64,000 nt of DNA from contig NZ_KK069988.1 of assembly GCF_000576425.1 (NCBI RefSeq), positions 539,976-603,975 of the forward strand, given 5' to 3'. The DNA comes from Brachybacterium phenoliresistens (GTDB lineage Bacteria; Actinomycetota; Actinomycetes; Actinomycetales; Dermabacteraceae). Position 1 is the first letter of the stretch, and each line of letters opens with the position of its first letter. Shown here piece by piece: positions 1-64,000 of this stretch. The notes beneath the pieces are model-generated. The model did not search any database and was not told the origin of the DNA. It was given only the letters and a program-made list of their open reading frames with translations. The translations under genes and the position numbers were made by a program.

Positions 1-1421
1 TTGTTGGTCGGCTCGTCCAGCAGCAGCACGTTCGCGCTCGAGACGACGAGGGTGGCCAGCGCCAGACGGGTCTTCTCGCCGCCGGAGAGCACCCTGGCGG
101 GCTTGTGCACGTCGTCCCCGGTGAACAGGAAGGAGCCCAGGATCTTGCGGGCCTCGACCTCGGGCAGCTCGACCGCGGCGCTCATCATGTTCTCCAGCAC
201 GGTGCGATCGCCGTCCAGGGTCTCGTGCTCCTGGGCGTAGTAGCCGATGCGCAGGCCGTGCCCGGGCACGATGCCGCCGGTGTCCGAGTCGGACACCCCG
301 GCGAGGATGCGCAGCAGGGTGGTCTTGCCCGCGCCGTTCAGGCCCAGGATCACGACCTTGCTGCCGCGGTCGATCGCGAGGTCGACCCCGGTGAAGATCT
401 CCAGGCTGCCGTAGCTCTTGGAGAGGTCCTGGGCCATCAGCGGCGTCTTGCCGCAGGGAGCGGGCTTGGGGAAGCGCAGGCTGGCGACCTTGTCGGTGCG
501 CCGCTCCTCCTCCACCCCGTCCATCATCCGCTCGGCCCGCTTGAGCATGTTCTGGGCGGCGACGGCCTTGGTCGCCTTCGCGCGCATCTTCTCGGCCTGC
601 GCGGTGAGCGCCCCGGCCTTCTTCTCGGCGTTGGCGCGCTCGCGCCTGCGGCGCTTCTCGTCGTCCTCGCGCTGGCGCTGGTACAGCTTCCAGCCCATGT
701 TGTACATGTCGATCACGCTGCGGTTGGCGTCGAGGTAGAACACCTTGTTGACGACCTGCTCGACCAGCTGCACGTCATGGCTGATCACGATCAGCCCGCC
801 GCGGTAGGTCAGGAGGTACTCGCGCAGCCAGACGACGGAGTCCGCGTCGAGATGGTTGGTGGGCTCGTCCAGGATCATCGTGTCGGCCTGGGAGAACAGG
901 ATCCGCGCCAGCTCCACGCGACGGCGCTGGCCGCCGGAGAGCGTCCCCAGGCCCTGCTCCAGCAGGCGGTCGGGGATGCCCAGGTTCGCGGCCATGCGCT
1001 TGGCCTCGGCCTCGGCGGCATAGCCGCCGCGGGTCTCCAGCTCCGCGTCGATCCGCACGTAGCGGGCCATGGCCTTCTCGCGCTGGGCGTCGGTGATGGA
1101 CATGTCGGCCATGTCCTCCTCCGCCCTGCGCAGGCGCACCAGCAGAGCGTCCAGCCCGCGGGCGGAGAGGATCCGGGAGATGACCTTCTCCTCGGCATCG
1201 CCGGTCTGGGTGTCCTGCGGCAGGTAGCCCAGCTCCCCGGAGATCTCGACGGAGCCGGAGCTCGGCTGCAGCGTGCCCGAGAGCACCTTGGTCAGCGTGG
1301 TCTTCCCGGCGCCGTTGCGCCCGACCAGCCCGATCCGGTCCCCCGCGGTGACCTGGAAGCTCACCTCGCTCATGAGCAGGCGGGCCCCGACGCGGATCTC
1401 GAGGTCATGGACGGTGATCAC
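1..1421 (-). CDS. ABC-F family ATPase (3' end outside window)
   Basis: A soluble ATPase with two ABC domains in one chain and no membrane segment; ABC-F proteins act on the ribosome as translation factors or antibiotic-protection proteins. Of the visible 473 codons, domain 1 has Walker A GRNGAGKTT (about 34-42), signature LSGGQ (161-165) and Walker B ILDEPTNHLD (183-192). A charged linker rich in Lys and Arg follows, then a second Walker A (GLNGAGKTT) and signature LSGGEK. The window ends in the second DEPTN, so perhaps 50-60 residues are missing. The GTG start at 1421 is chosen because GAGGAG lies 10 bases upstream. A TATGCT -10-like box is at 1478-1483. Which ABC-F subgroup it belongs to cannot be told. 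Confidence 0.9.
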   Translation of the reverse strand, partial: MITVHDLEIRVGARLLMSEVSFQVTAGDRIGLVGRNGAGKTTLTKVLSGTLQPSSGSVEISGELGYLPQDTQTGDAEEKVISRILSARGLDALLVRLRRAEEDMADMSITDAQREKAMARYVRIDAELETRGGYAAEAEAKRMAANLGIPDRLLEQGLGTLSGGQRRRVELARILFSQADTMILDEPTNHLDADSVVWLREYLLTYRGGLIVISHDVQLVEQVVNKVFYLDANRSVIDMYNMGWKLYQRQREDDEKRRRRERANAEKKAGALTAQAEKMRAKATKAVAAQNMLKRAERMMDGVEEERRTDKVASLRFPKPAPCGKTPLMAQDLSKSYGSLEIFTGVDLAIDRGSKVVILGLNGAGKTTLLRILAGVSDSDTGGIVPGHGLRIGYYAQEHETLDGDRTVLENMMSAAVELPEVEARKILGSFLFTGDDVHKPARVLSGGEKTRLALATLVVSSANVLLLDEPTN

Positions 1422-1640
1422 GGCGGGGATGCTCCTCGGGACAAGCGGATGGGCGGCCCGGCGGCAGGGCCTCGTCAAGCATACGGAGACCTCCCGCGAA
1501 GCGGCCACGCAATACCCGTGCCTGTGATGAGATGAATGCCCCGGGCCATGGGGCCCGGGATCAGCGCGGATCCCCACCTCGGATCCGCTCCCCCGCGATC
1601 CCCACCCGGGATCCCGACCCAGACCGGAGGATCGACCCCG
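1422..1640. other. divergent intergenic region abcF / ald
   Basis: A 219-base gap between divergent starts. On the minus strand TATGCT (1483-1478) is a plausible -10 for the ABC-F gene. No convincing -10 was found for ald on the plus strand. An open frame runs through the gap in frame with ald, but its start has no ribosome binding site. Confidence 0.4.
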
Positions 1641-2759
1641 ATGCTCATCGGAGTGCCACGAGAGATCAAGAACCACGAGTACCGCGTCTCGCTCACCGCG
1701 GCGGGCGTGCACGAGCTGGTCATGGCCGGCCATGACGTCCTCGTCGAGCACGAGGCCGGCACCGGCGCCGGCGTCCCGGACGAGGCCTACCGTGCCGCCG
1801 GTGCGCGCATCGCGACCACCGCCGAGGAGGTGTGGGCCCGCGCCGAGATGATCGTGAAGGTCAAGGAGCCGCTGCCGGCGGAGTACGAGCGCATGCGCCC
1901 GGGCCAGATCCTGTTCACATACCTGCACCTCGCGGCCGATGCCGACCTCACCCGGGCGGTCCTCGACTCGGGGACCACCGCGATCGCCTACGAGACGGTG
2001 CAGCGGGCGGACCGCCAGCTGCCGCTGCTCGCGCCGATGAGCGCGATCGCCGGGCGCCTGGCCACGCAGGTCGCCGCCTACCACCTCATGAAGCCGCTCG
2101 GCGGGATGGGCCTGCTGATGGGCGGCGTCCCGGGGACCCGGGAGGCGAACGTCGTGGTCATCGGCGGCGGGGTCGTCGGCGAGCAGGCCGCTCTCATGGC
2201 CCGCGGCCTCCATGCCAACGTCACCGTGATGGACGTCGACCTCGCCCGTCTGAGCCAGATCGCCACGGTCCACGACGGCAACATCCTCACCCGCTACTCC
2301 ACCCGCCTGGACGTGGCCGACCAGCTCGCGGGGGCCGACGTCGTCATCGGCTCGGTGCTGATCCCCGGCAAGCGGGCCCCCAAGCTCGTCACCGACGACA
2401 TGGTCGCCGCCATGCGGCCCGGCGCCGTCCTGGTGGACGTCGCCATCGACCAGGGCGGCTGCTTCGAGGGGTCGCGGCCCACCACCCACGCCGAGCCGAC
2501 CTACACCGTGCACGACACGACGTACTACTGCGTGGCCAACATGCCCGGCAGCGTGCCGGTCACGGCCACGGCCGCGCTCTCCAGCGCGACCCTCCCCTAC
2601 GTCCTGCGCCTGGCCGGCAACGGCTGGCAGCAGGCCATGCGCGACGATCCGGCGCTCGCCCTGGGGCTCAACGCCCATGCCGGCTCGCTCACCCATGCCG
2701 GGGTCGGCGAGGCGCACGACATCGACACGATCCCCCTCGAGGAGGCCCTCGCCGGCTGA
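1641..2759 (+). CDS. ald: alanine dehydrogenase
   Basis: NAD-dependent oxidative deamination of L-alanine to pyruvate and ammonia, reversible, in the cytoplasm. The 372-residue length is that of the family (about 371). The N-terminus [19 protein letters not shown] carries the substrate-binding Arg of the Ald/PNT family. VKVKEPL and the nucleotide-binding glycine run [13 protein letters not shown] are present, and so is the C-terminal block with the conserved [15 protein letters not shown]. An in-frame upstream ATG at 1536 exists, but the chosen ATG follows GGAGG by 10 bases and begins exactly where the family begins. The gene stands alone, convergent with the suf operon. Confidence 0.97.
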
Positions 2760-2870
2760 GCGCCGGCCGGCCCGGGAGCAGCGCGCGCCCGGCCTCTCGC
2801 CCGAGCATCCGCTCGTGCGCCGGCTCCGCCTCCCGCAACCGCGCCTGCGCTCGCGGTCCGCGGGCCGCGG

Positions 2871-2926
2871 AATGAAAAGTCACCCTGTATGCCAGATCAG
2901 AGGTCTGTACGGCATACAGGGTGACT
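2871..2926 (-). terminator. suf operon intrinsic terminator
   Basis: Perfect 15-bp inverted repeat, arms 2879-2893 and 2911-2925, with a 17-base loop; an A-T pair adds a 16th. Read on the minus strand the stem is followed by TTTT (2878-2875), so it acts as an intrinsic terminator about 110 bases after the sufT stop. On the plus strand no U-run follows, so it probably serves ald less well. Confidence 0.8.
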
Positions 2927-3038
2927 GCGTCTCGGACGATCGCCGTTCGCCGCCGGTCGGTCCGCCCGCGGGCAGCGGTCCGGCCGAGCTCCCGCGGCCC
3001 CGCCCGACCCGGCACGGGTCGGAGGCGGGGATGAGGGG

Positions 3039-3380
3039 TCAGAGGTTGAAGCCGATGGCCCGCAGCTGCTCGCGGCCGTCCTCGGTGATCTTCTCCATGC
3101 CCCACGGCGGCATCCACACCCAGTTGATGCGGTGCGACTCGGTGATGGGATCCAGCACCGCGAAGGTCTGCTCCTCGAGCATCTCCGTCAGCGGGCAGGC
3201 CGCGGAGGTCAGGGTCATGTCGATCACGGCCTCGCCGTTCTCGACCGTGACCCCGTAGATCAGCCCGAGGTCCACGACGTTGATCCCCAGCTCGGGATCG
3301 ATGACGTCCTTGAGGGCCTCGAGGACCTGCTCCTCGGTCACGTGGACCCCGGCGCTCTGCTCGGCGCTCTGATCGGTCAT
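3039..3380 (-). CDS. sufT: SufT-type (MIP18/DUF59) Fe-S cluster assembly factor
   Basis: A 113-residue single-domain protein of the DUF59 family (MIP18, PaaD-like), which helps mature Fe-S proteins. The family core is clear: [19 protein letters not shown] (about 27-45), the conserved Cys in [14 protein letters not shown], and the C-terminal [11 protein letters not shown] stretch. Last gene of the suf operon, 28 bases after sufC, and followed by the operon terminator. It probably acts as an auxiliary carrier or targeting factor rather than a scaffold. Confidence 0.9.
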
Positions 3381-3408
3381 GGCATCTCCTCCCGGAGGCG
3401 GGACGACG

Positions 3409-4167
3409 TCAGTTCGCCGTCGTCAGGTAGCGGTCGTAGCCCTCGTTCTCGAGGCGCTCGGCGAGCTCGGGCCCGCCCTCCTCGGCGACCCGGCCGCCCA
3501 CGAACACGTGGACGAAGTCGGGGGTGATGTAGTTGAGGATGCGCGTGTAGTGCGTGATGAGCATGATGCCGACCTCGGTGTTCTCCTTGGCGCGGTTCAC
3601 GCCCTCGGAGACGATCCGCAGCGCGTCGACGTCGAGGCCGGAGTCGGTCTCGTCGAGGATCGCGATGGCGGGCTTGAGCAGCTCCATCTGGAGGATCTCG
3701 TGGCGCTTCTTCTCGCCGCCGGAGAAGCCCTCGTTGACGTTGCGCTCGGCGAAGGCCGGGTCCATGCGCAGGTTGTCCATGGCGCCCTTGACGTCCTTGA
3801 CCCAGGTGCGCAGGGCGGGGGCCTGGCCGTCGACCGCGGTCTTGGCGGTGCGCAGGAAGTTCGAGACGCTCACGCCGGGGACCTCGACGGGGTACTGCAT
3901 GGCCAGGAACAGGCCGGCGCGGGCGCGCTCGTCGACGCTCATCTCCAGCAGGTCCTCGCCGTCCAGCTGGACGCTGCCGCTGGTGATCTCGTACTTCGGG
4001 TGGCCGGCGATGGCGTAGGCCAGGGTGGACTTGCCCGAGCCGTTGGGGCCCATGATCGCGTGGGTCTCGCCGGAGCGGATGGTCAGGTTCACGCCCTTGA
4101 GGATCTCCTTGGTGCCCTCCGGCGTCTCGACGGTGGCGTGGAGGTCCTTGATCTCGAGGATCGACAT
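3409..4167 (-). CDS. sufC: Fe-S cluster assembly ATPase SufC
   Basis: ABC-type ATPase of the SufBCD scaffold that powers the conformational change needed for cluster assembly; cytoplasmic, no membrane partner. In 252 residues: Walker A GPNGSGKST (40-48), signature FSGGEKKR (148-155), Walker B with the SufC-typical ILDETDSGLD (170-179), and the switch His in LITHYTR. Length matches the family (about 250). It follows the Rieske gene by 46 bases in the suf operon. Confidence 0.98.
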   Translation of the reverse strand: MSILEIKDLHATVETPEGTKEILKGVNLTIRSGETHAIMGPNGSGKSTLAYAIAGHPKYEITSGSVQLDGEDLLEMSVDERARAGLFLAMQYPVEVPGVSVSNFLRTAKTAVDGQAPALRTWVKDVKGAMDNLRMDPAFAERNVNEGFSGGEKKRHEILQMELLKPAIAILDETDSGLDVDALRIVSEGVNRAKENTEVGIMLITHYTRILNYITPDFVHVFVGGRVAEEGGPELAERLENEGYDRYLTTAN

Positions 4168-4213
4168 GGTGCGGGTTCTCCTTCGGGGAGCTGTACGGAT
4201 GTGTGGAAGGGGG

Positions 4214-4549
4214 TCACACCGGGATCGGCGCCGAGGTGTCGACGCTGATGGTGCCGGTGGAGGGGTCGATGCTCACCGCGTAGACGGCCACGGGGGCGGT
4301 GGCCGGCAGCTGCAGGGGGCGGCCGGTGGCGAGGTCGAACTGGCTGCCGTGCTTCCAGCATTCGAGGGTGCACCCCTCGACGTCGCCGTCGGACAGCGCG
4401 ACGTCCTCGTGGGTGCAGCGGTCCTCGAGCGCGTGGACGCCGCCGTCCTCGTCCCGGGCGAGGGCGAGCTCGATCCCGCCGACCTCGACGGCCAGCACCT
4501 CGCCGGGTGCCAGGTCGTCGAGGTTCGCGACGGGATGCATCTCGGGCAT
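4214..4549 (-). CDS. Rieske [2Fe-2S] ferredoxin-like protein of the suf operon
   Basis: Small Rieske protein of 111 residues with the ligand pattern CTH (45-47) and CWKH (64-67) that binds a [2Fe-2S] cluster with two Cys and two His. Proteins of this size are annotated as non-heme iron oxygenase ferredoxin subunits, but here no oxygenase is near. The location between sufD and sufC, 2 bases after the sufD stop, suggests a part in cluster assembly or electron delivery to it (inference). The ATG at 4549 is chosen because it follows sufD directly. Confidence 0.9.
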   Translation of the reverse strand: MPEMHPVANLDDLAPGEVLAVEVGGIELALARDEDGGVHALEDRCTHEDVALSDGDVEGCTLECWKHGSQFDLATGRPLQLPATAPVAVYAVSIDPSTGTISVDTSAPIPV

Positions 4550-4551
4550 GG

Positions 4552-5745
4552 TCAGTTCATGCTCCGGGCGAGCTCGGTCTCGATGGACGCGGTGAGGTGC
4601 TCGCGGATGTCGGGCACATCGATCTTCTGGATCAGCTCGGCGAAGAAGCCGCGCACCACCAGACGGCGGGCCTCGATCTCGGGGATCCCGCGGGCGCGGA
4701 GGTAGAACAGCTGCTCGTCGTCGAAGCGACCGGTGGCGGCGGCGTGGCCCGCGCCCTCGATCTCGCCCGTCTCGATCTCGAGGTTGGGGACGGAGTCGGC
4801 GCGGGCGCCCTCGGTGAGCACGAGGTTGCGGTTGACCTCGTAGGTCTCGGTGCCCTCGGCGACCTTGCGGATGAGCACGTCGCCCACCCAGACGCTGCGC
4901 GCGCCCTTGCCCTGGAGCGCGCCCTTGTAGGTCACGTTGGACGTGCACTTGGGGGCGGCGTGGTCCACGAAGAGACGGTGCTCGAGGTGCTGGCCGTCGT
5001 CGGCGAAGTACAGGCCGATCTGCTCGACCTCGCCGCCGGGGGCGGTGAAGCGCGAGGTCGCGTTCACGCGCACGGCCTTGCCGCCGAGGGTGACGACGAT
5101 GTGCTTGAGGGTCGCGTCGCGGCCGATGCTCGCGACGTGGGTGGCCACGTGCACGGCGTCGTCGTCCCAGTCCTGCAGGGAGATGACGGTCATGCGGGAG
5201 TTCGCGCCGAGCACCATCTCGACGTTCTGGGCGTACCGCGCGGAGCCGGTGTGGTTGAGCACGAAGGTGGCGCTCGAGCTCTCCTCGGTCTCCAGCACGA
5301 TCGCGCCGTGCGCGACGACGGAGGCGTCGTGCCCGCCGATCTCGACGACCGTGGGCTGGTCGACCTCGACGTTGCGCTGCGCCGTCAGGTGCAGGGCGTT
5401 CGCGGTCAGCTCGGCGGTGCGGGCGGCCACCAGGTCCTCGGGGACGAGCACGCTGTCGCGCGGTCCCTCGCCGGAGCCGAGCTGGCCCGCGCGCACGCCC
5501 TCGACCTCGTCGACGTCGTAGCTCAGGTGCTCCTCGGAGACCGTGGTCTCCTCGGCCTGGAACAGCGGCAGCAGGTCGCGCAGGGGGGCGAAGCGCCACT
5601 CCTCCTCGCGGCCGGTGGGGACCGGGTGCTGGGCGACGTCGAAGGAGGCATGGCGCGTGGCGCGCGACTCCTCGCCGGTGGCGGGGCCGAAGCTCAGGCC
5701 CTCGCTCTCGAGCTCGGCCTTCGAGTGATCCGTGGTCAGCGTCAT
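4552..5745 (-). CDS. sufD: Fe-S cluster assembly scaffold SufD
   Basis: Scaffold subunit that pairs with SufB, with SufC as the ATPase. 397 residues; the C-terminal SufBD core ends with GRFDDEQLFYLRARGIPEIE and the VVRGFFAELI helix, closely parallel to the SufB ending. Length is normal for actinobacterial SufD. The ATG shares one base with the sufB stop (TGATG), so translation is coupled. The open frame extends far upstream through sufB in another frame, which is a high-GC artefact. Confidence 0.97.
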   Translation of the reverse strand: MTLTTDHSKAELESEGLSFGPATGEESRATRHASFDVAQHPVPTGREEEWRFAPLRDLLPLFQAEETTVSEEHLSYDVDEVEGVRAGQLGSGEGPRDSVLVPEDLVAARTAELTANALHLTAQRNVEVDQPTVVEIGGHDASVVAHGAIVLETEESSSATFVLNHTGSARYAQNVEMVLGANSRMTVISLQDWDDDAVHVATHVASIGRDATLKHIVVTLGGKAVRVNATSRFTAPGGEVEQIGLYFADDGQHLEHRLFVDHAAPKCTSNVTYKGALQGKGARSVWVGDVLIRKVAEGTETYEVNRNLVLTEGARADSVPNLEIETGEIEGAGHAAATGRFDDEQLFYLRARGIPEIEARRLVVRGFFAELIQKIDVPDIREHLTASIETELARSMN

Positions 5746-7172
5746 CAGCCGACGGCTCCTTCCATCTGCAGTTCGATCAGTCGGTTGAGCTCGAGCGCAT
5801 ACTCCATGGGCAGCTCGCGCGCGATCGGCTCGATGAAGCCGCGCACGATCATCGCCATGGCCTCGGTCTCCTCCATGCCGCGGCTCATGAGGTAGAACAG
5901 CTGCTCCTCGGAGACCTTGGAGACGGTGGCCTCGTGGCCCATCTGGACGTCGTCGACGCGCACGTCGACGTACGGGTAGGTGTCGGTGCGGGACTTGGTG
6001 TCCACCAGCAGGGCGTCGCACAGCACTGTCGAGGCGGAGTGGTGCGCCCCGTTGTTGACCTGCACGAGGCCGCGGTAGGAGGAGCGGCCGCCGCCGCGGG
6101 AGACGGACTTCGAGACGATCGAGCTCGAGGTGTGGGGCGCCATGTGCACCATCTTCGAGCCGGTGTCCTGATGCTGGCCCTCGCCGGCGAAGGCGATGGA
6201 CAGCGTCTCGCCGCGGGCGTGCTCGCCCTGCAGCCAGACCGCGGGGTACTTCATCGTCACCTTGGAGCCGATGTTCCCGTCGACCCACTCCATGGTGCCG
6301 CCGGCCTCGACGGTGGTGCGCTTGGTGACGAGGTTGTAGACGTTGTTCGACCAGTTCTGGATGGTCGTGTACCGCACGCGGGCGTTCTTCTTCACCACGA
6401 TCTCGACGACCGCGGAGTGCAGCGAGTCCGACTGGTAGATCGGGGCGGTGCAGCCCTCGACGTAGTGGACGTAGGAGCCCTCGTCGGCGATGATCAGCGT
6501 CCGCTCGAACTGGCCCATGTTCTCGGTGTTGATCCGGAAGTAGGCCTGCAGCGGGATCTCCACGTGCACGCCCTTGGGGACGTAGACGAAGGAGCCGCCG
6601 GACCACACGGCGGTGTTCAGCGCGGCGAACTTGTTGTCGCCTGCGGGGATGACGGTGCCGAAGTACTCCTCGAAGAGCTCGGGGTGCTCCTTCAGACCGG
6701 TGTCGGTGTCCAGGAAGATGACGCCCTGGGCCTCGAGGTCCTCGCGGATCTGGTGGTAGACGACCTCGGACTCGTACTGGGCGGCGACGCCGGCGACCAG
6801 GCGCTGCTTCTCCGCCTCGGGGATGCCGAGCCGGTCGTAGGTCTCCTTGATCTCCGCGGGAAGCTCGTCCCACGTGGTCGCCTGCTTCTCGGTGGAGCGG
6901 ACGAAGTACTTGATGTTGTCGAAGTCGATGCCGGAGAGGTCCGCGCCCCAGCTGGGCATGGGCTTCTTGTCGAAGAGCTTCAGGCCGCGCAGGCGGCGCT
7001 TGAGCATCCACTCGGGCTCGTTCTTGAGGCGGGAGATGTCGCGGACGACCTCCTCGCTGAGACCGCGGCGGGCCGAGGTCCCTGCCGCGTCCTCGTCGTG
7101 CCAGCCATAGGCGTAGGAGCCGATGGAGGAGATGATCTCCTCCTGGCTGAGCTGCTCGGGTGCGCTCGTCAT
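5745..7172 (-). CDS. sufB: Fe-S cluster assembly scaffold SufB
   Basis: Main scaffold subunit of SufBCD; 475 residues, the normal length. Family landmarks are visible: [12 protein letters not shown] near the N-terminus, [35 protein letters not shown], the conserved Cys in [11 protein letters not shown], and the C-terminal [17 protein letters not shown]. The start ATG overlaps the sufR stop by 4 bases (ATGA). It follows the regulator gene, so the operon is expected to be self-regulated by cluster status. Confidence 0.98.
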
Positions 7173-7945
7173 GGTGTCCTTCCCTCCGTGAGCGGAATGT
7201 GTGTCGTGCAGGCGTGGGCGCCGCCTGCGAGGGTCGCGAGCCGCTGGACGGGGACCCCCAGCATCCGGGAGATCGCCCGGGTCTCCGCCTCGCACAGCTC
7301 GGGGTGCTCGGCGGCGATGTCCTTGATCGGGCAGTGGCCCTGGACGAGCTGCGCCGTTCTGAGCGTACGCGTGCCGCCGCCGGGCCGCGATCCCGCGACA
7401 TGCAGCGGGACCGTGACGGGCCGGGCCGTGGTGGCGTAGCCCATCTCGGTCAGGAGCTCGGCCAGCATGTGCACGCGCTCGGCGGGGTCGACCGTGCGGC
7501 CGGACTCCTCGGCCCGATGGATCCGGGAGGCGAGCTCGCGGATCCACGGGCGCACGCGCGCCTCGCCCAGGCGGCCGATGGCCTCCGCTCCCCCGAGGGA
7601 GAGCAGCTCCTCCAGGGCGAGGAGGGCGACCTTGTCGTACTCGCTGCCCAGGGATTCGTGGGCGGCGGGAGCCAGGACGAACGCCTTCGAGGGGCGGCCG
7701 CGTCCGCGCTGGGTGGCGCGCAGCGCGTGCTCCTGGATGATGCCCTCGGACTCGAGCGCCGCGAGGTGGCGGCGCACGGCCGCGCTGGTGATGCAGAAGC
7801 GCTCGGCCAGGTCCTTGGCGGTGATGGGCCCATGCGCGGAGATCGCCTCGATGAGGCGGTCGCGGGTGTCCCGAGGATCGGACCCGGCGACCGCTCGGTC
7901 GTGCAGGTCCTCGCGGTCCAGCCGCGCATGCGGTGCGGACTCCAC
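7169..7945 (-). CDS. sufR: SufR-type Fe-S-sensing transcriptional repressor
   Basis: DeoR/ArsR-like winged-helix repressor at the head of the suf operon; homologues hold an Fe-S cluster and repress suf when clusters are plentiful. 258 residues: HTH about 28-75 ([21 protein letters not shown]), C-terminal sensor with cysteines spaced C-X12-C-X27-C. Cyanobacterial SufR has a fourth Cys (CX12CX13CX14C); here the third of the four is absent, so a three-Cys ligand set is likely. GTG at 7945 is well supported by GGAGGT six bases upstream. Confidence 0.93.
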
Positions 7946-8044
7946 GATTCCACCTCCCTGTCCTCGCCGGGACGCGCGCCGGACGACGCGCGGCGGTCAT
8001 GTCCTGCACGGGCGGAGCCGTGCCGGGACCTGCCGGCCACCTCG

Positions 8045-8069
8045 ATTTTACAAGGGTCTCGTTGCTAAA
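8045..8069 (-). promoter_or_regulatory. suf operon promoter and possible SufR operator
   Basis: Minus-strand TAAAAT (8050-8045) is a good -10 box about 100 bases before the sufR GTG. It overlaps an imperfect inverted repeat, TTTACAA (8047-8053) against TTGCTAAA (8062-8069), which would suit a repressor such as SufR acting on its own operon. The assignment to SufR is inference. Confidence 0.45.
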
Positions 8070-8171
8070 TGGCGATGCGGACCGAGGAACATGACGAGGG
8101 TCACCGGGGGTGCAGGTCAGGGGACATCGGCCCCGGAAATCGCCACCGGACGGGCCCGGCCCGCAGGACTC

Positions 8172-8200
8172 TTGTGGGTAGTTCGCTTTTCAACTACGGT
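8172..8200 (+). promoter_or_regulatory. promoter of the glutathionyl-hydroquinone-reductase-like gene (leaderless)
   Basis: -35 TTGTGG (8172-8177), 17-base spacer, -10 TACGGT (8195-8200). Six bases separate the -10 from the ATG at 8207 and no Shine-Dalgarno is seen, so the mRNA probably begins at the start codon. Confidence 0.6.
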
Positions 8201-8206
8201 GGCGGT

Positions 8207-9277
8207 ATGAGCGAGACGCACGAGGACGACGCACCCCAGGATCACGACCAGAAGGGCAGCTACGTCACCGCCGGGTCCGAGTTCCGGCGCGACATGACCT
8301 ACATCCCGGACCGCATCACCCGGGACGCGCGCGACGGCTGGCCCGTCGAGGCCGGGCGGTACCGCCTGATCGCCGCGCGCGCCTGCCCCTGGGCGAACCG
8401 CACCCTCATCGCCCGCCGCCTGCTCGGCCTCGAGGAGGCCATCAGCGTGGGCATGCCCGGCCCCACCCACGACAAGCGCTCCTGGACCTTCGACCTGGAC
8501 GAGGGCGGCCGCGACCCCGTGCTGGGGTACGAGCGCCTGCAGGAGGCCTATTTCGCCCGCTTCCCCGACTACCCGCGCGGCATCACGGTCCCGGCGCTCG
8601 TGGACATCCCCACGCGCTCGGTGGTCACCAACGACTTCTCGCAGATCACCCTGGACCTCGCCACCGAATGGGCTCCCCTGCACCGCGAGGGCGCCCCGGA
8701 CCTCTACCCCGAGGCGCTGCGCGCGGAGATCGACGAGCTCAACGACTGGATGCTGCACCGCGTCAACAACGGCGTCTACAAGGCGGGCTTCGCCGGCACG
8801 CAGGAGGCCTACGAGAGCGCCTACGGCGAGCTGTGGGACGCCCTCGACGTGCTCGAGGAGCGCCTCGCCGATCGCCGCTACCTGATGGGCCCCGCGATCA
8901 CCGAGGCCGATGTGCGCCTGTTCCCCACCCTGGTGCGCTTCGACGCGGTCTACTACGCGCACTTCAAGGCGAACCGCCAGCCGCTGTTCACGATGCCGAA
9001 CCTGTGGGGCTACCTCAAGGACCTGTTCCAGACCCCCGGGTTCGGGGACACGGTGGACTTCCGGCAGATCAAGGAGCACTACTACGTGGTGCAGACGGAC
9101 ATCAACCCCACCCAGGTGGTGCCCGTCGGCCCCTCCCTCGAGCGGTTCCTGGAGCCCCACGGCCGCGACGGCCTGCCCACCGACACCTGGGGGCCGGGCG
9201 GCACCGCTCCCCTGCCGCCGCTCGCGGCGGAGGTCGTCGACCCGGCGAACACGCCGCTGCACCTGACCGGACGCTGA
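8207..9277 (+). CDS. Xi-class glutathione S-transferase / S-(thiol)-hydroquinone reductase family protein
   Basis: Member of the ECM4/YqjG family, which removes a thiol from thiol-conjugated hydroquinones. 356 residues; thioredoxin-like half with the catalytic CPWANR (Cys60), then an all-helical half with RRYLMGPAITEADVRLFPTLVRFD, typical of the family. Actinobacteria mostly use mycothiol rather than glutathione, so the natural co-substrate is likely mycothiol (inference). An open frame extends upstream, but the ATG at 8207 coincides with the predicted transcription start. Single gene, divergent from suf. Confidence 0.9.
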   Translation: MSETHEDDAPQDHDQKGSYVTAGSEFRRDMTYIPDRITRDARDGWPVEAGRYRLIAARACPWANRTLIARRLLGLEEAISVGMPGPTHDKRSWTFDLDEGGRDPVLGYERLQEAYFARFPDYPRGITVPALVDIPTRSVVTNDFSQITLDLATEWAPLHREGAPDLYPEALRAEIDELNDWMLHRVNNGVYKAGFAGTQEAYESAYGELWDALDVLEERLADRRYLMGPAITEADVRLFPTLVRFDAVYYAHFKANRQPLFTMPNLWGYLKDLFQTPGFGDTVDFRQIKEHYYVVQTDINPTQVVPVGPSLERFLEPHGRDGLPTDTWGPGGTAPLPPLAAEVVDPANTPLHLTGR

Positions 9278-9278
9278 C

Positions 9279-9295
9279 CCGGGACCCCGTCCCGG
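9279..9295 (+). terminator. hairpin after the reductase gene
   Basis: CCGGGAC (9279-9285) pairs with GTCCCGG (9289-9295) over a 3-base loop, starting two bases after the TGA stop. No U-run follows, so it is only a candidate terminator. Confidence 0.4.
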
Positions 9296-9369
9296 CCCCC
9301 GGGCGCACCGCGGCTGTGGCGTCGGGTACGCCCGGGCCCGCTCGCAGCGGCCGGGCAGGAGCGACGGCC

Positions 9370-9375
9370 TACCAT
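9370..9375 (+). promoter_or_regulatory. -10 box of the ABC exporter / ctaA region
   Basis: TACCAT, nine bases before the ATG at 9385. No Shine-Dalgarno; leaderless or nearly so. Confidence 0.45.
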
Positions 9376-9384
9376 GGTCCCGCC

Positions 9385-10269
9385 ATGGTCAACCAGCCCC
9401 CTGCCCTGCACGCCGAAGCGCTCACCAAGAGCTACGGCGCCGTCCGCGCCCTGGACGGGGTGTCCTTCACCGCGCAGCGCGGCGAGGTCACCGCGATCCT
9501 CGGCCCCAACGGAGCCGGGAAGTCCACCACCATCGCCTGCGCCACGGGGCTGATCGCCCCCGACGCGGGCACCCTCGAGGTCCTCGGCCAGGACCCGCAC
9601 CGCGCCGACGCCGCCCACCGGGCGCGGGTGGGCGTGATGATCCAGGACGGCGGGCTCGCCTCCGGCGCCCGGGCCCTCCAGCTGCTGCGCTACGGCGCCG
9701 GGCTCTACCGGGCGCCGCGCGACGTCGACGAGCTCGCCGAGCGCCTGGGCATCGACGCCTTCGCCGGCACCCTCGTGCGGCGGCTCTCCGGCGGGCAGCG
9801 CCAGCGTCTGGCCCTCGCCCTCGCGATCGTCGGCCGGCCCGAGCTGGTCTTCCTCGACGAGCCCACCGCCGGGATGGACCCCGCGATCCGCCGCGAGGTC
9901 CGCACGCTCATCTCCCAGCTGGCGCAGGAGGGCACCGCCGTCGTCCTCACCACGCACCTCATGGACGACGTGGTGGGCCTCGCGGACCACGTGCTCGTGA
10001 TCACCCGAGGGCGCGTCGTCGCCGGCGGGACGGTCGAGGAGGTCGTCGCGACCCACCAGAGCCGCCGCGGCACCCTCACGCTCCGCGCCACGGCCACCGG
10101 CGTCCCCGCCGCCGCGGCCCCGGCCCTGCGCGCCGACCTCGAGGCCGCCGCCGCCCGCCACGGCGTCGCCCTCGAGCTCAGCACCGGCGACGCGGCCGAT
10201 CTCGAGGCCGTGCTGCTGGACGTCATGGACGAGTCCGGGCGCTCGACCGAGAACGAGGAGGCCCGATGA
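9385..10269 (+). CDS. ABC transporter ATP-binding protein
   Basis: Cytoplasmic ATPase of an ABC-2 type exporter. 294 residues with Walker A GPNGAGKST (40-48), signature RLSGGQRQR (133-141) and Walker B VFLDEPTAGMD (155-165), plus a short C-terminal extension rich in Ala. The next gene overlaps by 4 bases (ATGA) and encodes its permease, so they form one transporter. The pair sits directly before ctaA, as often in actinobacteria; a role in heme or cytochrome biogenesis has been assumed from that, but the substrate cannot be told from the sequence. Confidence 0.92.
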   Translation: MVNQPPALHAEALTKSYGAVRALDGVSFTAQRGEVTAILGPNGAGKSTTIACATGLIAPDAGTLEVLGQDPHRADAAHRARVGVMIQDGGLASGARALQLLRYGAGLYRAPRDVDELAERLGIDAFAGTLVRRLSGGQRQRLALALAIVGRPELVFLDEPTAGMDPAIRREVRTLISQLAQEGTAVVLTTHLMDDVVGLADHVLVITRGRVVAGGTVEEVVATHQSRRGTLTLRATATGVPAAAAPALRADLEAAAARHGVALELSTGDAADLEAVLLDVMDESGRSTENEEAR

Positions 10270-11060
10270 CCACCCCCGCCGCCCCCGCGTCCCCCGCAGC
10301 ATCCGCCGGCGCCCCCGGGCCCGCCGCGCCGCTCGCCCGCATCGCCCAGCACGCCCTGTTCGAGGCGCGGGGGCTGCTGAGCAACGGCGAGCAGCTCATG
10401 GTCGCGATCCTGCTGCCCGTCGGCATCCTCGTCGGGCTGGTGCTGCTGCCCATCGGCCGCACCGCCGGAGCCGCCCCCGTGGACACCGCCGTCGCCGCCA
10501 CGGCCGCGACCGCGCTGGTCTCCACCTGCTTCACCTCCCAGGCGATCCAGACCGGCTTCGACCGGCGCGGCGGCGTGCTGCGCTGGGTGGCGACCACTCC
10601 CCTGGGACGCTCGGGCTATCTCGCCGGCAAGATCCTGGCCACGCTGATGGTGCACGCGGTGCAGGTGGTCGTGCTCGGAGCGGTCGCCCTCGCGCTGGGC
10701 TGGCGGCCCGAGGCGCTCGGCCTGCTCGCCGCGGTGCCGGTGTGGCTGGTGGGGACCGCGGCGTTCGGCTCCCTGGGTCTGCTGGTGGCCGGGACGCTGC
10801 GCACCGAGGCCGTGCTGGCCGTCTCCAACATCGTGTTCGTGCTGCTGGTGGCCGCCGGCGGCATCGCCGTCCCGGCGCAGTCGTACCCGCCGCTGCTGCG
10901 CGCCGTCGTCGAGCTGCTCCCCTCGAGCGCCCTGGGCGACCTGCTGCGCGCCTGCCTCGCCGGCGGGGAGGTCGCCGCGGGAGCGCTGGTGGTGCTCCCG
11001 CTGTGGGCCATCGCCGGCACGATGCTGGTGGTCCGCTCCTTCCGCTGGACCTCCGTCTGA
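10266..11060 (+). CDS. ABC-2 type transporter permease
   Basis: 264-residue membrane subunit partnered with the preceding ATPase. About six hydrophobic helices can be traced (for example the runs around MVAILLPVGILVGLVLL, VQVVVLGAVALALG, VAAGGIAVPAQS). An Ala/Pro-rich 30-residue cytoplasmic N-terminus precedes the first helix. ATGA overlap with the ATPase gene couples translation. Substrate unknown; ctaA follows 78 bases later. Confidence 0.88.
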   Translation: MTTPAAPASPAASAGAPGPAAPLARIAQHALFEARGLLSNGEQLMVAILLPVGILVGLVLLPIGRTAGAAPVDTAVAATAATALVSTCFTSQAIQTGFDRRGGVLRWVATTPLGRSGYLAGKILATLMVHAVQVVVLGAVALALGWRPEALGLLAAVPVWLVGTAAFGSLGLLVAGTLRTEAVLAVSNIVFVLLVAAGGIAVPAQSYPPLLRAVVELLPSSALGDLLRACLAGGEVAAGALVVLPLWAIAGTMLVVRSFRWTSV

Positions 11061-11125
11061 GCCCCGGGGTGTGAGACGCGCGGCGCGGGGCCGCCCGCGA
11101 CGAGGACTCCCCCAGGTGCGCTGAA

Positions 11126-11131
11126 TACAAT
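11126..11131 (+). promoter_or_regulatory. ctaA -10 box (leaderless)
   Basis: TACAAT, a near-consensus -10, ends seven bases before the ctaA ATG at 11139. There is no Shine-Dalgarno, which points to a leaderless transcript. Confidence 0.65.
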
Positions 11132-11138
11132 CGCCGGC

Positions 11139-12200
11139 ATGACCCCCTCCTCCCCGGCGGAGCGATCCCGCCACGACGCCGACCGCGACGACGACGGGAC
11201 CGTCGAGGTCGTCGGCGGGATCAGCACCCTCGCCGATCCGCGACGCCCCCGCCCGGGCGCCGCCGCGCGGGCCCGCCTCGCCGCGATCGTCTTCTGGGGG
11301 AACCTGGTCTGCCAGATCGGCATCATCGTCACCGGCGGCGTGGTGCGCCTGACCGGCAGCGGCCTGGGCTGCTCGACCTGGCCCAACTGCGAGCCCGGAT
11401 CCTTCACCCCCGAGCTCACGCTCGAGGCCGGCATCCACCCCTTCATCGAGTTCGGCAACCGCACCCTGACCGGCGTGGTCAGCGTGTTCGCGATCGCCCT
11501 GCTGCTGGTCTCCTTCCTGTGGCTGCGCCACAAGGGCGGCGGCTTCCTGCTGCTGGCGGCCCTGCCCCTGATCGGCACCGGCATCCAGGCTCTCCTCGGC
11601 GCGATCGTGGTGTGGCTGCACCTCCACCCCGGCGCCGTGAGCCCCCACTTCCTCGTCTCCCCGGTCCTGGTGGCGATCTCCGCCGTGCTGGTGGTGCGCC
11701 TCTACGGCGGGGACGGAGCGCGCCGGCCGCGCGTCCCGGCGGCGCTGCGCTGGATGTTCGCGGCGATGGCCGCCCTGGGCTTCGCCGTGCTGGTGCTGGG
11801 CACCCTCGTCACCGGCTCCGGACCGCACTCGGGCGATGCGGAGTACCCGGCCCGGCTGCCCTTCGACCCGCGCACCATCTCCTGGCTGCATGCGGACTCC
11901 GTGATGCTGTTCTGCGGCCTGCTGGTCGGGCTGCTCATCTCGCTGTACCTGGTGCGCAGCGCCCGGCCGGCCCGCCGCGCCGCGTGGGGGCTGGTGGGCG
12001 TGACGCTGCTGCAGGCGGCCATCGGCTACACCCAGTACTTCACGGGCCTTCCCGAGGTCCTGGTGGGCATGCACCTGCTGGGCGCCGCCCTGTTCGCGGC
12101 CGCGATCGCCTGGTGCGGGGCCGCCCTGTTCACCTGGTCGCCCGACGAGGCCGCCGATCCCGCCGACATTCCCGCCGCCTCGACCGAGGGGACCCGATGA
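11139..12200 (+). CDS. ctaA: heme A synthase (COX15/CtaA)
   Basis: Membrane enzyme that oxidises the C8 methyl of heme O to give heme A for the aa3 cytochrome oxidase. 353 residues, eight predicted membrane helices. Motifs: GGVVRLTGSGLGCSTWPNC with the paired Cys seen in Gram-positive CtaA, a heme-ligand His in IHPFIEFGNR, another in the VWLHLHPGAVSPHF loop, and GSGPHSGD. The N-terminal 45 residues are charged and cytoplasmic. It works with ctaE/qcrCA near the right end of the window. The map gene overlaps its stop by 4 bases. Confidence 0.95.
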   Translation: MTPSSPAERSRHDADRDDDGTVEVVGGISTLADPRRPRPGAAARARLAAIVFWGNLVCQIGIIVTGGVVRLTGSGLGCSTWPNCEPGSFTPELTLEAGIHPFIEFGNRTLTGVVSVFAIALLLVSFLWLRHKGGGFLLLAALPLIGTGIQALLGAIVVWLHLHPGAVSPHFLVSPVLVAISAVLVVRLYGGDGARRPRVPAALRWMFAAMAALGFAVLVLGTLVTGSGPHSGDAEYPARLPFDPRTISWLHADSVMLFCGLLVGLLISLYLVRSARPARRAAWGLVGVTLLQAAIGYTQYFTGLPEVLVGMHLLGAALFAAAIAWCGAALFTWSPDEAADPADIPAASTEGTR

Positions 12201-13021
12201 GCCTGCCCCGTCGCCGCCGCGCCGCCGAGCGCGAGCTGCCCACCCTCGAGCAGGCCCGGCCGGCCGGCGAGTTCGTCGCGCACGTGCTGTCCTCCCTGCG
12301 CCGCACCGTCGGCGTGGGCGACAACCTGCTCGACATCGACGCCGAGGTCCATCGGATGATCCGTGAGGCCGGCGCCACGAGCTGCTACCTCGACTACCAC
12401 CCGCGGTTCGGCGCCTACCCCTTCGGGAAGGTCGTGTGCACCTCGGTGAACGAGGGCGTGCTCCACGGCCGGCCGTACGATCGCGACCTGGCCGACGGCG
12501 ACCTCGTCTCCTTCGACCTCGCCGTCTCCCTCGAGGGCTGGGTCGCGGACTCCTCGCTCTCGGTGATCGTCGGCACGCCGCGGGAGGAGGACCTGCAGCT
12601 CATCCGCGACACCGAGGCGGTCATGTGGGCCGGCATCGACCAGGTCCGCGCCGGGGCACGGGTGGGCGACATCGGCGCCGCCGTCGAGGCGCGGGCCCAC
12701 GAGCTCGGTTACACCATCAACCACACCTTCGGCGGGCACGGGGTGGGCCGCACGATGCACGAGGCCCCCTTCATCCCCAACCACGGCACCCCCGGCTCCG
12801 GCGCCGAGCTGGAGGAGGGCATGCTCGTGACGGTCGAGCCGTTCCTCATGCCCACCACCTCGCAGATGGTCACCGACGAGCGGGACGGATGGACGGTGCT
12901 GTCCGCCGACGGCTCCCGCGGCGCGCACGCCGAGCACACCCTGCAGGTGACCACGGGAGCACCGGAGATCCTCACCGCCCGCGCGGACGACCCCTCGCCC
13001 CGCTCCTCCGTCGCCGGCTGA
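12197..13021 (+). CDS. map: type I methionine aminopeptidase
   Basis: Removes the initiator Met from new proteins. 274 residues; the five metal ligands are present: D107, D118, H181 (in FGGHGVGRTMHEAP), E214 (TVEPF) and E246 (HAEHTLQV), and also the conserved His90. The first 25 residues are basic, without the SH3-binding or zinc-finger extension of some actinobacterial MetAPs. ATGA overlap with ctaA suggests co-translation. Many actinobacteria have two map genes, and this lone copy may be the second (inference). Confidence 0.95.
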   Translation: MSLPRRRRAAERELPTLEQARPAGEFVAHVLSSLRRTVGVGDNLLDIDAEVHRMIREAGATSCYLDYHPRFGAYPFGKVVCTSVNEGVLHGRPYDRDLADGDLVSFDLAVSLEGWVADSSLSVIVGTPREEDLQLIRDTEAVMWAGIDQVRAGARVGDIGAAVEARAHELGYTINHTFGGHGVGRTMHEAPFIPNHGTPGSGAELEEGMLVTVEPFLMPTTSQMVTDERDGWTVLSADGSRGAHAEHTLQVTTGAPEILTARADDPSPRSSVAG

Positions 13022-13189
13022 GACCGCTCCGCCCGGCACCCCGCGACGCGAGGAGGTGCCCCGGAAGGTGCGCCCACGACTTGCCTACCTGGTCGTCGGC
13101 GCGGCGCACGTCTGGTGTCAGAACTCTTGCTCAAGACGCTCGCCGAGCCCGAACCGCCCTCGCGTCACTCTGAGAGTCGATTTCTGCAA
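13022..13189. other. map 3' flank and left edge of the low-GC island
   Basis: A weak hairpin GGCACC/GGTGCC (13035-13040 with 13055-13060) lies just after the map stop. From about 13066 the base composition drops, which marks the left edge of the island. No gene, tRNA or direct repeat that would define an attachment site was seen. Confidence 0.4.
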
Positions 13190-13375
13190 TCATCTGAAGC
13201 CTTCGACATGAGTGCCTCGGTTCATCCGCCGCCAGACAAGGGACTTCGCATCTCCGACCGTAATCACAAAGTGAGCATCTGAGACCAACGCACCCCGCCC
13301 GCGGTGACGAATATAAGACCGAGCCAACACCCGATTCGCCAAGTTGGACGACCTCAGTCTGATCGCGAATGTCAC
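13190..13375 (-). CDS. small basic protein, translationally coupled to the KAP NTPase (uncertain)
   Basis: A 61-residue open frame starting with a GTG that overlaps the KAP stop as GTGA (13372-13375), the arrangement seen in real coupled genes throughout this window. The product is basic with no Cys, no obvious signal peptide and no membrane helix. It contains ALVSDAHFVITVGDAK, which looks like a beta-strand pair, but I recognise no family. Codon composition is lower-GC, like the KAP gene. It may be a true partner, the remnant of a longer gene, or chance. Confidence 0.35.
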   Translation of the reverse strand: MTFAIRLRSSNLANRVLARSYIRHRGRGALVSDAHFVITVGDAKSLVWRRMNRGTHVEGFR

Positions 13376-16300
13376 CTGTCGTAACGGACGCGTCTAGACT
13401 TGCCGAGGTTCTTTCTCGCGATCGGATAACCAAGAGCAGGCAATACCACCAGCGCTTTGTCTTCCAGGCTGCTTGTGCCGGTTACTGCCGACTTGACACG
13501 TTCACCTAGTGCACCCTTGATTCGCGACGGGAGGGGCTTACCGACGCTGCCGAGGGCATTGAGCGCGAGCTCCGCCGCTCCTACGTTGCCACCCTCGGAT
13601 TTCAGATCGAGGAGTCCGTAGATGATCGTCTCGAAGAGTCGGCGTCGTATCGAGTCGCCTTGGACATTCGCCTTTCCCCACAGCGTGACAACCCGCTGAC
13701 GCTGAGTGTTGTTGGTCGCGTCAGTGAAGCGGTTGACGAGCAGGTCCGCGACCTGGCTCTCGTCCGCTTCGGCCACGCCGAGGACCTCCAATACCGCATC
13801 ATCCGGGACGTCTGTGTCGGCTGCCGCAAGGTACTTGTCAAGTAGATCGCGATGTTGCTCCGCTGTCCATCTATGTTGCACGGCCCGGGCGGCGTGGACC
13901 AGTTCGGCCGAGTGTGCGCCAGTTCGTCGTAAAGGATCGTAGACGGTTGCGAAATCTTCTGGGCTGGGGCGGATGAGCTCGAGCCAGAGTGCAGTTACAT
14001 GGATGGCCGAGTGCGCGTACTTGTCGGTGACCTCAGCCATAGCCTCAGCTGTCGGCAAGACATTGGAGTGGACGCGGGTAGCGCCCGCTGCGATGGCAAG
14101 ATCGAGCGGAATTGCGACATGGCCGAGATCATCGAGCCATGGACTACCAGATGCTTCAGCAAGTAGACCTTCCAACTCCGAGTCTTCTAGCTCATCGACA
14201 GACGCCTGTACGGCTTCGGAGCCGTTCTCTGCCAAGTAACGGTACAGGGCGTCTTCGGCGTCGACTTGTGCCAGAGACTCCGCGAGGGTGTCTTGCAAAG
14301 AGTGCGCGACAGCGGACAGAATTTGATCGTAGTCGAGAACTCGTGCCTCGGCAAACAATCGGGCCCGTTTGAGGGTTTCCCGGCGTTCGCTGGCTTCGTT
14401 CGTACTCGCGACATATCTTGCGACGAGTTCGAGCACATCGGCGGTCAGGCTCGGCGCGTGCCCTTCAGGCAGGTTGGCAATCAGCGGTGCGAGAACATCC
14501 AGGGCTGCTCCAGTGATGTCAAGATCAGACTTCGACTCCCACGCCTTTGCCACAAGCTGCCCTAGGGGCTCGGCGTGGGCTGCGGTAACATTCGCCGGGA
14601 CTATGCAGTTTAGCCATTTAGTCCACTCGCCGAGAACCCGACGGCGAGCCGCCCTAAGAATGCCGGTTGCAAGATCAGGGTCGGTGACGGGCTCGGTATT
14701 GCCGAGGAGTCGTAAGGCTGCGCTACGAGCAACTTGAGTGTCGACGTCTAAGAGGAGGCGGAGCACCAGATGCTGGATCGGCTCTTCCCGCGGCGTGGCT
14801 GCGTCAGCAAGAGCATCGAGCACCACACTGGGAGCGAAAGGTTCGGGCTCCAGATCCTCAGTTGCCGTCGACGCAACCGTATTCCTTCTGGTTCCGGCAG
14901 TACTGGCTCCCGTCGCCATGGCGGCTTCGCGCGCGGTCTTCCACTCCACATGAGCTCGCTCCGCTTCGCTTGCAAGCGTGGAGATGAGGGCGTGAGTTGC
15001 GGAGATGACCTTGGCCAGGTCGCCATCAGACAAGTCGAAGAGACGCGTGACAGTCGTGGGACCATCCGGGGACACGAGGCGAGTGGACAGATAGCCCGGC
15101 ACTACAGTAGGGGCAGCACTGATGGCGAGGGCGGCGTCCTCGAAGAGAAAGTCTGGCGGTGTGAAATCGCGGCTGGTGCTGGCTGCGATGATGCGCTGCC
15201 GAAGTGCTGATGCGCTAGCCTCAGACCCGACCTTAGTCAGCGCCCAGGCACCGGTAACTGTGTCTTCGTCAAGAATGTCGTCGGACTCGTCTTCGAGGAC
15301 GCAGATCGCTTCAGCTACGGTGTCGGCGACGCTGTCGACAGGAAGATCTGGCTGTGCTCGGGTAAGCAGGAGGAACGACCTTGCGGCATTGGGACCGATC
15401 ACCCCAGTACCCGTCCGGATCAGATTGGTCAGGACCTGCAGGACACCTTCCAGCTGAGTCTCTTCAAGCCCAGCGACTCGACGTCGCAAGGTCTCGGTAT
15501 CCACATCTTCTGCAGCGCGCTCGACAGCCAGCGCCAGCTCACCATCCAGCCCGAAGACTGTTCCCGTGCTCTGCATATAGATGAGATCTCGCGACGGGCC
15601 TCGCACCTGACGAGTCCGGCTCAGATAGTTGAGCAGCTGCTTGTTGTGTGCCTTGCCAATCTGTGTAGCACGATCCTCACTGCAACCATCACCGTCCGGG
15701 TCATCCTCTACGAGGATGGTGCTCGGCGCAGCGCAACCATGGGCATATGACTCGGCGAGTTCGATAGCCCGGTCTGAGGTTCCAGCGGGCAGTTCCGCGT
15801 CTCGATTCTGCATTATTTGCAGCACCAAGGCGGGCAGGTTGGCATCGACTTCAAGGTGTCGTGCGAACAGCGGGAACTCAACTCGGAGACAGACAAATCG
15901 GGCGATGGCGGGTGCGGTCGCACACGGGTCCTCGGCAAGAAGCCCAGCATTGTGGCGCTCTTGGGCGAGCCGAAAGGTCAGCGCGAACGTGTTGAGCAGG
16001 TGCTTCACGCGTCGAGGACTAGTGACGTGCGTGGGAATAAGCACCGAGAGCACATAGTCGCGGTTGATTTCTGACCACAATCCTTTGCGATTCTCGACGA
16101 GGCTCGTCGCATACTGACTGACGCTCTGGGCAAGAAGCGGCGGAACGCTCAGTTGGTATTGGAAGACCTTGTCTAGATAGGCGCTTCCGGTGCTGTAATA
16201 TGGATTTGTGTCGTCGGAAGGACTCTCCTGCTTGGCGGCTCGGGTGAGCGCTCCCTCCAGCACGTTCTGGTCGGCAGCCACTATAAAAACGCACTGCTCG

Positions 16301-17097
16301 ATACCGAGGAAGGTCCGGATAGTGTCGAGAGTCGCTACTACTTCTCCGGCCGAGCACCGGTCGAGTTCGTCTACGAATATTACTAGGACTTTAGCGCGGG
16401 CGTCGAGCACCAAGTTTTTGAAGATCCTCTCGAACTGCTCGTCGCTATCAGGCTTCGCCAGGCTTCGGTCAACCGAGAACGTCTTGCTCGCAAGGCTAAT
16501 CAGGGCTGCGAGTAGCGCGGCCGGTAGGAGACCTGCCAACACGACCTGCTTGGACAACGATCTGAACTCTAGTCCGAAGTCAGTCTTGGTACCGATGTGG
16601 CTCTGCACTAGGGCGACGACTGCGACCAACGTGGCGAGGATGACCGCGAGGCCGAGGAGCAGCAAGGCGAAGACACCCAGCAGTTTGAGGATGGTGGTTG
16701 GTGGAACCTTGATCTCAGTCTTGGTCCGGCCGCTGTAGAGATCACCGTGATACTTGGCCTGCTTGCATCCGAGTTCGCTCGCGACTGCGCTGATGAAGTT
16801 GCGCCGCAGTGGCACGTCAGCGTACTTGAAGGCATCGAACCGTACGAAGCGGACACCGTCACGACCGTCGAGCTTGCTCTTGAGCATGTTGGCGATGCCG
16901 CTCTTGCCAGACCCCCATGGACCGTACAGGGCGATGTTTGAAGGGGTTGGCACCGTCGTGGCAAGTGCGGCGAGTTGGTCGACGATTCCGTCGTGCGCAA
17001 GGCGGTCGTCCTCCGCTGCTGCAAGTTCGCGATCCTCCACGAGGTCATCGGGCCGCAGGTTGGACATTCCAATGTGCTCGGCCGTTCCTCGTGGCAT
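13372..17097 (-). CDS. KAP family P-loop NTPase, membrane-anchored
   Basis: 1241 residues. KAP NTPases are STAND-related P-loop proteins with membrane helices inserted in the NTPase domain; bacterial ones are sporadic and often lie in defence contexts, and their roles are mostly unknown. Seen here: Walker A LYGPWGSGKSG (57-67), two hydrophobic segments (about 134-164 and 184-203), Walker B VIFVDELDRC (239-248) with the KAP DELDRC signature, and an AADQNVLEGAL sensor region (274-284). The last 800 residues are helical, Ala/Leu-rich and HEAT-like. GC is low (57% in the sample 16441-16500). Start choice is uncertain: the ATG at 17097 has GGAG nine bases upstream, and Met11 is the alternative. 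Confidence 0.85.
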   Translation of the reverse strand: MPRGTAEHIGMSNLRPDDLVEDRELAAAEDDRLAHDGIVDQLAALATTVPTPSNIALYGPWGSGKSGIANMLKSKLDGRDGVRFVRFDAFKYADVPLRRNFISAVASELGCKQAKYHGDLYSGRTKTEIKVPPTTILKLLGVFALLLLGLAVILATLVAVVALVQSHIGTKTDFGLEFRSLSKQVVLAGLLPAALLAALISLASKTFSVDRSLAKPDSDEQFERIFKNLVLDARAKVLVIFVDELDRCSAGEVVATLDTIRTFLGIEQCVFIVAADQNVLEGALTRAAKQESPSDDTNPYYSTGSAYLDKVFQYQLSVPPLLAQSVSQYATSLVENRKGLWSEINRDYVLSVLIPTHVTSPRRVKHLLNTFALTFRLAQERHNAGLLAEDPCATAPAIARFVCLRVEFPLFARHLEVDANLPALVLQIMQNRDAELPAGTSDRAIELAESYAHGCAAPSTILVEDDPDGDGCSEDRATQIGKAHNKQLLNYLSRTRQVRGPSRDLIYMQSTGTVFGLDGELALAVERAAEDVDTETLRRRVAGLEETQLEGVLQVLTNLIRTGTGVIGPNAARSFLLLTRAQPDLPVDSVADTVAEAICVLEDESDDILDEDTVTGAWALTKVGSEASASALRQRIIAASTSRDFTPPDFLFEDAALAISAAPTVVPGYLSTRLVSPDGPTTVTRLFDLSDGDLAKVISATHALISTLASEAERAHVEWKTAREAAMATGASTAGTRRNTVASTATEDLEPEPFAPSVVLDALADAATPREEPIQHLVLRLLLDVDTQVARSAALRLLGNTEPVTDPDLATGILRAARRRVLGEWTKWLNCIVPANVTAAHAEPLGQLVAKAWESKSDLDITGAALDVLAPLIANLPEGHAPSLTADVLELVARYVASTNEASERRETLKRARLFAEARVLDYDQILSAVAHSLQDTLAESLAQVDAEDALYRYLAENGSEAVQASVDELEDSELEGLLAEASGSPWLDDLGHVAIPLDLAIAAGATRVHSNVLPTAEAMAEVTDKYAHSAIHVTALWLELIRPSPEDFATVYDPLRRTGAHSAELVHAARAVQHRWTAEQHRDLLDKYLAAADTDVPDDAVLEVLGVAEADESQVADLLVNRFTDATNNTQRQRVVTLWGKANVQGDSIRRRLFETIIYGLLDLKSEGGNVGAAELALNALGSVGKPLPSRIKGALGERVKSAVTGTSSLEDKALVVLPALGYPIARKNLGKSRRVRYDR

Positions 17098-17342
17098 GCC
17101 ATGTACTCCGTCAGTAGTCGAGAGGGCTGGTGGTTATGCAGATCATGACCCACACTATGTGTAAGCACCCACAAATCGGCGGACGCCGCAGTCGTACTCC
17201 TCGAACGATACGTCGTGTCGTGTTGGGCCTTCCCGAATATTGCGGTCCGCCACATGGGATCGACGATGGTCTACGGAGCGGGTCGCGACACCTCGACAAT
17301 CCGAGACGAGCGACGATGGCAGATCGACGCTCCATAAGTGCA
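17098..17342. other. 5' flank of the KAP gene and right edge of the island
   Basis: 245 bases without a convincing gene and with AT-richer composition to about 17335. A minus-strand TTACAC (17164-17159) may act as -35 for the KAP gene, but no clear -10 stands at the right spacing. Small open frames here overlap on both strands and have no ribosome binding sites. Confidence 0.35.
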
Positions 17343-17368
17343 CCCCGCCAGGCCGAAGCCTGACGGGG
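17343..17368 (-). terminator. acnA terminator hairpin with UUCG tetraloop
   Basis: Arms 17343-17353 and 17358-17368 pair over 11 positions with one mismatch. On the minus strand the loop reads TTCG closed by C-G, the very stable UUCG tetraloop. It lies about 75 bases after the aconitase stop. A second palindrome (17400-17407 with 17409-17416) sits between stop and hairpin. Confidence 0.65.
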
Positions 17369-17441
17369 CGCAGGTGCCGATGCCCGGAGCGCCGCGGGGG
17401 CCCGTCGTCGACGGGCTTCCCGCACCGCGGGGCAGGGCGGC

Positions 17442-20228
<2,787 letters not shown>

Positions 20229-20324
20229 CCGGGACTCCTTAGTCATATCTGGGGCGTGGTCCCATCGTAGGCGCGCAGAACTCTCGGCATGTCACGACGG
20301 GCGCGGCGGGGCAGGCCGCATTTC

Positions 20325-20346
20325 TCTTGACGTCAAGATAAAACTA
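20325..20346 (-). promoter_or_regulatory. acnA promoter with 14-bp palindrome
   Basis: TCTTGACGTCAAGA (20325-20338) is a perfect palindrome. Minus-strand TAGTTT (20346-20341) would be a -10 and place the transcription start inside it, about 100 bases before the acnA ATG. That is the geometry of a repressor operator. The cognate regulator is not in the window, and I cannot assign it with confidence. Confidence 0.5.
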
Positions 20347-20450
20347 GCATGGCGGGCCGATGGGCCCCGGGAGGCCCTCCCGGCGTGTGGTCAGCGCCTC
20401 ACCGAGGTCAGGGATCTCTGCTCGTCGGCGGCGCCGGAGGGTGTGCCCTC
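20347..20450. other. spacer between acnA promoter and repeat tract
   Basis: GC-rich spacer. It includes GGGCCCCGGGAGGCCCTCCCGG-like self-complementary stretches near 20363-20385, and I see no gene in it. Confidence 0.3.
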
Positions 20451-20590
20451 CGTCCCGCTGAGGTCCGCTCCGTCCCGCTCGGGCCCGCTCCATTTCGCTC
20501 TGGCCCGCTCGGGCCCGCTCCGTTTCGCTCTGGCCCGCTCGGGCCCGCTCCGTGTCGCTCAGGCCCGCTCGGGCTCGCTCAGTCCCGCTC
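20451..20590. repeat. 14 tandem 10-bp repeats (NNNYCCGCTC) over the 3' end of the RNA methyltransferase gene
   Basis: Fourteen consecutive decamers share CCGCTC or CGCTC at the right. The middle part is a higher-order 30-bp unit (GGGCCCGCTC, then C-GTTTCGCTC-like, then TGGCCCGCTC) repeated about three times. The tract covers the last 12 bases of the minus-strand methyltransferase gene and 128 bases beyond its stop. On the minus strand it reads GAGCGGGNNN. Confidence 0.85.
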
Positions 20591-21892
20591 GAGGACGACG
20601 ACGGTCTCGATGTGATGGGTGTGCGGGTACAGGTCGAAGGCGCGCAGGTCCTCGATCCGCCAGCCCTTCTGCTCGGCGATCGCCAGGTCGCGCGCGAGGG
20701 TGGAGGGCTCGCAGGAGACGTACACGATCCGCTCGCGCACGCGCTCGGCGAGCAGCTCGATCAGCTCCGCCCCGGCCCCGGCGCGGGGCGGGTCCAGCAC
20801 CACGCGGTCGGCGCCGCGCCGCTGCTCCCGGACGAAATCGGTGGCATCGGAGGTGCGGGCGCTCGCCCCCGGCACGTCGGCGAGGTTCTGCTGGGCCAGC
20901 CGCCCTGCGCGCTTGTTGCCCTCGACGCTCACGACCTCGCCGTCCAGGCCGGTGGTCCGGCCGATGCGGGCCGCGAACAGGCCCACCCCGCCGTAGAGGT
21001 CCCAGACGCTGTCTCCCGGCCGGGCGGCGAGATCGCGCTCGACGACGTCGGCGAGCAGGGACGCCGCATCGCGGTGGACCTGCCAGAACCCGGTGACGCC
21101 GACGACCAGCTCCTGGTCGCCGACCCGTTCGCGCACGGTCTCCGCTCCCCGCACCACGTGCAGGCCCGAGCTGTTCTGCACCGCGACGTGGGCGGCGCCC
21201 CAGCCCTCGGGGATCGAGACGTCGCCGGGATCGAGATCGCGGCCGATGATCACCACCGCGGGCTCGTCGGCCGAGGGAGCGACGGCGTCGATCGCCTCGG
21301 TGCCCGCCGGCGGCGTCCAGGAGGTCAGGGCCAGCGCACGGATGGCCGGCGCCGCCAGCGGGTTCTCCCCCACCGGCCGCACCTCATGGCTCCGCCAGCC
21401 GCGCATGCCGACCCGCCCGCGCTCGTCCACGGCCAGGCGCACCCGGGTGCGCCATCCCAGGCCGTCCTCGTCGTGGGGTGCCGGCTCGACCTGGACGTCG
21501 TCCAGCGGGAAGCTGGTGACCTTGGCGCGCTGCAGCAGCTCGCGCAGCACGTCGGTGGCGATCCGCCGCTGGGCCGGCAGGGCGATGTGCGCCCAGTCCG
21601 CGCCGCCCACGCCGTCGGTCCCGGCCTCGGGCCAGACCGTCGGCACGCGGTCCACGCTGGGCTCGAGCACGTCGACGGTCTCGGCGCGCCAGAAGCGGGC
21701 GCCGTCCAGCCCGGACGGGTCGTCGATCACCCGGGCCGTGACCGTCTCGTGGGGGGCGGACCCGCGCACGAAGACGACCCGTCCCTCATGGCGGGCCACG
21801 AAGGTGCCGCCGGCGGCGGGCACCGTGGTGGTCACGGTGATGACAGGACCGCCGCCGTGCTGCTCCGACGTGCGGGACTCAACTGCTGCCAT
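20579..21892 (-). CDS. TrmA/RumA-type 23S rRNA or tRNA (uracil-5)-methyltransferase
   Basis: SAM-dependent C5-methylation of uridine in RNA. 437 residues: N-terminal TRAM domain (about 10-65), SAM site SVWDLYGGVGLFAARIG, VVLDPPRAG, and catalytic Cys in YVSCEPSTLARDLA. The N-terminal Cys cluster for [4Fe-4S] of RlmD is not visible. Equivalent of M. tuberculosis Rv2689c by position and length. The ATG at 21892 overlaps the transporter gene end by 14 bases and follows GGAAGG, so the two are co-transcribed. Exact RNA target unknown. Confidence 0.92.
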   Translation of the reverse strand: MAAVESRTSEQHGGGPVITVTTTVPAAGGTFVARHEGRVVFVRGSAPHETVTARVIDDPSGLDGARFWRAETVDVLEPSVDRVPTVWPEAGTDGVGGADWAHIALPAQRRIATDVLRELLQRAKVTSFPLDDVQVEPAPHDEDGLGWRTRVRLAVDERGRVGMRGWRSHEVRPVGENPLAAPAIRALALTSWTPPAGTEAIDAVAPSADEPAVVIIGRDLDPGDVSIPEGWGAAHVAVQNSSGLHVVRGAETVRERVGDQELVVGVTGFWQVHRDAASLLADVVERDLAARPGDSVWDLYGGVGLFAARIGRTTGLDGEVVSVEGNKRAGRLAQQNLADVPGASARTSDATDFVREQRRGADRVVLDPPRAGAGAELIELLAERVRERIVYVSCEPSTLARDLAIAEQKGWRIEDLRAFDLYPHTHHIETVVVLERD

Positions 21893-23903
21893 GAGACCTT
21901 CCACCTTCCCTGTGCCCGGCGGACTCCGCCGCGAGCTCCGTCGGACCACGTCCGCTGTCGTCGCCTCCCAGCTGCCAGGGGACCGTGGAGACGATCACCC
22001 GGGGCATGTAGGCGAGGCGCGTGCCCAGCCGCCGGAACGCATGGTTGTGCAGGAACGACTCCCACCAGTGTCGCACCAGGAACTCGGGGATGTAGACCAC
22101 CACGACATCTCGCGGGTTGCGGGCCAGCAGCGTCTTGACGTACGCGAGCACCGGGCGCACCGGGTCGCGGTAGGGCGAGTAGACCACGCGCAGCGGGACC
22201 TGCAGATCCATGTCGTGCCAGCGCCGGGCGACCGCGGCGGCGTCGGTGTCCTCGTCGTGCACCGTGAGCGCCTCGACGCTGGAGTGCCGCGCCGACATCG
22301 CCACCCCGAGGGCCCGCAGCGTCGGCTTGTCGAGCGTGCCCACGAGGACGAGGGCGTGGGAGCGCGAGGGGCTCGCGGTGTGGGCGATCTCCTCGGCTCC
22401 CGGGGCGAGCTCCTCCCGCACCCGGCGGTAGTGGCGGTTCACCGCGGTCATGACCCCCCACAGCACCGCCATGATCGCGACGGCCGCCCAGGCCCCGTGC
22501 AGGAACTTGGTCACGAGCACGATCACCAGCACGACGGTGACCGCCACGAAGCCGACCGCGTTCATCGCGCGCCGCCGGCGCAGGCCTCCGCGCAGGTCTG
22601 CGCGGGAGGTCACGCGCAGGCGCCGCGTGTAGTGGCGCACCATCCCCAGCTGGCCCAGGCTGAACGAGACGAACACGCCGACGATGTACATCTGGATCAG
22701 CACGGTGACCTGCGCGCCGGTCGCCCAGACCAGGGCGATGGATCCCAGCGCGAGGGCGACGATGCCGTTGGAGTACGCCAGCCGGTCCCCGCGCAGGCGC
22801 ATCTGCCGCGGCAGGTACTCGTCGCGGGCCAGCACGCTGGCGAGGTTGGGGAAGCCGTGGAAGGCCGTGTTCGCGGCGAGGAACAGCACCGCGCCGGTGA
22901 CCACGAGCACGAGGTAGAACAGCACCGATCCCGAGGAGAAGACGGTCTGGGCGAGCTGCGCCATCACCGGCAGCTGCTGGTAGTCGCCGATCGGCCCGGA
23001 GGCGCTGCGCAGCTGCGTGTCCGGATCGGCGACGTACACCACGCCGGTGGCGTCGGCGAGCCACACCACGCCGAGCATCATCGCCGAGGAGATCGCCCCG
23101 AGCATGACCAGCGTGATCGAGGCGTTGCGCCGCTTGGGCGGGCGGAAGGACGGCACCCCGTTGCCGATCGCCTCGACGCCGGTCAGCGCCGCGCAGCCGC
23201 TGGAGAAGGCCCGCAGCACGAGGAATGCGCCGCCGAGGGCGGTGAGCCCGTCCTCGAACCCGGACTGCGGGATGATCTCCAGCCCGGCGCTCGGGGCGCT
23301 CTCCAGGCTGCCGTCCAGGCCCTGCACCGCGCCGATGAGGATCATCCCGCCGATCGCGGCCATGTACAGGTAGACGGGGACGGCCAGGACGGTGCCGCTC
23401 TCCTTGACCCCGCGCAGGTTCATCCCGGCGATCACGAGGATCAGCGCGATCGCCACCCACATCTCCGAGCCGTGCAGCACGGGGAAGATGCCCGAGGTGT
23501 AGCTCGCGGCCTGGGAGATCGAGACCGCGACGGTGAGCACGTAGTCAACCATCAGCGCCGAGCCGACGGCGCGGCCCGCGTCGCCGCCGAGGTTCTTGGC
23601 GACGACCTCGTAGTCGCCGCCGCCGCGCGGGTATTCCTCGACGATGTTCCGGCTGGCGGTGACGACGATCGCCATCAGCACCACCACGGCCACGGCCACC
23701 CAGGGGCTCAGGGTGATGGCGGTGACGCCGGCCAGCGCGAGGGTGAGCAGGATCTCGTCGGGCGCGTAGGCCACCGAGCTGAGGGCGTCGGCGGCGAAGG
23801 TCGGCAGCGCCAGCCGTTTGGGCAGGCGCTCGCGCGACAGGCGCTCGGTCGCGAACGCCCGTCCGAACAGGACGCGCTTGAGCGCGCTGGAGGGACCGGA
23901 CAC
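21879..23903 (-). CDS. KimA-like potassium importer, APC superfamily
   Basis: 674-residue transporter with about 12 helices in the first 450 residues and a soluble USP-like C-terminal domain (about 480-620). The N-terminal blocks ADALSSVAYAPDEIL, EYPRGGGDYEVV and LMVDYVLTVAVSISQA match those I recall for Bacillus subtilis KimA (LSSDALSSVAYGTEQIL, AYPQGGGAYIVS, LLVDYILTVAVSISAG), a high-affinity K+/H+ symporter controlled by c-di-AMP. Equivalent of Rv2690c by position. Divergent from two TrkA/RCK genes, which fits potassium transport. Databases often label such proteins only as APC amino-acid permease. GTG start is leaderless. Confidence 0.85.
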   Translation of the reverse strand: MSGPSSALKRVLFGRAFATERLSRERLPKRLALPTFAADALSSVAYAPDEILLTLALAGVTAITLSPWVAVAVVVLMAIVVTASRNIVEEYPRGGGDYEVVAKNLGGDAGRAVGSALMVDYVLTVAVSISQAASYTSGIFPVLHGSEMWVAIALILVIAGMNLRGVKESGTVLAVPVYLYMAAIGGMILIGAVQGLDGSLESAPSAGLEIIPQSGFEDGLTALGGAFLVLRAFSSGCAALTGVEAIGNGVPSFRPPKRRNASITLVMLGAISSAMMLGVVWLADATGVVYVADPDTQLRSASGPIGDYQQLPVMAQLAQTVFSSGSVLFYLVLVVTGAVLFLAANTAFHGFPNLASVLARDEYLPRQMRLRGDRLAYSNGIVALALGSIALVWATGAQVTVLIQMYIVGVFVSFSLGQLGMVRHYTRRLRVTSRADLRGGLRRRRAMNAVGFVAVTVVLVIVLVTKFLHGAWAAVAIMAVLWGVMTAVNRHYRRVREELAPGAEEIAHTASPSRSHALVLVGTLDKPTLRALGVAMSARHSSVEALTVHDEDTDAAAVARRWHDMDLQVPLRVVYSPYRDPVRPVLAYVKTLLARNPRDVVVVYIPEFLVRHWWESFLHNHAFRRLGTRLAYMPRVIVSTVPWQLGGDDSGRGPTELAAESAGHREGGRSHGSS

Positions 23904-23910
23904 GGCGACA

Positions 23911-23916
23911 ACTGTA
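23911..23916 (-). promoter_or_regulatory. -10 of the KimA-like gene (leaderless)
   Basis: Minus-strand TACAGT ends seven bases before the GTG at 23903, and there is no Shine-Dalgarno. Confidence 0.6.
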
Positions 23917-23931
23917 AGCCCCGTGCGACGC

Positions 23932-23937
23932 TATCGT
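23932..23937 (+). promoter_or_regulatory. -10 of the trkA pair
   Basis: TATCGT, about 66 bases before the GTG at 24004. The 16 bases between this and the opposite -10 show that the divergent promoters are packed closely and may share control. Confidence 0.5.
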
Positions 23938-24003
23938 GGTCCCACCGGCACGTCAGGGCCGGTCCGCTCGCGCTCGCGGGCGGCCACAGGCGAGGAGGAA
24001 CGG

Positions 24004-24675
24004 GTGCACTTCGTCATCATGGGCTGCGGACGCGTGGGCGCGATGCTGGCCCATCGCACCGTCGCCGACGGCCACACCGCGGCCGTCATCGACCAGAACC
24101 CGATCGCCTTCCAGCGGCTGTCCGAGGATCTGCCGGCGGCCCGGATCACCGGGCCCGGCTTCGACCGCGCCGTGCTCGAGCAGGCGGGGATCCGCGAGGC
24201 CGCAGGCTTCGCCGCCGTCTCCAGCGGCGACAACTCCAACATCATCGCGGCGCGCGTGGTGCGCGAGGAGTACGGGCTGCGCAGCGTGGTCGCGCGCATC
24301 TACGACCCGCGGCGCGCCGAGGTGTACGAGCGGCTGGGCATCGCCACGGTCGCCACCGTCCGATGGACCACCGCGCAGGTGCTGCACCGTCTCATCCCCG
24401 CCTCCCCCAGCCACGAGTACCAGGACGTCTCCGGCGCGCTGACGATGCTCTCCATCGTCCCGCACTCCAGCTGGATGGGCCTGAGCGTGCCCGGCATCGA
24501 GCGCCGCACCGGCAGCCGGGCGGTCTACGTCACCCGCCTGGGCGAGGGGATCCTCCCGCGCGAGGACCTGCGCCTGCAGGACGGGGACCGGCTGCACCTG
24601 ATGGCCCCGACCGGGAAGCTGGCCGACGTCGAGTCGGTGCTCGCCCATCCGCTCGCCGAGGAGGACCAGGCATGA
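24004..24675 (+). CDS. TrkA family potassium uptake protein (RCK), first of two
   Basis: Cytosolic NAD(H)-binding regulator of a potassium channel/transporter. 223 residues: Rossmann RCK-N (VHFVIMGCGRVGAMLA, acidic residue in VIDQNP) then an RCK-C domain from about 145. Equivalent of CeoB/Rv2691. The GTG at 24004 has GAGGAGGA just upstream, and the open frame beyond it is not coding. Overlaps the second TrkA by ATGA. No TrkH/TrkG/Ktr membrane subunit is in the window. Confidence 0.93.
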   Translation: MHFVIMGCGRVGAMLAHRTVADGHTAAVIDQNPIAFQRLSEDLPAARITGPGFDRAVLEQAGIREAAGFAAVSSGDNSNIIAARVVREEYGLRSVVARIYDPRRAEVYERLGIATVATVRWTTAQVLHRLIPASPSHEYQDVSGALTMLSIVPHSSWMGLSVPGIERRTGSRAVYVTRLGEGILPREDLRLQDGDRLHLMAPTGKLADVESVLAHPLAEEDQA

Positions 24676-25460
24676 GGATCGCCATCGTCGGCGCGGGCAG
24701 CGTGGGGCGCTCCATCGCCCGCGAGCTGCTGGACAAGGGCCATGCGATCACCCTGGTGGACCGCACCGTCACCCCCGAGCGGCGCTCCGCGATCCCGGAG
24801 GCGCTGTGGGTCCAGGGCGATGCCGCGGAGCTGGGCATCCTCACCCGCGCCGAGGTCGGGGAGGCCGATGTCATGGTCGCGGCCACCGGAGACGACAAGG
24901 TGAACCTCGTCGTCTCCCTGCTGGCGAAGACTGAGTTCGGGGTGCCGCGCACCGTGGCCCGGGTCTCGCACCCGGACAACGAATGGATGTTCGGCCCGAT
25001 GTGGGGCGTGGACGTGGCCGTGTCCACCCCGCGGATGATGACGGCGCTGGTCGAGGAGGCCGTCAGCGTCGGCCGCGTGGTGAAGATCTTCAACTTCGCC
25101 GGCTCCCGCGCGAAGATGGTCGAGATCACCCTGCCGCGCCGCAGCCCGGTGCTGGGTCGCACGGTCGGGTCGATGCGCTGGCCGGGGTCGTGCGTGCTGG
25201 TGGGGATCATCCGGGACGGGCGGCCGATCGCCCCGACCGCCCATGACGCCTTCGACGCCCTCGACGAGCTGCTGTTCATCGCCCAGGACTCCGAGCTGGT
25301 GGCCCTGCAGTCGCTGCTGGCGCCGCGCGGCTCCGACGGGGAGCCGGGCGGGGAGACCGAGCTGCCGCAGCTCCCGGAGGAGACGGCGACCGGCGGCATC
25401 CGGCTGCGCGAGCGCGAGGCCTCGAAGGCCGAGGAGCCCGAGCATCCCTTCGACGCCTGA
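24672..25460 (+). CDS. TrkA family potassium uptake protein (RCK), second of two
   Basis: 262 residues; RCK-N Rossmann start MRIAIVGAGSVGRSIAREL with acidic ligand in TLVDRT, then RCK-C about 135-220, and a charged disordered tail of 45 residues. Equivalent of CeoC/Rv2692. The two single-RCK proteins probably form a heteromeric ring. ATGA coupling to the first gene. Confidence 0.93.
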   Translation: MRIAIVGAGSVGRSIARELLDKGHAITLVDRTVTPERRSAIPEALWVQGDAAELGILTRAEVGEADVMVAATGDDKVNLVVSLLAKTEFGVPRTVARVSHPDNEWMFGPMWGVDVAVSTPRMMTALVEEAVSVGRVVKIFNFAGSRAKMVEITLPRRSPVLGRTVGSMRWPGSCVLVGIIRDGRPIAPTAHDAFDALDELLFIAQDSELVALQSLLAPRGSDGEPGGETELPQLPEETATGGIRLREREASKAEEPEHPFDA

Positions 25461-25474
25461 GGCCGGCCCCGCCC

Positions 25475-25508
25475 GCTGAGCTCGGCCACGGCTGCTGAGC
25501 TCGGCCAC
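25475..25508. repeat. 15-bp direct repeat, period 19
   Basis: GCTGAGCTCGGCCAC occurs at 25475-25489 and 25494-25508 in the 83-base gap between convergent genes. A degenerate third copy follows. Confidence 0.7.
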
Positions 25509-25523
25509 AGCCGCAGAGCTCCG

Positions 25524-25540
25524 CCCCGGCCCGGCCGGGG
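25524..25540. terminator. shared terminator, trkA / DUF3159
   Basis: CCCCGGCC (25524-25531) and GGCCGGGG (25533-25540) form a GC-only hairpin between the convergent stops. No U-run on either strand. Confidence 0.45.
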
Positions 25541-25543
25541 CCG

Positions 25544-26416
25544 TCAGGCGCTCGGGGAGGGCCCGGGAGGCGCGGCGCCCGGCTCCTGCGACCGCAGGGC
25601 GCGCGCCTCGCGGCGCACCAGCAGCGCCCGGTGCATGAGCCACACGATCCAGGCGGCGAGGGCGAACAGGGGCAGGCCCATCACGAGCTTGGCGACACCG
25701 AGCGCCGCCACCGCCCCCGCGAGGTAGAGCGGAAGCTGGACCAGCAGCTTCGCCGCGTAGAGGCCGATGAAGACCGCGGTCGCCCGGGTGTACACGCGCC
25801 GCGCGTCGGGGTCCTCGGCCCAGTCCGCGACGCGCCCGTCCAGCAGGGAGATCACCAGGCCCAGCAGCGGGCGGCGCGCGAGCAGCGAGATCAGCAGGAT
25901 CACCAGCGTGACCGCGTTGATGACGAGCCCGGGGGCGAAGAGGTCGGACCCCTCCCCCGTCCGGATCGCCCAGACCGCGCCGATCACCACGCCGAACAGC
26001 CCGCCCAGCACGCTGGACAGGCTCTGGCGCGCGACCAGCCGCGCGAGCAGGGCGATGACGACCACGGCCACCGCGGCGATGGCGGAGACCTTCACGTCCC
26101 GCGTGATCACGTACAGCACGAGGAACAGCAGGGTGGGCAGCACCGACTCGAGGATCCCGCGGGGGCCTCCCATGGCGTCGCGCACCGAGAACTGCTCCTC
26201 CTGCAGCACCGCGGCCAGTCCGCGGCGCGGGGCGCCGTCGGGTCCGGTCGCGGCATCGGCCGGGGCCGCCCCGGTCGCTGCGGAGGCCGCCGGTCCGGCT
26301 GCGGACGCCGCCGGTGCCGCGGCCGGTCCGGCTGCGGGCGCCGCGTCCGGCTGCGCCGCGGGAGGTGTTCTCGGGCTCCCGCCCTGCTCGGCGCGGGGGT
26401 CCTCGGGGCTGCTCAT
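25544..26416 (-). CDS. DUF3159 family membrane protein
   Basis: 290 residues. First 70 residues are an Ala/Pro-rich disordered segment, then about five or six membrane helices (for instance SVLPTLLFLVLYVITRDVKV, AAVAVVVIALLARLVA, VTLVILLISLLARRPLLGLV, LGVAKLVMGLPLFALAAWIVWLM). Same family and position as Rv2693c; the function is unknown. ATGA overlap with the OB-fold gene upstream ties it to a four-gene unit with DUF3710 and dut. Confidence 0.88.
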   Translation of the reverse strand: MSSPEDPRAEQGGSPRTPPAAQPDAAPAAGPAAAPAASAAGPAASAATGAAPADAATGPDGAPRRGLAAVLQEEQFSVRDAMGGPRGILESVLPTLLFLVLYVITRDVKVSAIAAVAVVVIALLARLVARQSLSSVLGGLFGVVIGAVWAIRTGEGSDLFAPGLVINAVTLVILLISLLARRPLLGLVISLLDGRVADWAEDPDARRVYTRATAVFIGLYAAKLLVQLPLYLAGAVAALGVAKLVMGLPLFALAAWIVWLMHRALLVRREARALRSQEPGAAPPGPSPSA

Positions 26417-26883
26417 GCGTCCTCCTGATCCGCGTCGGTCGCGTCGGGGTCCTCCCCGGCGCGACCCAGGATCTCGTAGCGCGGGTTGTACATGACCCGG
26501 TGGTGGCCGCGGTTGGCGGCGAAGCCCTTGACGATCAGCTTGGTGCCGGGGCCGATCCCCGAGATGCGGTCGCGGCCCAGCCAGATGAGGGTGATGGTGC
26601 CGGTCCCGTCGAACAGATCGGCCTCCACGGCCGGGGCGGCCGTGCGCGGCTGGATCACCTGCGAGCTGATGTACCCCACCAGCTGCACCTTCATCCGATC
26701 GCCGATGTCGGCGACCGAGTCGAAGCCCGCCGAGCGCGCGGCGCGCTGCGCGGCCTCGGCGTCGATCACCTCGCTGTCGGCGAAGCGATGGCGCAGGCGC
26801 GCGAGCACCCCCCGGGCGGCGCGCGGGGACGGCACGGGGCGGCGCGACCCCGCCTCGGGCGAGCGCTCGGGCATCGGGGTCAT
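26413..26883 (-). CDS. OB-fold nucleic acid binding protein
   Basis: 156 residues; the core (about 65-140) is an OB fold of the type seen in RecG/DnaE-like proteins, with VQLVGYISSQVIQ, FDGTGTITLIWLGRDRI and IVKGFAANRGHHRVMYNPRYEI. Equivalent of Rv2694c. It overlaps both neighbours by 4 bases (26413-26416 and 26880-26883). Proposed to bind single-stranded nucleic acid; the biological role is not known. ATG three codons further on is an alternative start. Confidence 0.85.
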   Translation of the reverse strand: MTPMPERSPEAGSRRPVPSPRAARGVLARLRHRFADSEVIDAEAAQRAARSAGFDSVADIGDRMKVQLVGYISSQVIQPRTAAPAVEADLFDGTGTITLIWLGRDRISGIGPGTKLIVKGFAANRGHHRVMYNPRYEILGRAGEDPDATDADQEDA

Positions 26884-27617
26884 CCGATCTCGGTGATCTC
26901 GGGGCCGCGGGCGAGCGGGTCGAGGGGGTCGCCCGGGCGGTGCGGGACGCCGCTGCGCTGGCCGGGAAGGGCCAGCGGGATCAGCTCCTGCGGGGCCATG
27001 GCCTCGCTGCCGCGCACGACGACCACCCGCGAGAGCAGCCTCTCGAAGCGGCGCGCCTGCTCCGGGTCCGACAGGGCCGGTCCCGAGAGGATCGCGCGCA
27101 CGAACCAGCGCGGACCGTCCACGCCGATGAACCGGGTGGGGCGGTAGCCGGTGCGGCCGTCGGCCCGCTTCAGCGGGAGACGGGCGATGAGCTCGGTGCC
27201 GAAGGGGCCCTGCCGCGTCTCGGCCGTCCCGCCCTGGGAGGTGACGGAGTCGCGCAGGGACACGCGGACCTCGTCCCACAGACCGCGGCTCTTGGGAGCC
27301 GCGAAGGCCTGCAGCTGGAGGGAGGAACCGTCCAGCACGAGGTTCGCGCCGGTCACGGCGCGGGAGCGCTGGTCCATCTCCATGCGCAGCTCGAGCCCCT
27401 TGAGCAGCGGGATCTGCAGTCCGCCCAGGTCGATGCGCTCCTCCTGGGGGGCATCGGCCTCGTCGTAGGGGCCGGGAGAGAGATGCGAGGGGCGGCCCGT
27501 GCCGGAGCCGGCGGCGGGGGTCTCCTCCTCCGCGGTCTCGGCGGCGTCCTCGGGCGATTCCTTCGTCACGGCCTCATCGGCCGGTGCGGAGGCCTTCTTG
27601 CGGGAGAACAGTCCCAC
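26880..27617 (-). CDS. DUF3710 family protein
   Basis: 245 residues. MGLFSRKK start, acidic 45-residue linker, then the DUF3710 domain (IDLGGLQIP, FAAPKSRGLWDEVR, GPFGTELIARLPL, VDGPRWFVRAILSGPA, VVVVRGSEAMAPQELIPLALP). Matches Rv2696c. Soluble, function unknown. GTG at 27617 starts 3 bases after the dut stop and has AAGGA upstream inside dut. Confidence 0.9.
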   Translation of the reverse strand: MGLFSRKKASAPADEAVTKESPEDAAETAEEETPAAGSGTGRPSHLSPGPYDEADAPQEERIDLGGLQIPLLKGLELRMEMDQRSRAVTGANLVLDGSSLQLQAFAAPKSRGLWDEVRVSLRDSVTSQGGTAETRQGPFGTELIARLPLKRADGRTGYRPTRFIGVDGPRWFVRAILSGPALSDPEQARRFERLLSRVVVVRGSEAMAPQELIPLALPGQRSGVPHRPGDPLDPLARGPEITEIG

Positions 27618-27620
27618 GGC

Positions 27621-28091
27621 TCATTCCTTCCCGTCGGGCCGGGCGGCGCCGAAGCCGCCGCTGGACCCGAACCCGCTGCTGGAGCGTTCGGTCTCGTCGA
27701 GGGATTCCACCACGTGCAGCTCCGGCGCGGCGTGGGCGATCACCACGAGCTGGGCGATGCGGTCGCCGGGCTCGATCGCGAAGTCCGCGACGGCGTCGGT
27801 GTTGTGCAGGGCGACCCGGATCTCCCCCCGGTACCCGGCGTCCACGATGCCGGGCCCGTTCAGGACCGTGATGCCGTGCTTCACGGCGAGGCCGGACCGG
27901 GGGCAGACGAGCCCGACGGTGCCCTCGGGCAGGGCCACGGAGACGCCGGTGCCCACGAGCGCGCGGCCTCCGGCGGGGATGGTCAGGCTCTCGTTGCTCA
28001 CGAGGTCGTAGCCGGCGTCGTGGTCGTGCGCGCGGTGCGGGAGAGCCGCGCCGGGGGCGAGGCGGACGGGCAGGGTGGCGGTGGACTCCAT
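27621..28091 (-). CDS. dut: dUTP diphosphatase
   Basis: Trimeric dUTPase that hydrolyses dUTP to dUMP. 156 residues with all five motifs: AGYDLVS, PRSGLA, GIVDAGYRGEIRVALHN, RIAQLVV, and the C-terminal Gly-rich arm RSSSGFGSSGGFG. An in-frame GTG lies two codons upstream (28097), but the -10 box TAGGCT at 28105-28100 places the transcription start at the ATG 28091, so that ATG is used. First gene of a four-gene unit with DUF3710, the OB-fold protein and DUF3159. Confidence 0.95.
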   Translation of the reverse strand: MESTATLPVRLAPGAALPHRAHDHDAGYDLVSNESLTIPAGGRALVGTGVSVALPEGTVGLVCPRSGLAVKHGITVLNGPGIVDAGYRGEIRVALHNTDAVADFAIEPGDRIAQLVVIAHAAPELHVVESLDETERSSSGFGSSGGFGAARPDGKE

Positions 28092-28099
28092 GGGCACAC

Positions 28100-28105
28100 A
28101 GCCTA
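28100..28105 (-). promoter_or_regulatory. dut -10 box (leaderless)
   Basis: Minus-strand TAGGCT ends eight bases before the ATG at 28091. No Shine-Dalgarno. Confidence 0.5.
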
Positions 28106-28197
28106 GTCATCCCGGCTGGATGCGCGGCGTGCGTCGACGGTGTCGCGGGCCACGCCCCTGGGAGGGGCCGGAAGGCCCTGCGTGAGAGCATGAGGCC

Positions 28198-28680
28198 ATG
28201 ACCGATGCCGCCGCGCGCCCTGCTGATCCCCTGTCCGTCCTGCACCGGGAGCGGCTGCTCCCGTCGGTCGGGACGTGGGTGGTGCTGGCGCTGCTGGGAG
28301 CCGTGCTCGGCGTGGTCCTGGTGCCGCTGTCGACGACCCTCGCGCTGGTGGTCGGCCTGGTGGGGATCGCGGCGATGTGCGCCCTGGGGGCGCTGATGAG
28401 CCCGGTCGTGGAGGTCTCCGGCGGTCGGCTGATCGCCGGCCGCGCGCAGATCGAAGTGGAGCTGCTCGAGGAGCCCGAGCTGCTGGCCGGGGAGGACTGG
28501 ACCCGGGTCATGGGCACCGGGTTCGAGCCGCTGGCCCACCACTGCACCCGCGGCTGGATCCGCTCGGGCGTGCGCGTCCCCCTGAACGACGACGACGACC
28601 CGACACCGGCGTGGGTGGTGTCGAGCCGTCGTCCCCAGGACCTGGTCCTGGCGCTGCAGGTCGCGCGCGCTGCCGTCTGA
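28198..28680 (+). CDS. DUF3093 family membrane protein
   Basis: 160 residues. Two adjacent membrane helices near the N-terminus (SVGTWVVLALLGAVLGVVL and TLALVVGLVGIAAMCALGAL), then a beta-rich soluble domain with GGRLIAGRAQIEVELL and WVVSSRRPQDLVLAL. Family and position of Rv2698. Function unknown; lies divergent from dut and convergent with DUF4193. Confidence 0.88.
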   Translation: MTDAAARPADPLSVLHRERLLPSVGTWVVLALLGAVLGVVLVPLSTTLALVVGLVGIAAMCALGALMSPVVEVSGGRLIAGRAQIEVELLEEPELLAGEDWTRVMGTGFEPLAHHCTRGWIRSGVRVPLNDDDDPTPAWVVSSRRPQDLVLALQVARAAV

Positions 28681-28702
28681 GCCGGGCGGTGCCCCGCCCG
28701 GC
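28681..28702. terminator. shared terminator, DUF3093 / DUF4193
   Basis: Perfect 9-bp stem, GCCGGGCGG (28681-28689) with CCGCCCGGC (28694-28702) and a 4-base loop, immediately after the DUF3093 stop and 7 bases from the DUF4193 stop. Confidence 0.65.
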
Positions 28703-28708
28703 CTCGGA

Positions 28709-29011
28709 TCAGGCAGCCGCGCACTCCTTGCAGAAGATGAGGTTGCCCTCGGCGTGGTCGATCTGGCTGCGGTGCTTCACCAGGAAGCAGCTCGCGCAGG
28801 TGAACTCGTCCGCCTGCCGGGGCAGCACCCGCACGGAGAGCTCCTCGTTGGAGAGGTCGGCGCCGGGGAGCTCGTAGCCGTCGGCCGCCTCGGCCTCGTC
28901 CTCGTCCACAGCTGCGGTGGACGCCTCGTTGCGGCGTCCCTTCAGCTCCTCGATCGAGTCCTCGCTGGAGTCGTCCTCCTGCTTGCGGGGTGCGTCGTAA
29001 TCAGTCGCCAT
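28709..29011 (-). CDS. DUF4193 family zinc-ribbon protein
   Basis: 100 residues. Acidic, disordered first two thirds, then a zinc ribbon CASC (72-75) and CKEC (94-97). Family and position of Rv2699c, a small conserved actinobacterial protein of unknown function. MATDYDAPR start is typical of the family. Confidence 0.92.
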   Translation of the reverse strand: MATDYDAPRKQEDDSSEDSIEELKGRRNEASTAAVDEDEAEAADGYELPGADLSNEELSVRVLPRQADEFTCASCFLVKHRSQIDHAEGNLIFCKECAAA

Positions 29012-29198
29012 GTGCGGTCCGTTCGTCGTGTGTCGTGCTGCGGTCCTCTGACCTGTGGCTAGCGCGCCCGAGCCTGATCCCGCGGAAGGAAACGCGCGGA
29101 TCGATGAGCCAGGGCGGCGAGAGTATCGCAGAGTCCCCTGGATAACTCAAGGCGGATCGCGGATGTTCCCGCGTTCGGGATTCCTCGGGACGCGCAAC

Positions 29199-29204
29199 TA
29201 TGAT
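29199..29204 (+). promoter_or_regulatory. sepH -10 box
   Basis: TATGAT, about 40 bases before the ATG at 29244, which has its own GGAGAGGA. Leader of roughly 33 bases; this is a conventional led transcript. Confidence 0.55.
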
Positions 29205-29243
29205 CGACGCACGGTCCGACCACACCCGACGGAGAGGACGACG

Positions 29244-30593
29244 ATGCGAGAGCTCGAGCTCGACGGTATCCACGACGACGACGAGCACGTCATCCTGGTC
29301 GATTCCGACGGCGGTCGGTACACCCTGCAGATCGACGAGGCCCTGCGCGCGGCGGTCCGGCGCGACCGGCCCGCGCTCGGGGCGATCCGCGCCACCGCGG
29401 CGACGCCGCTGCGTCCCCGCGACATCCAGGCCATGCTGCGCCAGGGACGCACCGCCGAGGAGATCGCCGAGATCGCGAAGGTCTCCCTCGAGCACGTGCG
29501 CCGCTACGAGGGCCCCGTGCTGGCCGAGCGCGAGTACACCGCCCAGCGCTGCCGCGCCTTCCCGGTGGGACGCGGCGACGGCCCCTCCCTCGGCGAGATC
29601 GTGGCCGAGCGGCTCGCGGCCCGGCGCGCCGGGGAGGACGTGCGCTGGGACGCCTGGCGCCGCGCCGACGGCACCTGGGATCTCGAGCTGGCCTTCACCG
29701 CGGGCGGCCGCGAGCGCTCCGCCCACTGGGTCGCCGATCTCGACCGTCGCAGCATCGTCGCGGAGGACGACGAGGCCCGCTGGCTCGTCGACGAGGACCC
29801 GGCGGCTCCCGAGCCGGGCGCGGGCCGTGCCCGGCTGACCGCCATCAAGCGCTCCGTCTACGACATCGAGGCGGACGGCTCCTTCGAGGAGACCGCCGCC
29901 CGGACCCGCCCGCGGCCCCTGGCCTGGCGCCCGCGCCCCGAGCCGTCCGTCGAGGCCGAGCCTGCCGCCGGCCGCACGGAGGACCCCTCCCGGGAGCGGA
30001 GCCGCAGCGAGGCGCGCCGGGACCACCCGGCGTCGATCGATGCCGACGAGCTCGACGCCCTCAACGCCCGGCGCGGACTGCGCTCGGTCCCCTCGCCCGC
30101 GGCGGTCCCGGTGCCGGACGGCGACGAGGAGCCGGTGTGGGAGAGCCTGGACGAGCCCGCGGCCCCTGCGGACGCGCCGAACCCGGCTGCGGGCTCCGCC
30201 CCGGCCGCCGAGGACGCCACCTCCCCGGACCCGGCCGATGAGGAGGCGCTGGCCGAGCACGCCCGCGAGCTCGCGGGCGCATCCCAGCCCGTCGACGACC
30301 TCGAGAGCCTGCAGGAGCCCTCCGGCGAGGATTCCGAGGAGCCCGTCGCCGACGGGGAGCCCGACGAGGCGTCCGCCGCGGACGACGCTCCGGCGGCGGA
30401 GCGCGCCGACCCCGCCCCCGGGGAGAACGACACGGTCGAGCTCACCCCGCTGCCGGGCTTCGCCGAGGAGTCCTCCGGCCCTGCGGAGCCGGAGGAGGCG
30501 CCGGTGCGCAAGCCCGCCCGCAAGAAGTCCGGATCCAAGCGCTCCAGCATCCCCAGCTGGGACGAGATCGTCTTCGGCTCGAAGCACGACTGA
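29244..30593 (+). CDS. sepH: cell division protein SepH (DUF3071)
   Basis: Actinobacterial FtsZ-binding protein that promotes FtsZ assembly at the septum. 449 residues: N-terminal DUF3071 domain with a helix-turn-helix-like region (RPRDIQAMLRQGRTAEEIAE, VSLEHVRRYEGPVLAERE), then a tryptophan-containing beta region (DVRWDAWRRADGTWDLEL), a 220-residue acidic/Pro/Ala-rich linker, and the conserved C-terminal tip KRSSIPSWDEIVFG. The longer upstream open frame is not coding: GGAGAGGA precedes this ATG. Confidence 0.93.
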   Translation: MRELELDGIHDDDEHVILVDSDGGRYTLQIDEALRAAVRRDRPALGAIRATAATPLRPRDIQAMLRQGRTAEEIAEIAKVSLEHVRRYEGPVLAEREYTAQRCRAFPVGRGDGPSLGEIVAERLAARRAGEDVRWDAWRRADGTWDLELAFTAGGRERSAHWVADLDRRSIVAEDDEARWLVDEDPAAPEPGAGRARLTAIKRSVYDIEADGSFEETAARTRPRPLAWRPRPEPSVEAEPAAGRTEDPSRERSRSEARRDHPASIDADELDALNARRGLRSVPSPAAVPVPDGDEEPVWESLDEPAAPADAPNPAAGSAPAAEDATSPDPADEEALAEHARELAGASQPVDDLESLQEPSGEDSEEPVADGEPDEASAADDAPAAERADPAPGENDTVELTPLPGFAEESSGPAEPEEAPVRKPARKKSGSKRSSIPSWDEIVFGSKHD

Positions 30594-30763
30594 CGGCTCG
30601 GCGCCGCCGGGCCGCCGGAGGCGCCGCGGGGCCGTCCAGGGCAGGGCCGGCGGACGGCGCCGCGGGGCCGACCGAGGCATGGCCGGCGGACGGCGCTGCG
30701 GTGCCGACCAGGGCAGGGCCGACGGACGGCCGCCGCCGGACAGGCTGACCGACGCAGGGCCGG
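30594..30763. other. convergent junction with tandem repeats
   Basis: 170 bases between the sepH stop and the stop of the minus-strand phosphodiesterase. Filled by the 36-bp repeat listed next and degenerate partial copies at both sides. Confidence 0.6.
30628..30735. repeat. three tandem 36-bp repeats
   Basis: Units 30628-30663, 30664-30699 and 30700-30735 share the frame GGGGCCG-CC-GGCA-GGCCG-CGGACGGC with a few substitutions each. A partial unit lies on each side. The unit length divides by three, but no gene reads through it. Confidence 0.8.
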
Positions 30764-31903
30764 TCAGACCTCGACGCTGAGCAGCGGGACGAGGCTCTCG
30801 CGGGCCGTGAGGGACCCGTGCACGCCGATCTCGGGGTGCCGCGGCGCGGGCCTGCCCGGATCGACCAGGGTCGTGCGCCCGCGTGCCAGCACAAGCACGT
30901 CCCCCATGCGTCCGCGCGCATGGGGCGCCGGCTCCTCCCCCGGCGGACCGAGGACCCCGGCGGCGATCACCTCCGCGCGCGAGAGCACGAGGGCCCTCTC
31001 CCCGAGACCCTCCCGCAGCAGCTCCGCGAGCTGCGCGGCGCCGTCCTCGCCGCCCCGGGCACCGATCCACATCGCCCGGGACTCCCCCGCGATCACCGCG
31101 ACCAGGTCGCGCACCCCGGGCAGCGCCGTCGGGTCCAGGCGGAGCCGGGGATCCACGTCGACCATCCCGTGATCCGCGGTCAGGTGGATCCGGGTGCGCG
31201 GCGGAAGGCGGCGCAGCAGCGTCGCGAGCAGCGCGTCGACCTCGGAGACGGCCTCGCGCCACGGATCGGAGTCCACGCCGTACCGGTGCCCGGCATGGTC
31301 CACGTCGTCGACGTGGAGGTGGACCACGCCGCCCTTCCCCGCCCGCTGCAGGGCGGTGCGCACCGCGTCGACCCGCTCGTCGGGGCGGCGATGGGGCACG
31401 AAGTCCCAGCCCCGGAAGGCGACCGCGCTGAGGTGGCTGCCGGAGTGCTTGAGCGGGCCCACATGGACGGCGCGCCGGGTGCTGGACTCCCCCAGGGTCG
31501 CCTGCGGCATCCAGCGCACGGGATCCACGTGCGGGGCGTCCCCGGTGAGCTGGTTGACCGCCACCCCGCGCTCGGGATCGATGGTGGTGTACCCCAGGAC
31601 CCCGTGGCGGATCGGCGGCAGGCCCGTGAGCAGGGACGTCATGGCGGTGGCGGTGGTCGCCGGGGTGACGGTGCGCAGGGTGCGGGTCTGCCCGGCGAGG
31701 CGGCGCAGGGTGGGGGCGAGGGAGAGGTGCTCGTCCAGCAGCTCCCGCCCCAGCCCGTCGGCCAGCACCACGAGGTCCCGGCCCCCCGGGCCTGCGGCGC
31801 CGGCGGGCAGGAGGTCCGCGACCACGCCCAGGATCCCCGGTGCCGCGCCCCCGGCGAACGGCGGGGCGAGCAGGTCGCCGCCGAGCTCAGGCCTCGAGCT
31901 CAT
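30764..31903 (-). CDS. nucleotide pyrophosphatase/phosphodiesterase, alkaline phosphatase superfamily
   Basis: 379-residue phosphodiesterase of the NPP branch. Metal and nucleophile motifs: VVLADGLG (first Asp), PATTATAMTSLLTG (Thr nucleophile), DVDHAGHRYG and TADHGMVDVD. No signal peptide seen, so a cytoplasmic place is likely. The start ATG at 31903 lies inside the DUF5998 gene end (17-base overlap). Last gene of an operon with DUF5998 and the acetyltransferase; the natural substrate is not known. Confidence 0.88.
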   Translation of the reverse strand: MSSRPELGGDLLAPPFAGGAAPGILGVVADLLPAGAAGPGGRDLVVLADGLGRELLDEHLSLAPTLRRLAGQTRTLRTVTPATTATAMTSLLTGLPPIRHGVLGYTTIDPERGVAVNQLTGDAPHVDPVRWMPQATLGESSTRRAVHVGPLKHSGSHLSAVAFRGWDFVPHRRPDERVDAVRTALQRAGKGGVVHLHVDDVDHAGHRYGVDSDPWREAVSEVDALLATLLRRLPPRTRIHLTADHGMVDVDPRLRLDPTALPGVRDLVAVIAGESRAMWIGARGGEDGAAQLAELLREGLGERALVLSRAEVIAAGVLGPPGEEPAPHARGRMGDVLVLARGRTTLVDPGRPAPRHPEIGVHGSLTARESLVPLLSVEV

Positions 31904-32462
31904 CGACCGCGTCCATGAGGCGCTCGTGGAAGGCGATCGCCGCGGCCACCGCGAGGGGGCCGTCGGCGAGGGCGCTGATGCGCAGGGCGAGATCCGACGG
32001 GGCCAGCGTGCCCGTGTAGCCATGGTCGGCCTGGCAGTTGGGGTCCTCGCACCAGGCCCGCTCGAGGTCGATCCGGCGGCTGCCGCCCCAGGAGATGCCG
32101 AGGGTGACCTCGGACTCCTCGACGCCGCTGCCCTCGTCATCGGCCGCGAAGACCTGGGTGAGGCCCGTGGTGCCAATCCGGTCCAGGCGCACCTTCTCGG
32201 TGGTGGCGACGACCTGGGGCGGGTTCAGCTCATCGGCCGACTCGTCGTCGATGTGGGAGATCACCAGGTGGCGCTCGGTGAGGGCGAGGACGGTCAGATG
32301 GCGGCGCACCTCGGAGCCGTCGAAGGTGGTCTCGGGCCGCACCAGGTGCGCACGCACCGGGGCGCCGCGCAGGGCCCGCGCCACACAGGCCGCGGCGGTC
32401 TGCGGGAAGTAGCCGGAGGCCTCCAGCTCGGAGGCGAGGTCCGCGGGCAGCGCTGAGGTCAT
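31887..32462 (-). CDS. DUF5998 family protein
   Basis: 191 residues, soluble, mixed alpha/beta; contains LVRPETTFDGSEVRRHLTVLALTERHLV and a conserved pair of cysteines in WCEDPNCQADHGYTG. A small actinobacterial family of unknown function. ATGA overlap with the acetyltransferase gene upstream and 17-base overlap with the phosphodiesterase downstream make it the middle of a tightly coupled three-gene operon. Confidence 0.82.
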   Translation of the reverse strand: MTSALPADLASELEASGYFPQTAAACVARALRGAPVRAHLVRPETTFDGSEVRRHLTVLALTERHLVISHIDDESADELNPPQVVATTEKVRLDRIGTTGLTQVFAADDEGSGVEESEVTLGISWGGSRRIDLERAWCEDPNCQADHGYTGTLAPSDLALRISALADGPLAVAAAIAFHERLMDAVDELEA

Positions 32463-35191
32463 TCCCCCAGTCTCCCACGCAGCGGGTCGGATCCGGGACC
32501 GCTGAGGATGCGCCGGGTGCCGTCGGTGCGGTTGGGCGCATGGGCGACCTCCGCGCTCGCGCCGACCACCTTCACGCCGTCGAGCCCGACCACCACCGGA
32601 TACAGCTCGAGCCGGCGCAGCTCGGGCAGGTCCTCGGCGATCACCCCCACCCGCGCGAGCAGGTCGGCGAGCGCCGCCCGGTCCACGTGCGGCATCCCGC
32701 GGTCCCCGCGCAGCTTGGCGGCCGTCGCGGGCGAGGACATGAGCCGTTCGACGACCTGCGGGCCCAGCGGCGGGATCGCATAGGCGATGTCGTCCAGCAG
32801 GTCCGTGGCGTCGCCGGCGACGGAGAAGGAGACCACCGGCCCCAGCGCCGGGTCCTCCGTGGAGCGGATGACCACGGGCACGCCGGGCGGGGCCATGCGC
32901 TGCAGCTCCAGAGGGGCGTCGGAGTACGAGAGCTCGGCGCGCATGCGGGTGAAGGCGTGGGCGAGCTGGGCGGGGTCGGCGATGTCCAGGCGCACGCCGC
33001 CGAGGTCGGTGCGGTGGCGGAGCACCGGGTCGGTGCTCTTGAGGGCGAGCGGGTAGCCGATCCGCCCGGCGGCCTGGAGGGCCTGGTCGACGTCGTGCAC
33101 CTCGGCGGTGGGTAGGGCGCCGATGCCGTAGGCGGCCAGCAGGTCCCGCACTTGCTGCCCGGACAGCGCGCGCGGCGCGCCGGGCCGCTCGGGCAGCAGC
33201 TCGCGCACCATCGTGCGGGCGGCCTCGACGTCGATGTCCGCGGGACGCTCGGGCGGGGCGTCGTCCACCGCGCTGCGGCGCGCCGCGGCGAGCAGGCCCG
33301 CGGCGGCGCGCATCGCGGCGGCGGGGCTGGTGTGCACGGGCGGAAGGGTGCCGTCGGCCCGCACCGCCTCCTCGACCGCCAGCCAGCGGTCGCGGTCGGT
33401 GACCAGGCAGACGACCAGGGCGACCTCGCTCCCGCGGGCGACGGTCGCCATCGCCCGCAGCATGCTCACGAGATCCCCGGTGAGGGGGTCCAGCACCGCC
33501 GCGACCACGAGGTCCACGCCGCCCAGGCCCGCCATCGAGGTGAAGGCACGCTGGACCAGCCGGGGGTCCTCCGCGAGGGGGACGGAGCGGTTGTCGGCGC
33601 TGACCCGGATGCGGTGGCGGTCCGCCGCGCCGCGCAGGGCCTCGCCGAGGGCGGCGGTGTTGGAGAGCAGCCCCACCCGCGCGCCCAGCGGCACGCCCTG
33701 CCGCTCGAGCGCGTCGACAAGGTCCATGAGGTGGTCGACGTTGTCGGCCCGCACCACGCCGGCGGCGCTGAGCACCTGGTCCAGCGCGCGGCGCGGCAGG
33801 ACGGAGGCGCGGACGTCATGTCCGGGCGGGGCCTGGGAGCCCACGCCGGGGGGACGCAGGACCACGACGGGACGGGTGCGGGTCAGGCGCCGGGCGATGC
33901 GGGTGAACTTGCGGGGATTTCCCATGGACTCCAGCGCCAGGCCGATGACGCCGACGTCCTCGGACTCGTCCCAGTGCTGGAGGCAGTCGTTGAGGGAGAC
34001 GTCCGCGCGGTTGCCGGCGGCGACGAACTCGTGCACGCCGGTGCCGCGGCGGTCGGTGGCGGCCAGCAGCATGGCCGCCAGGGCGCTGGACTGGGCGGCG
34101 AGCGCCGCCCGCCCGGCCCGCGGCAGCCGCGGGGACAGCGAGGCGTTGATGGGGTGCTCGCCGGTGCGCAGGTAGCCCAGGGCACCGGGGCCCAGCAGCC
34201 GCATGCCGTGGCGGCGCACCCGGGCGACGAGCCGGCGCTGGAGGTCCGCGCGCGTGACGGCGGAGTCGGAGAACCCCTCGGTGGGGATGACCACGCAGCG
34301 CACCCCGATCCGGGCGCAGTCGTCGACGGCCTCGAGGCAGGCCTCGGGGCGCAGGGCGATGACGGCGACGTCGATGGGGCCGGGGACGTCGGCGATGCGG
34401 GCGCGGGTGGGATGCCCGGCGATCTCGAAGTCCTCGCGGGCGACGACGTGGACGACGCCGTCGTAGCCCGAGCGGTCCAGGGCGTCGAGGATGCGCCGCC
34501 CGGCGCTGTCGGCGCGCGAGGAGATCCCGACCACGAGCACGGAGGAGGGGTGGAGCATGCGCTCCATGGCGCGGGCCTCGACGCGGCGCTCCCGCTCGGC
34601 CATCACGGCCAGGGATCGCGCGGTGGGGTCGATGCGGAAGACGACCTGGACGACGCCGTCGTCGAAGGTGCGGCGCACGTCGAAGCCGGCGTCGGTGAAC
34701 ACGCCGATCATCTTCTGGTTCTGCGGGAGGACCTCGGCGGTGAAGGTGTCGATGCCGTGCTCGCGGGCGGCGGCGGCCAGATGCTCCAGGAGGATCGAGG
34801 CCAGCCCCTGCCCCTGCTGGGAGTCGGCGACGTTGAAGGCGACCTCGGCCTCGCGGCCGCCGATGCGGTCGTAGCGGCCCACGGCGATGATGTCGTCCTC
34901 GTGCAGGACCACGAACGCGACCCGGTCGTGGTGGTCCACGCGGGTGAAGCGGTCCAGGTCCCGCGGGGAGAGCCGGGGCATGGCGGCGAAGAACCGCAGG
35001 TACCGCGACTGCTCGGACTGGGCCTGGTGGAAGCGCTGGAGGGCGTCCGCGTCGGTGGGCAGGATCGGCCTCAGGTGCGCGGCCGTGCCGTCGCGCAGGG
35101 CGATGTCCGCCTCCCAGTGGGCAGGGTAGTGCGCAGGGTCCGGAGCGCCCGTGCTCCGACGCCCGGTGCCTGCGTCGCGCCGTGGTGCCAT
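32459..35191 (-). CDS. Pat-like protein acetyltransferase (GNAT + acyl-CoA synthetase domains)
   Basis: 910 residues. GNAT at the N-terminus (about 30-190, acetyl-CoA site VADSQQGQGLASILL), then the CoA-binding and ligase-like domains of NDP-forming acyl-CoA synthetase (about 210-660) and an ATP-grasp domain (about 690-890). This order is the reverse of Salmonella Pat and matches the SlPatA type of Streptomyces. The family acetylates and inactivates acetyl-CoA synthetase and other enzymes. The His-containing GxGSHA loop of active synthetases is degenerate here (GVGSQAPPGHDV), so the synthetase part is probably regulatory. Confidence 0.88.
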   Translation of the reverse strand: MAPRRDAGTGRRSTGAPDPAHYPAHWEADIALRDGTAAHLRPILPTDADALQRFHQAQSEQSRYLRFFAAMPRLSPRDLDRFTRVDHHDRVAFVVLHEDDIIAVGRYDRIGGREAEVAFNVADSQQGQGLASILLEHLAAAAREHGIDTFTAEVLPQNQKMIGVFTDAGFDVRRTFDDGVVQVVFRIDPTARSLAVMAERERRVEARAMERMLHPSSVLVVGISSRADSAGRRILDALDRSGYDGVVHVVAREDFEIAGHPTRARIADVPGPIDVAVIALRPEACLEAVDDCARIGVRCVVIPTEGFSDSAVTRADLQRRLVARVRRHGMRLLGPGALGYLRTGEHPINASLSPRLPRAGRAALAAQSSALAAMLLAATDRRGTGVHEFVAAGNRADVSLNDCLQHWDESEDVGVIGLALESMGNPRKFTRIARRLTRTRPVVVLRPPGVGSQAPPGHDVRASVLPRRALDQVLSAAGVVRADNVDHLMDLVDALERQGVPLGARVGLLSNTAALGEALRGAADRHRIRVSADNRSVPLAEDPRLVQRAFTSMAGLGGVDLVVAAVLDPLTGDLVSMLRAMATVARGSEVALVVCLVTDRDRWLAVEEAVRADGTLPPVHTSPAAAMRAAAGLLAAARRSAVDDAPPERPADIDVEAARTMVRELLPERPGAPRALSGQQVRDLLAAYGIGALPTAEVHDVDQALQAAGRIGYPLALKSTDPVLRHRTDLGGVRLDIADPAQLAHAFTRMRAELSYSDAPLELQRMAPPGVPVVIRSTEDPALGPVVSFSVAGDATDLLDDIAYAIPPLGPQVVERLMSSPATAAKLRGDRGMPHVDRAALADLLARVGVIAEDLPELRRLELYPVVVGLDGVKVVGASAEVAHAPNRTDGTRRILSGPGSDPLRGRLGE

Positions 35192-35285
35192 GGGGCGAGC
35201 CTAGCGGGTCGCCCCGGGGCGGGATGATCCGATTCACGGCGTCACCTGCCGCGATCCGGCGCGGCGGTGAGGCAGGATAGCGGCT

Positions 35286-37736
35286 ATGGCCACTTCGCGC
35301 AGAACCCCGGCTCCGGCGGACGAGAACTCCGACGGGACGATCGTCGATGTCGACGTCACCAGCGAGATGGAGAGCTCGTTCCTCGAGTACGCCTACTCGG
35401 TGATCTATTCGCGGGCCCTGCCCGATGCGCGCGACGGCCTCAAGCCGGTGCAGCGCCGGATCCTCTACATGATGGACGACATGGGCCTGCGGCCCGACCG
35501 CGGGCACGTCAAGAGCCAGCGCGTGGTCGGCGAGGTGATGGGCAAGCTGCACCCCCATGGCGACACCGCGATCTACGACGCCCTGGTGCGCATGGCGCAG
35601 GACTTCTCCATGCGCCTGCCGCTGGTGGACGGGCACGGCAACTTCGGCTCCCTCGACAACGGGCCGGCGGCGCCGCGCTACACGGAGGCGCGCCCGGCCC
35701 GCGCGGCCACGCTCATGACGGACTCGCTGGACGAGGACGTCGTGGAGATGATCCCGAACTACGACAACCAGCTCACCCAGCCCGAGGTGCTGCCCGCCCA
35801 GTTCCCGAACCTGCTGGTCAACGGGGCCTCCGGCATCGCGGTGGGCATGGCCACGAACATGCCCCCGCACAACCTCGTCGAGGTGATCGCGGCGGCCCGC
35901 CACCTGATCGCCCACCCGGACGCCTCCCTCGAGGACCTCATGCGCCTGGTGCCCGGACCGGACCTGCCCTCCGGCGGCCGGATCGTGGGCCTCGAGGGGA
36001 TCCGCGACGCGTACCGGACGGGGCGCGGATCCTTCAAGGTCCGTGCCACCACCCGCATCGAGAACGTCACCAGCCGCAAGAAGGGCATCGTCGTCACCGA
36101 GCTGCCCTACCAGGTGGGCCCGGAGAAGGTCGCCGAGAAGCTGCGCGATGCGGTGCAGTCCAAGAAGGTCCAGGGCATCAGCGACTACCAGGACCTCACC
36201 GACCGGCACCACGGCCTGCGCCTCGTGCTCACCGTGAAGTCGGGCTTCAACCCCGAGGCCGTGCTCGAGCAGCTGTACCGGTACACGCCGATGGAGGACT
36301 CCTTCGGCATCAACAACGTGGCGCTGGTCGAGGGACAGCCCCGCACCCTCGGGCTGAAGTCGCTGCTCGAGGTGTTCGTCGATCACCGCCTGGTGGTGGT
36401 GCGGCGCCGCACGGAGCATCGTCTGCGCCGCCGGCAGGACCGCCTCCACCTGGTCGAGGGCCTGCTCATCGCGATCCTCGACATCGACGAGGTCATCCAG
36501 ATCATCCGCGCGGCGGACGACGGCGAGCGGGCCCGCACCGCCCTCATGTCCGCCTTCGACCTCTCGCAGGCGCAGGCCGAGTACATCCTCGAGCTGCGGC
36601 TGCGGCGCCTGACGAAGTTCTCCCGTCTCGAGCTCGAGAGCGAGCGGGACTCCCTGCGGGCCGAGATCGAGGAGCTCGAACGGATCCTCGGCTCGGAGCA
36701 GGTGCTGCGCGATCTGGTCTCCGCCGAGCTCGCGGCCGTCGCCGCCGAGCACGGCACGCCGCGGCGCACCGTGCTGCTGGAGGCCGGCGCCCAGCCCGCG
36801 CCGCAGAGCTCCTCGCTCGAGGTGGCCGATGAGCCGTGCCGCGTGCTGCTCAGCGGCTCGGGCCTGGTGGCCCGCACCGCCGGGGACGCGGAGATCCCCC
36901 GGGAGGGCGGCCGTTCCGCGCACGACGTCCTGGTCTCCCAGGTGCTGACCACGACCCGCTCGCAGGTGGGCGCGGTGACCGACCGCGGCCGCCTGCTGCA
37001 CCTCGGGGTGGTGGACCTCCCCTCCCTCGCCCCCACGGCGGCAGCGCCCTCCCTCGCCGGCGGCACGCGGCTGTCGGACCTGCTCGCCCTGGACAAGGAC
37101 GAGAAGGTCATCGCCCTGGTGCGGGCGAGCGAGGAGGACCGCGCCCGCGGCGGCTGCCTGGCCCTGGGCACCCGCGACGGCGTGGTCAAGCGGGTCTCCC
37201 TGGACTTCCCGCGCTCGGACGGCTTCGAGATCATCGGCCTGAAGGGCGATGACCGGGTCGTCGGCGTGGTCGACATCGAGGACGACACCGATCTGGACCT
37301 GGTGATGGTCAGCTCCGATGCGCAGCTGCTGCACTTCCCCGCCTCCGGGGTGCGTCCGCAGGGCCGCAGCGCGGGCGGCGTGGCCGGCATCAAGCTCTCC
37401 GCCGGCGCCACGGTCGTGGCGTTCACGGCCGTCGACGTCACCCGCCCGGCCGAGGTCGTCACCATCGCCGGCACCTCGCAGGCGCTGCCGGGGACGCAGA
37501 CCGGCTCGCTGAAGGTCTCGGACCTGACCGAGTTCCCCGCCAAGGGGCGTGCCACCGGCGGCGTGCGCTGCCACCGCTTCCTGCGCGGCGAGGACGTGCT
37601 GATCGGCGCCTGGGTGGTGCCCTCCCCCGCCCGGGCATGCTCCGAGTCGGGACAGCCGATCGACCTCCCGGAGCCCGTGGGGCGCCGCGACGGGTCCGGC
37701 ACCCCGGTGGCGGTTCCCGTGGCCGCCGTCGGCTGA
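35286..37736 (+). CDS. DNA topoisomerase IV subunit A (GyrA/ParC family)
   Basis: 816-residue DNA-cleaving subunit of a type IIA topoisomerase. Catalytic Arg131-Tyr132 in [12 protein letters not shown]; the quinolone-pocket region [12 protein letters not shown] (82-93) is intact. Coiled-coil gate about 390-490, then a C-terminal beta-pinwheel of about 330 residues. The gyrase hallmark QRRGGKG box is not visible, so I call topoisomerase IV rather than gyrase. Its partner subunit B lies 3 kb away on the other strand. AGGA lies eight bases before the ATG. Confidence 0.93.
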
Positions 37737-37794
37737 CCGCCCTGATCGGCGCGGACCGGCCGCGGCGATCGCGCCGGAGTGGGACCATAGGGGC

Positions 37795-38703
37795 ATGGAC
37801 GAGAACACGACGACCGAACTGCCCCGCGGCGTCCGGCTCGAGGACGTGCACGGCACGCCTGCGGTGCTGGTGGAGATCGCCGCCTGCACCGCCGTCATCC
37901 ATCGGGACGGCGCCCACCTGACCAGCTGGGTCCCCGATGGCGAGGACGACGTGCTGTGGACCAGCCCCGACGCGGTGTACGCGGAGGGCGAGCCGATCCG
38001 CGGCGGGATCCCCCTGATCGGCCCGTGGTTCGGGCCGGGCCGCGACGGCCGCTCCGCGCCGGCCCACGGCTGGCTGCGGCGCCGACGCTGGGATCTCGTC
38101 TCCGCCGAGCGCTTCCACGGCTGGGCCGACGAGGACGCCGATGTGGTCCACTCCGACTCGGTCGCCATCACGCTGGGCCTGGTCGACGACGACCCGGCCG
38201 GCGACGGGATCAGCGCCCAGGTCCACTTCGCGATCGCGGTGGACCACCTGCAGGTGCGCCTGGACATCACCGCCGGCAGCGCGCCGCTGGAGCTCGAGGC
38301 GGCGCTGCACACGTACCTCTCGGTCGGGGACGTGCGCGCCACCCGCCTGCACGGTCTGGCCGGCGCCCGCTATCTCGACAACCTCCAGGACCTGCGCGAG
38401 CTCACCCAGGACGGCGAACCGCAGCTGACCGGCCCCGTGGACCGGGTCTACGACGTCGACGGCCCCGTGACCGTGCACGACGAGGTCCTCGAGCGCGACA
38501 TCGTGATCACCCCCAAGTGCTCCACCCGCACAGTGCTGTGGAACCCGTGGAGCGACGGAGCGGCGCACCTGTCGGACATGCCGCTGGACGCCTGGCAGCA
38601 GTTCCTCTGCGTGGAGACCGCGGTCGCCAAGGACGGCGCCGTGCACCTCGAGCCGGGCCAGACCCATCACCTGCAGGCACGCTACGAGGTCTCCTCCCGC
38701 TGA
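37795..38703 (+). CDS. D-hexose-6-phosphate mutarotase (aldose 1-epimerase family)
   Basis: 302 residues; interconverts alpha and beta anomers of glucose-6-phosphate. YeaD-type motifs: EGEPIRGGIPLIGPWFGPG, catalytic His in PAHGWLRRRRW, DMPLDAWQQFLCVETA with the catalytic Glu. Single beta-sandwich domain of normal length. Stands 58 bases after the topoisomerase gene and may be co-transcribed with it. Sugar specificity is assigned by family only. Confidence 0.88.
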   Translation: MDENTTTELPRGVRLEDVHGTPAVLVEIAACTAVIHRDGAHLTSWVPDGEDDVLWTSPDAVYAEGEPIRGGIPLIGPWFGPGRDGRSAPAHGWLRRRRWDLVSAERFHGWADEDADVVHSDSVAITLGLVDDDPAGDGISAQVHFAIAVDHLQVRLDITAGSAPLELEAALHTYLSVGDVRATRLHGLAGARYLDNLQDLRELTQDGEPQLTGPVDRVYDVDGPVTVHDEVLERDIVITPKCSTRTVLWNPWSDGAAHLSDMPLDAWQQFLCVETAVAKDGAVHLEPGQTHHLQARYEVSSR

Positions 38704-38721
38704 GCGCCGGGGCCCCGCCGC

Positions 38722-39663
38722 TCAGCGTTCGAGGGTGAGCACCACCAGCTCCGGCGGGTCGTTGACACGGATCGGCGCGACCGAGTTGCCCAGGCCGCGG
38801 CTGACCACCAGGGCCGTCCCCTCGCGCCGGTGGACGCCCTCCGTGTACCGCGGCAGGAGCCCCTGGTCCGGGGCGATCAGCCCGCCGATCAGCGGCAGCC
38901 TCACCTGGCCCCCGTGGGCGTGGCCGGCCAGCACCACGTCCATGCCGGCCGCCGCGTACTCGTCGATCATCTCGGGCCGGTGGGAGAGGAGCACCGTGAA
39001 CGGTGCTCCTCCTGTCCCGGCCGCGGCGTCGAGGTCCTCGCGCAGCGCCTGGAGGCGACGCTGGGTGCGCTGCTGCTCGGTCCCCTCCGGGCGCTGCTCC
39101 CCGGGGGCCAGGACGCGCGGGTCGTCGATCCCGGCGATCGCCAGGCGTGCCCCCTCGCGCTGCAGCACGACCGCGTCGCCGCGCAGCACCACCGCCCCGC
39201 GCGCCTCGAGACCGTGCAGGAGCTCCGGCGTGGCCGGGAACTTCTCCTCATGGTTGCCGGTCACGTAGTAGACCGGGGCGATCCGGGTGAGGTCCTCGAC
39301 GAGGTCGAGGGCCACCTCCGGGCCGGCACTGGTGCGGTCGACGACGTCGCCGGTCACGGCGATCGCGTCGGGACGGGCCTGCCGGACCGCCTCGACCAGC
39401 CGGGCGTTGTCCTCCCCGAAGCTGCGGGAGTGCAGGTCCGAGACCTGGACGATCCGGAAGCCGGAGAACTCCTCCGGCAGCGTCGCCGCGGCGACGGTGA
39501 CCTGCGTGGTCACCAGGCGATGGTTGTCCCACACCAGCCAGCCGCCCACCAGGGCCGCCAGCAGCGCCCCGACGACGCTCGAGCGCAGCAGGGCCCGGCC
39601 GAGGCGCCCGCGCGGGCGCCGGGGCCCGATCTGCGGGGCGGCGGTGCTCAGCGGAGCGGTCAC
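38722..39663 (-). CDS. membrane-anchored metallophosphoesterase
   Basis: 313 residues. Cytoplasmic Arg-rich N-terminus, one membrane helix ([18 protein letters not shown], about 29-46), then an extracytoplasmic phosphoesterase domain with [32 protein letters not shown] and [11 protein letters not shown]. Resembles YaeI-type phosphodiesterases. GTG start overlaps the hisF stop (GTGA), although the two functions have no evident link. Confidence 0.9.
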
Positions 39664-40445
39664 CGCACGGGGATGCCCGCAGCGGACAGGGAGTCCTTGG
39701 CGTCGCCGATCGTCATCTGGCCGAAGTGGAAGACGCTCGCGGCGAGGACGGCATCGGCCCCCGCCTCCACCGCGGGCGGGAAGTGCGCGGCGGTGCCCGC
39801 TCCTCCCGAGGCGATCAGCGGCAGCGTCGTCGCGGCCCGCGCACCGCGGATCAGCTCCAGGTCGAAGCCATCCTCGGTGCCGTCGGCGTCCATGGAGTTC
39901 AGCAGGATCTCCCCGGCCCCGAGCCGGGTGACCTCCGCGATCCACTCGAGCGCATCGATGCCGGTGCCGCGGCGGCCGCCGTGGGTGGTGACCTCGAAGC
40001 CGCTGCCGGTGCGGGCCGGTCCGTCGGGGGTGTCCTCGGTGACGCGGCGCGCGTCGATCGAGAGCACCAGCACCTGGTTCCCGAAGCGCTCGGCGATCTC
40101 GGTGATGACCTCGGGGCGGGCGATCGCGGCGGTGTTCACCCCGCACTTGTCCGCGCCGGCCCGCAGCAGCTGGTCGACGTCCGCCGGGGTGCGCACCCCG
40201 CCGCCGACGGTCAGCGGGATGAAGATCTGCTCGGCGGTGCGGGAGACGACGTCGAGCATGGTCGCGCGGCCTCCGCTGGAGGCGGTGACGTCCAGGAAGG
40301 TCAGCTCATCGGCTCCCATGGCCTCGTAGCGGCCCGCCAGCTCGACCGGGTCCCCGGCGTCGCGCAGGTTGCGGAAGTTGACGCCCTTGACGACGCGGCC
40401 GTCGTCGACGTCCAGACACGGGATCACTCGCACGGCAAGGCTCAT
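39660..40445 (-). CDS. hisF: imidazole glycerol phosphate synthase subunit HisF
   Basis: Cyclase subunit of histidine biosynthesis that uses ammonia from HisH to form IGP and AICAR. 261 residues, (beta/alpha)8 barrel; catalytic Asp12 ([12 protein letters not shown]) and Asp131 (LSIDARRV); phosphate sites in TVGGGVRT and [13 protein letters not shown] precedes the ATG. No other his gene is nearby, so the pathway is split across the chromosome. Confidence 0.97.
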
Positions 40446-40526
40446 CGCTCCTCCTGGGGCATCGCGGGGATCGGGGCTGCGCCCGGGGTCGGTGTCGCCG
40501 GCGCCGAGGTCGCCGCGGCAGCGGGC

Positions 40527-42632
40527 TCAGGCATCGATGCGCTCGCGGTCCAGCTCCTCGGCGCCCTCGATGATGAACTGCTTGCGCGGGGCCACCTCGG
40601 ATCCCATGAGCAGCTCGAACATCGTCGCGGCGGCCTCGGCGTCCTCGATCCGCACCCGGCGCAGAGTCCGGTGCGCCGGGTCCATGGTGGTGTCCGCGAG
40701 CTGGTCCGCGTCCATCTCCCCCAGGCCCTTGTAGCGCTGGATCGGCTCCTTGTACCGCTTGCCGCGCTTCTCGAGGTTCTTCAGCAGCGCGTTGAGCTCC
40801 GTCTCGGTGTAGGTGTACACGAGCTCGTTCTTCTTCGATCCGCCGTGGATGATCTCCACGCGGTGCAGCGGCGGGACCGCGGCGTACACGCGGCCGGCCT
40901 CGACCAGGGGCCGCATGTACCGGTGGAACAGGGTCAGCAGCAGGGTGCGGATGTGCGCGCCGTCGACGTCCGCGTCGGTCATCATCACGATCTTGCCGTA
41001 GCGGGCGGCCTCGAGGTCGAAGGTGCGTCCCGACCCGGCGCCGATCACCTGGATGATCGCCGCGCACTCGGTGTTCTTGAGCATGTCCGTGATGGACGCC
41101 TTCTGCACGTTGAGGATCTTGCCGCGGATCGGCAAGAGCGCCTGATGCTCGGAGTTGCGGGCGTTCTTCGCGGTGCCCAGCGCGCTGTCGCCCTCGACGA
41201 TGAACAGCTCGCTGCGCTCGACGTCGGTGGAGCGGCAGTCGGCGAGCTTGGTGGGCATGGTCGAGGACTCCAGGGCGTTCTTGCGCCGCGAGACCTCCTT
41301 GTGCATGCGCGCGGCGATGCGGGCGCGCATCTCCGAGACCACCTTGTCCACCACCAGGGCGGCCTGCTCCTTCTCCCCCTTCTTCGAGGAGGTGAGGAAC
41401 TCGGTCAGGCGCTCCTCGACGACCCGGGCGACGATCGCGCGGATCGCCGGGGTCCCCAGGATCTCCTTGGTCTGGCCCTCGAACTGCGGCTCGTCGATCC
41501 GGACGGTGATCACGGCGGTGAGCCCCGCGAGGGTGTCGTCCTTCTCGATCTTCTCGTTCTTCGCGTTGAACTTCACCCGGCGCGCCTGGTTCTCGATCTG
41601 CTTGCGCAGCGTCTTGACCAGGGCCTGCTCGAAGCCGGCGACGTGCGTGCCGCCCTTGGGGGTGGCCACGATGTTCACGTACGAGCGCAGCGTCGTCTCG
41701 TAGTCCGCGCCCCAGCGCAGGGCGATGTCGACCTCGCACTGCCGCTCCACGTCCGTGGAGACCATGTGCCCCTGCGCGTCCAGCACCGGGATCGTCTCGG
41801 TGTAGTCGCCCGTGCCGGTCAGGCGGATCACGTCGGTGATCCGCTCGTCCTGGGCGAGGTACTCGACGTACTCCGCGATGCCGCCCTCGTAGCGGTAGGT
41901 GCGGTTCTCCGGCTGCTCCGGCGTGCGCTCGGGGCGCTGGTCGGAGACGGTCACCTCGAGGCCGGGCACGAGGAAGGCCGTCTGGCGGGCACGGCGGGAG
42001 AGCTCCTCGATGGAGAAGTGGCTGCCCTTGACGAAGATCTGCGGATCCGCCCAGTAGCGCACCCGGGTGCCGGTCACGCCGCGCTTGGCCTTGCCGACGA
42101 TCCGCAGCTCGGCGGGGCCGTCCGCTGGGGTGAACGGGGCGTCCGGTCCGGCGGCGACGGAGTCGTCGAAGACGCCGGGCACGCCCCGCTGGAAGGACAT
42201 GGCGTAGGTCTTGCCGGAGCGGTCGACCTCGACGTCCAGCCGCGCGGACAGGGCGTTGACGACCGAGGCGCCCACCCCGTGCAGGCCGCCGGAGGCGGCG
42301 TACGAGCCGCCGCCGAACTTCCCGCCCGCGTGGAGCTTGGTGTAGACCACCTCGACGCCGGTCAGCCCCGTGCGGGGCTCCACGTCCACCGGGACGCCGC
42401 GCCCGCGGTCGTGGACCTCGACGGAGCCGTCGTCGTGGAGGATCACGCGGATCGCCTGGCCGAAGCCGCCGAGCGCCTCGTCCACGGCGTTGTCGAGGAT
42501 CTCCCAGAGGCAGTGCATGAGGCCGCGGGAGTCGGTCGAGCCGATGTACATGCCCGGGCGCTTGCGCACCGCCTCGAGGCCCTCGAGCACCTGCAGGTGC
42601 TGGGCGTCATACGCAGAGATGGAAGGAGTCAC
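40527..42632 (-). CDS. DNA topoisomerase IV subunit B (GyrB/ParE family)
   Basis: 701-residue ATPase subunit. GHKL ATP site: EILDNAVDEAL, DRGRGVPVD, GLHGVGASVVNALS; QTK-like lysine in EGQTKEILG; Toprim domain with LFIVEGDSALG and MMTDADVDGAHIRTL; and the C-terminal RYKGLGEMDADQLADTTMDP. The GTG at 42632 is a leaderless start. An open frame running a further 38 codons upstream is not conserved-looking. Pairs with the subunit A at 35286. Confidence 0.93.
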   Translation of the reverse strand: MTPSISAYDAQHLQVLEGLEAVRKRPGMYIGSTDSRGLMHCLWEILDNAVDEALGGFGQAIRVILHDDGSVEVHDRGRGVPVDVEPRTGLTGVEVVYTKLHAGGKFGGGSYAASGGLHGVGASVVNALSARLDVEVDRSGKTYAMSFQRGVPGVFDDSVAAGPDAPFTPADGPAELRIVGKAKRGVTGTRVRYWADPQIFVKGSHFSIEELSRRARQTAFLVPGLEVTVSDQRPERTPEQPENRTYRYEGGIAEYVEYLAQDERITDVIRLTGTGDYTETIPVLDAQGHMVSTDVERQCEVDIALRWGADYETTLRSYVNIVATPKGGTHVAGFEQALVKTLRKQIENQARRVKFNAKNEKIEKDDTLAGLTAVITVRIDEPQFEGQTKEILGTPAIRAIVARVVEERLTEFLTSSKKGEKEQAALVVDKVVSEMRARIAARMHKEVSRRKNALESSTMPTKLADCRSTDVERSELFIVEGDSALGTAKNARNSEHQALLPIRGKILNVQKASITDMLKNTECAAIIQVIGAGSGRTFDLEAARYGKIVMMTDADVDGAHIRTLLLTLFHRYMRPLVEAGRVYAAVPPLHRVEIIHGGSKKNELVYTYTETELNALLKNLEKRGKRYKEPIQRYKGLGEMDADQLADTTMDPAHRTLRRVRIEDAEAAATMFELLMGSEVAPRKQFIIEGAEELDRERIDA

Positions 42633-42639
42633 CTGGCCG

Positions 42640-42645
42640 ATTCTA
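42640..42645 (-). promoter_or_regulatory. -10 of the topoisomerase IV subunit B gene (leaderless)
   Basis: Minus-strand TAGAAT, near consensus, ends seven bases before the GTG at 42632. No Shine-Dalgarno at usable spacing. Confidence 0.65.
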
Positions 42646-42784
42646 CGGCGCGCCGGCCCCCGAACCCGGGAACGACCTGCCTCGGCGTGACGCGGGCTAC
42701 CTCCGCGGTGTCCGGTTTGCGCGGTGAGCGAACCGGGGCCCCGCATCCGTGTGCGCGGCCGCGCGGGGTGCTTGAATGTGGGGC

Positions 42785-43003
42785 ATGAACATGACCCTCG
42801 AAGCTCCGCGACTGACCGCCGACGACCGCTGCGACCGCTGCGGCGCCCAGGCGTACGTCAAGGTCGTCCTCACCGCCGGGGGCGAGCTGATGTTCTGCGG
42901 GCACCATGCGCGTGCGCATGCCGATGCCCTGCAGCCCCTCGCCTCCGAGGTCATCGACGAGACCGAGCGCCTGCACGCCAAGCCTGAGCCCGTCGAGGAC
43001 TGA
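42785..43003 (+). CDS. DUF7455 family small zinc-binding protein
   Basis: 72 residues (equivalent of Rv2708c as I recall it). Short N-terminus, then CDRCGAQAYVKV and a CGHHARAH-type second pair, a CxxC...CxxH zinc knuckle, followed by a helix. TTGAAT ends seven bases before the ATG, so the mRNA may be leaderless. A GTG/ATG three codons upstream is possible. Followed by a 13-bp-stem terminator. Function unknown. Confidence 0.85.
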   Translation: MNMTLEAPRLTADDRCDRCGAQAYVKVVLTAGGELMFCGHHARAHADALQPLASEVIDETERLHAKPEPVED

Positions 43004-43018
43004 TCGTCCTCCCCCGCA

Positions 43019-43047
43019 GGGCCCCGCACCGTCCCGGTGCGGGGCCC
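43019..43047 (+). terminator. terminator of the DUF7455 gene
   Basis: Perfect 13-bp stem, arms 43019-43031 and 43035-43047, three-base loop, 15 bases after the stop. No U-run, but among the strongest hairpins in the window. Confidence 0.7.
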
Positions 43048-43050
43048 TCG

Positions 43051-43374
43051 TGCGTTCGGCGCCCTCCCCTGGGGCTGCTCGTCGCAGGAGTCCTCACGGC
43101 AGCCGTCACGGAGGAGGTCATCTTCCGCGCGGTGCCGATGGAGCTGCTGCTGCGCCGCCGGTTCCCGTCCTGGGCGGCCGTGCTGGTCCCCCTGATCGCG
43201 TTCACCCTCGCCCACGCCGGGTCGTGGAGCCCGGCGCACGTGGTCGGGGTCGTGATGCCGCTCGGGTTGCTGCTGGGGCTGGTGTACCTGCGCTGGCGCA
43301 GCCTGGGCATGTGCATGGTGGTGCACCTGCTCGTCGACGCCCCGCTCGTCCTCGTCGCGATCGCGGCCGGCTGA
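43051..43374 (+). pseudogene. 5'-truncated CPBP (CAAX/Abi) intramembrane protease remnant
   Basis: The frame holds the CPBP glutamate motif TEEVIFRAVPMELL, a second His motif FTLAHAGSWSP, and VVHLLVDAPLVL near the end, all in correct order over about 100 residues. Between the upstream stop (42985) and the glutamate motif there is no ATG, GTG or TTG, and the GTG at 43132 comes after the EExxxR motif. A whole enzyme would need further N-terminal helices. The terminator hairpin directly upstream also cuts it off. It is a remnant rather than a working protease. Confidence 0.75.
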
Positions 43375-43398
43375 TCGAGGGCGGACCGCCGGTGCGGC

Positions 43399-43436
43399 TC
43401 CCGCCCCGACCCCGTGCGCGTCCCGCCCCGACCCCG
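43399..43436. repeat. 16-bp direct repeat, period 22
   Basis: TCCCGCCCCGACCCCG at 43399-43414 and 43421-43436, with a decayed third copy near 43450, between the CPBP remnant and the sigma factor gene end. Confidence 0.6.
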
Positions 43437-43501
43437 GGGCCTTCCGGCCCCGATCCCGAGGCCCTTCCGTGCGCCGACGGGTGCCGCCCGGGCTCCCGAT
43501 G

Positions 43502-43540
43502 CCAGCAGGCCGGGCCCCCGAAGGGTGCCCGGCCTGCTGG
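43502..43540 (-). terminator. sigA terminator with UUCG-capped stem
   Basis: Perfect 14-bp arms at 43502-43515 and 43527-43540; inside them a further CCC/GGG closes a loop that reads TTCG on the minus strand. Starts 21 bases after the sigA stop. One of the strongest hairpins in the window. Confidence 0.75.
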
Positions 43541-43561
43541 GTCATGCGTGCGGCGAGGAGC

Positions 43562-44827
43562 TCAGTCGAGGTAGTCGCGCAGCACCTGCGACCGCGAGGG
43601 GTGACGCAGCTTGCTCATCGTCTTCGACTCGATCTGGCGGATCCGCTCGCGGGTCACGCCGTAGACCTTGCCGATCTCGTCGAGGGTCTTGGGCTGGCCG
43701 TCCTCGAGGCCGAAGCGCATGGAGACGACGCCCGCCTCCCGCTCGGAGAGGGTGTCCAGCACCGAGTGGAGCTGCTCCTGCAGGAGGGTGAAGCTCACCG
43801 CGTCCGCGGGGACGACGGCCTCGGAGTCCTCGATCAGGTCGCCGAACTCGCTGTCGCCGTCCTCGCCCAGGGGCGTGTGCAGGGAGATGGGCTCGCGGCC
43901 GTACTTTTGGACCTCGACGACCTTCTCGGGGGTCATGTCGAGCTCCTTGGCGAGCTCCTCCGGGGTGGGCTCGCGCCCGAGGTCCTGGAGCATCTGGCGC
44001 TGCACGCGGGCGAGCTTGTTGATGACCTCGACCATGTGCACGGGGATGCGGATGGTGCGGGCCTGGTCGGCCATGGCGCGGGTGATCGCCTGACGGATCC
44101 ACCACGTCGCGTAGGTCGAGAACTTGTAGCCCTTGGTGTAGTCGAACTTCTCGACCGCACGGATCAGACCGAGGTTGCCCTCCTGGATCAGGTCCAGGAA
44201 CAGCATGCCGCGGCCGGTGTACCGCTTGGCGAGGGAGACGACCAGGCGGAGGTTCGCCTCGAGCAGGTGATCCTTCGCGGCGCGGCCGTCCTCGACGATG
44301 ATCGCGAGCTCGCGGCCGGCCTTGGTGCGCACGATCGACTCGTCGCGCTTGAGCTGCTGCTCCGCGAAAAGGCCCGCCTCGATGCGCTCGGCGAGCTCGA
44401 CCTCCTGGGCCGCGTTCAGCAGGGCGACCTTTCCGATCTGCTTGAGGTAGTCCTTGACCGGATCGGCGGTCGCGCCGGCGGTGACGACCTGCTGGGCCGG
44501 GGCGTCGTCGTCGGTGGCGGTGAAGACGAAGCCGCCGGCGGCCTCGGCCTCGGTGTCCTTGGCCGCCGTGTCCTTGGAATCCTTGGACTCGTCCTCGGTC
44601 ACCTCGTCCTCGCGCGGCTCCTCGGCCCCGTCCGGGGCCTCGGAGGCGGAAGTCTTGGCCGCGGCGGCCTTGCTGGTCCTCTTCGCAGGAGCCTTGCGCG
44701 GGGCCTTCTTCGCCGCAGCGGACTTCCCGGGCTGCTCCTCGGACACGGCCGCGTCCTCCCCGGCGGGGGTCGAGGTGCTCGTGCTCCGCGAGGTGGAGGT
44801 GGTCTTGGTCTTCGTGGGAGGGGTCAC
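43562..44827 (-). CDS. sigA: primary RNA polymerase sigma factor (RpoD/SigA/HrdB)
   Basis: 421 residues. N-terminal 130 residues are Ala/Lys/Thr/Glu-rich and disordered, as in actinobacterial primary sigmas. Region 1.2 [16 protein letters not shown]; region 2 with [34 protein letters not shown] and the -10 recognition [18 protein letters not shown]; region 4 with [20 protein letters not shown]. The GTG at 44827 has AAGGA six bases upstream. The in-frame ATG at 44965 would add 46 residues of atypical Cys-containing sequence and is not chosen. Confidence 0.95.
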
Positions 44828-44975
44828 GCAGTTCCTTCTTCCGGCGGGCAGAGCGAGGGCTGCCTCGCAGTGCACAGGCGTTCGGTGGTCGGCGAGGCTC
44901 AGGGCACCGGCGTGGGCGCGAGCAGGGGGACACGGACTCGCGGCGCTCTGACGGACGGTGCGCATGGGCCTGACA

Positions 44976-44981
44976 AGTATA
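44976..44981 (-). promoter_or_regulatory. sigA -10 box
   Basis: Minus-strand TATACT, one mismatch from TATAAT. The transcription start would be near 44969, giving a 140-base leader to the chosen GTG. Confidence 0.65.
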
Positions 44982-45101
44982 ACGCCACGAGGGCGTTCCT
45001 ATTCCCACCGCCCTCCGTCCGGAGGGGCCGCGGGTCACGGGCGGGGATCGGCCGTGGGCGCTGCGGCGTCGTCACCGGCAGCGGGCGGCGCGGGACGAGG
45101 A

Positions 45102-45515
45102 TCAGGCGGCGGCGTGGCTGCGCGCCGCATCCTTGACGGCGAGGACGGGGCACGGCGCCCCGAGCAGCACGCGACGGGCTGCGGCGCCGAGGTTCAGCTT
45201 GCCGATCGGCGACTTGCGGCGCAGTCCGATCACCAGCAGGCTCGCGGAGACCTTCTGGGCCGCCTCGAGCAGGAACTCCCCCGCGTCGTCGCAGGTGCTG
45301 GACAGGACCCGCATCGGGGGCAGCTCGCCCTCGGCGAGCTGGTCGACCTCGGCGCGCACCTGCTCCTCGGTCGGCACGGTCTTGCCCCGCTCGGGGTCGT
45401 GGTAGGCGTAGGCCGCGACCACGAGATCCTCCTTCAGGCTGCGCGCTTCGCGGATCCCGGCCCGCAGGGCGGCGGTGCCCTGCGCGGACGGTGCATATCC
45501 CACCACGATGCTCAT
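45102..45515 (-). CDS. universal stress protein (UspA family)
   Basis: 137-residue single Usp domain. MSIVVGYAPSAQGTAALRAG is the usual start with ATP-contacting residues; the G-2X-G-9X-G loop appears as GLRRKSPIGKLNLGAAARRVLLGAPCPVLAV, so it probably binds ATP. AAGGGGAG lies upstream of the ATG. A longer open frame at the 5' side is ignored for lack of a start signal. Neighbours give no functional hint. Confidence 0.9.
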   Translation of the reverse strand: MSIVVGYAPSAQGTAALRAGIREARSLKEDLVVAAYAYHDPERGKTVPTEEQVRAEVDQLAEGELPPMRVLSSTCDDAGEFLLEAAQKVSASLLVIGLRRKSPIGKLNLGAAARRVLLGAPCPVLAVKDAARSHAAA

Positions 45516-45669
45516 GTTCGATCGGCTCCCCTTCGACGTGCTCCGGACGGTCACCGGCCGGGTGCACGGTCGCACACCTGCGCCGTCCGCGCGACCCGAT
45601 CGGCCCCCAGCTTAGCGCTCCCGGCACGACGCCGTCGCACCGGTGCGACGGCCGTGCTCCGGGTCCGGC

Positions 45670-46818
45670 TCAGGCGTCCTCGAGGAGATGGGCGATCCAC
45701 CGCTCCAGATCGGGATTGGTCACCAGGAAGGCGTCGTGGCCGATGGGCGAGGTCTCGACCCTCCAGGTCGCTCCCGGCACGCCGTCGCGGATCTCCCGCA
45801 CGAGCGGGACCGGGAAGAGACGATCGGACTCGATCGCCACGACCAGGGTCCGCGCGGTGATCCGGGCGAGGCCCGCAGCCGTCCCGCCCCGACCGCGTCC
45901 CACGTCATGGCTGTTCATGGTCCGGACCAGCACGCGGTAGGAGTTCGCGTCGAAGCGGCGGGCCAGCTTCGTCGCATGGTGGTCCAGGTAGCTGGTCACC
46001 TGCGGATAGTCGGGCCGTTCGCGCCCGTCCGTTCCGGGCTGGAGGCGGTTGCCGAAGCGCTCCTCGAGCTCGAGGGCGCTGCGGTAGGTGGTGTGCGCGA
46101 TCCGCCGTGCGACGCCGAGGCCGCGGTGCGGGCCGGAGCCGTCGGGCTGGTCGTAGTAGTCGCCGCCGAGGAAGCCGCCGTCGGCCTCGATCGCGGCCAG
46201 CTGGGCGCTGTTCCAGGCGATCTGGTCGGCGCTGGCCCGGGCGCTCGTCGCGATCACGGCCAGGCGCTCGACCTGATCCGGCAGCGTGGCCGCCCATTCC
46301 AGGGCCCGCATCCCGCCCATGGACCCGCCGATGACCAGGGCCCACCGCGAGACCCCCAGCGCCCGGCTCAGCAGGGCCTCGGCGGCGACCTGGTCGCGCA
46401 CCGTGATGCCGGGGAAGCGGGAGGCCCAGCGCCGGCCGTCGGGCGCCGGGCTGGCGGGGCCGGTCGAGCCCTGGCAGCCGCCGAGCACGTTGGGGGCGAC
46501 GACGAAGTAGCGGTCGGTGTCCACCGGGCGCCCGGGGCCGACCAGCTCCTCCCACCAGCCGGCGGTGGGGTGCGCCGCCGAGGCGGGGCCCCGGACATGG
46601 GAGTCCCCGGTCAGGGCATGGAGCACGAGGACGGCGTTGTCGCCCGCGGGCGACAGCTCGCCCCACGTCTCGTAGGCGAGGGTCACGTCCGGCAGCACGC
46701 TCCCCGACTCCAGCGGGAGGTCGCCCAGCGGGGCGAAGAGACGTGCGCCGGGCCCCTGGTCGGGGGTCCAGGCACCGGAGGCGGGAACGAGCTGTGTGCG
46801 TGGCTGCACGGTCGTCAT
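45670..46818 (-). CDS. metX: homoserine O-acetyltransferase (MetX)
   Basis: Makes O-acetyl-homoserine for methionine synthesis. 382 residues, alpha/beta hydrolase fold with the nucleophile Ser166 (GGSMGGM), Asp in VAIESDRLFP and His in IGHDAFL; the family marker NVLGGCQGSTGP (110-121) is present. GAGGAGAG precedes the ATG. Its usual partner metY (sulfhydrylase) is not adjacent. Acetyl rather than succinyl use is by family, not proved. Confidence 0.94.
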   Translation of the reverse strand: MTTVQPRTQLVPASGAWTPDQGPGARLFAPLGDLPLESGSVLPDVTLAYETWGELSPAGDNAVLVLHALTGDSHVRGPASAAHPTAGWWEELVGPGRPVDTDRYFVVAPNVLGGCQGSTGPASPAPDGRRWASRFPGITVRDQVAAEALLSRALGVSRWALVIGGSMGGMRALEWAATLPDQVERLAVIATSARASADQIAWNSAQLAAIEADGGFLGGDYYDQPDGSGPHRGLGVARRIAHTTYRSALELEERFGNRLQPGTDGRERPDYPQVTSYLDHHATKLARRFDANSYRVLVRTMNSHDVGRGRGGTAAGLARITARTLVVAIESDRLFPVPLVREIRDGVPGATWRVETSPIGHDAFLVTNPDLERWIAHLLEDA

Positions 46819-46865
46819 CGCGCCCCTCTCCTCGGCGGCTCCGACGGGACGGCGGCTGCGGCGGC

Positions 46866-48032
46866 TCAGGTGCGCGCATGCCATGCCGGCCGGATCGGGG
46901 CCATGGTCATCTGGTCCAGACAGAGTGCCAGACCGTGGTCCGGCAGGTCTTCCAGCACCTCCTGCGCGAGCTCCGCCGCCGTGGCGTACCGCAGGTTCCA
47001 CCAGGCGAGCACGGACAGCACGCAGGTGAGGGAGACCCATGCCTGGTCGGCATGGCCCGGCCCTCCCGTCCCCTGCGGATCCCGGGCCAGCCGACGCAGC
47101 GTCCCGAGCCCTTCATACCAGTGACCACCTGCGCAGATGCGCTGATGAGGTCGCGCCGACGGGTCCGTCAGCATGGCGTCGACGCCGGCACCGGAGCTGA
47201 GCTCGCGGCCCTTGTGGGACGGGAACGCGAGAGCCAGGAGCGTGTCGATCGCATCGACCGCATCGCAGAGATCCAGGAACGCCGCGACGTGTTCACAGTC
47301 CGTCATGTGCTCGTCGGTGCCGGGCCGGTGGGCCCCGCGCGCGAGGCGCGAGAGGGCCGCCAGGGCCCGCTCCCAGGCCAGCTCCAGCGGAGGCGCCGGC
47401 AGCCGTCCGCGCAGGGCGGCGATCCGAGGCCGGGCCTCCTCCAGCGCGGCCTCGACCTGGGGGCGGTCCACCGGCAGCGTGCGCCCCTCGGCAACGGCCT
47501 GCGCGGCCACGAGGGTGGAGTCCAGCGGCGGCAGGACCTCCGGAGGGCCGATCGCGAGATCGAAGGAGGGCTCCTCCCCTCGACCGGCCCCCGGGACCGG
47601 GCGCAGGAGGACGTCGATCGCCCGCTCGTGGGCGAGCACCCACAGCTCGGGGATGTCGAAGGGGTGCGGCGCGCGCTCGCTCGCCGTGGCGAGGACGAGA
47701 GCGCACCAGCCGATCGCCTCGGCGACATCGGCCTCACGGGGGCCCCTCTCGTAGCCGTCGCCGAGGACCACCAGGCCGAAGGCGCCCGTGCAGCCCTGGC
47801 GCGCCATCTGGTCCAGCAGGTCCTCGACCAGCTCGGCCTGCGGTCCGCCGTGGTCCTCCACGGGGATGCGGGTGACCACGGGGCTCGAGCGCCGGCCGGC
47901 GTGCCCGATGAGGATCAGGCAGTCGCGGGCGACGGCGCCCATGGCCATCCGGGCCTCGGCCAGGAGCTCGGCCGGGGAGTCTGCCCGGAGCGTCCGGGCG
48001 GGGGTCTGCGCGGTGCGCTGCGAAGTTCTCAT
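46866..48032 (-). CDS. DUF4192 family protein
   Basis: 388 residues, soluble; matches the actinobacterial DUF4192 layout: an N-terminal SPAELLAEARMAMGAVARDCLILIG block, a middle GAFGLVVLGDG block and a C-terminal helical block with LAWWNLRYATAAELAQEVL. Function unknown. Located 47 bases upstream of metX, possibly co-transcribed. The open frame extends 376 codons upstream over the opposite-strand synthase gene and is an artefact. Confidence 0.82.
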   Translation of the reverse strand: MRTSQRTAQTPARTLRADSPAELLAEARMAMGAVARDCLILIGHAGRRSSPVVTRIPVEDHGGPQAELVEDLLDQMARQGCTGAFGLVVLGDGYERGPREADVAEAIGWCALVLATASERAPHPFDIPELWVLAHERAIDVLLRPVPGAGRGEEPSFDLAIGPPEVLPPLDSTLVAAQAVAEGRTLPVDRPQVEAALEEARPRIAALRGRLPAPPLELAWERALAALSRLARGAHRPGTDEHMTDCEHVAAFLDLCDAVDAIDTLLALAFPSHKGRELSSGAGVDAMLTDPSARPHQRICAGGHWYEGLGTLRRLARDPQGTGGPGHADQAWVSLTCVLSVLAWWNLRYATAAELAQEVLEDLPDHGLALCLDQMTMAPIRPAWHART

Positions 48033-48227
48033 ACCGAGACGATCCCGGATCCCGCGCTGCCCCGCGGGCCCGGGGCCGGCTCTGTGGACAACCGGCCCGT
48101 GCCGGCTGCTGCGCGGCCGATGGGGAGGAGGAGCGACCCGCGCCCCGGCCGCTCGGCCCCGCGGCGGCCGATGCTCCCGCCGCGGCGTGGGAGGATCGAG
48201 CGCGTCCGATCTCCGAAGGAGCCCTGC
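48033..48227. other. divergent intergenic region
   Basis: 195 bases between the DUF4192 gene and the polyprenyl synthase gene. No clear -10 box; AAGGAG lies seven bases before the synthase ATG. Confidence 0.3.
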
Positions 48228-49334
48228 ATGCCCGACCACCCCGAGGTCCTGTCCGAGCGCGCCGTCGCCGCGGTGCGCGAGCAGCTGCGCGCCCACCTCG
48301 ACCGGCAGCGCCAGGTGATGGCCGCCGTCGCGCCGGAGGTCCTGCGCATGGACGAGGATCTCGAGGCCTACCTCGGGGGCGGCAAGATGCTGCGTCCCCT
48401 GTTCTGCTACTGGGGCGGGGTCGCCGTCCACGGGGCGGAGCTCTCGGACGGCGCCGCGGCCGACCTCGCCCGCGCCGGCGCCGCCATCGAGCTGGTCCAG
48501 GCCGCGGCGCTGCTGCACGACGACGTGATCGACCATTCGCCCACCCGCCGCGGCCGGCCCGCCGCGCACATGGCCGCCGCCGCCCGCCACCGCGCCGATG
48601 CGCTCTCCGGCAGCTCCGAGGACTTCGGCGAGGCCTTCGCGATCATCCTGGGCGACCTCGCCCTGGCCTGGTCCGAGCAGCTCTTCTCCGAGATCGACCG
48701 GGATCACGCCGTCGCCGGGCGGGAGGAGTTCGACCTGCTGCGCACCGAGGTCATGGGCGGGCAGTACCTGGACGTCCTCCACCAGGCCGGGGGGTTCGCC
48801 TCGGCGGGCACCCCGGAGGAGGCGGCGATGGCCGTGATCCGGTGGAAGACCGTCCCCTACACCGTCCTGCGACCGCTGCGCATGGGGGCCGCGCTGATGG
48901 GGGCGAGCACGCCGCAGCTCGACCTGCTGGAGCGCTGGGCCGTCGCCATCGGCACCGCGTTCCAGCTGCGGGACGACCTGCTCAGCGTGGTCGGGGACCC
49001 GCAGCGGACGGGAAAGCCCGTGGGCGGCGACATCGTCGAGGGGAAGCGCACGGTCGTCCTCGCCCGGGCGCTCGAGGCCGCCGATGCGGGCCAGCGCGCG
49101 GCGCTGGAGGCCGCGCTCGGCGATCCGTCCGCGGATCCCGAGGCGATCGCCGCGGCCCATGCGGTGCTGGTGGGCACCGGAGCCGTGGACAGCGTGCGGG
49201 CGGACGTGGAGCGCCTGGCCCGGGAGGCGGCGGCGCTGATGGACGCGGACGACCTGCTCCGCCCGCTGGGCCGCGCAGGGCTCGGCGCCCTCGCGGACGC
49301 GGCCACCGACCTGTCGGTGCTGCGGCCCTCCTGA
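48228..49334 (+). CDS. polyprenyl diphosphate synthase (IspA/IdsA type)
   Basis: All-trans prenyl chain elongation for quinone or lipid carriers. 368 residues. First Asp-rich motif LLHDDVIDHS (DDxxD), second FQLRDDLLSVVGD, Lys/Arg of GGGKMLRP and the K-T motif RWKTVPYT. Ala/Leu-rich helices throughout. Equivalent of idsA2 (Rv2173) by position. Chain length of the product cannot be told with certainty. The stop codon lies in the 47-bp tandem duplication. Confidence 0.92.
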   Translation: MPDHPEVLSERAVAAVREQLRAHLDRQRQVMAAVAPEVLRMDEDLEAYLGGGKMLRPLFCYWGGVAVHGAELSDGAAADLARAGAAIELVQAAALLHDDVIDHSPTRRGRPAAHMAAAARHRADALSGSSEDFGEAFAIILGDLALAWSEQLFSEIDRDHAVAGREEFDLLRTEVMGGQYLDVLHQAGGFASAGTPEEAAMAVIRWKTVPYTVLRPLRMGAALMGASTPQLDLLERWAVAIGTAFQLRDDLLSVVGDPQRTGKPVGGDIVEGKRTVVLARALEAADAGQRAALEAALGDPSADPEAIAAAHAVLVGTGAVDSVRADVERLAREAAALMDADDLLRPLGRAGLGALADAATDLSVLRPS

Positions 49335-49417
49335 GACGGAGCGCCCAGGTCAGAAGGCGAGCGCCTGGGCGGCCCTCCTGAGGCGGAGCGCCCAGGTCAG
49401 AAGGCGAGCGCCTGGGC
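49324..49417. repeat. 47-bp tandem duplication across the convergent gene ends
   Basis: Copies 49324-49370 and 49371-49417 differ at one base (GAGACGG versus GAGGCGG). Each copy holds the end and TGA of the synthase gene on the plus strand and the end of the DNA-binding protein gene on the minus strand. Each also forms a hairpin CGCCCAGG / CCTGGGC(G), so the shared terminator is doubled. Confidence 0.9.
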
Positions 49418-49750
49418 CCGTCGGCGCACCTCGCCGCGCTGCCCGCGGCGCAGATGGTCGATGGGGCGGCCGGGGAGCGTCTCGTCCTCGGTGAAGAGCC
49501 AGGCGAGGATCTCCTCGTCGGCGAAGCCGCCGTCGCGCAGGACGGTGATGGTCCCGGCCAGGTGCGGGGCGATCTCCCCGTCGACGATCAGCTCCGCGGG
49601 GACGGAGCGGACCACGGGATCGCCGCGGCGGATCGAGATGAGCTGGCCCTCGTCGATCAGACGGCGGACCTTGGAGACCTCCACGCCGAGCTTCTCGGCG
49701 GCATCGGGCAGGTTCAGCCACGCGGGGATGAGGGAGTCGAGAGCGTTCAC
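49397..49750 (-). CDS. Rv2175c-like DNA-binding protein
   Basis: 117-residue winged-helix DNA-binding protein. The N-terminal HTH reads LPDAAEKLGVEVSKVRRLIDEGQLIS; the C-terminal part has the family's PVVRSVPAELI, LAGTITVLRDGGFADEEILAWLFT and ends in AQALAF. In mycobacteria the homologue is phosphorylated by the neighbouring kinase PknL; that kinase gene lies just upstream here, divergently. GTG at 49750 or ATG at 49768 are both possible starts. The gene end falls in the tandem duplication. Confidence 0.9.
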   Translation of the reverse strand: MNALDSLIPAWLNLPDAAEKLGVEVSKVRRLIDEGQLISIRRGDPVVRSVPAELIVDGEIAPHLAGTITVLRDGGFADEEILAWLFTEDETLPGRPIDHLRRGQRGEVRRRAQALAF

Positions 49751-49860
49751 CGCACCAGGGTGCCACATCCGGCGGCGTCCCCGGGGCCCGGAGGTGGGGG
49801 GCTTGTGAGGGAAACGTGCGCGCCGCTGTGTCGCACGGGGATCCTCGCCGCGCACGGACC

Positions 49861-49866
49861 TACAGT
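49861..49866 (+). promoter_or_regulatory. pknL -10 box (leaderless)
   Basis: TACAGT, six bases before the GTG at 49873; no Shine-Dalgarno in between. Confidence 0.6.
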
Positions 49867-49872
49867 GGCAGC

Positions 49873-51936
49873 GTGAGCGCTCAGCCGACGACCTCTCCCG
49901 ACACCGGGATGCTGCTCGACGGCCGCTACCGGGTCGGGGAGCTCGTCGCCCGGGGCGGGATGGCCTCCGTGCATCGGGGGCACGACCAGCGACTGGACCG
50001 CAGCGTCGCCCTCAAGATCATGCATCCCCACCTCGCGGTGGACGAGGAGTTCCGCCGCCGGTTCGCCCGGGAGGCGCGCAGCGTCGCCCGTCTCGCCCAC
50101 CGTCACGTGGTCGGCGTGTTCGACCAGGGCGAGGACGGAGACCGCATCTACCTGGCCATGGAGCTGGTCGAGGGCGGGACGCTGCGCAACCGCATCTCCC
50201 GGCAGGGCCAGCTGACGGTCCGGGACGCGCTCGAGGTGACCGGGGCGGTGCTGGAGGCGCTCTCGGCCGCCCACCGCGCCGGCATCGTGCACCGGGACAT
50301 CAAGCCGGAGAACATCCTCCTGTCCGACGACGGCCAGGTGAAGGTCGCCGATTTCGGGCTCGCCCGGCTGATCGGCACGGCCGCGTCCTCGGCGACCGGG
50401 ACCCTGCTGGGCACGGTCGCCTACGTCAGCCCCGAGGTCGTCACGCGCGGGGTCAGCGACGAGCGCAGCGACCTCTACTCCCTGGGCGTGGTGCTCTACG
50501 AGATGCTCGTGGGCACGCAGCCCTACACCGGCGAGGCGGCGGTGCACATCGCCTTCCAGCACGTGCACGAGGACATCCCCGCCCCCTCGCTGCGGGCTCC
50601 GCACGTCCCCCAGGGCGTGGACTCCCTGGTCACCTGGTGCTGCGCGCGCACCCCCTCCTCGCGTCCGGCGAGCGCCGAGGAGGCGCTGGAGAGCGTGCGG
50701 GACCTCCTGCGCACCGTCCCCGACAGCGTGCTGGACGCGGCACCGCTCACCGCCGAGCGGGTGCACACCCAGGACCTGCCGCACCTGACCGCGAGCCTGG
50801 ACGAGGTCGACCTCGCCCAGGACGGCGCCGTGCGCTCCTTCCCGGAGGGGCTCGCCGCCCGGGCGCAGCGGTCGCTGGGCGACGCAGAGCCCGGCGCGGA
50901 CGGCGAGGCCGCGGCCGGCGCCCCCGCGGGCCGGGATCCCGACGGGCCGGACGACGCGGATCTGGGCGCCGTGGACCTGCACGTCCCGCTCCCCCGCGTC
51001 CCCGACGGCCGCCATCTCGCCGTGCCGCGGCGCGGCCCCTCGCCGGCGGTGCGCATCCTCGGGCTCGCCGCGGTCCTGGCCCTGCTGGCCGGGGCGGGCC
51101 TCGCCGGATGGCGCTGGTACGCGACGGCGGGCCCCGGCGGCGACCGCGTCGTCCCCGTGCTCCAGGGGGAGCAGCTCGCGGACGCCGAGGCGGAGCTCGC
51201 CTCGCGGGACCTCGGCACGCGGACCCAGGAGCAGTTCAGCGACTCGGTCCCGGCCGGGGAGATCATCTCCGCCTCCCCCGAGCCCGGCGCCGTCATCAAG
51301 CGCGACACCCCGGTGACGATCATCGTGTCCACCGGGCCGCAGACCTTCGCCGTGCCCGACGTCACCGGCCAGGACCTGGAGACCGCCACCGCCGCCCTCG
51401 AGGACGCGGGGTTCGTCCTCGCGCAGGGCGAGCCCGCCTACTCCGAGGACGTCCCCGAGGGCTCGGTGATCTCCCAGTCCACCCCGGGCGATGCCGAGGC
51501 CCTGCCCGCCGGGGGCGTCGTCACCGTCGTCCTCTCGCAGGGCCGCGAACCGATCCCGGTCGCCGACCAGCGCGGCAAGGGCTACGACACCGCGACCGCA
51601 CAGCTCGAGGACGCCGGCCTGCAGGTGACCACCAGCTGGGCGTTCTCCGCGACCGTGCCGCGCGGTGCGATCATCTCCCAGGATCCCGTGGGCGGCACGC
51701 TGCATCGCGGGGACACCGTCTCGCTGGTGATCTCGAAGGGGCAGGAGCTGGTCACGGTCCCCGCGGTGACGGGGAGCACGGAGGCCGAGGCCCGTGCCGC
51801 CCTGGAGGCGGCGGGCCTGCAGGTGGTGGTGAGCAAGCCCGCCGGCACCCCCGCCACGGCCCTCGTGTCCGCGCAGTCCGAGGTCGAGGGGACCCGGCTG
51901 GCCAAGGGCTCGACCGTCACCATCACGCTCCCCTGA
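49873..51936 (+). CDS. pknL: PASTA-domain Ser/Thr protein kinase PknL
   Basis: 687 residues. Kinase domain 18-280 with Lys48 (VALKIM), HRD Asp142 (HRDIKPEN), DFG Asp160, and the activation loop GTVAYVSPE. About 110 linker residues, one membrane helix (about 393-412), then four extracytoplasmic PASTA domains that bind peptidoglycan fragments or lipid II in related kinases. The GTG at 49873 fits the leaderless pattern. Its likely targets include the divergent DNA-binding protein. Rv2176 has a similar length and position. Confidence 0.95.
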   Translation: MSAQPTTSPDTGMLLDGRYRVGELVARGGMASVHRGHDQRLDRSVALKIMHPHLAVDEEFRRRFAREARSVARLAHRHVVGVFDQGEDGDRIYLAMELVEGGTLRNRISRQGQLTVRDALEVTGAVLEALSAAHRAGIVHRDIKPENILLSDDGQVKVADFGLARLIGTAASSATGTLLGTVAYVSPEVVTRGVSDERSDLYSLGVVLYEMLVGTQPYTGEAAVHIAFQHVHEDIPAPSLRAPHVPQGVDSLVTWCCARTPSSRPASAEEALESVRDLLRTVPDSVLDAAPLTAERVHTQDLPHLTASLDEVDLAQDGAVRSFPEGLAARAQRSLGDAEPGADGEAAAGAPAGRDPDGPDDADLGAVDLHVPLPRVPDGRHLAVPRRGPSPAVRILGLAAVLALLAGAGLAGWRWYATAGPGGDRVVPVLQGEQLADAEAELASRDLGTRTQEQFSDSVPAGEIISASPEPGAVIKRDTPVTIIVSTGPQTFAVPDVTGQDLETATAALEDAGFVLAQGEPAYSEDVPEGSVISQSTPGDAEALPAGGVVTVVLSQGREPIPVADQRGKGYDTATAQLEDAGLQVTTSWAFSATVPRGAIISQDPVGGTLHRGDTVSLVISKGQELVTVPAVTGSTEAEARAALEAAGLQVVVSKPAGTPATALVSAQSEVEGTRLAKGSTVTITLP

Positions 51937-51946
51937 ACCCGGACGC

Positions 51947-51984
51947 GGACGGGCCCTCCCGCCGCGCGGCAGGAGGGCCCGTCC
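51947..51984. terminator. shared terminator, pknL / DAHP synthase
   Basis: Perfect 13-bp arms 51947-51959 and 51972-51984, with a 12-base loop that can pair internally (CCGCGCGG). Sits between convergent stops at 51936 and 51998. Confidence 0.7.
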
Positions 51985-51997
51985 CGGGCGGCGCGGG

Positions 51998-53392
51998 TCA
52001 GCGCCTGCCGAGCATCTCCGCGACGAGGAAGGCCAGCTCGAGGGACTGCTGGTGGTTCAGGCGGGGATCCACCAGGGTCTCGTAGCGGCGCTCGAGCCCG
52101 GCCTCGTCGATCTCCCCGGCCCCGCCGAGGACCTCGGTGACGTCGTCGCCGGTGAGCTCCATGTGCAGCCCGGCCGGAACCGTGCCCGCGGCACGGTGCA
52201 CCTCGAAGAAGCCGACGACCTCGTCCACGATGTCCTCGAAGCGGCGGGTCTTGTAGCCGTTGGAGGAGGTGATGGTGTTGCCGTGCATCGGGTCCGTGAC
52301 CCAGGCGACCTGCGCCCCGGCATCACGCACGCCCTCGACCAGGCGCGGTAGGCGCTCGCGGATCTTCGAGGCGCCCATGCGGGTGACGAAGGTGAGGCGG
52401 CCGGGCTCGCGCTCGGGGTCGAGCTTGTCGATCAGCCGCAGCGCGTCGTCCACGCTCGCCTCCGGCCCGAGCTTCACGCCGATCGGGTTGCGGATGCGGG
52501 ACATGAACTCCACGTGCGCCCCGTCCAGCTGGCGGGTGCGCTCGCCGATCCACAGGAAGTGGCCGGAGCAGCCGTAGATCTCACCGGTGCGGGAATCGAT
52601 GCGGGCGAGCGCCTCCTCGTAGTCCAGCAGCAGCGCCTCGTGCGAGGAGTAGAACTCGACGACCTTGAGCGCGTCGAAGTCCGCGCCGATCGCGGCCATG
52701 AAGCGGATCGCCTTGTCGATCTCCGCGGCGAGCTGCTCGTACCGGTCGTACCCCGGCCCGGAGATGAAGCCCTGGTTCCAGGAGTGCACCTCGCGCAGGT
52801 CGGCGAAGCCTCCGCTGGTGAACGCGCGCAGGAGGTTCAGCGTCTGGGCGCTGGTGGTGTACGTCTTCCACAGCCGCTCCGGGTCCGGGACCCGGGACTG
52901 CTCGGTGAAGGCGTAGCCGTTGACCGCGTCGCCGCGGTAGGTGGGCAGGGTGACCCCGTCCCGGGTCTCGGTGTCCGCGGAGCGGGGCTTGGCGAACTGG
53001 CCGGCCATCCGGCCCATCTTCACCACGGGCACGGAGGCCCCGTAGGTGAGCACGGCGGACATCTGCAGGATCGTGCGGATCTTGTTGCGGATCCGGTTGG
53101 CGCTGGAGTCCTCGAACGTCTCGGCGCAGTCTCCTCCCTGCAGGAGGAAGGCCTCGCCCGTGGCGGCGGCCGCCAGTCGATGGCGCAGCACGTCGACCTC
53201 GCCGGCGAACACCAGCGGCGGAGCCGAGCGGAGGGCGCCGAAGACCCGGCCGAGCTCGGCCTCGTCGGGCCACGTCGGCTGCTGGACACGGGGCAGCTCG
53301 CGCCACGAGCCGAGGGCCGCCAGCTCGTCGCTGGAGGCGGACAGGTCGAAGTCGTGCGCCCGGGCCGGGCTGTCGCGCAGGAATGAGTTCAC
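51998..53392 (-). CDS. aroG: class II 3-deoxy-7-phosphoheptulonate (DAHP) synthase
   Basis: First step of the shikimate pathway: PEP plus erythrose-4-phosphate. 464 residues, class II (AroAII) type. Metal-binding Cys in LLQGGDCAETFED, GRMAGQFAKPRS, EFYSSHEALLLDYEEAL, IWIGERTRQ-like FLWIGERTRQLDGAH, and DPMHGNTI. GTG at 53392 is predicted leaderless. Equivalent of Rv2178c by position. Confidence 0.97.
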   Translation of the reverse strand: MNSFLRDSPARAHDFDLSASSDELAALGSWRELPRVQQPTWPDEAELGRVFGALRSAPPLVFAGEVDVLRHRLAAAATGEAFLLQGGDCAETFEDSSANRIRNKIRTILQMSAVLTYGASVPVVKMGRMAGQFAKPRSADTETRDGVTLPTYRGDAVNGYAFTEQSRVPDPERLWKTYTTSAQTLNLLRAFTSGGFADLREVHSWNQGFISGPGYDRYEQLAAEIDKAIRFMAAIGADFDALKVVEFYSSHEALLLDYEEALARIDSRTGEIYGCSGHFLWIGERTRQLDGAHVEFMSRIRNPIGVKLGPEASVDDALRLIDKLDPEREPGRLTFVTRMGASKIRERLPRLVEGVRDAGAQVAWVTDPMHGNTITSSNGYKTRRFEDIVDEVVGFFEVHRAAGTVPAGLHMELTGDDVTEVLGGAGEIDEAGLERRYETLVDPRLNHQQSLELAFLVAEMLGRR

Positions 53393-53398
53393 CCCACC

Positions 53399-53404
53399 AG
53401 GGTA
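53399..53404 (-). promoter_or_regulatory. aroG -10 box (leaderless)
   Basis: Minus-strand TACCCT ends six bases before the GTG at 53392. No Shine-Dalgarno. Confidence 0.55.
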
Positions 53405-53456
53405 GGCGATCGGGCGTCACGTCCCGTGCCGGGCCCGGGCGCTGGACGCGGACGGC

Positions 53457-54170
53457 TCAGGCGTCCCGGGACCCGTCCTGCGACGCCGCCTTCTGCCGCG
53501 CCTTGACCACGGTCGCGTACTCGTCGACGTACTCCTGGCCGGACATCGCGCGGATCGCCGCGATGACCTCGTCGGTGACGCGGCGCAGCACCTCGGCCTC
53601 GGACAGCCCGGCGCTGCGCGCGATCACGCCCTCCACGTCGACCGGCTCCCCGACCAGCGCGACGATGCGGGGCCGCCGGCGCGGCAGGAGGCGGCCCTGG
53701 CTGGCCTCGAAGGCGCCGATCATCGCGACCGGCACGACCGGGGCGCCGGAGGCCAGCGCCAGGCGGGCGACACCGGTCTTGCCCCGGTACAGCCGCCCGT
53801 CCGGGCTGCGGGTGCCCTCGGGGTAGATCCCCAGCACGTCGCCGCGCACCAGCACGCTGAGCCCGGCGTCGATCGCGCCCTGCGCGGCGCCGCCGCCGGA
53901 GCGGTCCACGGGCATCACCCGCAGCTGGCGCATGATCGCCCCGATGATCCGGGCCGGCACGGAGCGGCCATGGAAGAGATCCGCCTTGCCCAGGAAGTGC
54001 ACGGTCCGCTCGAGCTGCGCGGGCAGGAAGACGGTGTCGGCCCACGAGAGGTGGTTGCTGGCCAGGATCACCGCACCCGTGCGCGGGATCCGTTCCGCCC
54101 CGCGGATCCGCGGGGCCCAGACCAGCCGCATGACGGCGGCGACCGGCGGCTTCGCGAGCTCATACAGCAT
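53457..54170 (-). CDS. 1-acyl-sn-glycerol-3-phosphate acyltransferase (PlsC family)
   Basis: 237 residues. Lyso-PA acyltransferase family: catalytic His40-X4-Asp45 (SNHLSWAD), GKADLF, phosphate site EGTRS (118-122) and PVVPVAMIG. Matches Rv2182c. The ATG at 54170 is chosen because it starts the conserved MLYELAKPP-like helix and has GAAGGTG upstream; 36 further upstream codons do not look like protein. Membrane-associated phospholipid synthesis. Confidence 0.9.
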   Translation of the reverse strand: MLYELAKPPVAAVMRLVWAPRIRGAERIPRTGAVILASNHLSWADTVFLPAQLERTVHFLGKADLFHGRSVPARIIGAIMRQLRVMPVDRSGGGAAQGAIDAGLSVLVRGDVLGIYPEGTRSPDGRLYRGKTGVARLALASGAPVVPVAMIGAFEASQGRLLPRRRPRIVALVGEPVDVEGVIARSAGLSEAEVLRRVTDEVIAAIRAMSGQEYVDEYATVVKARQKAASQDGSRDA

Positions 54171-54243
54171 CTGGGGGCACCTTCGAGGGGTCGCAGGGAG
54201 CGGGCCGCATGCGATCGGCGTCCTGGGGTGCGACGATGGACCC

Positions 54244-54999
54244 ATGGCGTTCAGCGAACTGTCCCGCCCCTGGCGCATGCGAGGCGACTATAACCCGCGC
54301 GGCGGGCTCCTCCTGTGCCACGGGTTCACCGGGGCGCCGCAGTCGATGCGCCCCTGGGCGGAGCACCACGCCGCCGCGGGGTGGGAGGTGTCCCTGCCTC
54401 TGCTGCCCGGCCATGCGACCACGTGGCAGGAGATGACCCGCACCACCCGCCACGACTGGTACGGCGAGGTCCGGCAGGCGGCGCTGGAGCTGCTCGAGCG
54501 GCACGAGCGGATCGCCGTGGCGGGGATGTCCATGGGCGGCACGCTGTCCCTCGCCCTGGCCCAGGACCCGATGATCGCGCCGCGCCTGCGGGCTCTGGCG
54601 CTGGTCAACCCCGCGGCGACGGTGCCCCGGGCCGCAGTCCTCGCGCCCGTCCTGTGGCCCCTGGTGCGCTCCCTGCCGGCGATCGCCTCGGACATCGCCG
54701 CCCCGGGGCAGATCGAGGAGGCCTATGAGCGCACGCCCCTGCGATCGGTCGCCCAGCTGCGGGCGCTCACCGCGCAGGTGCGCCGCGCGCTGCACCGCGT
54801 CAGGACTCCCCTGCTCCTGGCGACCTCCCCGCAGGACCATGTCGTCGATCCGCGCGACAGCGACCTCATCGCCGCGCGGGTCGGCGGGGCGGTGGAGCGC
54901 CTGCGCCTTCCCGACAGCCATCACGTGGCGACCCTCGATCACGACGCCCCGCGCTTCTTCGAGGCCTCGCTGCGCTTCCTCGAGGAGACGCCCCGATGA
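54244..54999 (+). CDS. alpha/beta hydrolase (carboxylesterase/lipase)
   Basis: 251 residues. Oxyanion HGFTG (26-30), nucleophile Ser96 (GMSMGGT), Asp in ATSPQDHVVD, His in LPDSHHVATLD. Resembles Est30/monoacylglycerol lipase type esterases; the equivalent in mycobacteria lies near Rv2183c-2184c. Substrate unknown. Followed by a 171-residue membrane protein with ATGA overlap. Divergent from the acyltransferase, so both may act in lipid metabolism (inference). Confidence 0.88.
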   Translation: MAFSELSRPWRMRGDYNPRGGLLLCHGFTGAPQSMRPWAEHHAAAGWEVSLPLLPGHATTWQEMTRTTRHDWYGEVRQAALELLERHERIAVAGMSMGGTLSLALAQDPMIAPRLRALALVNPAATVPRAAVLAPVLWPLVRSLPAIASDIAAPGQIEEAYERTPLRSVAQLRALTAQVRRALHRVRTPLLLATSPQDHVVDPRDSDLIAARVGGAVERLRLPDSHHVATLDHDAPRFFEASLRFLEETPR

Positions 55000-55511
55000 C
55001 CGAACGGCCATCCGCCCGTCCTCCCCATCGGGACGACGACGAGATCGCGGCGGAGTTCGCCCGCATCCTCAACGACGAGGGGCTCGCCCTGCGCCCCGGG
55101 ACCGCCCCGCACGAGCCTCCTGCCCTGCCCCCGGCGTCCTCGGGCAGCGCGGACTCCCCGCCGTCGCCGACGCCCGAGGAGCGGGAGGCCCACCGCGCCC
55201 GGGCGCGGGCGGCGCACCCGTCCTCCCGGCGGCTGCCGCCGGAGAGCTCGCCCGAGGACGCGGACGACGACGTCCTGCTCGGGGATTTCGAGCCGCCGGA
55301 CCCCGACATCGCCCCGCCGTCGGACGGGGCGATGTGGGCCTGGGGCGCGCTGATCGCAGGGGTCGTCATGCTCCTGCTGACGGCCACCACCGACCTGCTG
55401 CCGTCCTGGTGCGGGCCGCTGGGCGGGGCGATCGCCGTCGGCGGCCTGGTGGCCCTGCTGCTGCGGGTCCCCCGGGGCCGGGACCCGTTCGACGACGGCG
55501 CCCAGGTCTAG
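54996..55511 (+). CDS. small membrane protein of unknown function
   Basis: 171 residues. First 108 residues are charged, disordered and Pro/Ala/Ser-rich, then two membrane helices (about 111-129 and 135-155) in a hairpin. I recognise no family with confidence. Translation is coupled to the hydrolase by ATGA. Convergent with the glucokinase gene 38 bases away. Confidence 0.75.
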   Translation: MTERPSARPPHRDDDEIAAEFARILNDEGLALRPGTAPHEPPALPPASSGSADSPPSPTPEEREAHRARARAAHPSSRRLPPESSPEDADDDVLLGDFEPPDPDIAPPSDGAMWAWGALIAGVVMLLLTATTDLLPSWCGPLGGAIAVGGLVALLLRVPRGRDPFDDGAQV

Positions 55512-55548
55512 CGCGGGGCCGGGGCCGCCCGACCCCGCGGACGAGGGC

Positions 55549-56484
55549 TCAGCGGGCCAGGTCGGCCGCTCCGATCATCCCGGCCTCGTTCCCGGTGCTG
55601 GCCACGACGAACGGGGCCAGGGTCCGATGCGCCCGGGCGGTGAGGTGGCGGTCGTAGGCGTCGCGCGCGGGGTCCAGCAGCAGATCGCCCGCCGCAGAGA
55701 CGCCGCCGCCGATCACGATGGTCCCCGGGTCCAGCAGGGCCGCGATGCTCGCGGCCCCGAAGCCGAGCCACTCGCCCAGGTGGGCCAGCAGCGCCCGAGC
55801 GCCCGCATCGCCCTGCTCGGCGAGGTGGGTGATCAGCGGGCCGTCGATCTTCTTCGGGTCGCCGTCCGCCGCGGCCAGCAGCGGGGCGTAGAGCTCGTGT
55901 CCGGTCCGGGCACGGCGGCGCGCCGAGCGCACCAGCGCCGTCCCGGAGGTGTACTGCTCCAGGCATCCCTGGCGGCCGCAGCCGCACCACTGCCCATCGG
56001 GCACCGCGGTCATGTGGGCGACCTCGCCGGCGAAGCCGCCCTCGCCGCGCACCAGGCCGCCCTCGAGGACGAGCGCGCCGCCGAGGCCGGTGCCGACGGT
56101 GAGCATGAGCATGTTGCGCGAGTCACGGGCCGCGCCGAAGCGGTACTCGGCCCAGCCCGCCGCGTTGGCGTCGTTCTCCACCACGACCGGCAGGTCCAGC
56201 TGCGACTCGACGTCATCGGCCAGCGCGCAGTCCCGCCAGGCGAGGTTCGCGGCGAACACGACCGTGCGCCGGTCGGAGCCGACGAATCCGGCGGCGCCGA
56301 TGCCCACGCCGACGACCTGGTGCGAGGCCTGGAGCTCGCGCACGGCGTCGACCACGGCGTCCTCGATCAGCTCCGGGTCCGTGGCCGGCGTGCGCCGGGT
56401 GGTGCGGTCGAGGATGCGGCCGTCCTCGTCGACGACTCCCGCCGCGATCTTGGTGCCGCCGATGTCGACGCCGATGGAGAGCAT
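55549..56484 (-). CDS. ROK family glucokinase
   Basis: 311 residues. ATP-dependent sugar kinase: phosphate 1 loop IGVDIGGTKIAAGVV, catalytic Asp in VENDANAAGWAE, GTGLGGAL, and the ROK zinc site CGCGRQGCLEQY with the upstream His in EVAHM. No DNA-binding domain, so a kinase and not a ROK repressor. GGAAGGAA precedes the ATG. Glucose is the likeliest substrate. Divergent from the acyl-CoA ligase gene. Confidence 0.92.
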   Translation of the reverse strand: MLSIGVDIGGTKIAAGVVDEDGRILDRTTRRTPATDPELIEDAVVDAVRELQASHQVVGVGIGAAGFVGSDRRTVVFAANLAWRDCALADDVESQLDLPVVVENDANAAGWAEYRFGAARDSRNMLMLTVGTGLGGALVLEGGLVRGEGGFAGEVAHMTAVPDGQWCGCGRQGCLEQYTSGTALVRSARRRARTGHELYAPLLAAADGDPKKIDGPLITHLAEQGDAGARALLAHLGEWLGFGAASIAALLDPGTIVIGGGVSAAGDLLLDPARDAYDRHLTARAHRTLAPFVVASTGNEAGMIGAADLAR

Positions 56485-56547
56485 GTGCGTTTCCTTCCGC
56501 AGTGGCCGGACGGGCCGGGGCGGCCCGACGGGGCCCTGAACGGGACC

Positions 56548-56573
56548 ATGCTAGAGCGCCGCTGGCCTACACT
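56548..56573. promoter_or_regulatory. divergent promoters, glucokinase / acyl-CoA ligase
   Basis: Plus-strand TACACT (56568-56573) and minus-strand TAGCAT (56553-56548) are plausible -10 boxes, 14 bases apart and pointing away from each other. Leaders would be about 73 and 57 bases. Confidence 0.45.
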
Positions 56574-56652
56574 GTGATTCGCGCCGTGCGCCGACGCCGG
56601 TGTCCGCGCATCGGACATCGTCCGCAGCCGTGACCTCGTCGAAGGAGATTCC

Positions 56653-58464
56653 GTGAGAGAGTTCGGGACACCCGCCAAGCACACGAGCCGGGAGGACGAG
56701 AACGCCACCGATCTCCTCCTCGAACGGCATCGGCAGTACCCCGGGATCGCCCTGTTCGAGGTGGCCGGGGCCGACGGCCGCCGGGTTCCCATGACCTCCG
56801 CGCAGTTCCTCGGTGCGGTGCGGGCGCTGGCCAAGGGCCTCCTCGCCGCGGGCCTCGAGCAGGGGGACGTGGTCGCGATCATGTCGCGCACCCGCTACGA
56901 ATGGGTGCTGGCGGACTGGGCCGTGTGGTTCGCCGGCGGCGTGTCCGTCGCCGTCTACGAGACCTCCTCCCCCTCGCAGGTCCAGTGGATCGCCGGGGAC
57001 TCCGGCGCCCGGTTCGCGATCGTCGAGAGCACGCGCCACGCGCAGGACTTCGCCTCCGTGCGCGGCGAGCTGCCCGCCCTCGAGCAGATCTGGACCATCG
57101 ACGACGGCGACCTCGACGCCCTCGCGGCCTCCGGCGCGGAGATCGACGACGCGGACCTGGAGGCGGCCCGGACCGCCCGCACCCTCGCGGACACGGCGAC
57201 CCTCATCTACACCTCCGGGACGACCGGCCGCCCCAAGGGCGCCGAGCTCACCCACGGCAACTTCGTGGACACCTCCCGCGCCGCGATCACGCAGTTCGGC
57301 GAGTCGGTGCTGCCGCCCGGCTCCCGGGCGCTCATGTTCCTGCCCCTGGCCCATGTCTTCGCGCGCCTGCTCTCGGTGACCCAGGTCGCCGCCGGTGCGA
57401 CCACGGCCTTCACCCCGGACACCAAGAACCTGCTGGGCGACCTGGCCGACTTCCGGCCCACGTTCCTGCTGGCGGTCCCGCGGGTGTTCGAGAAGGTCTA
57501 CAACAGTGCCGAGCAGAAAGCCATCGCCGGCGGCAAGGGGAAGATCTTCGCGCTGGCGGCCAGGACCGCCGTCTCCTACTCGCAGGCCCTGTCGGCCGGC
57601 CGGGTCTCCCCCGTGCTGAAGGCCAAGCACGCCGTCTTCGACAAGCTCGTCTACGGGAAGCTGCGCGACGCCATGGGCGGGCAGGTGCGATGGAGCGTCT
57701 CCGGCGGCGCGCCCCTGGGCGAGCGCATCTCGCACTTCTTCCGCGGCATCGGCGTGACGATCCTGGAGGGCTACGGCCTGACCGAGACCACCGCGCCGGT
57801 CAGCGTGAACCCGCCCTGGGACCCGCGGCCGGGCACGGTCGGACCGCCGCTGCCCGGCGTCACCGTCGCGATCTCCGAGAGCGGGGAGGTGCTGGTCAAG
57901 GGCGTGGTCGTGTTCAAGGGCTACCACGGCAACCCCGAGGCGACCGCCGAGGCGCTCCGGGACGGCTGGTTCCACACCGGGGACATCGGGTCCCTCGACG
58001 AGGACGGCTACCTCTCCATCACGGGGCGCTCCAAGGAGCTGATCGTCACCGCCGGGGGCAAGAACGTCTCCCCGGCCGTGCTCGAGGACCGCCTCCGCGC
58101 CCATCCGCTGATCAGCCAGTGCATGGTGGTCGGCGACCAGAAGCCGTTCATCGCGGCGATCCTCACCCTGGACGCGGAGATGCTCCCCACCTGGCTGAAG
58201 AACCACGACCAGCCCGAGCTGTCGGTGGCCGAGGCCGCGGGCAACGAGGCCGTCCGCGCCGAGCTGCAGCGGGCCGTGGACTCGGCCAACGAGGCGGTCT
58301 CGCGCGCCGAGTCGATCCGCACCTTCGAGGTCATCGACACCGACTTCACCGAGGAGAACGGCTACCTGACCCCCTCGCTGAAGCTGAAGCGCAATGTCGT
58401 GAGCAAGGACTACTCGGAGATCATCGAGCGGATCTACTCCGGCACGAAGCCGCCGACCGCCTGA
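56653..58464 (+). CDS. long-chain fatty acid-CoA ligase (FadD15-like)
   Basis: 603 residues. Adenylating enzyme activating long-chain fatty acids: P-loop IYTSGTTGRPKGAELTH (about 185-201), VSGGAPLGERISHFF, GYGLTETTAP, HTGDIG and SLKLKRNVV with the catalytic Lys near 577. GTG start has GAAGGAG upstream. FadD15-type enzymes sit at the cell membrane. Position equals Rv2187. Confidence 0.95.
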   Translation: MREFGTPAKHTSREDENATDLLLERHRQYPGIALFEVAGADGRRVPMTSAQFLGAVRALAKGLLAAGLEQGDVVAIMSRTRYEWVLADWAVWFAGGVSVAVYETSSPSQVQWIAGDSGARFAIVESTRHAQDFASVRGELPALEQIWTIDDGDLDALAASGAEIDDADLEAARTARTLADTATLIYTSGTTGRPKGAELTHGNFVDTSRAAITQFGESVLPPGSRALMFLPLAHVFARLLSVTQVAAGATTAFTPDTKNLLGDLADFRPTFLLAVPRVFEKVYNSAEQKAIAGGKGKIFALAARTAVSYSQALSAGRVSPVLKAKHAVFDKLVYGKLRDAMGGQVRWSVSGGAPLGERISHFFRGIGVTILEGYGLTETTAPVSVNPPWDPRPGTVGPPLPGVTVAISESGEVLVKGVVVFKGYHGNPEATAEALRDGWFHTGDIGSLDEDGYLSITGRSKELIVTAGGKNVSPAVLEDRLRAHPLISQCMVVGDQKPFIAAILTLDAEMLPTWLKNHDQPELSVAEAAGNEAVRAELQRAVDSANEAVSRAESIRTFEVIDTDFTEENGYLTPSLKLKRNVVSKDYSEIIERIYSGTKPPTA

Positions 58465-58485
58465 TCCCGCGCGGCCCCGCCGCAC

Positions 58486-58528
58486 CGGCGCCCCGCCCTC
58501 CGGCCCCCGGCCGGATGTCGGGGCGCCG
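58486..58528 (+). terminator. terminator candidate after the acyl-CoA ligase gene
   Basis: CGGCGCCCC (58486-58494) pairs with GGGGCGCCG (58520-58528) over a 25-base loop. The next gene's -10 box begins three bases later. Confidence 0.4.
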
Positions 58529-58531
58529 CCG

Positions 58532-58537
58532 TATCCT
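58532..58537 (+). promoter_or_regulatory. -10 of the DEDDh nuclease gene (leaderless)
   Basis: TATCCT, six bases before the ATG at 58544. Confidence 0.65.
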
Positions 58538-58543
58538 GCGGGC

Positions 58544-60211
58544 ATGAGCTCCCCGACCCGTCGACCTCGCCGCCTGCGCGGGCAGCTCTCCCTCGAGGAC
58601 CTGGGCACCCCCCTGCCGGAGGCGGAGCTCGTCGTGGTGGACCTCGAGACCACGGGCACGGACCCCGCGCACGACGCCATCACCGAGATCGGGGCGGTCC
58701 GGCTGCGCGGCGGGGAGGTGCTCGGCGAGTTCCGCTCCTTCGTCGATCCCGAGCGCCCCATCCCGGCCTACGTCGCGAGCCTGACCGGGATCAGCGACGC
58801 CACGGTCGCCGGAGCGCCGCGCATCCAGGCCGTACTGCCGATGTTCCTGGACTTCGCCCACGACGCCGCCCTCGTCGCGCACAACGCCCGCTTCGACGTG
58901 TCCTTCCTGCGCGCGCAGGCCGCCCGCATCGGCGTGGGCTGGCCCGACCCGCAGGTGCTGGACACCCTGCTGCTGGCGCGGCAGGTGTTCGGTCGCGACG
59001 AGGTGCGCGACCACAAGCTCTCGACCCTGGCCGCGCATGTGGGTGCGAGCGTGGCCCCGGACCACCGGGCCCTCTCGGACGCGAGGGCGACCGTGGACGT
59101 CCTGCACGCGATCATCGAGCGTCTGGGCCCGCACCGCGCCGGCACCCTCGAGGACCTCGCCTCGGCGCATCGCACGGTCGCCCCCGTGCAGCTGCGCAAA
59201 CGGCACCTGGCCGCCGACGTCCCCGCCGGGCCCGGGGTCTACCAGTTCCTCGGCGAGGGGGACCAGGTGCTGTACGTGGGCACCTCCGGGGACCTGCGCA
59301 CCCGGGTGCGCACCTACTTCTCCGCCTCCGAGCGGCGGCGCAAGGTGCTGGACATGCTGCCGCGCGCCCAGCGCATCCGGACCATCTCCTGCGCCAGCGC
59401 CCTCGAGGCCTCGGTGCGGGAGCTGCGCACCATCGCCGCCGAGCAGCCGCCGGCCAACCGGCACGGGCTGAAGCCGGAGAAGGCGCTGTGGCTGCGTCTG
59501 GGTCCCGGCGCCGAGGGGCTCCGGGCCGCGCGCCTGGCCCGGGACGAGTCCGACGGCTCCGCGCACATCGGCCCCCTGCGCTCGCGCCACGACGTCGAGC
59601 CGCTGCGGGGGCTGCTGTCCGACGCCGTCCTCGGGCGCGGCGCCGCCTTCGAGGGGCGGTCCCCCGCCCGCACGATCGCCTCCGCCCACCACGAGGCCCT
59701 GCGCACGGTTATGGTCCAGGACCCGCGGGCCGTGGTGGACCATGCCACCGCACGGATGCGGCGCTTCTCCGCGGACGGCCGCTACGAGGACGCGGCCCGC
59801 GTGCGCTCCCTCGCCGAGACGTACCTGCGGGCCGCCGAGCGCGCCGCGCGGCTGCGGGCGATCCGTGCCTGCGACCTGCTGGTGGCCGCGCGGCCCCACG
59901 AGGACCGACGCAGCGGGGCCCGCAGCTGGGAGCTGCTCGCCGTGCGCGGCGGCCGCTTCGCCGGAGCGGCGATGGTGCCGATGGCCGCCGACCCCCTGCC
60001 GGTGGCGCGCTCCCTCGCCGCGACGGGGACCGGCGAGTCCGCGCTGTGCACGCCGATGTGCCAGGGCTACCACCAGGAGACCGAGCTGCTGCTGCGCTGG
60101 CTGGACGAGGACGGGGTGCGGATCGTCCTGCGCGAGGGCGTCTGGCTCTCCCCCGCCCGGGCGCGCTTCGACATGGCGCAGCTGCAGGAGAGCTACGCAC
60201 GCACGCACTAG
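58544..60211 (+). CDS. DEDDh 3'-5' exonuclease fused to a GIY-YIG (UvrC-like) nuclease domain
   Basis: 555 residues. DnaQ-like exonuclease (25-200): D33 and E35 in VVDLETTGTD, HNARFDVSFL, and DHRALSDARAT as the final H..D. A GIY-YIG domain (about 218-300) follows, with GPGVYQFLGEGDQVLYVGTS. Then a helical UvrB/UvrC-like region containing SADGRYEDAARVR. Equivalent of M. tuberculosis Rv2191. The UvrC RNase H-like endonuclease and the HhH end are absent. A DNA repair role is probable, not proved. ATG at 58544 is leaderless. Confidence 0.9.
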   Translation: MSSPTRRPRRLRGQLSLEDLGTPLPEAELVVVDLETTGTDPAHDAITEIGAVRLRGGEVLGEFRSFVDPERPIPAYVASLTGISDATVAGAPRIQAVLPMFLDFAHDAALVAHNARFDVSFLRAQAARIGVGWPDPQVLDTLLLARQVFGRDEVRDHKLSTLAAHVGASVAPDHRALSDARATVDVLHAIIERLGPHRAGTLEDLASAHRTVAPVQLRKRHLAADVPAGPGVYQFLGEGDQVLYVGTSGDLRTRVRTYFSASERRRKVLDMLPRAQRIRTISCASALEASVRELRTIAAEQPPANRHGLKPEKALWLRLGPGAEGLRAARLARDESDGSAHIGPLRSRHDVEPLRGLLSDAVLGRGAAFEGRSPARTIASAHHEALRTVMVQDPRAVVDHATARMRRFSADGRYEDAARVRSLAETYLRAAERAARLRAIRACDLLVAARPHEDRRSGARSWELLAVRGGRFAGAAMVPMAADPLPVARSLAATGTGESALCTPMCQGYHQETELLLRWLDEDGVRIVLREGVWLSPARARFDMAQLQESYARTH

Positions 60212-60307
60212 GGTGGGCGCTGGGCCGATCATCCCCCGCCGCGGGCGCCCGCCCCGGCGCGCGAGGACGCGGCCGGCAGCACCCACCACCCCGCAGCAGG
60301 AGGCACC

Positions 60308-60589
60308 ATGATCACCGCCATCGTCTCGATCATCGTCGACGGCCGTCTCATCCCCGAGGTCGCCGAGCAGGTCGTCGACATCCCCGCGGTCGACCAGGTC
60401 TACTCGGTCACCGGGGACGTGGACCTCATCGCCGTGGTGCGGGTGCGCGAGCACGAGGAGCTCGCCGCCGTCATCGCCGACCGGATCGGGAAGGTCGAGG
60501 GGGTCCTGGACACGACGACGAACATCGCCTTCAAGACCTACTCGAAGACCGACCTGGACGCCGCCTTCGATCTGGGCATCGACGGCTGA
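60308..60589 (+). CDS. stand-alone RAM-domain (Lrp/AsnC effector) protein
   Basis: 93 residues: only the effector-binding half of Lrp/AsnC, no HTH. VYSVTGDVDLIAVVRV and the conserved TTTNIAF are clear. Such short proteins bind amino acids as ring oligomers. AGGAGG is just before the ATG. It is convergent with trpD, 37 bases apart; a link to amino acid sensing is inference. Confidence 0.9.
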   Translation: MITAIVSIIVDGRLIPEVAEQVVDIPAVDQVYSVTGDVDLIAVVRVREHEELAAVIADRIGKVEGVLDTTTNIAFKTYSKTDLDAAFDLGIDG

Positions 60590-60626
60590 GGCAGCACGGG
60601 CAGCGGCCGCCCCCGCCCCGCAGGAA

Positions 60627-61709
60627 TCAGCGCTGCGCGTCGAAGGCGCGCTGGGAGGCGGCCGCCCAGCGCTCCAGGACGCCGGCCGCCGCGCCCGCGT
60701 CCAGCGCGGCCGACGCCTCCTGGTAGCCGGCCACGAAGCGCTCCGCGAAGCCGTCGTCCTCGCCCTGGTCGATGCCGTCGTGGGCCACCAGGCCCGCCGC
60801 GGCGTTCAGCAGCACCGCCTCCCGGATCGGGCCCATGCGACCGCTCCGCTCCCCGGCGAAGACCTGCCGGGCGACCTCGGCGTTCTCCTCGGCCGTCCCG
60901 CCGCGCAGCGCGCCGATGGGGCTGCGGGGCACCCCGAGCAGCGCCTCCGGGTCCAGCACGTGCTCGCGGATCGTGCCGCCCCGCACCTCCCAGATGTCGC
61001 TGGGCGACTGCACCGTGATCTCGTCCAGCCCGTCCTGGCCGCGGAACACCAGGGCGCTCGTCCCCCGCTCGGCGAAGACGCCGGCGACGGTCGGGGCCAT
61101 GACGGCGTCGGCCACGCCCACCGCGCCCGCCCGCGGCCGTCCCGGGTTGGTGATCGGCCCGAGGAAATTCAGCACGGTGGGGACGCCCAGCCCCTTGCGC
61201 GCCTCGGCGGCATGGCGCATCGACGGATGGAACAGCACGGCGAACAGGAAGGTGATCCCGACCTCCTCGACCATCGCGGCGACGTCGGGGACCGGCAGAT
61301 CCAGGCGCACGCCGAGCACCTCGAGCACGTCCGCGGAGCCGCTGCGCGAGCTCGAGGCCCGGTTGCCGTGCTTGACGACCCGGCGGCCCGTCGCGGCGAT
61401 CACCACGGAGGCCATCGTGGAGATGTTCACGGTGCTGGCGAGGTCCCCGCCGGTGCCGACGATGTCCACGGCGTGGCGCGGCACCTCGATGGGGCGCGCG
61501 TGCTCGACCATCACATCGGCCAGCGCGGCGAGCTCGGCGCTGGTGACGCCCTTGGAGGCCAGGGCGACCAGGAAGCCCGCCAGCTGCACGGAGGTGGCGG
61601 CCCCGTCCATCAGCTCGCCCATCGCCCACGCCGCCCAGTCCGCGGGAAGGTCCTCTCCGCGCACCAGATGGGAGGTCAGGACCGGCCACGTGGGGGATGT
61701 CGCACTCAT
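60627..61709 (-). CDS. trpD: anthranilate phosphoribosyltransferase
   Basis: Tryptophan pathway enzyme joining anthranilate and PRPP. 360 residues: GTGGD (85-89), NIST (95-98), KHGNRASSSRSGSADVLEVLG (113-133, shortened here to the motif ends), NFLGPITNPGR, and DEIT-type QDGLDEIT. ATG at 61709 lies six bases after a CAGAAT -10-like box, so possibly leaderless. Other trp genes are elsewhere, as is common for this phylum (Rv2192c is equivalent). Confidence 0.95.
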   Translation of the reverse strand: MSATSPTWPVLTSHLVRGEDLPADWAAWAMGELMDGAATSVQLAGFLVALASKGVTSAELAALADVMVEHARPIEVPRHAVDIVGTGGDLASTVNISTMASVVIAATGRRVVKHGNRASSSRSGSADVLEVLGVRLDLPVPDVAAMVEEVGITFLFAVLFHPSMRHAAEARKGLGVPTVLNFLGPITNPGRPRAGAVGVADAVMAPTVAGVFAERGTSALVFRGQDGLDEITVQSPSDIWEVRGGTIREHVLDPEALLGVPRSPIGALRGGTAEENAEVARQVFAGERSGRMGPIREAVLLNAAAGLVAHDGIDQGEDDGFAERFVAGYQEASAALDAGAAAGVLERWAAASQRAFDAQR

Positions 61710-61953
61710 GGCGCCATTCTGGCATCCGCGGGCCGCCGCAGGCGCGATCGTCCCGTCCCGGACGGCCTGCCGGGGCACCGCGCCGCACCGGCACGGACAG
61801 GTGTCCGTCACAGCACGTGCACGGGCGCGTGTCCGGGTTCATGACAGCTTGTCAGGAGCGATATGCTGGCCGGGACCGTGGGGCGATGCCCCCGGTGCGC
61901 CCGGATGTCGTGTTCCGGCGGCACCGAATCTGACGACACGACATAATGGTGAC
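61710..61953. other. divergent region trpD / ctaE
   Basis: 244 bases. Holds the ctaE -10 and the trpD -10-like box (minus 61721-61716), and a small inverted repeat TGACAGCTTGTCA (61842-61854). No gene; an antisense open frame here has no start signals. Confidence 0.4.
61942..61947 (+). promoter_or_regulatory. ctaE -10 box (leaderless)
   Basis: CATAAT, one change from consensus, six bases before the GTG at 61954. No Shine-Dalgarno. Confidence 0.6.
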
Positions 61954-62658
61954 GTGACTACAGCGACTTTGCCCCAGCGCTCGCCCGCGGTCCCGGCCGT
62001 CGGCCGCCCCAATGCCACGCAGGTCGGCACGCTCGTCTGGCTGTCCAGCGAGCTCATGTTCTTCGCCGGCCTGTTCGCGATGTTCTTCACGCTGCGCGCG
62101 ATGGCTCCGGAGACCTTCTACGAGGGCGAGGGGCACTTCACCCACGGCTTCGCGATGGTCAACACCGCGATCCTGGTGTTCAGCTCCGTCACCTGCCAGA
62201 TGGGCGTGTGGATGGCCGAGGGCCACCTCCCCTGGACCGGCAGCTTCGAGCCGCGGCGCCGCCGCACCGGGTCGATCTTCAACCTCGCGGGCTGGGGCAT
62301 GGTCGAGTGGTACACGCTCACCTTCGTCCTGGGCTCCGTGTTCGTCGCCGGCCAGGCCTACGAGTACACCGAGCTCATCCACCACGGCGTGACGCTGTCC
62401 TCCTCGCCGTTCGGCTCGGTCTTCTACCTCTCGACCGGCTTCCACGGCCTGCACGTGGTCGGCGGCCTGATCGCCTTCCTGTTCGTCCTCGCCCGTGCCT
62501 TCGCCGCGGAGAAGTTCACGCACCACGAGCAGGTCAGCGCCATCTGCATCTCCTACTACTGGCACTTCGTGGATGTCGTGTGGATCGGCCTGTTCAGCAT
62601 CGTGTACCTGCTCGACCCGATCATGGGCCACGTCCCGTGGAACCTCTCGGTCTTCTGA
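61954..62658 (+). CDS. ctaE: cytochrome c oxidase subunit III
   Basis: 234-residue membrane subunit of the aa3-type oxidase, five predicted helices as in actinobacterial CtaE. Motifs WLSSELMFFAGLFAMFFTLRA, TGFHGLHVVGG, YYWHFVDVVWIGLF are the family's. The GTG is taken because the -10 sits directly before it; a much longer upstream frame overlaps trpD antisense and is not coding. Starts the ctaE-qcrC-qcrA cluster, like Rv2193-2195. Confidence 0.96.
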   Translation: MTTATLPQRSPAVPAVGRPNATQVGTLVWLSSELMFFAGLFAMFFTLRAMAPETFYEGEGHFTHGFAMVNTAILVFSSVTCQMGVWMAEGHLPWTGSFEPRRRRTGSIFNLAGWGMVEWYTLTFVLGSVFVAGQAYEYTELIHHGVTLSSSPFGSVFYLSTGFHGLHVVGGLIAFLFVLARAFAAEKFTHHEQVSAICISYYWHFVDVVWIGLFSIVYLLDPIMGHVPWNLSVF

Positions 62659-62725
62659 TGCCGCCCGCCGCCGCCCCGCATCTCCTCAGCTCCCCACGCC
62701 CCACCCACGAATCGAGGTCCACACC

Positions 62726-63526
62726 GTGAAGGCACTCGCCGCGCGCCGTCATCATCCGATGGCGCTACTCGTGATCCTGTTGCTCGCGCTGGTCGCGACC
62801 GGTGGGCTCTACGCCGCCTTCCAGCCCCGGACCGCGCAGGCCGAGACGTACACCGCCGACGACATCCAGCAGGGCGAGGCCCTGTTCCTGGCCAACTGCG
62901 CGACCTGCCACGGCCGCAGCGGCGAGGGCCTCCAGGATGCCGACGGCAACACCCTCGGCCCGTCGCTGATCGGCGTGGGCGCCGCCGCCGTCGACTTCCA
63001 GGTCGGCACCGGCCGCATGCCCATGGAGAACTCCGGCGCGCAGGCGTGGCGCAAGCCGCCGCAGATGAACGAGGAGCAGACCCGGCAGCTGTCGGCGTAC
63101 GTCGCCTCGCTCGGCCCCGGCCCGTCGCTGCCCGACGAGCAGTACCTCGACCCCGCCAACGGCGACGCCACCAAGGGCGGCGAGATCTTCCGCATCAACT
63201 GCGCCATGTGCCACAACGCCGCCGGCGCCGGCGGTGCCCTGACCCGAGGCAAGTTCGCGCCCACGCTCGACGGCGTGGAGCCGAAGCATGTCTACGAGGC
63301 CATGGAGACCGGGCCCCAGAACATGCCCGTCTTCAACGACGACAACCTGACCGCGCAGGACAAGAACGACGTCATCGCGTACCTGCATGCGCTCGAGGAG
63401 AACGGCTCGCCCGGCGGCCTGTCCCTCGGCTCCCTGGGCCCCGTCACCGAGGGCCTGTACGCGTGGACCATCATCCTGTCCCTGCTGACCGCCTGCGCCG
63501 TGTGGCTGGGGGCGAAGGCCAAGTGA
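62726..63526 (+). CDS. qcrC: cytochrome bc1 complex diheme cytochrome c subunit
   Basis: 266 residues. Membrane anchor near the N-terminus (MALLVILLLALVATGGLY), two periplasmic-side cytochrome c domains with heme sites CATCH (58-62) and CAMCH, and a C-terminal helix (LYAWTIILSLLTACAVWLG). The two hemes replace the soluble cytochrome c in the actinobacterial bcc-aa3 supercomplex. GAGGTCC precedes the GTG. The stop overlaps the qcrA GTG by 4 bases. Confidence 0.97.
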   Translation: MKALAARRHHPMALLVILLLALVATGGLYAAFQPRTAQAETYTADDIQQGEALFLANCATCHGRSGEGLQDADGNTLGPSLIGVGAAAVDFQVGTGRMPMENSGAQAWRKPPQMNEEQTRQLSAYVASLGPGPSLPDEQYLDPANGDATKGGEIFRINCAMCHNAAGAGGALTRGKFAPTLDGVEPKHVYEAMETGPQNMPVFNDDNLTAQDKNDVIAYLHALEENGSPGGLSLGSLGPVTEGLYAWTIILSLLTACAVWLGAKAK

Positions 63527-64000
63527 GCACCGAGATGACCGACAACCTCGACGGCACCACCCCTGCGAAGGGCGTCAGCGCCATCGCCCCCAAGGAGGGC
63601 GGCGGCTTCCCGAACCCGGGGCTGCCCCCGCACGTCCACCGCCAGGCGGACACCGACAAGCGCGCCGAGAAGCGCGCCGAGAAGATCGTCGCGGGCATGT
63701 TCGTGCTCTCGATCCTGGGCACGGTCCTGTTCATCGCCTCGTACTTCGTCTTCACTCCGATGGACACGAACCTCCTCGCGGAGGGCGGCACGCTGCGCGC
63801 CGTCTTCTGGTCCAATCTGTTCACGGGCCTCGGCCTGGCGATCGCGGTGTTCTTCATCGGCGCCGCGGCCGTGCACTGGGCCAAGACCCTCATGCCCGAC
63901 GACGAGATGGTCGAGGAGCGGCACGCCACCCGCAGCTCCGACGAGTCGCGCGATCGCGCGGTGGAGATCATCACCGGCGGCCTGCAGGAGTCCGGCATCG
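63523..64000 (+). CDS. qcrA: cytochrome bc1 complex Rieske iron-sulfur subunit, N-terminal part
   Basis: 159 codons visible; the gene continues past the window. GTG overlaps the qcrC stop (GTGA); an in-frame ATG four codons later is the alternative. Visible: a 50-residue charged cytoplasmic head with KRAEKRAEK, then helices about 54-76 and 96-116, as in the multi-helix N-terminus of actinobacterial QcrA. The Rieske domain itself lies beyond the edge, so the identity rests on position and N-terminal pattern. Confidence 0.88.
   Translation, partial: MSTEMTDNLDGTTPAKGVSAIAPKEGGGFPNPGLPPHVHRQADTDKRAEKRAEKIVAGMFVLSILGTVLFIASYFVFTPMDTNLLAEGGTLRAVFWSNLFTGLGLAIAVFFIGAAAVHWAKTLMPDDEMVEERHATRSSDESRDRAVEIITGGLQESGI

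Follow-up and report, generated by a model that had tools for sequence, protein, structure and literature searches.

A 47-nt tandem duplication across the stop codons of two convergent genes in Brachybacterium phenoliresistens

We analysed a stretch of 64,000 nucleotides of the Brachybacterium phenoliresistens genome (hereafter the window), in which a polyprenyl synthase gene and an Rv2175c-like gene converge on a short tandem duplication containing the stop codons of both. The features at this junction are:

48228-49334, plus strand: polyprenyl (isoprenyl diphosphate) synthase gene; Pfam PF00348, E=1.4e-45 on 48252-49331; start picked by eye within a longer ORF
49322-49368, no strand assigned: copy 1 of the 47-nt tandem duplication; repeat search and Tandem Repeats Finder
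49342-49371, no strand assigned: weak hairpin of copy 1, 9-bp stem CGCCCAGGT / GCCTGGGCG; RNA folding
49369-49415, no strand assigned: copy 2 of the 47-nt tandem duplication; repeat search and Tandem Repeats Finder
49390-49417: equivalent hairpin of copy 2, 8-bp stem; folding
49397-49750, minus strand: Rv2175c-like DNA-binding protein gene; Pfam PF18367, E=2.1e-27, and PF21531, E=1.6e-12; GTG start read from the sequence and ORF list

Among NCBIfam models, the polyprenyl synthase most resembled that of the mycobacterial farnesyl/geranyl diphosphate synthase, although its 252.7 bits lie under the cut-off of 600. Adjoining the Rv2175c-like gene, at 49816-51936 of the window, is a serine/threonine kinase with PASTA-like repeats (recognised by eye from the translation), an arrangement like that in Mycobacterium tuberculosis, where pknL neighbours Rv2175c.

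A repeat search of the window found two head-to-tail copies of 47 nt, at 49322-49368 and 49369-49415, with one mismatch. Tandem Repeats Finder reported 49322-49417 (period 47, 97% matches, score 185), so that both finders agree with the initial annotation, which had described a 47-bp duplication with a single differing base. The coordinates given there, 49324-49417, correspond to the same duplication with its register shifted by 2 nt, an equivalent description because the same GC dinucleotide stands at 49322-49323, 49369-49370 and 49416-49417. The copies are adjacent and near-identical, as in short tandem duplications of the slippage type, and differ solely by an A at 49336 (copy 1) that is a G at 49383 (copy 2). 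With 1 base in 47 differing, it is plausible that the duplication is recent; copy-to-copy homogenisation may be an alternative source of such similarity. We aligned six relatives to establish the polarity of the mismatch, in alignments that were heavily gapped: the closest one (L003) carries A like copy 1, L006 carries G like copy 2, and the other four are gapped or non-informative at this base.

A search of the whole genome for the 47-nt unit, allowing up to 3 mismatches, returned two matches only, both at 49322-49415. This bears on the idea that two insertions of a mobile or dispersed REP- or MITE-like palindromic element produced the copies. Such an element would account for the palindrome within the unit but would call for further copies in the genome, and there are none within 3 mismatches. 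Moreover, the unit consists mostly of the host genes' own ends. We hence rejected such a multiple-copy element, whose involvement is barely credible. The doubling of one genomic copy by the assembler is also highly improbable. The assembly is indeed a draft of 35 contigs, but the site is internal to a contig of 674,563 bases and the one-base difference between copies lowers the likelihood of a simple assembly duplication. Together the copies span 94 nt, less than a usual sequencing read, which would also count against an artefact.

The stop in use for the plus-strand gene is the TGA at 49332-49334, within copy 1, and that of the minus-strand gene is the TCA at 49397-49399, within copy 2. Each copy also bears an unused counterpart of the other copy's working stop. 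It had been proposed from the letters and ORFs that each copy holds the last codons and the stop of both genes, that both proteins are intact, and that the second copy of each gene end acts as spacer. All of this is borne out: the plus-strand gene ends in copy 1, the minus-strand gene in copy 2, both frames are whole, and the stops lie 62 nt apart, compared to 15 nt if a single copy were present. A role for the spare stops as backups was ruled out, because the copy offset (47 = 3 x 15 + 2) is not divisible by 3 and places them out of frame. In case of read-through, the next in-frame stop for the plus-strand gene begins 471 nt on with the duplication and 492 nt on with a single copy; for the minus-strand gene the distances are 537 and 2481 nt, respectively, and this shortening is a by-product of the frame change.

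Tandem duplications are frequent in this genome. In a survey of 464 kb out of 4.19 Mb (400 kb of contig C1 and the 64-kb window; units of 18-250 nt, at least 90% identity), 25 were found, 22 in C1 and 3 in the window. Order-3 Markov controls yielded 0, 1 and 0 for the 400 kb, and 0, 0 and 0 for three versions of the window (unit of at least 18 nt, at least 90% identity), placing the 47-nt duplication well beyond chance. When genes were called with a rough home-made procedure, 12 of the 25 fell within genes and the other 13 at their edges or in between. Only two units reach 40 nt, one of 57 nt and the one described here; the duplication is therefore a common kind of event in this genome, though among the longest. 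Tandem repeats (unit of at least 12 nt, at least 90%) occur in 7 of 51 convergent junctions with gaps below 600 nt, a count that includes 49322-49415 and has no shuffled control. Among these seven, the repeat at 49322-49415 alone reaches both stops.

Several other repeats were observed in the course of this survey. A 22-nt unit at G000:C1:279972-280015 (the L105/L106 boundary), 91% identical and more diverged, duplicates the final codons of another gene along with its TGA stop. A possible variable-number repeat, with about 4.6 copies of a 29-nt unit, extends from G000:C1:130307 between convergent genes inside L098. In the window, 20448-20590 holds an array of related 10-, 20- and 30-nt units, mostly outside genes (rough gene call), within which a 30-mer reaches 3.8 copies at 20466-20580.

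We sought the same junction in relatives, using collections with one genome per species. The Rv2175c-like gene is present in 37 of 38 genomes of the genus, including that of B. phenoliresistens itself; the genome without a match is 74% complete. In all 36 other genus genomes holding the gene, it converges with the polyprenyl synthase. Stop-to-stop gaps range from 10 to 120 nt in the 35 genus relatives measured (L009 was omitted, the script having found no plus-strand stop). A search for tandem units (12-150 nt, 85% identity or above) in a region of up to 330 nt surrounding each junction found none longer than 15 nt in any of the 36; three carry short units near the junction, of 14 nt (L007), 12 nt (L008) and 15 nt (L032). 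The pair is also convergent in nine further genomes of the family, with gaps of -19 to 88 nt (negative values being overlaps), and a search of their junctions yielded no tandem units (12-120 nt, 90% or above). One of these nine is locus L049, whose genes overlap slightly and which was classed as 'other' under the stricter rule of the genus scan.

The relatives are thus single-copy for the 47-nt unit across 36 genus and 9 family genomes. Since no unit longer than 15 nt was found in them, the duplication represents an insertion specific to this lineage, in a gap whose length varies between genomes. The length of the junction is free to vary, and of the genomes examined only that of B. phenoliresistens has the 47-nt duplication. 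The closest relative shows 82% identity in the Rv2175c-like protein, and it is from relatives at or below this identity that we infer a single-copy ancestral state within the species. Beyond the family (L051-L088), short units are found at L063 and L071 (12 nt each) and at L082 (15 nt, 87%). Another genus also has a repeat at this junction: in Pseudoglutamicibacter cumminsii, a 24-nt unit is perfectly repeated in tandem a few bases past the Rv2175c-like stop (L083:1850-1897).

The initial annotation also placed a hairpin in each copy. On the plus strand such stems do form, of 9 bp in copy 1 and of 8 bp with outer pairs in copy 2, but they are weak for this genome and unconserved in relatives. 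Taken singly, copy 1 has RNA fold z-scores of -1.36 (plus strand) and -1.52 (minus strand) and copy 2 of -1.72 and 0.02, respectively; for the whole 111 nt they are 0.07 (plus) and -0.29 (minus). With DNA parameters the single unit folds at -8.5 kcal/mol, and copy 2 plus flank at -12.4. GCCCAGG, the left arm, lies no more than 40 nt from the stop in one of the 36 relatives (L033), and 12 of the 36 have some other stem of 6-8 nt that pairs the final codons with the 30 nt that follow. No known RNA family reached the gathering threshold in 48200-50000. In G000:C1:1-400000 and the window, convergent junctions have stronger hairpins than coding controls (rough gene calls).

These data allow us to weigh a selective explanation, in which a two-way transcription terminator was doubled, and serial hairpins or a new hairpin at the junction cut read-through between the genes. 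A further hairpin does arise across the copy junction through the duplication, and the best 49-nt DNA fold of the junction goes from -10.1 kcal/mol in the single-copy form to -13.9 when doubled. The other convergent junctions reach a mean of -20.6 (n=39) versus -13.6 in coding controls. However, the single unit is matched or beaten in stability by 57% of 3000 random genome windows, and of the 17 other junctions with gaps of up to 70 nt (mean of all 17, -15.4, versus -12.1 in coding controls), 13 have a stronger fold than even the doubled form. The z-scores of the six stretches span only -1.72 to 0.07. No T-tract terminator was found in 48200-50200, the locus lacking the stable G+C-rich hairpin followed by a run of T that defines an intrinsic terminator. 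A conserved terminator was ruled out on the missing T-tract, the weak folds and the left arm being found in a single relative. Overall, there is no good evidence that the hairpin is under selection, though the duplication gives a somewhat stronger fold, and we regard a selected doubling of a terminator as very unlikely.

We consider it very probable that a single, lineage-specific short tandem duplication arose by strand slippage during DNA synthesis at this convergent junction, and that it was neutral or nearly so. The ancestor would likely have carried one copy, with the two stops 15 nt apart. Having copied the unit once, the growing strand could have re-paired upstream through the GC common to both ends of the unit, which lies in a wider imperfect match (CTGCGGCCC / CTGGGCCC), and would then have copied the 47 nt a second time. 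Hairpin formation by the nascent strand where it looped out may have assisted, though the hairpin is not strong. The unit spans both gene ends, so each gene would retain one complete end while the spare ones turn into spacer, making the event approximately neutral. The direct repeat at the unit ends, apart from the wider imperfect match, is 2 nt long, as often expected by chance; such microhomology is little, and other template-switch or end-joining routes would also fit. The length of the unit also speaks against slippage, 47 nt being long for a genome in which 2 of 25 units reach 40 nt. The sequences show the duplication, with both reading frames intact, and its absence from the examined relatives; mechanism, neutrality and age are what we infer.

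The duplication shows no sign of function and looks like an ordinary copying slip. It matters little alone, yet it is a clean case of a gap being lengthened while both proteins are spared, and it might be of use for telling strains of the species apart. A broader conjecture, which we think unlikely, is that, where convergent genes lie close together in actinobacteria, short tandem duplications across both stops serve as a recurrent, non-disruptive source of spacer between their ends, later reshaped into terminators, and that 49322-49415 would be a fresh example caught before decay.

Like bidirectional intrinsic terminators, the duplication lies between convergent genes and has a palindrome in each copy. 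Unlike them, its hairpin is weak, unconserved and without a T-tract, and the copy-2 hairpin has one arm inside the Rv2175c-like coding sequence. A survey of prokaryotic genomes reports that most of them contain close direct repeats at normal or slightly raised frequency, and describes repeat patterns shorter than the 47-nt unit found here (PMC4060949). A thin literature search, covering titles and the openings of abstracts, found no mention of duplications across convergent stop codons. Short tandem duplications are known products of replication slippage or microhomology, and the event at 49322-49415 resembles them: its copies are adjacent and near-identical, and it is lineage-specific and sits at a tolerant site; the minimal repeat at the ends of its unit may be a further resemblance. 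It departs from them in that its unit spans both stops of a convergent pair, so that both genes survive.
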